NCBI GenBank assembly: GCA_015062825.1
Contig: SUTR01000024.1
Location: 1-37,426 of the forward strand
DNA: 37,426 bases
Direction of reading: 5' to 3'
Source: Methanosphaera stadtmanae
Lineage (GTDB): Archaea > Methanobacteriota > Methanobacteria > Methanobacteriales > Methanobacteriaceae
The notes under the pieces were generated by a model. It searched no databases. It saw only the letters and a list, made by a program, of their open reading frames with translations, and had not been told where the DNA came from. The translations under genes and the position numbers were made by a program. Shown here one piece after another: positions 1 to 37,426 of this stretch. How positions within the stretch are numbered: the stretch's first letter is position 1; each line of letters begins with the position of its first letter.

Positions 1-120
1 GATTAAAAGTATCCGTTAGATAGATACAATACTAACACACACTTAAAACAGAGTTTCAAGTGAGAACAAATTGAAGATAATTGCTTGTCGCACTAAAAGT
101 ATAATGGGGGGGATTATTTA

Positions 121-885
121 TTATAATGTAATATTATGGAATTTCAGGAAATTCTCATACATTACCTTATTGATATCCTCATTCTTGTATGAATTTATTG
201 TTAGTTCATGTTTTACCTGTGCTATACTCAATGGATTTGAAGGAGCATAACTCATATCACTATCCAATACAAATTTATCAAATCCATATTTATCCAACAT
301 TTCAACAGTATCCTTTACTGACATTTTTAATGGCTGGATGGTAATAGCAAGAGTATATTTCTTATCAATCACATCATCAACTATTGAAAAATCAACATGA
401 TCCAATTGTACAAGTTTAGGATTTATGTTCTCATCCAGCAATTCGGTTATTCTAGATGTTACCTTTCTTTTATCTGTTCTTGGTGTATGTACTATTACCT
501 TATAGTGATTTTCATCAGCCATTCTTAGCTGCTTGATAAATACTTCTTCTTGTTTTTCTTCAATATTTTCAAGTCCAATCTCACCAATGGCAATCACATG
601 TTCATGGGCCATATAATTTGGAATCTCCTCAAGTACCTTCTCATAATCAACAGGTATTGCACGTGGATGAACACCTACTGCTGCAAATAATTTTACATTT
701 TGTTGTTCTACTCTTTTTTTCTCACGATAAACAATTCTGTCAAAATGTTCAAGGCTAACATTGGATTGTTTCATTTCCAGGGGATCATAAGCACATGAGA
801 CAACTGCTTTTGTGCCTGCCATACTAATGTTTCTAAAGTCTTCTACAGGTCTGCTGTCAGAGTGCATATGAGCATCAATAATCAT
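121..885 (-). CDS. TatD-like metal-dependent hydrolase
   Basis: The protein (about 254 aa) is a TIM-barrel metal hydrolase of the TatD/amidohydrolase type. Visible metal-site motifs, in order, are an N-terminal HxH (DAHMHSD), GVHPRA, GEIGLE with the bridging Glu, VIVHTPR, QLDHVD and the late Asp in VLDSDMSY. Family members are phosphodiesterases or nucleases; the substrate of this archaeal subgroup is unknown to me. The gene is last in a leftward operon, starting within 15 bases of the glyS stop. An upstream GTG at 894 is also in frame, but the ATG at 885 begins directly before the conserved motif, and GTGAT just upstream can act as its Shine-Dalgarno, so 885 is preferred. Family call is firm; exact role is not. 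Confidence 0.85.
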   Translation of the reverse strand: MIIDAHMHSDSRPVEDFRNISMAGTKAVVSCAYDPLEMKQSNVSLEHFDRIVYREKKRVEQQNVKLFAAVGVHPRAIPVDYEKVLEEIPNYMAHEHVIAIGEIGLENIEEKQEEVFIKQLRMADENHYKVIVHTPRTDKRKVTSRITELLDENINPKLVQLDHVDFSIVDDVIDKKYTLAITIQPLKMSVKDTVEMLDKYGFDKFVLDSDMSYAPSNPLSIAQVKHELTINSYKNEDINKVMYENFLKFHNITL

Positions 886-895
886 ATGAATCACA

Positions 896-2638
896 TTATT
901 CTTCTATTTCATCAAATGTAATAAATCCATCAATTAATTCGGTGATTATAATAGGTATACGTCTTATTGATATTCTTTTCTGTTTGAATGTATCACGATT
1001 ACGTATTGTAACTTTATTGTCCTCAAGACTATCATAATCTATGGTAATAGCATATGGAATTCCTATCTCGTCAGCTCTTGCATATCTTCTACCTATAGTA
1101 CCGCTTGTATCAAACGTGGTTATAATGTCATTTTCTCTTAATGTATCTTCTATTTTTTCTGCTAAGTTAACTTGTTCTTCTTTATTTACAAGTGGCAATA
1201 CTGCTACTTTTATTGGTGCTACTTTAGCAGGTAATCTTAGGTATGCTCTTTTTTCTCCTTCTTCATTTTCATCTTCAGTATATGAATGTAGCAACATTGA
1301 GTATATTATCCTATCAATACCATATGACGGTTCAATTACATGGGGTACTATTCTTTCTCCCCTTATTTTTTCTGTTACTGTTTCAAACTGTACAAAGCTT
1401 TCATCGATTTCATATTCTGTATCATCAATGCTAAACTTGTAAACACCATCATTGTTGAAAGCATCAACTATCAATTCAGGATTTGTCTGTTCAAGTATTT
1501 CTTTTGCTCTTGGAGAATCTTTCTTGAACGTTGGACCAAATTTCTTCATATTGAATGATGTTTTGGTAACTGTCTTATCAATAGCTTCATCATATTCTTT
1601 AAATACTGTAAGATCCTCTTTACTATGTGAAATATGTGACTTTAAATCATAATCTGTACGATCTGCTATTCCAATTATTTCTACCCATCCATATTGGTCA
1701 GTTTTCACTTCTGCATCCCAACAGTCTATTGCATAGTGTGCCATTTCATCAGGTAAATGTTGTCTAAACCTTATTGCATCCTCTGGTATTCCAAGGTCAC
1801 TTAGGAATTTCTTAGCAATTACCAACTGGTATACTAACATTTGGCTTGATATGATATTTTGTTCTATCGCATCCCTTACTGCAACTCTTATAGGATTTTG
1901 TTGATTTATTTGTTCTTTCTGTCCATATAATCTAAGTGTGATGTTTTTTATATTTTCATAATTTCTATGGCTTTTATCATTTGGATCTACAAATATTTCA
2001 GCTTCTGCCTGGGTAAATTCTCTTAAACGAATTACTCCTTGTCTTGGGGATAATTCATTTCTATAGGATTTTCCAAGTTGAACTATTCCAAATGGTAATT
2101 TGTCTTTGTAAAATCTGCTGATTCTCTTGAATGCAATGAATATTCCCTGTGCTGTTTCTGGTCTCATATATCCTACTTGTTTTCCACTTGCTCCTATTTC
2201 TGTTTTGAACATTAGGTTATAACTTCTTACAGCATCAAGTTCTCCTTCACATTCATCACATACGATGTTGTTGTCCTTGATTATCTGTGTTAACTCTTCA
2301 TCAGGCAATCCTTCAACATCTCTATTGATATGTGCTTCAATGATATGGTCTGCACGATATATTTCTTTACATTCCTTACATTGGGTCATAGGGTCTGTAA
2401 AGTTGTCTACGTGACCTGATGCTTTAAGTGTTTCTCTTGGCATTACGGTAGGTGCTTCTATTTCATAGAATCTTTCACCGGATACATAATATTTTCTCCA
2501 CAGATTCATTATGTTATTTTTTAGAATTCCTCCTAGCGGTCCATAGTCATAAAATCCTGCTACTCCTGAGTATATTTCAAAGGATGGATATAATATTCCA
2601 CGTTTTCTTACAATACTCATCATTTCCTCATTTCCCAT
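896..2638 (-). CDS. glyS: glycyl-tRNA synthetase (archaeal/eukaryotic dimeric type)
   Basis: This 580-aa class II aminoacyl-tRNA synthetase charges tRNA-Gly with glycine in the cytoplasm. The N-terminus has the GlyRS signature around GVAGFYDYGPLG (residues 25-36). A zinc ribbon is formed by Cys87, Cys90, Cys127 and Cys130. Motif 2 is seen in SYRNELSPRQGVIRLREF and motif 3 in EPSYGIDRIIYS. The C-terminal roughly 100 residues look like the HGTP anticodon-binding domain (LPLVNKEEQ, DTSGTIGRRYARADEIG). Length is normal for the archaeal form. Its ATG overlaps the dcd stop by one base (TAATG), so the two are probably translationally coupled in the trmJ-dcd-glyS-tatD operon. Confidence 0.97.
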   Translation of the reverse strand: MGNEEMMSIVRKRGILYPSFEIYSGVAGFYDYGPLGGILKNNIMNLWRKYYVSGERFYEIEAPTVMPRETLKASGHVDNFTDPMTQCKECKEIYRADHIIEAHINRDVEGLPDEELTQIIKDNNIVCDECEGELDAVRSYNLMFKTEIGASGKQVGYMRPETAQGIFIAFKRISRFYKDKLPFGIVQLGKSYRNELSPRQGVIRLREFTQAEAEIFVDPNDKSHRNYENIKNITLRLYGQKEQINQQNPIRVAVRDAIEQNIISSQMLVYQLVIAKKFLSDLGIPEDAIRFRQHLPDEMAHYAIDCWDAEVKTDQYGWVEIIGIADRTDYDLKSHISHSKEDLTVFKEYDEAIDKTVTKTSFNMKKFGPTFKKDSPRAKEILEQTNPELIVDAFNNDGVYKFSIDDTEYEIDESFVQFETVTEKIRGERIVPHVIEPSYGIDRIIYSMLLHSYTEDENEEGEKRAYLRLPAKVAPIKVAVLPLVNKEEQVNLAEKIEDTLRENDIITTFDTSGTIGRRYARADEIGIPYAITIDYDSLEDNKVTIRNRDTFKQKRISIRRIPIIITELIDGFITFDEIEE

Positions 2639-3228
2639 TATTTACCTCCTTTAATGTCAAAATCTTCTTTAATCTTGCTTACTTGTGGTCCTTTTTGGCC
2701 CATATATTTACTATCCCTATCTTCATGTCCATATGGCTTATTTGCAGGGGATGTCATTGTTTCAAATACTATTTGACATACTCTTTGACCGGGATATAGT
2801 GCCACGGGCATTTTTCCAATGTTGGATATTTCAAGTGTAATCTTTCCTTCAAATCCAGGATCAATGTATCCTGCCGTTACATGCATTGTTATACCAAGTC
2901 TGCCCATTGAGGATCTTCCTTCCACTCTTGCAACAATGTCATCTGGTAAGCAGACGGTTTCATATGTTGTTGCAAGTGTAAATTCACCTGGATGAATGAT
3001 GAATGGTTCACCTTTTTCTACTGTTATCTCATTCATATATGTTTCAAGGTCAGTATCGTCAAATGGGTCTATGAATGGTTTTGTAACTATTGTAAATCCT
3101 TTAAATTCATCACCTAATCGTAAGTCAACTGATGATGGTTGGATTTGTTTATCATCTGTTATGGGGTCGATGATTATTTTACCTTCATCTATATATTTTT
3201 TAATGTCAACATCACTAAGTATTGCCAT
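2638..3228 (-). CDS. dcd: dCTP deaminase (possibly bifunctional dCTP deaminase/dUTPase)
   Basis: This 196-aa protein belongs to the trimeric dUTPase/dCTP deaminase superfamily and supplies dUTP or dUMP for thymidylate synthesis. Clear motifs are IQPSSVDLRLGD (residues 29-40), VEGRSSMGRLG (103-112) and HVTAGYIDPGFEGKITLE (116-133), the last containing the catalytic glutamate at about 133. Known methanogen relatives such as the M. jannaschii enzyme are bifunctional, making dUMP directly; the sequence alone does not tell me which applies. It sits 3 bases downstream of the RNA methyltransferase gene and overlaps glyS by one base, so it is the middle of a compact operon. Confidence 0.95.
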   Translation of the reverse strand: MAILSDVDIKKYIDEGKIIIDPITDDKQIQPSSVDLRLGDEFKGFTIVTKPFIDPFDDTDLETYMNEITVEKGEPFIIHPGEFTLATTYETVCLPDDIVARVEGRSSMGRLGITMHVTAGYIDPGFEGKITLEISNIGKMPVALYPGQRVCQIVFETMTSPANKPYGHEDRDSKYMGQKGPQVSKIKEDFDIKGGK

Positions 3229-3231
3229 CTT

Positions 3232-3948
3232 TTATTCCTCATTATACTTTTTGATTCTTTGATTTATACGATTTAGTGTTCCGCGTAATGTTTTTGCTTC
3301 ACGACCTGCTAGAAATGATCTTCCCATTACCCTTTTTGTAATTGTCTTAACTATTCTTTCTTTATGTTCAGGATATTCTAATTTTGAAATAACTTCATCT
3401 ATAAGATTATTTAATATTTCCTTATCCTCATATGTTGCTTCATCTATGCTTTCAACAGGATATTCCTTTTGATTCTTATATATTTCATAGAATATGATTG
3501 TTGCAGCATGTGTAATATTCAGTATAGGATATTCATCATCTGTAGGTATAGTAACTAGTATGTCACAAAGGTCAATTTCATCATTGTAAAGTCCATCGCC
3601 TTCTCTTCCAAATAATATTGCTATGTTTTCATTATCTGCATTAATTGTTTTTCCAAGTTCTTCACTGCTTATGGGAATTCTTTTAATATTATGATGTCCA
3701 CCGGGAGAGCCGGTAGTGCCTATTACTGTTGTTATTTTCTTATCTGTAATAAAGTCTTCAATTGTATCATAATATAATGCATCCTGTACTATTTCACGTG
3801 CATGCACTGCTTGGTAGTATGCATCGTTTTCTAGTTTGCACGGATTTATTAATACAAGTTTTTTTAATCCAAAATTTTTCATGCATCTTGCTAGAAATCC
3901 TATATTTCCTGAAGTTTTTGGTTGTACAAATACGGTATAAATTTTCAA
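3232..3948 (-). CDS. trmJ: TrmJ/TrmH-family tRNA 2'-O-methyltransferase (SPOUT)
   Basis: A 238-aa SPOUT-superfamily methyltransferase, most like TrmJ, which 2'-O-methylates position 32 of tRNAs using SAM. The N-terminal motif 1 region reads VFVQPKTSGNIGFLAR and KNFGLKKLVLINP. The SAM-binding trefoil knot shows ILFGREGDGL, then TIPTDDEYPILNITHA. The C-terminal extension is typical of TrmJ. The start codon is TTG: the only reasonable start before the conserved IYTVFVQP segment, preceded by GTGAT at a spacing of 5 bases, a normal methanogen Shine-Dalgarno. First gene of the leftward operon with dcd, glyS and the TatD-like gene. The exact modified nucleotide is inferred from family. Confidence 0.85.
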   Translation of the reverse strand: MKIYTVFVQPKTSGNIGFLARCMKNFGLKKLVLINPCKLENDAYYQAVHAREIVQDALYYDTIEDFITDKKITTVIGTTGSPGGHHNIKRIPISSEELGKTINADNENIAILFGREGDGLYNDEIDLCDILVTIPTDDEYPILNITHAATIIFYEIYKNQKEYPVESIDEATYEDKEILNNLIDEVISKLEYPEHKERIVKTITKRVMGRSFLAGREAKTLRGTLNRINQRIKKYNEE

Positions 3949-4134
3949 ATAGAATCACTATATATTCTTTTGTTGATTTTTTTATTTATTATTTTTTAAC
4001 GCTCATTTTTTCATGGGTATAGGTTGTTTTTAAATTTATTGTTATATATTATAATAGATTGTTTTTCCAAAGGTTAACTATATTATTAATATCAAAGATA
4101 TATAATCTTATAATAAATTTAATGGAGGAATTTT

Positions 4135-4623
4135 ATGAACATAAATATAAATGCTCAGGCAATACTTCTTATTATTTTGGGTATAATAGCAATTATTTTC
4201 CCAATGACTGCTATAGGAACTATGGATGTATTTATTAGTGTATCATTAGTATTTGTTGCATTAGCATTATTTTCAATATCAGTTCCACAGTTTTCTGTAA
4301 ATAAACTTGTTGCTATATTATATGTGATTCTGGGAGTATTGGCCTTGTTGGCTGCATACTGTATATTGTTTAATCCAGCATTGATTGTAATATTTACAAG
4401 CGTATCAATGTACTTCTCTGGATTCTTATTAATATTATCTGGTATTTTAACCATAATATTTAATGGAATTGGAGGACCAGTAACTGCTTTCGGAGTATTA
4501 AGTATCATATTTGGTATTTTATATATAATAGTAAGCGTATTTTTATTAAATCCATTTAACTTAGGATTAGTTATTGGATTCTGGTTATTATTCTCAGGAA
4601 TATTAGCTTTATTTAATGATTAA
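4135..4623 (+). CDS. DUF308/HdeD-like integral membrane protein
   Basis: This 162-aa protein is almost entirely hydrophobic, with about six transmembrane segments in three similar pairs. Each pair has the repeated pattern ILGIIAIIFP, ILGVLALLAA and IFGILYIIVS, typical of DUF308 (HdeD-like) proteins. Their function is unknown in archaea; the E. coli founder is linked to acid stress. Start is the ATG at 4135, with GGAGG at a good distance. The stop codon is part of the stem of a terminator-like hairpin (4615-4638). It faces away from the trmJ operon, with about 186 bp of shared promoter DNA between them, including a TATA-like gatatataatc near 4098. Confidence 0.8.
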   Translation: MNININAQAILLIILGIIAIIFPMTAIGTMDVFISVSLVFVALALFSISVPQFSVNKLVAILYVILGVLALLAAYCILFNPALIVIFTSVSMYFSGFLLILSGILTIIFNGIGGPVTAFGVLSIIFGILYIIVSVFLLNPFNLGLVIGFWLLFSGILALFND

Positions 4624-4650
4624 TTTCTTTTAATCATTTTTTTTATTTTT
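4615..4650 (+). terminator. hairpin plus T-run overlapping the DUF308 stop codon
   Basis: Perfect 9-bp arms AATGATTAA and TTAATCATT are separated by 6 bases (4615-4638) and followed by a T-rich run. The DUF308 stop codon lies in the left arm. The T-run ends right at the Shine-Dalgarno (AGGTGA) of the next gene, leaving no room for an independent archaeal promoter between them. Confidence 0.7.
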
Positions 4651-4661
4651 AGGTGATATAA

Positions 4662-4982
4662 ATGATAATTGTTACAACACCTTCAATTGATGGAAAGACA
4701 GTTAAAAAATATTTGGGTATTGTTGCTGGTGAAGGATTGATTGGTGCAAATGTTTATCAGGATATCTTTTCAGGAATTCGTGATGTTGTTGGTGGTAGAA
4801 CTTCTTCTTATGAAGAACAGCTAAAAAAGGCACGTGAAATTGCAATGGAAAGTATGATAGAAAAGGCTGAGGACTTGGAGGCTAATGCAATTTTAAATGT
4901 ACGTGTAAAATACAGTAATCTTGGAGGTACAATGGGAAATACGATTCTTGTAAGTATCACAGGAACTGCAGTTGAATATTAA
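4662..4982 (+). CDS. UPF0145 (YbjQ/DUF74) family protein
   Basis: A 106-aa protein of the YbjQ/UPF0145 family. Recognisable features are the N-terminal [20 protein letters not shown], the central [20 protein letters not shown], and the C-terminal [13 protein letters not shown] followed by a hydrophobic strand. The fold is a pentameric ring-like assembly in known structures; the molecular role is unestablished. Start ATG follows AGGTGATATAA, a strong Shine-Dalgarno. It lies 38 bases after the DUF308 gene with a terminator-like hairpin between, so it may depend on read-through. Confidence 0.88.
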
Positions 4983-5023
4983 TGGGGATTTAATCTTCAT
5001 TTCTAAATAATAACTTTTTTTTA

Positions 5024-5080
5024 TTAAAAAAAAATTGGGTGGATAGAATGATTAATTGGGATTGTTTTATTAAATTAATC
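5024..5080. terminator. convergent terminator zone between UPF0145 gene and tfrB
   Basis: On the minus strand, 8-bp arms GATTAATT/AATTAATC (about 5049-5080) overlap the tfrB stop codon, and an uninterrupted nine-T run follows at 5025-5033. On the plus strand an eight-T run lies near 5014-5021. This probably stops transcription from both sides. Confidence 0.5.
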
Positions 5081-6577
5081 TTCATATGCTTTATTAAGTA
5101 ATTCCATCATGTTAATTACTGATGTTTTTGAATTCTTTTTCTTCAATGAGTCTCCGATGTTATATTCACAGAATGGACATATGGTAACAACATAATCAAC
5201 ATCAAGTTTATCAATCATATCAACTTTTTCATCAGCTAAAGCCTCTGCTATTTCTGGTTTTCCAGATTTAACTCCTCCACCAGCTCCACAACATTGATCA
5301 GGTTTTTCCATTTCTATAAATTCAACGCCGTTCATATTTTTTAGTATATTACGTGGTTCTTCACTTATATTTTGACTTCTAACTAAATGACATGGATCAT
5401 GATATGTTACTTTAAGATTCAATTCTTTCATATCTTCCTTATTGAGTTTTCCCTGTAAGAATTCACTAATGTCCATTACATTTAATTCCACGCCATATTC
5501 AGGATAATTATTTTTTAATGTTGCTCCACAACCGGCACATACTGTGATAATGGTATCATAGTCCTTGAAGACCTCATAGTTTTTATTGACTAAGTCTGGT
5601 ATTATATCTATCTGTCCAGTTCTTAATAGTGGTGAACCGCAACAGACCTGTTCTTCAGGAATATCTACATCATATCCAAGTTTGCTTAATATATTAACCA
5701 GGTACTCGGCAATCCATGGTAGTTTATAATCAATCATACATCCTGTAAAGAAGGCTATTTTAGGTTTTTCTATAACGTCATGATTCTTGTTGTACTCAGC
5801 AGTAAATCCCTGAGGGTAATTACTTTCTTTGTTTGGCTCTACACTGCGACCGGTCTTTTTAACCATTTCCCTAATTTTCTTATGTGCGTATAATGGTCCC
5901 TCATTTTCATTGAATACCTTGGCTCTTAAAAGTTCAATAGCCTTACCATATATGTCTATTTCCTTTGGACATGTTTTTGTACATTGTCCACATGAAGTAC
6001 AATAGTATAATCCTGATTCAACTGCTTCATCACTACGTGATTCATCATCTCTTGGATCAAATGCAATATCTGATAAGTTTCTCATGAAGTATGGTCCTAC
6101 AAAGTTATCAGTCTTTTTCAATACTGGACACATTGAAAGACAGGAATAACACCCAATACAGCTTCTTAGCTTATCTGATTTCTCAAATAGTTCTGGCTTT
6201 ATAACTATTGGTTTTGGTCCTGCACTTTCCTCATCTTCATAACCCAAGTATAGATTTAAATTTCTTACCTCTTCAGAAAATGGTTCACGATCAATAATCA
6301 AATCCTTAATAACATCAAAATCCAATGGTTCTAACGTGTCATTATCTTGAATTTCTGCTTTACATGCAAGAACAGCTTTGCCATTAATTTTAATTGCACA
6401 AGAACCACATTGACCTGCCCTACAAGAATAACGATATGCAATATCTGCATCATATTTATCATTAATCTGACTTAAAGCATCCAGTACTTTCATTTTATCA
6501 GTTTTTTCTATCTCATAAGACTCCATATAATGAATATCCTTTACTGGATCATATCTTTTTACATTAACAGTTATCAT
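5075..6577 (-). CDS. tfrB: CoM/CoB thiol:fumarate reductase iron-sulfur/heterodisulfide subunit B
   Basis: A 500-aa cytoplasmic iron-sulfur protein matching TfrB, which pairs with flavoprotein TfrA to reduce fumarate with coenzymes M and B, giving succinate and heterodisulfide. Domains in order: a 2Fe-2S ferredoxin with Cys52, Cys57, Cys60 and Cys72; two 4Fe-4S clusters at Cys140/143/146/150 and Cys193/196/199/203, each ending CP; then two CCG domains (CCGSP and CCGAGGG) as in HdrB. The start ATG follows GGTGG. No tfrA lies in the window. Gene order is divergent from iorA across a 240-bp promoter region. An HdrB/SdhB-like oxidoreductase of other specificity is the alternative, but this domain order is characteristic of TfrB. 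Confidence 0.9.
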   Translation of the reverse strand: MITVNVKRYDPVKDIHYMESYEIEKTDKMKVLDALSQINDKYDADIAYRYSCRAGQCGSCAIKINGKAVLACKAEIQDNDTLEPLDFDVIKDLIIDREPFSEEVRNLNLYLGYEDEESAGPKPIVIKPELFEKSDKLRSCIGCYSCLSMCPVLKKTDNFVGPYFMRNLSDIAFDPRDDESRSDEAVESGLYYCTSCGQCTKTCPKEIDIYGKAIELLRAKVFNENEGPLYAHKKIREMVKKTGRSVEPNKESNYPQGFTAEYNKNHDVIEKPKIAFFTGCMIDYKLPWIAEYLVNILSKLGYDVDIPEEQVCCGSPLLRTGQIDIIPDLVNKNYEVFKDYDTIITVCAGCGATLKNNYPEYGVELNVMDISEFLQGKLNKEDMKELNLKVTYHDPCHLVRSQNISEEPRNILKNMNGVEFIEMEKPDQCCGAGGGVKSGKPEIAEALADEKVDMIDKLDVDYVVTICPFCEYNIGDSLKKKNSKTSVINMMELLNKAYED

Positions 6578-6817
6578 TAATTAAACCACCCTTACAAAAA
6601 ATTAATTAACATTTGTATTATCTATAATTTTTTTATATATAATTTACTTATATCTTTAATACTATATTTCAATTTCTAATTTATAAGATATTCATCAATC
6701 CATTTAACTTAAATATTTTATCATATATAAATATACATAATAGATAATGATATTTCATTAAATTTTTTCTTATTATAAGATATTTGCGAGTTTTAATGAT
6801 TTATAAGGAGTACTAAC
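6578..6817. promoter_or_regulatory. divergent promoter region of tfrB and iorA
   Basis: 240 bp of AT-rich DNA between two divergent genes. Several TATA-box-like stretches are present (for example ttttttatatata near 6628 and atcatatataaatata near 6721). iorA has AAGGAG and tfrB has GGTGG as ribosome-binding sites. No clear operator was seen. Confidence 0.45.
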
Positions 6818-8677
6818 ATGAATATTAAAGAGTTATTAAATCCTGAAGAAGGAAAAAAATATTTCATGCTTGGAAATGAAGCAGCTGTAAGAGGGGTATT
6901 GGAATCCGGATTAAATCTGGCTGCAACTTATCCTGGTACACCATCATCAGAAATAGGTGATATACTATATAAAATAGCTAAAGATGCGAATGTATACTTT
7001 GAATTTTCTGCAAATGAAAAAGTAGCAGTTGAAGTAGCAGCATCAGCGGCAAGTACAGGATTAAGAACATTCTCATTTATGAAACATGTAGGAGTGAATG
7101 TTGCAGCAGATTCACTTATGTCATCAGCATACATAGGAGTAGAAGGCAGTTTTTTATTATTGGTTGCTGATGATCCATCAACATTCTCTTCACAGAATGA
7201 GCAGGATACTAGGCATTTTGCAAGACAATCAAACATACCATTATTTGAACCATCAAATCCACAGGAAATTAAGGATTTCATACATTATGCATATGACATA
7301 TCAGAAGAATATGATCTGCCTGTAATCATAAGGACAACCACAAGGGTCTCACATATGAGAGGTGTTGTAACAACAGGTGCATATGATAAGAATCAGGTAA
7401 ACTATGGTGAATTTAAGAATGAACGTTTACATGTACCAGTGCCTGAAGCGGCAAGAATAATGCATAAAAACTTGGTGGAAAAAATAGATAAATTGCGTGA
7501 AGTATCAGAAAACAGTCCACTTAATAAGATAATAGATAATGGATCAAATGTTGGAGTAATAACATCTGGTGGAGCATATAACTATGTTATTGATGTGATT
7601 AAACAGAACAATCTGAACATTAATGTATTGAAGATAGGATTCTCACATCCATATCCAGAAAACTTGGTTAAAAAATTCCTTGAAGATAATGAGGAAGTAC
7701 TTGTTGTTGAAGAAGTAGATCCATTAAATGAAATGGAAACACTGGCAATAGTGGGTAAATACAACTTATCAACAAGAGTCCATGGAAAACGTGACGGAAC
7801 ATTATCTGAAATATTCGAATACAATCCAAACATAATCTTCGATGCATTGCAGAAACTACAGTCATTTGAAGACAATCGTAAAAAGGCAAACGATAAAACA
7901 GAAATTCCATTACCAAGCAGGCCTGCAACATTATGTGCCGGTTGTCCACACCGTGCAGCATACTATAGTGCAAGACAGGCAATAGACTCACTTAACCTAG
8001 ATGTGGAAAGTATTCATCCATCAGATATAGGTTGCTATACCTTGGGAATAGCACCACCATATAATATGGCAAATTATCTGATGAGTATGGGAGCAAGTGT
8101 AGGTACAAGCTGTGGATTTAGTAAATCAACAGATAAACAGCCAATAATATCATTTATAGGAGATTCAACATTCTTCCATGCAGGAATACCACCACTTATC
8201 AATGCAATACATAACAAGACAAAATTCACTTTAGTCATATTGGATAACAGAATAACTGCAATGACTGGTGGACAAACAAATCCTGGAATACCAATAGATG
8301 GTATGGGACAGGATGCACCTGCAATATCAATAGAAAAGATAGTGGAGGCTGTAGGAGTTGAGTTTATCAAAGTAGTAAATCCATTAGATGTAAACAATAT
8401 GATAGAAGTATATAAAGATGCATTGAATTATGATGGAGTATCAGTAATTATCTCAAAATATCCATGTAATCTAATAAACAAACAGGAAATCAGGTCACGT
8501 AAATACACTATTGATGTAGACCAGGACAAATGTATCCATTGTAATAAATGTATCAGTCAATTAGCATGTCCAAGCATAAATCTCATAGATGCTAACATAA
8601 ACATAGACCAATCCTGTGTAAAATGTGGTGTATGTATAGATGTATGTCCAGTTGATGCAATACATAAGGGAGAGTAG
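6818..8677 (+). CDS. iorA: indolepyruvate ferredoxin oxidoreductase alpha subunit
   Basis: The 619-aa alpha subunit of indolepyruvate:ferredoxin oxidoreductase, which converts aryl pyruvates from aromatic amino acids to aryl-acetyl-CoA with ferredoxin; in methanogens it can run in the biosynthetic direction. The N-terminal pyrimidine-binding domain has LAATYPGTPSSEIGD. The C-terminal thiamine-pyrophosphate domain has LCAGCPHRAAY and the GDSTFFHAGIPPLINA ... LDN metal-binding motif. The last 60 residues form a two-cluster ferredoxin: an atypical CxxCxxCx5CP and a classical CxxCxxCxxxCP. Length and order are normal. iorB starts 5 bases after the stop. Confidence 0.97.
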   Translation: MNIKELLNPEEGKKYFMLGNEAAVRGVLESGLNLAATYPGTPSSEIGDILYKIAKDANVYFEFSANEKVAVEVAASAASTGLRTFSFMKHVGVNVAADSLMSSAYIGVEGSFLLLVADDPSTFSSQNEQDTRHFARQSNIPLFEPSNPQEIKDFIHYAYDISEEYDLPVIIRTTTRVSHMRGVVTTGAYDKNQVNYGEFKNERLHVPVPEAARIMHKNLVEKIDKLREVSENSPLNKIIDNGSNVGVITSGGAYNYVIDVIKQNNLNINVLKIGFSHPYPENLVKKFLEDNEEVLVVEEVDPLNEMETLAIVGKYNLSTRVHGKRDGTLSEIFEYNPNIIFDALQKLQSFEDNRKKANDKTEIPLPSRPATLCAGCPHRAAYYSARQAIDSLNLDVESIHPSDIGCYTLGIAPPYNMANYLMSMGASVGTSCGFSKSTDKQPIISFIGDSTFFHAGIPPLINAIHNKTKFTLVILDNRITAMTGGQTNPGIPIDGMGQDAPAISIEKIVEAVGVEFIKVVNPLDVNNMIEVYKDALNYDGVSVIISKYPCNLINKQEIRSRKYTIDVDQDKCIHCNKCISQLACPSINLIDANINIDQSCVKCGVCIDVCPVDAIHKGE

Positions 8678-8682
8678 ATAAT

Positions 8683-9270
8683 ATGGCATATAATATTTAT
8701 ATCTGTGGAATTGGAGGACAAGGAATTATTAAAACATCCATAGTAATCGGACAAACCGCATTAAAAGAAGACCTGAATGTAGTGATGAGTGAAATACATG
8801 GAATGAGCCAACGTGGAGGGGTTGTATCCACTGAACTAAAAATCGGTGAAGATGAAAGTCCAATTATCCAAGATGGAGCAGCAGACCTAATATTGGCATT
8901 TGAACCCGTAGAGGCAATAAGATGTCTTGAAAAAACAAACAAGGATACAACAGTAGTCGTAAACACATCCATAGTTTTACCATCAACCATCAATCAGCAA
9001 GATGTGGATTATCCTGATGTTGAAGATATACTATCCGAACTTAAAGGTAAGGTGAAGGATGTATTCAGCATGGATGCAAACCAAATCGCATTAAATGCAG
9101 GTCATCCTTTATCAATGAACATGGCAATGCTTGGTGGAGTAACAGCTGTTGATGATTTTCCATTAGAAAAAGATGATATAATCGAAACAATGAAAGAAAA
9201 TCTTCCACCAAAAAGTATTGACATAAACCTCGAAGCATTCAATCAAGGATATAACTCTTGTAAAAAATAA
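8683..9270 (+). CDS. iorB: indolepyruvate ferredoxin oxidoreductase beta subunit
   Basis: The 195-aa beta (gamma-domain type) subunit partnering IorA. The N-terminus shows the characteristic CGIGGQGIIKTS nucleotide/CoA-site loop and EIHGMSQRGG. LAFEPVEAIRC follows at mid-length, and a late GHPLSMNMAMLGG segment is typical. It follows iorA by 5 bases and is co-transcribed with it. A hairpin and T-run (9281-9311) terminate the operon. Confidence 0.97.
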   Translation: MAYNIYICGIGGQGIIKTSIVIGQTALKEDLNVVMSEIHGMSQRGGVVSTELKIGEDESPIIQDGAADLILAFEPVEAIRCLEKTNKDTTVVVNTSIVLPSTINQQDVDYPDVEDILSELKGKVKDVFSMDANQIALNAGHPLSMNMAMLGGVTAVDDFPLEKDDIIETMKENLPPKSIDINLEAFNQGYNSCKK

Positions 9271-9280
9271 GCATTAAAAT

Positions 9281-9311
9281 GAGTATATTTATACTCGACC
9301 TCTTTTTTTTA
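9281..9311 (+). terminator. terminator of iorAB
   Basis: Perfect arms GAGTATA and TATACTC with a 2-base loop lie 10 bases after the iorB stop, followed after cgacc by a run of Ts. Confidence 0.7.
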
Positions 9312-9452
9312 AACATTTTTTTTTACTAATATGAATTATGTATTTATATGTTAGATGTAGTTTGAATTTATCTTGGTTAAAGAAAAAAAGTAAGTCTTAA
9401 CAGTTATATGGCAATTAATTAGATGTCGTATGTTTATTTAAAAAATAGTTTT

Positions 9453-9494
9453 TATTCAAAAAAAAGTTTGATGTTACAAATGTAACATAAACTT
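9453..9494 (-). terminator. intrinsic-like terminator of the histone gene
   Basis: Read on the minus strand, a hairpin with arms AAGTTTATGTTAC and GTAACATCAAACTT (13 bp, one bulged base; 9464-9494) and a 4-base loop is followed at once by an eight-T run. It starts 22 bases beyond the histone stop codon. It is the cleanest hairpin/T-run terminator in the window. Confidence 0.8.
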
Positions 9495-9516
9495 GAATTA
9501 ATGATTTTTTTTATTG

Positions 9517-9717
9517 TTATCTGGTAGCCATTTGTATATCTTCGGCTTTCACTGTTTTTCGTCCAGCATGTCTAGCATATTTATTGGCAATTTCACCTAT
9601 TTCTTCACCATATTCTTCAAGAACTTTTGCAAGTTCCACTACTGCTTCATCACTAATTCTTGTTCCACCAGCTTCTTTTAATATTCTTTTAAGGGGGGCA
9701 AGGGGTAATTCTGTCAT
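9517..9717 (-). CDS. archaeal histone (HMf family)
   Basis: A 66-aa histone-fold protein that compacts DNA as dimers and larger stacks. It matches HMfA/HMfB-type histones throughout: ELPLAPLKRILKEAGG, RISDEAVVELAKVLEEYGEE, then ANKYARHAGRKTVKAEDIQ, covering alpha1-loop1-alpha2-loop2-alpha3. The C-terminus (MATR) is slightly shorter than in HMf proteins, which usually end in LARK plus a few residues. An in-frame ATG at 9738 precedes the Shine-Dalgarno AAAGGAG, so the ATG at 9717, ten bases after it, is the real start. Monocistronic, with its own terminator. Confidence 0.95.
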   Translation of the reverse strand: MTELPLAPLKRILKEAGGTRISDEAVVELAKVLEEYGEEIGEIANKYARHAGRKTVKAEDIQMATR

Positions 9718-9916
9718 ATTTATCATTCTCCTTTTCATTAATATTATTATTTATGGAGTTATGATTATTTATAGTTATTTTATAAGTATATACATAAGTA
9801 AAACTCAAAAAAAATAGTTTTTTGGCAGGGAATTTCTAAGAAATGAATATAATGAAATTATTTTTTCATTTATTCAAAGTCTCACACTTGACATAGCATC
9901 CAGCTTATAGATAATA

Positions 9917-9927
9917 TTTATATATTT
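9917..9927 (+). promoter_or_regulatory. TATA box of the AbrB-like gene
   Basis: TTTATATATTT lies 41 bases before the ATG at 9969. That predicts a short leader carrying the Shine-Dalgarno GGTGAG. Confidence 0.5.
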
Positions 9928-9968
9928 AAGTATTTACAAAAATACCATTAAAGTGATGGTGAGAGTAT

Positions 9969-10373
9969 ATGTCAGATAAGAAAATAAAAGCTGTGGAAAT
10001 AATAAAAGAATATGACGGATACAAGAATGTAATCATATTCAACCAGACAATATACCAGAACAAGACAAAAAAGTCAACAGGGGATGGATACTACTATACA
10101 CTAAAGACAGTAGTTCCAAGAGTAATCTATGACTACTTGGAAATAATTGATGACATAATCTACCTCATACAAAAGGAGGACTCCATCCAATTAAGTGCAA
10201 CACCAGCTAATATGGATCCTACATATGATAAAATCTACAAAAGAAAACTAAACAAGAAAAGTCATAACTTCACAATACCCAAACAACTATTCACCGAAGA
10301 CTCTACCAGCAGCTATGTTGCAAGATTCATATTCATACCAGAAACCTCACAAGTACAAATAACCTTCATATAA
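9969..10373 (+). CDS. small protein with two AbrB/SpoVT-like swapped-hairpin segments (hypothetical)
   Basis: A 134-aa soluble protein that I do not recognise by name. Two internal segments look like AbrB/SpoVT hairpins: residues 48-78, with VVPRVIYDYLEIIDDIIYLI (compare the usual IPkxIrexLgixxGDxvxl), and residues 100-134, with FTIPKQLF and an RFIFIP strand. DNA binding is therefore a reasonable guess. The start ATG follows GGTGAG at about 5 bases. Two decayed relatives occur in the window: a 3' fragment at 11263-11412 and a broken leftward copy at 18307-18690. It lies alone between the histone gene and the adhesin locus. Confidence 0.6.
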   Translation: MSDKKIKAVEIIKEYDGYKNVIIFNQTIYQNKTKKSTGDGYYYTLKTVVPRVIYDYLEIIDDIIYLIQKEDSIQLSATPANMDPTYDKIYKRKLNKKSHNFTIPKQLFTEDSTSSYVARFIFIPETSQVQITFI

Positions 10374-10599
10374 ATAATCATATACTATATCAAATTAATT
10401 ATATTATAATGATAAACAACACATACAGATACTAGTACAAGACACTCATCTACAACAAACATAATAACCATAATCAAAGTTACAAAAGAACATTTAGCTT
10501 ATAAAAATAAGCTAATACTACTAGTCATATGGGGGCCTGTCAAATAGCACCAAAATATATAAATACTAACTCTAACCATAATATAAATAGAATATGTTA
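10374..10599. other. intergenic DNA with one hairpin
   Basis: No gene was found. A perfect 9-bp hairpin (TTAGCTTAT/ATAAGCTAA, loop AAAA) lies at 10494-10515, without a following T-run. A short leftward ORF (10572-10616, beginning MQETDL) runs out of the inverted-end element that starts at 10600. Confidence 0.4.
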
Positions 10600-10906
10600 A
10601 GGTCTGTTTCTTGCATATTTATAGAGGAAATCATATGTGCGTGAGTAAGATGTATTTTTATACTTATTACTCATTGCAATATGATTTATAAACTGATTCT
10701 GAATCTAATTTTTCTTATCTAATTTATAACATATTTATCATATTAATTATTATTATTTGGTCATTACATGATTATGTTTTGTTTTTAATCATCACTATTT
10801 CATGTTTTAATTAAACCTGAACTCTTCCAAACCTAATCCTCCTCTAGTTAGTTTAAAAAGTTTGGTAATTGTCGGTGGAGGTGATGACTATGCATGAAAC
10901 AGACCT
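10600..10906. mobile_element. 307-bp element with 18-bp terminal inverted repeats (MITE-like)
   Basis: The left end AGGTCTGTTTCTTGCATA (10600-10617) and the complement of the right end (10889-10906) match at 17 of 18 positions. The interior has no transposase. It contains a structured hairpin at 10641-10674 (8-bp outer stem, 3x3 internal loop, 4-bp inner stem). A Shine-Dalgarno in the right part precedes an ORF whose start codon lies in the right end. Flanking target-site duplications were not evident. It may be a non-autonomous transposon remnant or a two-headed small-gene locus; see findings. Confidence 0.45.
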
Positions 10907-10979
10907 ACAAATGATCCTACTACTTTTAGATATAATTATCAAGGTAGTAACTATTTTGAAGCTACTTCAAATAGTATGA
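10890..10979 (+). CDS. candidate 29-aa hydrophobic peptide
   Basis: A 29-codon ORF preceded by GGAGGTGATGACT, one of the strongest Shine-Dalgarno sequences in the window. The peptide starts MHETDLQMILLLLD and continues with Ile/Leu/Val interrupted by single Lys, Thr and Gln residues, giving an amphipathic hydrophobic helix. Size and composition recall the 29-aa TisB toxin of E. coli, but there is no demonstrated homology. Against it: another frame over the same DNA (to the TAG at 10994) reads like the tail of an adhesin Ig-like domain (FRYNYQGSNYFEATSN). A similar peptide lies at 29310-29405. Confidence 0.4.
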   Translation: MHETDLQMILLLLDIIIKVVTILKLLQIV

Positions 10980-10996
10980 GAATAACTCCTAAGTAG
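10910..10996 (+). pseudogene. possible remnant of an adhesin Ig-like domain C-terminus
   Basis: In the frame ending at the TAG at 10994-10996 the sequence reads DPTTFRYNYQGSNYFEATSN and on to ITPK. This resembles the last strands of the Big/Ig-like repeats in the nearby adhesins (compare KYVGTDNYNASES). It has no start and joins the inverted-end element on its left. It overlaps the 29-aa ORF in another frame; only one reading is likely meaningful. Confidence 0.4.
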
Positions 10997-11141
10997 ATTT
11001 ATTCCAACATTCAATCCTCATATTAATAGGCCGATAAAACAGGGAATTGGTAAGTGTTTTAGATGATCAACATAAAAATGTAATTACCAACTTAATTTCA
11101 TACTGCAGTAATCTCTTTTTCATAATAAACTTTCGATAATG

Positions 11142-11228
11142 GATACTATAAAAGACTATTTGGATAATATTGTCAAGGGTCTATATAAGTGTATTATTAA
11201 GATTAATGGTGTAACACTAAATAATCGA
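11142..11228 (+). pseudogene. adhesin fragment
   Basis: Translates to TIKDYLDNIVKG then KCIIKINGVTLNN, nearly the same as TIKDYLGNIVKG and KCVIKINGVTLKN in the final Ig-like domain of the adhesin at 14632-17733. Only about 29 codons remain. The fragment runs in frame into unrelated sequence. It is evidence of a third, deleted adhesin copy here. Confidence 0.75.
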
Positions 11229-11262
11229 ACAAAATCCAACACCAGTCGAAAAAAATCCAGCA

Positions 11263-11412
11263 CAAGAGGATATCTTCAAAAGAAAACTAAATAAGAAAAG
11301 TCATAACTTTACAATACCCAAACAACTATTTGCTGAAGACTCTACCAGCAACTATGTAGCAAGATTCATATTCATACCAGAAACCTCACAAATCGAAATA
11401 ACATTCATTTGA
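11263..11412 (+). pseudogene. 3' fragment of a second copy of the AbrB-like gene
   Basis: The last 48 codons of the gene at 9969-10373 are repeated here with few changes: FKRKLNKKSHNFTIPKQLF, AEDSTSNYVARFIFIPETSQ and ITFI before TGA. The 5' two thirds are missing and replaced by the adhesin fragment. Codons are almost identical, so the duplication is fairly recent. Confidence 0.85.
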
Positions 11413-11593
11413 TTAACTAAATACTCCCATCTAATTAATTCTTTTTTCATATAACATATCCTTATTGAATATCTATACTATTTTTATATGATAATATTTA
11501 TTTGATTATATATTTTAGCAATATTTATTAATTTTAATAAACAAATTACTATCAATAATTAAAAATCATTAGCTAAAAAAGGAATATGATATT

Positions 11594-14461
11594 ATGACAG
11601 TAAAAAAACTGATACTATTATTAGCACTAATGGTGCTGCTGGTAGGAGTTGCATCAGCAGGTGAAGTATCCAATGATACAACCACCACAAGTGCTGATAT
11701 GACATTACAAGAAACTCATGCTACAATAAATTCAGTAGATGAATTTATTAATGAAGAAAAAATTGATTCTATCAATAAATTAGGCAATAAAAATATTAAA
11801 AAAATGGATGTGGATGAAAATAGTCCTGAATATAAAGAATATGAAAGATATTATGAAACTATAACTGAATCTACAAATGATGAAGTAACATTTAACTTTA
11901 ACTCAGACATTACACTTTATGATACAGCTTATCTAAATACAAACATTAAAAAACTAAACATCAATGGAAATAATAAAACAATTAATGGAAACAGTTATAA
12001 CCAGTTTTTAGTAATTGAACACAATTGTACAGTAACAATTAACAACATCAAAATAATAAACTGCTATTGCGAACAGGATGGGAGTTGTATCTCCAATGAA
12101 GGCAACTTAACAATAACCAATTCAATATTAAACAATAATAAAGCAGATAGATTTGGAGGTGCAATAAACAATCATGGAACATTAACATTAACAAATGTCA
12201 CATTAAATAATAACAAAGCAGCAGAAGATGGTGGAGCAATAAATAATGAAGGAAAAGCAATAATAAAAAACTGTAATCTAAACAATAATACTGCAAGTGG
12301 ATGGGGAGGTGCAATCTTTAATGAAGATTTACAGCTAACTATAACCAACACAACACTAAACAAAAACACGGCAAAGTATGGTGGTGCAATACACTCATAT
12401 GAAGGGAATATTATCCTAACGGGATGTACATTAAACAACAATAACGCATCAGATAAAGGTGGAGCAATACATGCAGAAACATCAAAAACCAACCTAACAA
12501 TAACTGATTCAACATTGAATAACAACAATGCAATATATGGAGCTGCAGTATTTAACTCTGGAATTATGACAGTTAAAAACTCAAAACTAAATAATAACAA
12601 TGCAGAATATGGTGGAGCAATACATGCAGAAACATCAAAAACCAACCTAACAATAACTGATTCAACATTGAATAACAACAATGCAATATATGGAGCTGCA
12701 GTATTTAACTCTGGAATTATGACAGTTAAAAACTCAAAACTAAATAATAACAATGCAGAATATGGTGGAGCAATATTTCTTAATGGTACAAAAAACAATA
12801 TCAACAACAATACCTTTTCAAACAATAACGCATTAATAGGTGGAGCAATATTCAATGCAAATAATAATACAACAATAAAAAACAACACATTTTCAAAAAA
12901 CACTGTATCTGGTAAAAAATTAGATGATGACTTCTGGTCTCCCTACGTAACGGGAACTGGTGGAGCTATAGCAAATGGTGCAGTAACATATGAAAAAAAA
13001 TACAGTTCCTATGGAAATTACTACATTCCAACATATCTATTAACATCTGATATAGATATTACAGAAAATCAATTCATAAACAATACTGGAGAATCAGGAG
13101 GAGCAATTTCAATACTTGGAGGAACAAATATCAATATCAATAAAAACAAATTCCAAAACAACATAGCTCAAGAAGAAGGATCAGCAATATATGATAAAAA
13201 ACATGAATATGAAGAATACCGATACTCCTCCAACGGAAGTCCAATAGGTTCAGTAACAATAAGCATAGGAACAAACATAAACATCATAAACAATACATTC
13301 ACAACGAATAAAGCAAATACAACAGGAAAAACAATAAAAAGCAATGCATCAATAATTACAAACAACAACATTAAAACAGACAACACTGATTATCCATCAA
13401 CAATATCCACTCAAACAGAAGAATCAAAAATAACAAACAACATCTTCAACAAAGAAATAAAAAACACAAAAACCGTAGTACAAACAACAAGTGGAATTAT
13501 AGGAGAAAAACTAACACTAAAGGCAACAGTAAAAGATACAAACAACAACAAAGTAAATGAAGGAAACCTAATCTTCAAACTAAACGGTATTACAATTAAA
13601 GACAATGGTAAACTAACTGGTTCATCCAACCCACTAAAAGTTAAAGTAACAAATGGAGTAGCAACGGCTACAGTTATACCTGATTTGGATATGAGAAATG
13701 CTAATAAGTTAACTGCTAAGTATGTGGGAACAGATAATTATAACGCATCTGAGAGCAGTCAGGTGAAGATACAGATTTCACAACGTAATGCATCCATAGT
13801 GGTCTCCAGTAATGTAAAAACTATAAAGCAGGGACAGGTACTTACAATAACTGCTAAGGTATATGATACTACTAATGGTAAGAAGTCAACTAATCTAGTT
13901 AAGTATGCTGATGAATTTGTCTACTTCAAAGTAAACGGAATCACACTCAAAGACTCCAAGGGGGCAATGCAGAAAGTTAAAGTAGTAAATGGTACTGCAA
14001 CTATTAAATACACCATACCCCTGGGACTATCCGGTGTTACTGATGGTAAAACATTCACGGTTAAGAATCATACTATTCTTGCAGGATTCTACAATAAAAA
14101 CTACAAGGAAAACATAAGAAACACATCCAAGTTCCAAGTGGAAAGATCCAACATTACCATAACTATATCCAATGCAACAGTAAACAACAAGACACACAAA
14201 CTATCATTAACAGCAACAATCAAAGACTACCTGGGAAATAAAGTAGTAGGACCTAACAAATGTATTATTAAGGTTAATGGTGTAACACTCAAGAATGGTA
14301 CAAATCCAATATACTACTTTGCATCATATGGAGTTTTAAACATCAAGGACATTAACATACCAGCATACAATAAATACAATAGTATTGAAATTGTAACGCA
14401 GGACAGACTTGCATATAAGAATCAACGCAATACTACAACTATTATTAATGTAGTTAAATAA
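11594..14461 (+). CDS. adhesin-like protein, beta-helix plus Ig-like domains (955 aa)
   Basis: A large secreted surface protein of the Methanobacteriales adhesin-like class. Residues 1-22 are a signal peptide (KKLILLLALMVLLVGVASA). Residues of about 110-600 form a parallel beta-helix of Asn-rich turns, each with a GGAI motif and LTITNSxLNNNxA; this includes a perfect two-copy 51-residue repeat. About 620-955 holds three Ig-like (Big-type) domains with FKLNGITIKDNGK, FVYFKVNGITLKD and KCIIKVNGVTLKNG. N-glycosylation sequons are abundant. No transmembrane anchor or sortase motif is seen at the C-terminus. The start ATG follows AAAAAGGA. Its last domains are closely paralogous to the next gene. 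Ligand and anchoring are unknown. Confidence 0.85.
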   Translation: MTVKKLILLLALMVLLVGVASAGEVSNDTTTTSADMTLQETHATINSVDEFINEEKIDSINKLGNKNIKKMDVDENSPEYKEYERYYETITESTNDEVTFNFNSDITLYDTAYLNTNIKKLNINGNNKTINGNSYNQFLVIEHNCTVTINNIKIINCYCEQDGSCISNEGNLTITNSILNNNKADRFGGAINNHGTLTLTNVTLNNNKAAEDGGAINNEGKAIIKNCNLNNNTASGWGGAIFNEDLQLTITNTTLNKNTAKYGGAIHSYEGNIILTGCTLNNNNASDKGGAIHAETSKTNLTITDSTLNNNNAIYGAAVFNSGIMTVKNSKLNNNNAEYGGAIHAETSKTNLTITDSTLNNNNAIYGAAVFNSGIMTVKNSKLNNNNAEYGGAIFLNGTKNNINNNTFSNNNALIGGAIFNANNNTTIKNNTFSKNTVSGKKLDDDFWSPYVTGTGGAIANGAVTYEKKYSSYGNYYIPTYLLTSDIDITENQFINNTGESGGAISILGGTNININKNKFQNNIAQEEGSAIYDKKHEYEEYRYSSNGSPIGSVTISIGTNINIINNTFTTNKANTTGKTIKSNASIITNNNIKTDNTDYPSTISTQTEESKITNNIFNKEIKNTKTVVQTTSGIIGEKLTLKATVKDTNNNKVNEGNLIFKLNGITIKDNGKLTGSSNPLKVKVTNGVATATVIPDLDMRNANKLTAKYVGTDNYNASESSQVKIQISQRNASIVVSSNVKTIKQGQVLTITAKVYDTTNGKKSTNLVKYADEFVYFKVNGITLKDSKGAMQKVKVVNGTATIKYTIPLGLSGVTDGKTFTVKNHTILAGFYNKNYKENIRNTSKFQVERSNITITISNATVNNKTHKLSLTATIKDYLGNKVVGPNKCIIKVNGVTLKNGTNPIYYFASYGVLNIKDINIPAYNKYNSIEIVTQDRLAYKNQRNTTTIINVVK
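12458..12763 (+). repeat. perfect 2 x 153-bp tandem repeat in the adhesin gene
   Basis: Two adjacent 153-bp copies (12458-12610 and 12611-12763) appear identical base for base. They add exactly two beta-helix turns each (51 codons, starting GGAIHAETSK), so copy-number change keeps the frame. Confidence 0.92.
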
Positions 14462-14631
14462 TTATAACCTTCTCATTCATATTTTTTTTACTAACCCTAT
14501 ATAATTCATATAAAAAATCCTATTTTAATCATCTCTTTTCGTGTTTATATAATACATTAATACCATTGTAGACATAATTTAGTATTATAATATGATTTTT
14601 TTATATTAATTAATTTAATTGGGAGGATATT

Positions 14632-17600
14632 ATGAATAAACTTTACAAGATTTTTATCTTTGTTATCTTGGTATTTCTTATCATTGGTGTTGTAAATGCT
14701 GCTAGTGTTGATAGTTATAGTAATGATACAAGCCAAAGCATAGAAAGTCATGATGTCTATGATAGAGCTACTGATGATAATTTGGAAGATAAAATTGTAA
14801 AAGATGATACAAAGAATATTAAAAAAGCACAAAGTAGTAAAAATATTTATGTAAACCAGGAAACTGGGGATGACATTAATGGTTTAGGAACTAAGGATAA
14901 ACCGTTTGAAAGTTTAAATAATGCTATATATTATGCTGAAAACAATGATAATATCATACTTACATCAGATTTATGTCTTATTAAATCATGGAATGATGTT
15001 CCTACAGATATATATACTAATATTACAATATCATCATCACTTAAAAATAAGACAACCATATATTGTGGTTCGATGGATGAATACAAACAAGGAGTTAGTT
15101 TTGGTTCATTTAATGATATTTTTAACATAACAAAGGGCTGCAATGTCAAATTCTATAATTTAAAATTTAACCGGATTAATGCAAGAACAGTTATTGATAA
15201 TCATGGACTTGTAACCATTGATAAATGTGACTTTATAAATTGTAGTGATGGATTTGGTGATGCAGATTCAGCAATAATAGTTAACTACAATAAGATGAAT
15301 ATCACTAATTCAAATTTTAAGAATAATCGCGGTATGGGTGGATGTCATGGTACCCTATTCAATAAGGGAATGCTGAATATATCAAATTCAAATTTCACAA
15401 ATAATAGTGCAGATAATAAAGGTGGATCCATATTTAATGAAGGAAGTTTACAGATTAAAAATTCTAAATTCATAAATAACTCCATTGAATCATATAGTGA
15501 TGCTAAAGAGGGAGGGGCTATATATAATAACAAAACATTATCTGTTACTAACACGTATTTTGAAGGTAATTATGCAATAAATGGTAGTCAAATAGCTAAT
15601 TATGCTAATGCAAGCATTAATAATTGTGAATTTAAAAACACTCGTTATTCATTAACTCATTTAATTTACAATAATAAACAAAAAACTCAAAGTCAAATGA
15701 TCATATCAAATTCAATATTCAATAATCTGACTGGTGTTAACATATTTAATAAAGCCATTTTAAATATTGATAATTGTAAAATACAAAATATACGCTCAGG
15801 TAGTGCTATTATAGAAAACCATGAAATGCTAGATTTAACCAATAATAAAATTTTAGACCGTCATGATGTATCCTATATAATAGACAATAAAGGAAAACTA
15901 ACTGCAAATAACAATTTGTTCAAAAACACATCAGATGGATTTGGTGTAATAAATATCAATGGAAGCGATAAATCAGTAATATCCAGAAACATATTTGATT
16001 CACATGAAGGATTAGATTCAACAATACATATTATAAAATCCAAAGAAACAATCATCAATTACAACACCTTCATCAACAATAAGGTTGAATTAAGGCCTGG
16101 TGGAACTATATTCTCTAACTGTACAGGTGTAGATATTGCATATAATAAATTTATTAAAAACAGTGCACCTGCAGGAGCAGGAATATATAATGGCGGAAAT
16201 AATGTTAAAATCAGATATAATAACTTCACAGCAAACAAGGCTACAACTAAATGTTATTCCGTAAATAATAAGGGTAAACGATTAACAATAACTGGAAATG
16301 TTAACTATTATGGAACAAAATATCCATCAACAATAGAAAATACAGGAAATGATGTAAGCATATCCAATAACAGATTTGAAGATAATATTAAAACAATCAC
16401 TACAACCACAACAGTAAATCCTATAAAATCAACAATCGGTGAAAAGCTCATATTAAAAGCATTGGTTAAAGATAATACAGGAACACGTGTCGATGGTGGA
16501 CGAGTAATTTTCAAACTAAATGGCATAACACTTAAGGATAATGGTAAATTCACAGGATCTACTAATCCATTAAAGGTTTACGTATCAAATGGAGAAGCAA
16601 TAACAACTATAACAACAGACCTAAGTATGAAAAACGTTAAAACATTCACTGCAAGTTACATAGGAACAAACATATATAACAAATCAGCTAGCAACACGGC
16701 AAAGGCTGAAATAAAACTAAGAACAGCATCACTAACTGTTACAAGCAACACTAAAACAATCAAACAGGGACAAACACTAACATTAACAGCTAAGATATAT
16801 GACACTACCAATGGGGGACGAACATCAAATCTGGCTAAATATGCTGATGAATTTGTATACTTCAAGGTAAACAATATAACATTAAAGGATTCTAAAGGAC
16901 AAATGTTAAAGGTAAAAATAGTAAATGGTACAGCAACCACTAAATACACCATACCATTAGGACTTAGTGGAATTACAGATGGAAGAAGTATGAATATCAA
17001 GAATCACACTATACTTGCAGGATTCTACAATAAGAATTACCAGGAAAACATAAGAAACACCAACACATTCCAGGTGGAAAGATCCAACATTACCATAACT
17101 ATATCCAATGCAACGGTAAACAAGAAGACACATAAACTATCACTAACAGCTACCATTAAAGACTACCTGGGCAATATTGTTAAAGGACCTAACAAATGCG
17201 TAATTAAGATTAATGGAGTTACACTAAAGAATGGTACACAACCAATGTACTACTACTCAACAAACGGAATACTAAGCATTAAGGACATTAATATACCATC
17301 ATACAATAAATACAATAACATTGAAATAGTAACACAGGACAGGCTTGCATATAAGAGTCAGCGTAACACTACAACAAAAATTAATATCATACCGAAAGAG
17401 GAGCTAAAAGTTGTAATAGCTAATAAAACCTATGATTTAATATTAAATAATAACACAGCAGGCAGTAAATTTAAAAAATTATTACCACAAACATATACTA
17501 TGAGTGAACTTAATGGAAATGAAAAATATGTATATCTTAACACATCATTAACAAGCAATCCTGTTAATGTTGGTAAAATAAATGCTGGTGATCTAATGTT

Positions 17601-17733
17601 ATATCAAAATAATTGTATTGTAATTTTCTATAAGACATTCAATACAACATATTCCTATACGCCATTAGGACATGTGAATAATTTAGGTAATTTAGGTAGT
17701 AGTGATGTAATTGTTAAGTTTGTTAAAAGTTAA
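14632..17733 (+). CDS. adhesin-like protein with C-terminal cyclophilin-like domain (1033 aa)
   Basis: Signal peptide at residues 1-23 (YKIFIFVILVFLIIGVVNA), then a parallel beta-helix region (about 75-590) with GGSIFNEGSLQIKNSKFINN-type turns and many NNS/NNT sequons. Three Ig-like domains (about 600-920) closely match those of the upstream adhesin. The upstream protein ends at the final NTTTIIN; this one continues with about 115 residues (IANKTYDLILNNNTAGSKF, LLPQTYTM, NEKYVYLN, GDLMLYQNNCIVIFYKTFN, GHVNNLG). These match the pattern of the cyclophilin-like fold family (PF18050 type), which is normally a stand-alone bacterial protein. Start ATG follows GGGAGG. Anchoring mechanism is unknown. 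Confidence 0.85.
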   Translation: MNKLYKIFIFVILVFLIIGVVNAASVDSYSNDTSQSIESHDVYDRATDDNLEDKIVKDDTKNIKKAQSSKNIYVNQETGDDINGLGTKDKPFESLNNAIYYAENNDNIILTSDLCLIKSWNDVPTDIYTNITISSSLKNKTTIYCGSMDEYKQGVSFGSFNDIFNITKGCNVKFYNLKFNRINARTVIDNHGLVTIDKCDFINCSDGFGDADSAIIVNYNKMNITNSNFKNNRGMGGCHGTLFNKGMLNISNSNFTNNSADNKGGSIFNEGSLQIKNSKFINNSIESYSDAKEGGAIYNNKTLSVTNTYFEGNYAINGSQIANYANASINNCEFKNTRYSLTHLIYNNKQKTQSQMIISNSIFNNLTGVNIFNKAILNIDNCKIQNIRSGSAIIENHEMLDLTNNKILDRHDVSYIIDNKGKLTANNNLFKNTSDGFGVININGSDKSVISRNIFDSHEGLDSTIHIIKSKETIINYNTFINNKVELRPGGTIFSNCTGVDIAYNKFIKNSAPAGAGIYNGGNNVKIRYNNFTANKATTKCYSVNNKGKRLTITGNVNYYGTKYPSTIENTGNDVSISNNRFEDNIKTITTTTTVNPIKSTIGEKLILKALVKDNTGTRVDGGRVIFKLNGITLKDNGKFTGSTNPLKVYVSNGEAITTITTDLSMKNVKTFTASYIGTNIYNKSASNTAKAEIKLRTASLTVTSNTKTIKQGQTLTLTAKIYDTTNGGRTSNLAKYADEFVYFKVNNITLKDSKGQMLKVKIVNGTATTKYTIPLGLSGITDGRSMNIKNHTILAGFYNKNYQENIRNTNTFQVERSNITITISNATVNKKTHKLSLTATIKDYLGNIVKGPNKCVIKINGVTLKNGTQPMYYYSTNGILSIKDINIPSYNKYNNIEIVTQDRLAYKSQRNTTTKINIIPKEELKVVIANKTYDLILNNNTAGSKFKKLLPQTYTMSELNGNEKYVYLNTSLTSNPVNVGKINAGDLMLYQNNCIVIFYKTFNTTYSYTPLGHVNNLGNLGSSDVIVKFVKS

Positions 17734-17898
17734 TCTTAAATTTCCACTCCTTATTTTTTTTTAGAGGATAAGTGTTATTTCTTCGTTTTTAATAGAATAT
17801 TTTTGTATACTGGTTAGTATTGTTTATATGATGTATGTTATTTGATTATGTGTTGGCTTGTTCTTTCTGAAATAATATATTTTTTGAGAAAAGAAAGC

Positions 17899-18300
17899 CT
17901 ATGTTGATAAAAAGTATAAAAAACAAGCAGGATAAAATGGGAGTATATTATTCTTTTTTTCTATTATCTTTTTTAATGTGGGGTATTTATCGTTTTTGAA
18001 CTTGATATTCTCAGGTATATGTATTGCTTCAATATTTATATCATCATATTCTGTTATGTCCTCATACATCAGAGTCTTTAATGTTACTTCATCGATTAGT
18101 TTTCCTATTTTTTCGATCATTGTTATTACATCATCTGTATATGTGGTGTTTTGGAGGCTGTCGGTGTTGAAGGCTTCATCTACAAAGATTTTCCGGGTAT
18201 AGTCATATGTTAGGTAATCATAGTTGCTGCAGAGGTCATCAACTAGTATCATCCTATATGTGATTATGTCTTTATAATTTATGAGAAGTATTGTGTACAT
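17899..18300 (-). CDS. hypothetical protein (133 aa)
   Basis: An acidic 133-residue ORF that I do not recognise, with YDYLTYDYTRKIFVDEAFN near the middle and a Lys-rich C-terminal part. No signal peptide or clear membrane helix is seen. It follows the broken AbrB-like gene (18307-18690) by 6 bases on the same strand, so the two may once have formed a unit. No good Shine-Dalgarno precedes the first ATG; an internal ATG at 18252 is an alternative. It may be real or decaying. Confidence 0.4.
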   Translation of the reverse strand: MYTILLINYKDIITYRMILVDDLCSNYDYLTYDYTRKIFVDEAFNTDSLQNTTYTDDVITMIEKIGKLIDEVTLKTLMYEDITEYDDINIEAIHIPENIKFKNDKYPTLKKIIEKKNNILPFYPACFLYFLST

Positions 18301-18306
18301 GTTATT

Positions 18307-18690
18307 TTAATTCTGTCTTAATGTAATATAATAGCCATACTTATTATTTTTTGATATGATTGTTAATATGATATAGGTTTGGCCACGAATAAATGTATCA
18401 TTTTCTATGAATTTTTTGGGAATTGTAAGTTTATACCTGTATTGGCTGCTGTCATTTGTCATGATTTGTTGTCATGTTGAATCTTAACTTTCCTGGAATT
18501 ATCAGCAGGCCAATGTAATAATTCTATTAGACCATCATCATTCCGTTTAAGATATACTGTCTCATTTGATGGTTCCAATAGATTGTATACTGTTCTTGGC
18601 AGCTTTATGAAATATGAATAATATGTCTTCTCAGTTCCATTCTTGGATTTCTTATTAAACGTTAACTATTGTAGTAGTATGTGATGTACT
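18307..18690 (-). pseudogene. broken AbrB-like gene (relative of 9969-10373)
   Basis: On the minus strand the 5' part reads KKSKNGTEKTYYSYFIKLPR, TVYNLLEPSNETVYLKRND, and stops at TGA (18459-18461). A second frame then reads SSQYRYKLTIPKKFIENDTF, RGQTYIILTI to TAA at 18307. Joined, these match both hairpin segments of the protein at 9969-10373 (YYYTLKTVVPRVIYDYLE; KSHNFTIPKQLFTED). The frames overlap at ATGA, so either a frameshift broke one gene or two coupled half-genes exist. An earlier stop upstream (near 18668) favours decay. Confidence 0.65.
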
Positions 18691-19059
18691 ATAGAGAGAC
18701 TGCCATCTATTATTTTGTATGATACATTTGATTCTTTTTTGGTCAAAGCGTAAAACTCCAATATTTTTCTTATAAATCCCTAGTCTTATATGACTTCTAG
18801 ATATGGCTGTATTAGTATTCACATTAGTTTGTTCTATATTTATGTTAACCTGTATTATATAATATATTTTTTTATACTATAGAAGTATATGATTAATCTA
18901 TAATAAAGGGGGTATACACATCATTCAATGATAATCAGCCAACAGCATATATATTTGATGCATTCCAAACAACTTAAGACCAAAAAAATTTACACAAAAA
19001 TTACCTTAACTTGACAGCATAGCATATTAATATAAAATATAATTCTTACAAAAATTGCA
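18691..19059. other. intergenic DNA, no clear gene
   Basis: AT-rich. A short plus-strand open stretch (18905-18975) reads GVYTSFNDNQPTAYIFDAFQ before a stop. It has no start signal, so it looks like a gene tail. Nothing else was recognised. Confidence 0.3.
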
Positions 19060-20241
19060 TTAATATGGATAATCACCTTTTTCATCAAATTCTTTTTTTA
19101 GCCAGGTTTTAAATATAGAATCATATATTTTATATTTATCATGATCTAATTCAATTAATGTTTTATTTTGTAATGTTTTTAATGATGCACCGATAGCTCC
19201 ACTTGTTACTCCCATTTTTTTTGCAATTTCAATACGTTTTAATGGTTTTTCGATTAATGATGTAATTATTCTTTGTTCTTGATGTTTAGTTTATACCATT
19301 CATTTGTTAAATGTATTAACAAGTAAGGTAATGATTTTTTAAATTCTGATATTACTTTTTCTTCATTTAATTCTTCATTTGGTGGTAATAACCTTGCAAA
19401 ACTATTCACATAAAAAGGAATACCTTTAGTATATTTATAAAATCTTTCAAAACCATCTTCAGTGAAATTAATATAATCAGCTTTTTCATTTAAATATTTT
19501 TTTGTTGTTTCAAAAGAAAATGATTTTATTTCATAATTAAATATTCTGCCACCAAAAGCCCCCTTTTGTCCGGCAATGTCTGTAATTAATTCATCTTTTA
19601 GACTCATACTTCCCGAGAATATGTAACCAATATTTTTCTGAGACTGAATTACACTACGTATATACCATAAAAAACCATTTACATCTTCATCAAGTTGTTT
19701 TAATATTTGGAATTCATCTATAAATATTAATACACCATCTATATTTTCCTTTGAATCTTCATAGATTTGTTGTGGTAAATTCATTACAAAACTTGTGAAT
19801 TTTGTATAATCTTCTTCTGATTTAAGTATAGGGATTGGGATTTTATCTATCGAAGCTATCTTATCTATTGAAAAATTTCTCGTTTTGAAGTATTTTAAAA
19901 TTTTTGTATCAATAGTTAATATATTTGATTCGTTACAGCTTTGGATTATTGATTCATATAATAATTTCATGAAATTTATACGAGTAAAAGTTTTTTTTAT
20001 TATATTTGTTGACTGCTGATAAATCCATGTAAACAACTAAATAGTTATCTTCAAATTCTTTTTTTAATTTTTTCATTAAAGCTGTTTTACCTACTCCTCT
20101 TATGCCTGTTAGTAAGATTGTTGGAGTTGATCCTCTTTTTGTTAATTCTAAATTATCGGAAAGAAATGAAATTTCTTCTCTTCTATTATAAAATTGTGTA
20201 TCGTCTAAATCATTATCATTTCCTAATGGTAAATATCCCAT
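19060..20241 (-). pseudogene. frameshifted archaeal AAA ATPase with winged-helix C-terminus
   Basis: Three frames together make one archaeal STAND/AAA-type ATPase. The first part (20241 to about 20000) has the Walker A motif GIRGVGKTALMKKL. A shift in an A8 tract near 20000 moves to the second frame (to 19266), which has Walker B (GVLIFIDEFQIL), sensor-like IGYIFSGSMSLKDELI and GIPFYVNSFARLLPP. A second shift near 19275 leads to a winged-helix tail (EQRIITSLIEKPLKRIEIAK, KMGVTSGAIGASLKTLQNK) ending at 19060. The ATG follows AGGTGAGAAT. Two indels argue for a pseudogene rather than programmed frameshifting. Confidence 0.85.
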
Positions 20242-20265
20242 ATTCTCACCTAATTATTTAATTAA

Positions 20266-20349
20266 AAAAACAAATTATATAAATATAATGTAAATTCCAT
20301 TATAATATAAAAAACACACATAACATTATATAATGTAAATTCCATTATA
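20266..20349. promoter_or_regulatory. two-copy dyad operator array upstream of the ATPase
   Basis: TATAATG-N7-CATTATA occurs twice, at 20284-20304 and 20329-20349, in a 45-bp direct repeat. A further CATTATA half-site at 20324-20330 makes the 14-bp palindrome ACATTATATAATGT with the second copy. The array is 43 bases upstream of the ATPase ATG, next to a minus-strand TATA-like TTTATATAATT (about 20272-20283). It is a probable binding site for a dimeric regulator. Confidence 0.6.
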
Positions 20350-20696
20350 ATATAAAAAACACATGTTACATGCCAATCCAATAATGCTGATGGTATTTAT
20401 CTTTATATGATATATTATGGAATTTTTAGAGAAAATTACAGTATATATTAATGAAGCTATTCATGATGATTATGTATTGGCATTTTACTGGAGAATATGG
20501 AAAAATAGCTAGTGAAAATCACACTAAATGAGTAATAAGGATTAATAGCATTCCCGATAATCTATGAGTATAATCTTTTAATAAATTCAATCCAAAAATT
20601 TAATCATTGATGGAAATCAAATATAAATATTATATTAATATTTAAAAGCATATTAAAATATTTTTTTTAAATTAATATATTGGAGGATTAATAAGT
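20350..20696. other. intergenic DNA with possible gene remnant
   Basis: A 31-codon open stretch (20417-20512) reads MEFLEKITVYINEAIHDDYV then LAFYWRIWKNS. It has no Shine-Dalgarno and is probably a remnant. The rest is the AT-rich promoter of the MFS gene, whose Shine-Dalgarno is GGAGG at about 20683. Confidence 0.3.
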
Positions 20697-22214
20697 ATGA
20701 ATGAAAAGGCTAACGAAAATTCTTGGATTCCATTAATAATTGTGGCTTGTGCTTCATTTATCATAGTATTGGACTCTTTATTCATGAATGTTAGCATTTC
20801 TCGAATTGTTGTTGATTTGAATACTGATGTTAGTACTATTCAAATGATTGTGTCATTTTGTACTCTTATCACTGCTGCGTTGATATTGTTTAGTACCAAA
20901 CTTCAAGACATAGTTGGTAAAAAGAAACTGTTTTTAATTGGTGTTGCACTTTTTGGTATTGGGATATTTACTGCAGTAATAAGTTCAAGTGTTATAATGT
21001 TTTTTGTTGGATGGTCAGGGATTAAAGGTGTTGCTGCGGCATTAATGTTGCCTGCCATAGTTTCAATAATAAGTGGAACATATTCTGGTAAAAAACGTAC
21101 TATTGCTTTGGCAACTCTGGGGATAGTGGCTGGACTTGCAGATACTGTTGCTCCACTTATTGGGGGAGTTATTACAACTTTTTTCAGTTGGAGATATACT
21201 TTTGCATTTGAATTGATATTCATTGTCTTTATTTTAGTAATGCAAAATAAAATATCTGATTTCATTCCTACTGAATCTAAAAGCGATTTGGATATTGTTG
21301 GTGCTATAGTTTCTAGTATATGTCTTGTTTTGCTTGTGCTTGGTATTTTGACTCTGACTAAGGATGTTACTACCAGCATATGTGAGATAATTTTAGGATT
21401 AATTGTCTTGGCAATCTTTATATGGTATGAACTCAAAAGAAAAAGGTCAGGCAAGGTGCCATTGCTTGATGTTGATTTATTCAGAGATAAACATTTATGT
21501 TTGGGTGCATCTTTTAAGTTATTATATAATATTGTAATATCTGGAACATTTTTTGTAATGGTTCTGTTTTTCCAAAGTGTATTGCAGTTTAATCCATTCT
21601 ATACGGGTTTGGCTTCACTTCCGTTTGTTTTGGGTTTGTTTATTTTTTCATCGGCCACTCCAAAATTAATTGGAAAAGTGAATCATAAGACACTCATGGC
21701 AATTGGATGCATAATCTCAATTGTTGGATGTTTGATTTTAAGTTATCAGTTTAAATTAGATATTTCAATGCCTGGTTTAATTCTAGGACAGTTTTTACTC
21801 GGGGCAGGAATTGGTTTTATAATGGCTTTAAGTGCGGATGTTGCATTATTTGATATTCCCTCTGAAAGCCAAAATAACGCATCGGGTATTATTACAACTG
21901 GTGAAACATTAGGTTCATCAATGGGTACGGCAATTATTGGAATAATTCTAATTCTTGGAGTTATGGGAGGTATTAGTACTGCAGTCGATACCTATGCACC
22001 GGATCATTCAGGAGATGACCAATTCCATCAGGAAGTCTATAATTACTTCCAAAAATTAGATACTATAGATGGACAAGATAGCATTGTTGTGAATACTGCA
22101 GATATAATTATTCAGAATGCAATGGCATCCGTAATGTATGTATTAGCCATCGTGTTAGGAGTTATTTTAATTCTAACGTTGCAGATAAAAGATAATAATA
22201 TTAAAAAACAATGA
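20697..22214 (+). CDS. MFS drug/solute exporter, DHA2 family (14 helices)
   Basis: A 505-aa membrane transporter of the EmrB/QacA (DHA2) group, probably a proton-driven exporter of drugs or amphipathic compounds. The first helix has VLDSLFMNVSISRIVVDL (motif D1, usually LDxTIVNVALP). Motif A is KLQDIVGKKKLFLIG; motif C is GLADTVAPLIGG with Ala in place of the usual Gly-Pro glycine. About 14 transmembrane segments can be counted, with a large soluble loop before the last (about residues 430-465). Start ATG follows TGGAGGATTAATAAGT. Substrate is unknown. No linked regulator is intact. Confidence 0.9.
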   Translation: MNEKANENSWIPLIIVACASFIIVLDSLFMNVSISRIVVDLNTDVSTIQMIVSFCTLITAALILFSTKLQDIVGKKKLFLIGVALFGIGIFTAVISSSVIMFFVGWSGIKGVAAALMLPAIVSIISGTYSGKKRTIALATLGIVAGLADTVAPLIGGVITTFFSWRYTFAFELIFIVFILVMQNKISDFIPTESKSDLDIVGAIVSSICLVLLVLGILTLTKDVTTSICEIILGLIVLAIFIWYELKRKRSGKVPLLDVDLFRDKHLCLGASFKLLYNIVISGTFFVMVLFFQSVLQFNPFYTGLASLPFVLGLFIFSSATPKLIGKVNHKTLMAIGCIISIVGCLILSYQFKLDISMPGLILGQFLLGAGIGFIMALSADVALFDIPSESQNNASGIITTGETLGSSMGTAIIGIILILGVMGGISTAVDTYAPDHSGDDQFHQEVYNYFQKLDTIDGQDSIVVNTADIIIQNAMASVMYVLAIVLGVILILTLQIKDNNIKKQ

Positions 22215-22652
22215 GAGTTTATTCTCCCACTTTTTTTTTAAATAGTTTCGAGTGTTGGCATATAATTTGTGGTTTTTCACTCTTCAGTAACACTTTTTGA
22301 TTTTTTTAAGGCTGTGAATTTTTATAGGCTTCAACCATTCATTAAGATATATTTATAATTTATTGGGCTGGAAAGCATTTAATATTATGTATTTAATGTT
22401 TTTAGGTGTGGTGGTTCTTTCATTACTTCTGGCAGAATGATATGGAAATATTAAAAGTTATATTAAAACTTAACTTTTAATGATATATTTTGGTGGAATT
22501 TAGTATTTTCGCAGCACTTTTAACATTGAATGTAATTCTATAAATCATAGTTAACCTCTGTTTATGTAGACAGATGACATATTAAGATGAATGTTTCTAT
22601 GAATTTCTATAGATATATGGATAATTATCATAGTGTATAAAGATTTAATGAG
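22215..22652. other. intergenic DNA with terminator-like T-run and a hairpin
   Basis: A short GAGA/TCTC stem followed by a nine-T run (22212-22241) probably ends the MFS transcript. A perfect 9-bp hairpin TTAAAAGTT/AACTTTTAA with a 12-base loop lies at 22451-22480. A 17-codon hydrophobic ORF (22387-22440) has no convincing ribosome-binding site. Otherwise nothing was recognised. Confidence 0.35.
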
Positions 22653-24095
22653 TTATGCTAAACCAAAAGTAGATAATGGTATGAATATTATTTTATCTTC
22701 TTTGGTTATGAAGTCTGTTTTATTGGATATGACAACACCATAATCTGATTTATAATAATTAATTGCTTTAGTAATTTGTTTTTTATTTTTCTTACCTATT
22801 CCTACTTCAATAGGAATTACATTTCCATTCATAGTTGTTATAATAAAATCAACACCACCCTTTCTAGAATCATAATAAATACCAGTTTTATTCTTTTTAG
22901 TTTCTTTAATTCTGTGCAATGTTGATGCCACCATGTTTTCAGCCAATATTCCAAGACTTTGTCTAGTATCCCTTGATAAGTCACCTTCACTTAAAAAAAA
23001 TGCTGCTTTGCTTTGTGTTGATAAGAAATAGTACTTTGTGGGTGTTCTGCTCTGTTTTGATGGCGAACCGTATATTTCTATAGGGAATATTAATTCTGTT
23101 TTTTTTAAAATCTTCAATAGGTTTTCTATAGTTTTTGTTGAAGTTTGAATATTATTAGCAATTTTATTGACTGCCATTTCACCAGGTTTTACTGTGGCAA
23201 GTAATAAAATTAGTTCATATGCTTTTAATCTGGTTTCACTTTTTATTGATGAAATTAAATCCATATCTGTTTCGATTATTTTATCTGATACTTCAAGTGT
23301 TGTCTGTATACTATCTATCTTATTTTTAAGTATTGTTACAGGTAAGTCACCATATTCTAAGAAGTATTCAAATTCCTTTTTAACATTATGTTTTAAAATT
23401 TTATATTCATTTAATTGTAATTTTTTTTCAATTTTTTCTATTTCATTAATATGTCCAGTTATCAACATCTCAAATATTATATCTGTAAAATCATAGGTGA
23501 TGTTTACGTTATAATTCAATTCCATATATTCTGAAAAATTTAACGGATACATTTGTTTTTTTAGAGATCTTCTTAATGTATCGGCAGTTAATTCCAAATT
23601 TAATGCATTGGATCCGGTGAAGATGATTAATACATTTGAATTTTCATCATACATTGTTTTAGCAGTTAAATTCCAATCTTTGGCATATTGTGTTTCATCA
23701 ATTAAAATAAATATTGGCATATCAGTTAAATAGTATTCATCATTAATATCTTTTATAAACACATCTAAATAGTCGAGAAGATTAAAATCTGGTTTATGTT
23801 TTAATCGGTTCAAGTCAAGAAATAGTATTCTGTTTTCTTCGATATTCTTTTCATCATGTAAATATTTATATAACTGATAAAGTAGGGTAGTTTTTCCTAC
23901 ACCTCTAATTCCAGGAATAATAAATGACCTGTTTGGATTACAGGAGTCAAGGAATTCATCAATATATTCTTTTAATTCGAAATAAAGGTTTCTTTCTTTT
24001 AAGTATTTATAATCATGATTTAAATTGTTTGAGATTAAAGAATTTGAAGTGTTTATATTATTAATTAAAGTACTTCTAATTTCAAGTTCATCCAT
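22653..24095 (-). CDS. AAA ATPase with DUF4143 C-terminal domain
   Basis: An intact 480-aa archaeal ATPase of the AAA_14/DUF4143 group, common and variably present in archaea and anaerobic bacteria, of unknown cellular role. Walker A is PGIRGVGKTTLLYQL (residues 61-75), Walker B is PIFILIDETQYAKDW (about 127-141), followed by a sensor IIFTGSNALNLE. A winged-helix-like segment (EMAVNKIANNIQTSTKTIEN) precedes DUF4143, which ends with the nuclease-like YDSRKGGVDFII ... IPIEVG signature. That Asp-Glu pattern resembles PD-(D/E)XK folds. Start ATG follows GGGAGGATATTTTATC. A 31-bp repeat array lies just upstream. Two related genes in the window are broken. Confidence 0.9.
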   Translation of the reverse strand: MDELEIRSTLINNINTSNSLISNNLNHDYKYLKERNLYFELKEYIDEFLDSCNPNRSFIIPGIRGVGKTTLLYQLYKYLHDEKNIEENRILFLDLNRLKHKPDFNLLDYLDVFIKDINDEYYLTDMPIFILIDETQYAKDWNLTAKTMYDENSNVLIIFTGSNALNLELTADTLRRSLKKQMYPLNFSEYMELNYNVNITYDFTDIIFEMLITGHINEIEKIEKKLQLNEYKILKHNVKKEFEYFLEYGDLPVTILKNKIDSIQTTLEVSDKIIETDMDLISSIKSETRLKAYELILLLATVKPGEMAVNKIANNIQTSTKTIENLLKILKKTELIFPIEIYGSPSKQSRTPTKYYFLSTQSKAAFFLSEGDLSRDTRQSLGILAENMVASTLHRIKETKKNKTGIYYDSRKGGVDFIITTMNGNVIPIEVGIGKKNKKQITKAINYYKSDYGVVISNKTDFITKEDKIIFIPLSTFGLA

Positions 24096-24130
24096 GATAA
24101 AATATCCTCCCTATAATAATTATTATATTA

Positions 24131-24246
24131 TTTATCTTTTATAAAATATAATTATTAGTATTTTATCTTTTATAAAATATAATTATTAGTATTTTATCTT
24201 TTATAAAATATAATTATTAGTATTTTATCTTTTATAAAATATAATT
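24131..24246. repeat. 31-bp tandem repeats upstream of the ATPase gene
   Basis: Four near-identical 31-bp units, recognisable by ATC at 24134, 24165, 24196 and 24227. Successive units contain the dyad ATTTTAT-N5-ATAAAAT and TATA-like cores. The array begins about 36 bases upstream of the ATPase ATG (24095), so it covers the promoter. There are no unique spacers, so it is not a CRISPR. Confidence 0.85.
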
Positions 24247-24299
24247 TTCTTAATATTAAGAATGCATAGTCAGAGCATTGAATGGTAAAATAGTTTAAT

Positions 24300-24536
24300 A
24301 TGCCTTTTACACCATCTAAAGATATATCTAATATTCGATTGACAGCCCAACTTTTTGCAGAAGATGGAACACTTGTTGGTGAAATGACTGATGGTTATTT
24401 AGTTTAAAATAAATATTTTGGTTATAAAGAATATAATTTCTGGATTTTAATTCCTTTAAAAGAGAAAAAACAACCAAAAAAGATTAGTTTTAGAATAATC
24501 AATCCAAATTATAATATAATAAAAGTAAAAAATTAG
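24300..24536 (+). pseudogene. unidentified small gene with one in-frame stop
   Basis: One frame reads MPFTPSKDISNIRLTAQLF, AEDGTLVGEMTDGYLV, stop TAA (24405-24407), then NKYFGYKEYNFWILIPLKE, KKISFRIINPNYNIIKVKN to TAG at 24534. The downstream part is coherent and beta-rich, so the stop is likely a disabling mutation in the C-terminal beta-sandwich of a larger protein. I cannot name the family. No Shine-Dalgarno is seen at the ATG, so the true 5' end may be lost. Confidence 0.5.
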
Positions 24537-24658
24537 ATTTATTAAAATGTCATGTTAAAAGAATATATAAATAGATTCTTACATAGACATTCCACTTAAT
24601 TACTATGCTTTTTGCTGTTTAATTGAAAGTTATTAATATGCTTAATATGGCTTAATTG
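24515..24658. repeat. dispersed copy of the repeat unit found at 29.6-30.1 kb
   Basis: From ataaaagtaaaaaattagat to aatatgcttaatatggct it aligns along its length with units of the tandem array at 29698-30130, including an imperfect form of the hairpin (agaatatataaatagattct). It abuts the truncated end of the transposase gene and overlaps the stop codon of the preceding remnant. Confidence 0.75.
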
Positions 24659-24962
24659 TTCTACTAGGAGGTTTAATATCTCCTGAAACATAACGATAGA
24701 TTTGATGAAACTCAGCCATTTCAGATAACATTTCAATACTAGTTACACCCCTATAAAAACCATAAATTACTAATTTAAACATTTCACGAGGGGGATATGA
24801 ATGACAACCAGGCAATCCTTCCGGTTCATCAAAATCCAAAACAGGATAAAACATATCAACAAACTGTACAAGAAAACGAGAACAATCCTCCTCAGGAATT
24901 CCTTCATCTAACCTAGTATAGACAAAACGAGTCTGAACATTATCAATAACTTTTTTAACCAT
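24642..24962 (-). pseudogene. truncated IS1182-like transposase (N-terminal DUF772 part)
   Basis: This 106-residue ORF matches the N-terminal domain of IS1182/IS5-group transposases: RFLVQFVDMFYPVLDFDEPE, HSYPPREMFKLVIYGFYRGV, SGDIKPPSRTIKPY. The DDE catalytic domain is absent: the reading frame ends exactly where the dispersed repeat begins. It is an insertion-sequence remnant, not functional. Confidence 0.85.
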
Positions 24963-25281
24963 AAATAAACATCAAAATAATTTTAAAATCTATATAAATA
25001 TATATAATAACTATTATTTAAATATTACGAATAATAAAAGAATAATATAGCTAATAAAAAATAAATAATGATTTATAATAAAAATAAAGTTAAATACGAT
25101 GAAAAAATAAAATAGAAAATCAAAAAGAAATTAAATGATCCTAAAAAAAGTAATACTAAAAAATTCAAAAAAATAGTTTTGTCAAATACTCGAGTATGAA
25201 AAAGTAGTATTAAGATGAAGAAAATGTTTTTTTGTTTTCTTCATCTAATTTATTTTATGAGATGGTTTATTTGGTCTATTA
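24963..25281 (-). terminator. AT-rich gap with double hairpin terminator of the adhesin gene
   Basis: Beyond the adhesin stop (25282), the minus strand forms a perfect 12-bp hairpin AGATGAAGAAAA/TTTTCTTCATCT (25213-25246). A 12-bp palindrome ATACTCGAGTAT (25186-25197) and T-runs follow near 25168 and 25160. The rest of the gap (24963-25150) is A-rich with no gene seen. Confidence 0.65.
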
Positions 25282-28200
25282 TTATATTTTTAGTATTGTT
25301 GTTGTTTTTCCTGATTTGTATAGTCCTGTTTCACCACTGATTATTAGCAGTTCATATAGTCCACTTTTTAGTGTGTTGTTAAATGATACATTTATGGTAC
25401 CATTGGTGCTGTTTGTTCCGCTTAGCATGGTTATGCCGTTTACTTTTATTGCTAGTGGCGTGCTTTTTATTAGTTGTTTATTGCTTTCATCGGTTATTGT
25501 TGCTTTTATCGCGGTTTTGTTGTTTTTAGTGGTTATGGCAGTTGGGTTTATTGTTACTATTTTTTTCTCTAGTGTGACGGTTCCGTTTGTTTCTGTACGT
25601 TGATAGTAGTTTCCTCCAATTACTGCTGTAAGTGTGTATGTTTTTGCACTGTATGTTGCTGGTATGGTGTAGTTTAGTATTGCTTCTCCGTCTATTACCT
25701 GTGCGTATAGTGTGTTTCCTTTCTGGTCTTTTAGTGTTATTCCGTTTAGTTTGAATATTACTTTGTCATTGTTTATACGATCACCATTTGCATCCAGTAC
25801 TTTTGCTCTTAGTGTGATGGTTTGTCCTGCTTTTGCTGTGGTGGCTGTTGGATCTAGTGTTATAGTTGCTTTTCCTTTGGTGATGTTTAGTATTCCGTTT
25901 TGTTTGGTTCTACTTGAGGTGTAGTTTTCTGTTCCACTGTATACTGCTTCTATGTATGTGGTGTTTTTTATCCATGTGTTTTGTACTTTGTAGTTTATAC
26001 TTGCTATTCCATCTTTTACTTGTGCATAGATTGTGTTACTGTTTTCGTCTTTTAGTGTTATTCCGTTTATTTTGAAGATTGCTTTTCCGCCTGTTACTTT
26101 TTCTCCATTTTCATCTTGTATGTTGGCTGTTATTTTGGTTATGCTTCCTATGCTGGATTTTATTGGGTTTATGGTGATTGTTGTGTTTAGTGGTGGTTTG
26201 GTGAGTTCTTTTATTGTGTTGTTTAGTGTTTCTATTGTTTGTTGTGTTTCATCTAATTGTTGTGTTAGGTTGTTTATTTGGTCTTTTGCAGTTTCCAACT
26301 GTTGTGTTGTGTCGTTTAGTTGTGTTGTTAGGTTTTCTATTTCTTCTTGTGTTTGTTTCAGTTGATTGTTTAGGTTATTGTTTTCTTGTGTGAGTGTTTG
26401 TATTTCTTTTTGTGCATCCTGTAATTGTTTTGTTAAGTCTGTGATTTGTTCTGTTAGATTTTCTATCTGGTTATCTTTTTCTTTGATTTTTTGTGTGAGA
26501 TTGCTGATTTGATTGTTTAGTGAGTCTATTTTCTGGTTTGCTTCTATTAGTTGTCTTGTTAAATTATTGTTGGTGTTGTTTAATGTTTCTATTTCTTCTT
26601 GTGCTTGTTCTAATTGTTGTGTTATATTTTCTATGGTATTGTTTAGTGTGCTTATTTTATTTTCTGCATCTTCTAATTGTGTTGTTAAGTTACTGATGGT
26701 GTTGTTTAATGTTTCTATTTCTTCTTGTGCTTGTTCTAATTGTTGTGTTATATTTTCTATGGTATTGTTTAGTGTGCTTATTTTATTTTCTGCATCTTCT
26801 AATTGTGTTGTTAAGTTACTGATGGTGTTGTTTAATGTTTCTATTTCTTCTTTTGCCTGTTCTAGTTGATTTGTTAGGTTTTCTATTTTTTCATTTGCTT
26901 GTTCCAGTTTTTCTGTGAGGTTTTCTACTTGTCCTTCGAGTTCAGCTATTTTCTTGTCTTTATCTATTTCTACTGTGAAGTCTATTGTGGTTTGTGATGC
27001 TTTGTAGTCTTCTGTTTCTGGGTATTTGACGTTTATTGTGTAGTCTCCTGGTGTGAGCGTGTTGTCAGTTAGTATTCCACTTGTGGTGTCTGTGTTGATG
27101 TCACCAGTTATTTGTATAGTTGCATCAGCTATTGGTGTCTTGTATACTGCATCTTGTACTGTTATGTTTATTTGTACATTTCCTTCGGTGTTGTTTAGTA
27201 TGTCATAGACTATTGTTGTGTTTCTTTGCTTGTTAATGTTTAGTGTGAATTCTGTTGAGCTTGGATTTGCACAGTCACTACTATATATTATATTTATGGT
27301 GTATGAGTCACTTAGTGAGTTGTAAAGGTTTTCTAATGCACTTGCTAGTGATTCTGTTGGTAATTCATATCCATCACCTATGTTATAATAAGTGAATAAT
27401 TGTTTGTATTCGTCATCATTTTTTACTGTTATGTTTATTGTTCCTTTTTCTCCACTAGGATCTGTGATGATTAATGGTATTTTATTGTTTACTCCACTGT
27501 AGTATTCATATGATTCTTCAGGTGTGGTTATTTGTGAATCACCGATTACCTTGAATGTCACAGTGTTTGATTTTTGGTTACATGTGGTATAGTATATTTC
27601 ATATTTTCCTGCTGGTAGATCTTTTATTGTTGTGTTTTCGTATTGGGTTGTCTTGTTTTTTTCTCCGTTGATGTATAGTGTTATGTCGTTTATTCCTGTT
27701 TCAAAGTCCCAGTAGTGCATAGGATTTGTTAGTTGTATAGTGTAGTTTAGGATTATGTCTTCATCTTGTTGGAAAGTTTTTTGGTCATCTTTGATAGTTA
27801 ATTTTATTTCATTGAGGGCTATGTCTGTGGATTCATAAATATTGTCCTCGTGTTTTCCATTCCACCAACTATTTAAGTCTATTGTTTCCTTGTGATTTGT
27901 AGCAGTATTTTGCTTGAATGTGTTGTTTGTAAGATTTATCTCTCCTATTCCAGCATATATTGCAGCTCCATTTGATGCTGTGTTGTTTATGAAATTACAA
28001 GAGGTTATATTGGTCAATATATTTACTGTATCATATATTGCTCCACCTATACCACCGAATGCTTGGTTGTTTGTGAATGTAGAATGTGTTACAGTTAACT
28101 TACCAACATTATTATAGATTGCTCCACCACTTAATGCTAGATTGTTGTTGAATGTGGAATTACTAACAGTCAATGTACCCTTATAGTTAAAGATTGCTCC

Positions 28201-28725
28201 ACCTCTATCACTAAAGGCATTTGTTATGGTGATGTTCTTAAGAATCATTGAAGCATCAATAATATAGAATACTTGTTGTTGGTGTCCGTTTATTGTTTGT
28301 CCATTACCATCAATTGTAAGGACCATACCACCCGTATCCCATCTGATTGTTCCTGTGTTGTTGTATGAACCTTGCAGTAGGCGAATAGTTGTATCAACTC
28401 CTTTACTACTTGCATTATTTACAGCATTCTGTAGTTCTGTGTAGTTGTGTACTTCTACTATGCCCTCTTTCTTGAGGTTATTATCCGATTTCTTTTCTAT
28501 GTTATGTGTAGTATATTCTACATTTTTTTGTGGATTTTCATCCAATACCTTCTTTTCTTCATTATTTATTATTTTATTATCCTGTGATACCGTGCTTATA
28601 TCACTTACGACTGTATCATCATTTGTATAAGATTGGTCTTCCTGAGGGGTTTCTGTTGCACTTGCAACTCCCACCAAAAATACCAATACTATGGCAAAGA
28701 GTAATACTTTTTCTATTTTTATCAT
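25282..28725 (-). CDS. adhesin-like protein with glycosylation-rich coiled-coil stalk (1147 aa)
   Basis: Secreted surface protein. Signal peptide at 1-23 (EKVLLFAIVLVFLVGVASA). A short beta-helix (about 150-290) has GGAIFNYKGTLTVSNSTFNN turns. Beta-rich Ig-like parts occupy about 300-580. A coiled coil of about 260 residues (about 585-845) is built of LNNTISNLTTQLEDAENKI-type heptads, with at least 18 N-x-T sequons. Three Ig-like domains (about 850-1147) have FKINGITLKDENSN, FKLNGITLKDQKGN and a final variant. No C-terminal anchor was identified. The domain order suggests a head held off the pseudomurein wall by a stalk; which end is attached is unknown. A 126-bp repeat encodes part of the stalk. 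Confidence 0.87.
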   Translation of the reverse strand: MIKIEKVLLFAIVLVFLVGVASATETPQEDQSYTNDDTVVSDISTVSQDNKIINNEEKKVLDENPQKNVEYTTHNIEKKSDNNLKKEGIVEVHNYTELQNAVNNASSKGVDTTIRLLQGSYNNTGTIRWDTGGMVLTIDGNGQTINGHQQQVFYIIDASMILKNITITNAFSDRGGAIFNYKGTLTVSNSTFNNNLALSGGAIYNNVGKLTVTHSTFTNNQAFGGIGGAIYDTVNILTNITSCNFINNTASNGAAIYAGIGEINLTNNTFKQNTATNHKETIDLNSWWNGKHEDNIYESTDIALNEIKLTIKDDQKTFQQDEDIILNYTIQLTNPMHYWDFETGINDITLYINGEKNKTTQYENTTIKDLPAGKYEIYYTTCNQKSNTVTFKVIGDSQITTPEESYEYYSGVNNKIPLIITDPSGEKGTINITVKNDDEYKQLFTYYNIGDGYELPTESLASALENLYNSLSDSYTINIIYSSDCANPSSTEFTLNINKQRNTTIVYDILNNTEGNVQINITVQDAVYKTPIADATIQITGDINTDTTSGILTDNTLTPGDYTINVKYPETEDYKASQTTIDFTVEIDKDKKIAELEGQVENLTEKLEQANEKIENLTNQLEQAKEEIETLNNTISNLTTQLEDAENKISTLNNTIENITQQLEQAQEEIETLNNTISNLTTQLEDAENKISTLNNTIENITQQLEQAQEEIETLNNTNNNLTRQLIEANQKIDSLNNQISNLTQKIKEKDNQIENLTEQITDLTKQLQDAQKEIQTLTQENNNLNNQLKQTQEEIENLTTQLNDTTQQLETAKDQINNLTQQLDETQQTIETLNNTIKELTKPPLNTTITINPIKSSIGSITKITANIQDENGEKVTGGKAIFKINGITLKDENSNTIYAQVKDGIASINYKVQNTWIKNTTYIEAVYSGTENYTSSRTKQNGILNITKGKATITLDPTATTAKAGQTITLRAKVLDANGDRINNDKVIFKLNGITLKDQKGNTLYAQVIDGEAILNYTIPATYSAKTYTLTAVIGGNYYQRTETNGTVTLEKKIVTINPTAITTKNNKTAIKATITDESNKQLIKSTPLAIKVNGITMLSGTNSTNGTINVSFNNTLKSGLYELLIISGETGLYKSGKTTTILKI
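26569..26853 (-). repeat. 126-bp tandem repeat encoding six coiled-coil heptads
   Basis: Marker gttgtttaatg recurs at 26575, 26701 and 26827, exactly 126 bp apart, with essentially identical DNA for about 2.2 units. Each unit encodes 42 residues, exactly six heptads, so gain or loss of a unit preserves the coiled-coil register. Confidence 0.9.
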
Positions 28726-29309
28726 ATCAGACCATTCTCCATGGATTATAATTTACTATGATAATGTATATGGGTGGGGCAATATTTAAAATTTTTTAGA
28801 GATTTAAACAAGAAAAGAAGTTTATATCACTAGTAATTAAGTGATTAATGAGTTTATATTCATGAAATATTGATTATTTTCGGAGATGTCATGTGGTGGT
28901 TAATGTATTTTCTTATAATAGTTATTTCCATTAATTTTAATGATTAATCATGATAAATAAGGATTATAAAATTTTTTTTATATACACTTTTGTTGGTGTA
29001 TAATTTTTTGTGTTTTTGTTCATTTCGTGGTTGTGTTTTGTGTATTTTATATTTTTTAGTATTTTTATTATATTAGTGTTATTTTGTTAATGAATTTGAT
29101 GATTTTTGTGTTGTTTTGTTTATTTTGTTTATCTTGTTTTCTTGTGTTTTGTCGGATATTGTTATAATATGCGAACAAACATAATAAGTAAGAAAAACAA
29201 AAACAACACAAGAATATTGTATAAAAAATAGTTATAGTTACTATATGAAGTGTAGGTATAATTAGAATCCTGTGTCGTTTGACTATTTTTAGTTAAAGAA
29301 TAGGAGAGG
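28726..29309. repeat. intergenic DNA containing a copy of the Lrp-gene promoter region
   Basis: Bases 28890-29001 match 34942-35055, the 5' end and upstream of the damaged Lrp gene (shared core ttaatgtattttct, then aattttaatg and ataaataa). A dyad ATACACT-N6-GGTGTAT at 28982-29001 overlaps a leftward TATA-like box. Bases 29002-29309 are AT/GT-rich with no gene recognised. Part of this region may be a long leader of the adhesin gene starting at 28725. Confidence 0.5.
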
Positions 29310-29405
29310 TCATTCTTTCAATATTTTGTATAAAGAAATTATTTCCTTTAAAATTTCAAGTAACATTAATATTAATGTCAAAACTTGATAGGTGGGATCA
29401 AACAT
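29310..29405 (-). CDS. candidate 31-aa hydrophobic peptide
   Basis: A 31-codon minus-strand ORF with a near-perfect Shine-Dalgarno (GAGGAGGTGA, 4 bases before the ATG) and a TATA-like TTATATTTTA about 35-45 bases upstream. The peptide begins MFDPTYQVLTLILMLLEIL and continues with an amphipathic KEIISLYKILKE tail, predicting one helix. It resembles the 29-aa candidate at 10890 in start context (ACTATG after GGAGGTGA), length, Gln at position 7 and Leu/Ile content. Its first codons lie in one arm of a 300-bp inverted-end element. Possible functions are a membrane-active (TisB-like) toxin or a small membrane regulator; no homology was tested. Confidence 0.55.
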   Translation of the reverse strand: MFDPTYQVLTLILMLLEILKEIISLYKILKE

Positions 29406-29690
29406 AGTTTCACCTCCTCAATAGTCTGTAAAAGATGTTTAAAATATAATTAAGGTGTATTAATATTATATTAAAAACAAAAAAGGATTATCATTATACC
29501 TACAGTATTACTTTTTATAATAAATAGTACTAATAATTTTTGAAAAAATAGAATAATAACTTTAATTACTAAAAAAATAATGTTAAAAATAAATTTAATC
29601 TAAAAAATGTTATTCTTAAATGAATCTAATTAAAGATTCATAAAAAACATTTTTTTACACCTTAAATACTATGTTGACCCCACCTACTGA
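29389..29690. mobile_element. about 300-bp element with imperfect terminal inverted repeats
   Basis: Left end TAGGTGGGATCAAACATAG (about 29390-29408) pairs with the complement of the right end (29670-29688), with one mismatch and one gap. A nested pair TTAAGGTGTA lies inside (about 29450 and 29658). The interior includes a perfect 8-bp hairpin ATGAATCT/AGATTCAT (29620-29641). It resembles the 10600-10906 element in size and in having ATGs in both arms. Confidence 0.45.
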
Positions 29691-30130
29691 AGTCAATAGT
29701 ATGATTAATAATATTTAATTAATAAGTATATATACTTATCTAAAAATTATATATAAATAAAAGTAAAAAAATTAGATTTCATAAAGTCATGTTAAAAGAA
29801 TCTATAAATAGATTCTAACATAAACATCTGCTTATTTACTATGCTTTCCGTCGTTTTACTGAAAGTCACTAGTATGATTAATATTATTAAATTAATTAGT
29901 ATATATACTTATCTAAAAAATAATTACTATCTAATAGATAAATTAAGTAAAAAAAATTAGATTTCATAAAGTCATGTATTAAGAATCTTAAAAAAGACTC
30001 TTACATGATTATAGACCTTTTATACTATTACCCTTACTGTAAAAAGAATATAGTATGCTTAATAATATGACTTAATTAGTATATATACTTATCTTAAAAA
30101 TAAATTCATCATTATAAAAGTAATAAAATC
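29575..30130 (+). repeat. tandem array of about 175-bp degenerate units upstream of the recombinase
   Basis: Units start with tagtatg at 29698, 29870 and 30051 (spacing 172 and 181), with partial units before and after. Each contains a 12-bp palindrome AGTATATATACT (29725, 29898, 30078; an 18-bp palindrome in the first). Full units add attagatttcataaagtcat and a hairpin such as AGAATCTA/TAGATTCT (29798-29817). The array ends just before the recombinase ribosome-binding site. A fifth copy is at 24515-24658. Confidence 0.8.
29841..29960 (+). CDS. candidate 39-aa hydrophobic peptide inside the repeat array
   Basis: A 39-codon ORF spans two repeat units and begins MLSVVLLKVTSMINIIKLIS. The same position in the preceding unit reads MLTPPTEVNSMINNI then stop; the unit at 24.6 kb reads MLFAV then stop. 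No Shine-Dalgarno precedes it. It may be a decayed relative of the peptide at 29310, or chance. Confidence 0.25.
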   Translation: MLSVVLLKVTSMINIIKLISIYTYLKNNYYLIDKLSKKN

Positions 30131-30145
30131 AGAAGGATCAATCTC

Positions 30146-31005
30146 TTGTTAATTAACAAAGAAACAATAACAAACTATGTAAAAGCAATAACCAATCCCA
30201 ACACAAGAAAAACATACAGACTATCACTAAACAAATTCCACAACTACCTCCAATACAATAACATTAACTACATAAACCAGGAAAACCTTAACTAAATAAT
30301 ACATGATTACAAAGCATACCTAAACAACAGGAACCTAAAAGCAATAACCATAAACCAGCACATGATAATACTCAAGACATTCATCAATGAATATACCAAG
30401 CTAAGCTATGATAAAGACCTAAAACTAATAAAAACCGAGAAAAGAAAACCCAACTACTTAACACTAGAACAAATACAAACAGCACTAAACTATACAGAGG
30501 ATAAAACTGACGAATTGATAATAAAACTACTAACCAGTACAGGCCTACGTATACATGAAGCACTAAACATAACCAAGAAACAACTTAAAAACACAGATGA
30601 AACAGGAAATGCAATTGTATCAATCGTGGGAAAGAATACAAAAAGAAGACTAATAGTCATACCCACTAAACTATCAAGACAGTTAAGAAGATACTCTAAA
30701 GATCATAAAAAATACATCTTCGAATCAGATAGAAAAGAATCAAAACCACTAACATCAAGATCAATACAACGAAGATTAAAAAACTAGCAGCAAAAATAGA
30801 CAAAAAAGAAAACACTACATTATACTCAGAAAACCTAAAACCACACAACCTACGACACAGCTTCGCAATACAAGCACTAAAAAACAACGAAATAAACTAC
30901 GTAAAAGAATTCCTAGGACATGAAAACATAGCAACCACACAAATATACACTAATCTAAAAGAAAAAGATGTTGTAGAAAGATTTAAAAAATTAAAAACAA
31001 TATAA
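30146..31005 (+). pseudogene. tyrosine recombinase/integrase (XerA-like), one stop and one frameshift
   Basis: From a TTG (30146, after AGAAGGATC) the frame reads an N-terminal SAM-like core-binding domain (TRKTYRLSLNKFHNYLQYNN), hits TAA at 30293-30295, then continues in the same frame. It goes on through the catalytic domain with the first Arg in TSTGLRIHEAL and KNTKRRLIVIP, until TAG at 30785. A one-base shift near 30772 restores the rest: HNLRHSFAIQ (HxxR), FLGHENI and the nucleophile in QIYTNL, ending at 31005. All catalytic elements (R, K, HxxR, H, Y) survive, so inactivation is recent or marginal. It lies between two adhesin genes. Confidence 0.88.
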
Positions 31006-31025
31006 ATTTCAAAAATAATAATATT

Positions 31026-31045
31026 GTGGAGAATAGAATCTCCAC
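31026..31045. terminator. bidirectional hairpin between recombinase and adhesin
   Basis: A perfect 7-bp hairpin GTGGAGA/TCTCCAC with a 6-base loop lies between convergent genes. T-rich DNA flanks it on both strands. Confidence 0.55.
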
Positions 31046-31117
31046 TATACTAGTTTTCCATTATTTTTATATCTTAAATATAAATAAAGGACCGATATCA
31101 TGTTTAAGTATATTTTT

Positions 31118-33403
31118 TTAATTTATTGTTAAAGTCTTACTATCATTTAAACGGTTATAATCTGGTGATATGAAAGTAGCAGTAATATTATACATACCTG
31201 CTTTGAAAGACTCGGGTAATGTGTATTCAAATTCAACAGTGTTATTAACAACTTTAGCATAGATTACCTTACCATTTTCATCCTTAACTGTTTTACCATT
31301 TATCTTGAAGACTATTTTACCAGTATTAATTACCTTGTTATTGTCTGTGATTGTTGCTTTGAGTGTTATTTTATCTCCTGCTGTTGCTGTAACATCTTCT
31401 GTGGTAAGTGTTGGTACTGCTTTCGCTATGGTTATGTTTGTTTTTTCGCTTGTTAGTTTGTCACATTGTGTGGATCCTGAGTATACTGCCTGTATTGTTG
31501 TTCCATCTTTTGCCCAGTCACTAGGCACTAGGTAGTTTTCTATTGTAGCTGTACCGTTTACTACTTTAGCGTAAATTACTTTACCGTTTGTGTCTTTTAG
31601 TGTTTTGCCATTTACTTTGAAGGTTACTTTTCCTTTTGATAAATTTGTCATTAGTTCATTATTTTCAGTAATTTGGGCAGTAATATTAATTGTTTCTCCT
31701 AGATTGGAAGTTATAGGATTTATTTCAATTTTTTGTTCTCGTATTGTTTCATTTGAGATTATTAATGTACAATTTTTTTTAGTATCCATGACCATATATT
31801 TAGGATCCACTATATATTTCTGGCCTTCAATTTCATCATAGCCCCAATAACTATTTTCATATATAATTTCTAAATTGTATGTTCCAGGGGTTTCTGTTAT
31901 TTCACTAATATTTAATAGTGGATTTTTAAAATCTCTTATGATAGGTACACTATATTCTATTGTAGAAGGGCCCCAAATAACTATTTCACCCTTAGGATAA
32001 TGTGTGTTATTGTTTTCATCAGTAAAGTTAATACTTAATGGTATTATTTGATTTAATTTTGTATGAATCTCTTCTGGAAATTCATAAGTTAAATTAATCC
32101 TTAAATAATCATACCAACTATCAAATGACCAGTAATATTCTTCATTATTTTCATATCTTAAAGAAAGATCAGCATGTGATCCTATGTGCTCTGTTAAATT
32201 AAATTCGGGTATTAAAAGATAATTTTCATCAATACCTGTACTTTCATCTATAGAATATGGTAGACCATAATGATAATAATGTGTGTTTGGATCATTTTCA
32301 TAATCTTCACATAAGTATAGACTTAAATATATTTCACCAGTATTTATTTTTTCATTTTTACTATCTGTAAGATTATAGTATATTTTAGTTCCTTCATCAC
32401 TTACTTCATATTTTAAGTAAGTTAAATATGATTTTTTATTACTTATGATTGTTAAGGTACTTCCACCGTATCTGATTGATTGTCCATATGTAATATTATC
32501 TCCATTATATTGAATATAAAAATCATAATACTTTGGATAATAATCAGTATCAGTTAAGTTTATAATTTCATTTATGTCTATATGGAAGTTATCTGTAGCG
32601 TTTACAGTCTTAAATTCAATATAATTTTTTGCTGTTAAATTTTTAATATATAATGTTACATTTCCAGTTTCAATTATTTCATCGGTTTCTGGATTTACTA
32701 CATCGAAGTCCCAGTTAACAGTTTTATCCTCAATAGCACTTATAGTATAATTATAATATAGATTAATCTCAGGTCTTGTTAAATTTTCTCTTATTAAATT
32801 GAATGTGGTTTCAACGGAAGGACGAATATTGTTTTCATAATTATAAATTAATTTAACTTCATGAGTTCCCATACTTAAATCATTAGATAACATAATATTA
32901 TCATGGTCACTGGTAAGAGTATCTATATATTTTTCATCTAAATAAATATTTATTTCTCCATCATATACAAAATCAGAATGATGTATTACATTTCCATCAA
33001 TATTAGTGTCATATTCTTCTACAGCATACCACCAAATAGTATAATCCCAATCATTATTATACATATAGGATGGTTCTTTATGACCTAAATTAAGAGTATA
33101 ATTATCTTCAGAGTTAAAATTATTTTCATCTTTTTTAATAATTTTATTTGAGGAGTAATCATTTTTATTTAAATTATCCTCTGTTTGTACTTTATTATCA
33201 TTAATATTAGTTTTCACTGGTTCCCCATAGGGTGTTTGTATTGTTTCTGTAGTAATAATATTTTCCTTTGTAAATGTATTAGTATTTAAGGATTGTGTAT
33301 CATCGGATATATCAATCGCACTAATAGTAGTTATACTGAGGAATATCATTAATAAACTTATTATTAAGAACATACTTTTTATATTCTTATTCATTTTTCT
33401 CAT
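31118..33403 (-). CDS. adhesin-like protein, Ig-like domains (761 aa)
   Basis: A secreted surface protein. The signal peptide is KSMFLIISLLMIFLSITTISA (about residues 10-30). Unlike its neighbours there is no beta-helix. Residues of about 60-560 are Tyr/Asn-rich beta-sandwich segments with repeated NLT/NIT sequons and phrases such as GTHEVKLIYNYENN and PGTYNLEIIYENSYW. Residues of about 565-761 are two Ig-like domains (KVTFKVNGKTLKDTNGK and KIVFKINGKTVKDENGK). The first ATG is at 33403, with another at 33394; neither has a strong Shine-Dalgarno. No C-terminal anchor was identified. It converges with the broken recombinase gene. Confidence 0.8.
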   Translation of the reverse strand: MRKMNKNIKSMFLIISLLMIFLSITTISAIDISDDTQSLNTNTFTKENIITTETIQTPYGEPVKTNINDNKVQTEDNLNKNDYSSNKIIKKDENNFNSEDNYTLNLGHKEPSYMYNNDWDYTIWWYAVEEYDTNIDGNVIHHSDFVYDGEINIYLDEKYIDTLTSDHDNIMLSNDLSMGTHEVKLIYNYENNIRPSVETTFNLIRENLTRPEINLYYNYTISAIEDKTVNWDFDVVNPETDEIIETGNVTLYIKNLTAKNYIEFKTVNATDNFHIDINEIINLTDTDYYPKYYDFYIQYNGDNITYGQSIRYGGSTLTIISNKKSYLTYLKYEVSDEGTKIYYNLTDSKNEKINTGEIYLSLYLCEDYENDPNTHYYHYGLPYSIDESTGIDENYLLIPEFNLTEHIGSHADLSLRYENNEEYYWSFDSWYDYLRINLTYEFPEEIHTKLNQIIPLSINFTDENNNTHYPKGEIVIWGPSTIEYSVPIIRDFKNPLLNISEITETPGTYNLEIIYENSYWGYDEIEGQKYIVDPKYMVMDTKKNCTLIISNETIREQKIEINPITSNLGETINITAQITENNELMTNLSKGKVTFKVNGKTLKDTNGKVIYAKVVNGTATIENYLVPSDWAKDGTTIQAVYSGSTQCDKLTSEKTNITIAKAVPTLTTEDVTATAGDKITLKATITDNNKVINTGKIVFKINGKTVKDENGKVIYAKVVNNTVEFEYTLPESFKAGMYNITATFISPDYNRLNDSKTLTIN

Positions 33404-34045
33404 CTCGTCTATTTTATAATAAAATCTTTATAACTTGATAAATTATTAGAAAATATGTTATTGTCAGTTTTATTAAAAAATTAATAAAATTATTTTTTTA
33501 TTGTGAGTTTCTCTTATTAAAAATATTGATATAGTATTGTAAGTTATGCCAATTTTATTATTATTTATTCTATATTTTGAAATAGATAAATATTATCTTT
33601 TTATTTTGATTGTCCTAATTGGAAGATGAGTGTAATTAGGAGATATTGTCTAGAATTTATCTGATAATAAATTTATTATTTTTTTTAATTATTCTTTTTT
33701 GAGTTTCTACTAGGTTAAATGTTTTTTTTTTATCTTTTAACATTAATTTTAAAATTTAGTCCGTTGTATTTTTTTTATATTTTTTTTATAAATGGCCTAA
33801 TTTTTGATGATGTGTCCGAGATTTTTGTAGTTGGATCTATTTTTTCTGGTTGAGTACCTGACAAGTATGTTTTCTAAGTATTTTTTACATCGTTACATGT
33901 ATATGTAGTGATGTGTTTTTAGTGTTTTCTGTGGATTTTTTCTTGGAGATTATATTTATGCATGTTAATTGGGTGCAAAAATTAATTGTAAATTTATACA
34001 CTTTTGACAGTGTATTTTGTTTCGTTATATTGCGGAATAACTAAA
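33404..34045 (-). pseudogene. decayed unidentified gene with promoter dyads; copy 1 (about 33,735-34,045)
   Basis: On the minus strand from about 33962 one frame runs MHKYNLQEKIHRKH, stop, KHITTYTCNDVKNT, stop, KTYLSGTQPEKIDPTTKIS, SSKIRPFIKKI, stop, KKYNGLNFKINVKR. The three stops (TAA, TAG, TAA) are each one change from a Lys codon. Upstream are two dyads: ATACACT-N6-AGTGTAT (33996-34015), overlapping a leftward TATA-like box, and TTCGTTATA-N6-AATAACTAA (34021-34044, imperfect). I do not recognise the product. Bases 33404-33730 hold only AT-rich DNA. Confidence 0.5.
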
Positions 34046-34317
34046 AATAAAATGTAACTATTATCTTATTTAAAAAGGTTGCAGAAATAATTTTAATAAA
34101 AAATGAAATTCATGTGGAAATAAGAATTATGTATTTTCATGTTTCACTTTTCCCTATAATTTATTAATTGAATTAAATAGGGATTGTGAATGAAATTAAT
34201 AAATTAAGTTTATTTGTTAGTGATATTATTATTTTATTTTTTTGTATTTATATAATTGTTTATTTTATTTGTAAATTATTTGTATTTTTTTAATTTTATA
34301 TATCTATCTTTCTTTGG

Positions 34318-34400
34318 GATGATTTAGTCCATTTTTATTTTTTATTTATTTTTTGAAAACGACCTATTGCACGAGTTTCTTCTGTCATGTCTTTTGAATT
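34318..34400 (-). pseudogene. fragment of the same decayed family; copy 2
   Basis: The minus-strand segment CGTTTTCAAAAAAT ... GGACTAAA is shared with the copy at 37,090. In the homologous frame it reads SCNRSFSKNK, stop, then KIKMD and stop. Only the 3' end of the gene survives here. The rest of 34046-34483 is AT-rich DNA without a recognised gene. Confidence 0.4.
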
Positions 34401-34483
34401 ATTAATATTAAAAAGAGTAATGTTTGGAGGTTATATTTACCTTAATTTAACATATTTTATTAGTACACTAAAATAGTAGTTGT

Positions 34484-34965
34484 TTACTGGCTATGCTGTT
34501 GTTTTTTCCTGTTTTCTGTTTTTATAGTTTCTAGTATTAATCGTGTGTTGGTCTTGTTTATGTTTTCTTTCTGGTTTATTACATCCAGTACTTGGTTTAA
34601 CTCCTTTGTGTCTTTGAATCTTATTATTAGCATAATGTCGTATTGTTCTGTCATCTTGTGTGCTGTTATTATGTTGTCATGGTATTGTTCTAGTATGTTG
34701 TCTATGGATCCGTTTGCATTTAGTTCTATTATGCATTCTATATTGTATCCTAATTTTTGGTAGTCTAGTTCTAGTTGAAATCCCTTGATTTTCATATTGT
34801 CCTCTAGTTTTTGTATTCTGTTTGTTATTGTTTCCACGCTTAGGTATAACTCTTCTGCTATTTGCCGGTATGATTTTCTTCCATCTTTTTGTAGTTTTTT
34901 TTTATTATTTATATGTCTGTATTGTTTAGTTGTATATGGTCTTGGTTGTTAATGTATTTTCTCAT
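34484..34965 (-). pseudogene. Lrp/AsnC family regulator with damaged N-terminus
   Basis: The intact part (34484-34837) is the RAM ligand-binding domain (GFQLELDYQKLGYNIECI, IITAHKMTEQYDIMLIIRF). Just upstream, another frame carries the helix-turn-helix (LQKDGRKSYRQIAEELYLSV, TITNRIQKLED), so the HTH still exists as DNA. The start, an ATG at 34965 (MRKYINNQDHIQLNNTDI), is separated from it by an in-frame TAA and a one-base deletion in an A tract (9 As). A second decayed copy is at 35935-36230. Confidence 0.8.
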
Positions 34966-35046
34966 GAGGACTATTTTAGTTAATTTTAATGTTTAATCTA
35001 GATAAATAACTATTTTAAAAATGATTTTTATGTGTGTGTTAGTGGT

Positions 35047-35087
35047 AAAGTATATTAATCTACAATCTCATATGTGTTATATATAAC
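35047..35087 (+). promoter_or_regulatory. promoter/operator of the toxin-antitoxin pair
   Basis: A TATA-like aaagtatattaa (35047-35058) lies upstream. A perfect 12-bp palindrome GTTATATATAAC (35076-35087) sits between it and the Shine-Dalgarno GAAGGTGG. The palindrome is a natural candidate for antitoxin autoregulation. Confidence 0.4.
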
Positions 35088-35109
35088 TAAAAGTTGAAGG
35101 TGGTCTATT

Positions 35110-35511
35110 ATGGATGCTACTATAAGGATTGATTTGGATATTCAAAGGCAATTAAAACTTAAAAGTGTTGAATTGGGAGTTACACAAAAAGAATTAGCTA
35201 ATACTTATATTTTAAATGGATTAAATGGAGAAAAAAGTAAGAGTAATATGAAAAGTATTGAAGATATTGCAAAAGTACTGAATATAGAAATAGAGAATAT
35301 TGATGATGTGTTAGCTGATTTGGATGTAGATGAATATGAAATACTTTCAGAGGAAAAACATTTAAATATGGATGAAATAAAGGATATTGTTAATAATAAC
35401 AGAAGTAATGAGGAAAGTAATGTAAATCTTACGGATATGATTGGAATAGTTGAATCTCCTCAAAAAACAGATAGTCTAGAAGAGAAAATGGAATCCTATG
35501 ATAGGCGGTAA
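35110..35511 (+). CDS. ribbon-helix-helix antitoxin (VapB-like)
   Basis: A 133-aa protein whose first 40 residues look like a ribbon-helix-helix domain (TIRIDLDIQRQLKLKSVELG, VTQKELANTYILNGLN). The rest is acidic and probably unstructured or toxin-binding (DVLADLDVDEYEILSEEKHL). The start ATG follows GAAGGTGG. Its stop is 4 bases before the preferred PIN-toxin ATG, so the pair is co-transcribed and probably translationally coupled. Antitoxins of this type bind and block the PIN nuclease and repress their own promoter. It is longer than usual VapB proteins. Confidence 0.75.
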   Translation: MDATIRIDLDIQRQLKLKSVELGVTQKELANTYILNGLNGEKSKSNMKSIEDIAKVLNIEIENIDDVLADLDVDEYEILSEEKHLNMDEIKDIVNNNRSNEESNVNLTDMIGIVESPQKTDSLEEKMESYDRR

Positions 35512-35515
35512 TCTG

Positions 35516-35920
35516 ATGATATTTCTAGATAGTAGTTTTATCCTAGCATTGTTTAATAAAAATGAAGTTAAAAATCATGAAAAAGCTAAAAAACTTTTAA
35601 AAAATAATCCAAATCTAGATAAAGTTCCTAAAGCAATAAACAGCATAGTATTAAATGAAGTACTGAATAAGCTGAAAAAATCATATTATAATGAAAAAAG
35701 GGAACAAATCATATCCTTTCTATTAAATATGGATAAGATTATTTTTGTAAGTGAAAATGACTACAAAAAAGCAATAAAATTATACAAAAAATATGACTAC
35801 TCAATCAATTATAGTGATTGGTTAATTATTTTATCTATGGAAAAAGAGGGGTTAACTGATATACTCTCTTTTGATAATGATTTTAATAAGGTTAAAGAAA
35901 TAAATAATATATCCATTTAA
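35516..35920 (+). CDS. PIN-domain ribonuclease toxin (VapC-like)
   Basis: A 134-aa PIN-domain protein. The acidic active site can be read: Asp5 in MIFLDSSFILALF, Glu in INSIVLNEVLNKL, Asp in INYSDWLIILSM, and a late Asp pair in DILSFDNDFNKV. VapC toxins cleave tRNA or rRNA when freed from antitoxin. An upstream in-frame ATG (35498) lies inside the antitoxin gene; the ATG at 35516, after GGCGGT, starts right at the PIN strand and is preferred. The gene appears intact although everything around it is decayed. Confidence 0.85.
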   Translation: MIFLDSSFILALFNKNEVKNHEKAKKLLKNNPNLDKVPKAINSIVLNEVLNKLKKSYYNEKREQIISFLLNMDKIIFVSENDYKKAIKLYKKYDYSINYSDWLIILSMEKEGLTDILSFDNDFNKVKEINNISI

Positions 35921-35934
35921 TTTTATTTTTTTCC

Positions 35935-36230
35935 AGAAATTGCTTAACTCCTATGTATCTTTGAATCTTGTTATTAATATAACGTCGTATTGTCCTGTTG
36001 TTTTGTGTGCTGCTATTATGTTGTCATGGTATTGTTCTAGTATGTTGTCTATGGATTCTTTTGCATTTAGTTCTATTATGCATTCTATATTGTATCCTAA
36101 TTTTTGGTAGTCTAGTTCTAGTTGAAAGCCCTTGATTATCTCAGTGTCATGTAGTTTTTGTACTCTGTTTGTTATTGTTCCCACGTTTAGGTCTAGTTCT
36201 TCTGCATTTTGCAGGTATGATTACAAACAT
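35935..36230 (-). pseudogene. second Lrp/AsnC copy, truncated at both ends
   Basis: Minus-strand reading SYLQNAEELDLNVGTITNRV, then GFQLELDYQKLGYNIECI and RFKDT matches the gene at 34484-34965 nearly throughout. It stops at a TAG where the other copy has AAG, then reads ELSNF before similarity fades. The HTH start is missing. The copies lie in direct orientation on either side of the toxin-antitoxin pair. Confidence 0.85.
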
Positions 36231-36556
36231 GTATTTAAACAATCATTACCTTTAATTTGTAAAGAAAATTTGAAAATAGAAAATTGGTCTTTTATTTCAT
36301 AAAAACAAGAAAATGGATTAATTTTCCTACACTAACTATGATGTAATCTTGTTGATGAAATTGGTGAGGGATTATGAATTTTTTTTGTGAAAAATTTTTT
36401 ATAGTAACATGTGAATATAATGATATTAGATATCCATTTTTATTAAAATATAAAAAAATGGATATTATTTTAGCCATTTTTTTTATTTATTCCTAATTTG
36501 GCAAAAGGAACCAATTAAAAGAAATATCTGTTGCAGTTTATAGGGAAGGTGTTAAA
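36231..36556 (+). other. gap with hairpin and a possible 40-codon ORF
   Basis: An ORF at 36374-36496 begins MNFFCEKFFIVTCEYND after GGTGAGGGATT and ends in a hydrophobic stretch (MDIILAIFFIYS). A perfect 12-bp hairpin ATATCCATTTTT/AAAAATGGATAT (36430-36465), followed by a T-run at about 36477-36484, lies inside it and looks like a terminator. A tail-like frame just before (LPLICKENLKIENWSFIS) suggests debris. Coding status is uncertain. Confidence 0.25.
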
Positions 36557-37010
36557 ATGATAAAAAGACAATTATATTTAAAATAATTGAGGCAACTACA
36601 AGAAAAGATTTTATTAAAGTAATTACAGGAATTAGACGGTCAGGTAAAACAACATTACTTTTAACTTTTATTGAAGAGTTAAAAAAGAAATTCAAGAGGA
36701 AAATATAATTTTTATATCCTTTGAAGATTTAAAATATCTCAATATAACCACAAACAATCAAATATGATATAATTAAAGATGAAACAAAAAAATATTGAAG
36801 GAAAAATATATTTCTTCTTTGATGAAATTCAACAAATAGAAAACTGGGAAAAATTAATAAATGGATTAAGAGTATCTTATGACTGTGACATATATATGAC
36901 TGAATCAAACTCAAAACTATTATCAGGAGAATTGGTAACACTTATTGCAGGAAGATTATGGAGACACATGTATATCCTTTTTCATTTAATGTGTTTTGTC
37001 TTTTTTTTTT
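36557..37010 (+). pseudogene. broken AAA_14-type ATPase fragment
   Basis: Pieces in several frames: MIKRQLYLK (after GGAAGGTGTTAAA), then shifted ATTRKDFIKVITGIRRSGKT with a full Walker A motif, then EGKIYFFFDEIQQIENWEKL (Walker B) and DIYMTESNSKLLSGELVTLI with AGR. A last shift gives ETHVYPFSFNVFC. This is the first third to half of an AAA_14/DUF4143 ATPase like 22653-24095. At least three frameshifts are present, and the rest is missing before the repeat at 37,080. Confidence 0.85.
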
Positions 37011-37079
37011 CATTATTTAAGCTTTTTAATCGTTTATTTGTATTTATATTATAGTATTTTTTATTTTTTATTCAATCTT

Positions 37080-37400
37080 TTTTTATCGTGGATTTTAGTC
37101 CGTATATTTTTTATCATTTTTTGAAAACGGGCTATTTTTGCAGACTTTGTGTGGGTTAATCTGATTTTTTTTGCCCTGTTTATCTAAACCCTATCCTCAC
37201 TCCATTTTTACATAGTTATATGTAATATGTTGTAGTGTATTTGTGGTATTTTATGTGGAGTTTATGTTGGGGTTTTCTATTGTTGGCTAAAATTTTTCTG
37301 TATAAAAATTAGTGTAATTTATACACTTCCAGTAGTGTATTTTATTTCGTTATATCAGGCTATAACGAAGTAAAAATAAAAAGGTGGTTAAAAACAAGTT
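37080..37400 (-). pseudogene. decayed unidentified gene with paired dyads; copy 3
   Basis: The minus strand carries the same layout as 33,735-34,045. Perfect dyad ATACACT-N6-AGTGTAT (37321-37340), 5 bases, then perfect dyad TTCGTTATA-N6-TATAACGAA (37346-37369). A degenerate reading frame lies leftward: HITYNYVKME, stop, LDKQGKKNQINPHKVCKNSP, FSKNDKKYTD and stop. The product is unrecognised. A leftward TATA-like box (tataaatt) overlaps the first dyad. Confidence 0.5.
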
Positions 37401-37426
37401 TTAGCACAATTATAATGCAATTAATG

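Follow-up and report, generated by a model that had tools for sequence, protein, structure and literature searches.

Genes and features of the locus

The window, as the entire stretch of 37,426 nucleotides of Methanosphaera stadtmanae DNA analysed here (contig C129) will be called, encodes methanogen housekeeping genes together with several large adhesin-like proteins. Short hydrophobic peptides assigned to two families, A and B, are encoded at two loci:

29310–29405, minus strand: family A peptide ORF, putative type I toxin gene (31 aa including stop, MFDPTYQVLTLILMLLEILKEIISLYKILKE; homologues in Methanosphaera and one Methanobrevibacter MAG)
29410–29419, minus strand: strong Shine-Dalgarno sequence (SD) GAGGAGGTGA of the family A peptide gene
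10890–10979, plus strand: family B peptide ORF, putative toxin gene (29 aa, MHETDLQMILLLLDIIIKVVTILKLLQIV; SD GGAGGTGA at 10877–10884)

An earlier sequence-only reading of this DNA had drawn attention to a leftward ORF of 31 codons with GAGGAGGTGA four bases before its ATG, and to a second locus of like design elsewhere in the window. Both were confirmed, the former at 29405–29310 (−), the latter at 10890–10979 (+) with its complementary arm at 10600–10622. In a genome-wide pattern search of the kind proposed in the same reading, GGAGGTGA-N4-ATG had a single occurrence in the window and only 8 in the whole 2.6-Mb genome; no match was obtained for GGAGGTGA-N3-ATG, because the true spacing is 4.

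The suggestion that a small-peptide gene family occupies several loci with one architecture was borne out. The family A peptide of the window matches the A2 profile with an E-value of 8.9e-18 (its own sequence is included in the profile), and the genome harbours a second copy on C104 (L033), encoding MTPIVYQVLAFLLLLLEIIKELISLYKVLKE, and a third on C123 (L036), encoding MTSTTLEGVTIILIVLQIIKEIISLYKLMNE. By sequence, family A is present in 7 of the 20 genomes of the genus, an eighth profile match being weak, as well as in a single Methanobrevibacter MAG (L088), and is essentially missing elsewhere in the taxonomic family and in the broader phylum set. Family B was found in 4 genomes and family C (MAPEQW...; L033 3024 and L082) in 2, the second of which reaches an E-value of only 0.12 by sequence but is identical in anatomy. 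The order of genes is the same in all three families.

The peptides are 29–39 aa long, with a maximal 19-residue hydropathy of 1.7–2.7 and a net charge near 0. In agreement with what defines a type I toxin gene, the product is thus small (<60 aa), hydrophobic and conserved, even though the constraint at the protein level is modest (pN/pS of 0.50 over codons 7–30, at high divergence). Codons 2–6 are hypervariable. None of the scanned peptides matched any Pfam entry at an E-value of 10, Hol_Tox included, or any PADLOC family; the matches in NCBIfam and PHROG were insignificant, Rfam yielded nothing useful, and neither the family A peptide nor its mRNA motif was matched in viral contigs, plasmids or phages.

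Downstream of the family B locus, the end of the gene at 9969–10373 is partly duplicated at 11240–11410. The family B module thus lies between a gene and its fragment, and may have been inserted by duplication.

Predicted antisense RNA genes upstream of the peptide genes

The inverted repeat that had been noticed over the first codons of the leftward ORF is real, and the starts of the leftward and rightward frames do lie 265 bp apart. The picture of a “two-headed” element, or of genes amplified as inverted pairs, did not survive, as the second arm corresponds to a putative antisense RNA gene oriented like the peptide gene. A rightward frame of 15 codons beginning with MLTPPTEV is indeed present, but it failed as a gene: neither an SD nor any other ribosome site precedes it, and many relatives have ATA or ATT in place of its ATG, or lack it altogether, while keeping the complementarity. 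The frame is therefore best regarded as a by-product of antisense complementarity, that is, as the reverse complement of the predicted antisense RNA. The elements on this side of the two loci are as follows:

29593–29706, minus strand: cognate antisense RNA unit 1, putative antitoxin (covariance model R1, 80.5 bits; A_win is part of the model)
29662–29695, minus strand: antisense core of unit 1, complementary to codons 1–8 and upstream bases of the putative toxin mRNA (dG −33.8)
29724–29737, minus strand: TATA box AAGTATATATACTT of unit 1, ~27 nt upstream of the inferred start (similar element in 11/11 family A units)
10585–10690, plus strand: family B antisense RNA, approximate ends (core 10600–10622 complementary to the 10890 start; long hairpin 10628–10687)

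Unit 1, of about 110 nt, is arranged in tandem with the peptide gene, upstream of it and on the same strand, and antisense stretches of this kind are found 250–400 bp upstream on the peptide strand. In every family A unit, a TATATATA box stands about 27 nt ahead of the inferred start and is followed by a hairpin of the form CAUACUA–core–UAGUAU, one pair of which is G-C in 6 sequences and A-U in 5 and is thus compensated. A second hairpin, contained within AAUGUUA...UAACAUU, precedes a T-rich stretch and resembles a terminator. These TATA boxes and terminator-like hairpins point to an RNA gene of its own, from which the antitoxin would be made as a separate transcript. Inverted repeats on one strand upstream of an ORF would also suit a cis-acting leader, in which a single long transcript sequesters the start codon in a hairpin with a ~265-nt loop and no separate RNA exists; however, the TATA box and terminator-like hairpin possessed by every unit, and the occurrence of unit arrays with no peptide gene behind them, render such a leader highly improbable.

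In 17 of the 19 homologous loci tested (family A, 11/11; family B, 4/6; family C, 2/2), the upstream region contains a stretch that complements the sequence around the start codon of the peptide gene at that same locus, which upholds the earlier contention that the shared architecture is hard to attribute to chance. The two loci lacking the upstream partner, L074 (G003) and L076 (G006), contain family B peptide genes, which may be either solo toxins or domesticated genes. At L074, a regulator-like gene sits where the antisense partner would be.

The specificity of the pairing was assessed on 17 loci, gathered by peptide homology or by the SD pattern and not by complementarity. The mean duplex dG was −26.3 kcal/mol for cognate and −13.6 kcal/mol for non-cognate combinations, and the cognate partner ranked first at 15 of the 17 loci, the exceptions being one case of near-identical partners (G016 and C104) and L074, where no upstream RNA is present. 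The cognate dG values sum to −447; among 100,000 random re-pairings the lowest sum was −351, and 20 ordinary gene starts of the window, serving as a control, gave a mean of −10.9 and a minimum of −17.4. Several of the loci in this test are related, and A_win and A_G8a are near-identical, so that its cells are not all independent. The RNA core changes together with the first codons of the peptide, locus by locus, and in silico complementarity thus indicates the cognate-specific antisense RNA that is expected of a type I system.

Where core and target differ, 21 of the differences are G·U-compatible and 2 are incompatible (p = 3.3e-5, a value rendered somewhat optimistic by the kinship among loci). 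Such a bias is what would be expected if the mRNA were bound by a transcript of the inferred strand, and we read it as a signature of RNA–RNA pairing.

Systems of the creTA type (type VIII) are known from archaea, and a core that varies while its short flanks are partly conserved could be taken to suggest a similar module, with a CRISPR-like RNA guiding Cas proteins to repress the toxin gene. Such an explanation is scarcely tenable, since the predicted target of the core is the start codon with codons 1–8, not a promoter, the G·U asymmetry indicates an RNA target, and a search for Cas6, which covered the family PF10040, detected none in 20 Methanosphaera genomes. What is shared with creTA (PMC10767807) is a putative RNA antitoxin with a variable guide-like part; in the Methanosphaera system, however, the RNA would act on the mRNA start region, the gene encodes a peptide and no evidence of Cas involvement was seen.

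Predicted structure of the peptide mRNA

Two further elements belong to the peptide transcript, the ends of which, like those of the antisense RNA, are inferred:

29251–29504, minus strand: inferred toxin mRNA (5' end 29475–29504 pairs with 3' end 29251–29280, closing stem)
29303–29310, minus strand: anti-SD element ACCTCTCC, overlapping the stop codon

The repeat forming the closing stem is 30 nt long and 83% complementary, and the mRNA of the window has a predicted fold of −58.8 kcal/mol (z −6.4), with none of 200 shuffled sequences being as stable. The end motifs GUAGGUAUAGAUGAAGAUCC and GGAUACGGAUAUACCUAC recur in most family A loci. In the Methanobrevibacter copy (L088), GUGGG/CCCAC stands in place of the usual ends, a compensatory G-C replacement, and the mRNA ends of family C, as read directly from the sequence, pair as UGGAGGAGAA and UUCUCCUCCA. 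Covariation in the RNAalifold alignment backs only a few pairs of the end stem. Ten family A genes retain an intact 3' end, and each of them has an ACCUCC-like anti-SD element 2–5 nt from where the stop codon starts, with the exact ACCTC in 7; the RNAalifold consensus contains a 5' CCUC that is able to pair with the SD as well. The mRNAs of type I toxins have been described as typically inert at full length, some of them being closed by a 5'–3' interaction (PMC6733600). The full-length peptide mRNA may likewise be non-translatable, to judge from its predicted fold and conserved motifs, a possibility qualified by the weak covariation and the inferred ends.

A 254-bp segment bounded by a 30-nt inverted repeat could in principle be a MITE, or a member of another transposon family with terminal inverted repeats and an ORF, and a MITE carrying an ORF had been offered as one interpretation of the locus. 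The repeat at 29251–29280 and 29475–29504 is, however, conserved as the two mRNA ends along with anti-SD elements, and not as transposon ends; no target duplication is apparent by eye at 29251/29504; no ORF-free copies were seen in a search that was not exhaustive; and the end motif serves as a marker of peptide loci among methanogen contigs. A transposon is considered very unlikely. When contigs were searched with the DNA motif of the mRNA ends, peptide loci were recovered in methanogens, and three bacterial matches were not accompanied by such a peptide and look like chance.

A candidate archaeal toxin–antitoxin family and its orphan RNA units

Judging from the sequence, it is probable that the locus is one of a multi-copy family of type I toxin–antitoxin modules of Methanosphaera, and this family is most likely the first of its type in Archaea. 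We infer toxicity of the peptide, transcription of both genes, a translational block, a stabilising role and protection by orphan units. In the proposed scheme, the full-length mRNA would fold into an inert form with its ends closed and its SD masked, trimming or unfolding would expose the SD, and the antisense RNA, by pairing over the AUG, would block the translation of a membrane-damaging peptide. Should the locus and its short-lived RNA be lost, the surviving mRNA would be translated and the cell harmed, and such harm on loss, whether post-segregational or element-stabilising, would stabilise the genomic segment. Codons 2–6, co-varying with the RNA core, would give each pair its private specificity.

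The RNA part of this scheme would be unchanged if the peptide were not a toxin but an antisense-regulated small membrane peptide, for instance a regulator that is induced by stress and acts on a membrane complex. Benign membrane peptides of small size are common, and the net charge near 0 favours this possibility too. Nevertheless, it appears unlikely, since an addiction module, more than a physiological regulator, fits the multi-copy, patchy distribution, the decayed peptide genes beside RNA units, the arrays of orphan RNAs and an mRNA apparently designed for inertness.

TxpA/BsrG-type holin-like toxins (Pfam Hol_Tox) are small single-helix hydrophobic peptides under antisense control, and their antitoxins overlap the 3' end of the toxin gene. 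The Methanosphaera peptides, which have no Pfam match at an E-value of 10, resemble them in being small, single-helix and hydrophobic and in their predicted antisense control, but not in that overlap. With hok/Sok and aapA/IsoA the proposed modules share a small hydrophobic peptide, a predicted long-distance 5'–3' interaction in the mRNA, an SD that anti-SD elements would mask and a putative antisense RNA antitoxin; those systems, however, are bacterial and have the antitoxin opposite the toxin gene, whereas in Methanosphaera the RNA gene is placed upstream in tandem (PMC6733600). Predicted pairing over the start codon, imperfect G·U-containing complementarity and orphan arrays also set the latter apart, and no sequence homology to hok/Sok or aapA/IsoA was found. 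A separate antitoxin RNA gene adjoining the toxin gene, with short complementarity, is also a feature of tisB/istR-1, shoB/ohsC, zor/orz and dinQ/agrB, but these are divergent and pair with a long 5' UTR and not with the initiation site (PMC4147584), while the Methanosphaera RNA is encoded on the strand of the peptide gene and would act over the AUG.

Type I systems have been reported from bacteria only (PMC12390103). The msoT1/msoA1 pair of Microcystis, which likewise lies outside the classical phyla but is cyanobacterial, was called the first type I system outside Proteobacteria, Firmicutes and Tenericutes, and no archaeal one was named (PMC12390103). A limited literature search, which is no proof of novelty, found nothing linking Methanobacteriales with type I toxins. 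If the assignment is true, type I toxin–antitoxin systems extend to Archaea with a new gene order and pairing site. Its naturally specificity-swapped pairs would lend themselves to work on the diversification of RNA–RNA recognition. Gut methanogens, for which few genetic tools exist, would gain candidate modules for selection or stability, and the family would account for the unannotated repeats that recur next to adhesin genes.

The covariance model of the RNA also detects units that have no peptide gene, three of them in the window, where an integrase relic is found as well:

29770–29879, minus strand: orphan antisense RNA unit 2 (covariance model; target sense ATGCTTTCCGTCGTTTTA)
29959–30060, minus strand: orphan antisense RNA unit 3 (best known target the putative Methanobrevibacter toxin, L088, −21.8)
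24535–24643, minus strand: orphan antisense RNA unit 4 (covariance model)
30146–30996, plus strand: broken tyrosine integrase (relic), adjoining the antisense array

Other orphan units are located on C120 (two by the model and a third by DNA similarity) and C35 (two), with more in G008, G005 and G006, those of the last two genomes being weak. Family B RNAs are repeated as well (C50 twice, C101, C104). Some RNA units adjoin peptide genes with an internal stop, namely L069 (TAA) and C33:14512 (TAG; dG −31.3). The cores of the orphan units differ, predicting other targets, and unit 3 of the window matches the peptide start of L088 (−21.8) far better than any other known start.

Orphan units may protect against related toxins carried elsewhere, and their arrays are the least explained and most interesting part of the system. 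One reading, itself rather unlikely, is that the arrays constitute a small RNA immunity bank, a CRISPR-like antitoxin memory without Cas proteins, in which each unit, a structured RNA whose ~20-nt core can be exchanged, would neutralise the first-codon ‘barcode’ of a rival mobile element's toxin, with diversification of toxin barcodes as the driver.

Further broken copies of the same tyrosine integrase are present beside antisense-RNA arrays at L031 2927–3790 and L032 569–1232; a TGA at the same position is common to the copies of C120 and C35, and two putative toxin loci of G008 retain the C-terminal part of the integrase only. Integron-like capture of units by the adjacent integrase was considered and rejected, as the copies are broken and present-day capture by them is unlikely.

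Two other observations concern the surroundings. Tandem AT-rich repeats of ~31 bp (TAATTATTAGTATTTTATCTTTTATAAAATA) at 24126–24258 lie upstream of the ATPase-like gene at 22653–24095, near a transposase-like fragment and orphan unit 4. Finally, a small ORF that may encode an antitoxin, with a PIN-like protein after it, was recognised by eye at 35110–35920 as a VapBC-like pair, which would place a putative type II toxin–antitoxin system close to the proposed type I loci.
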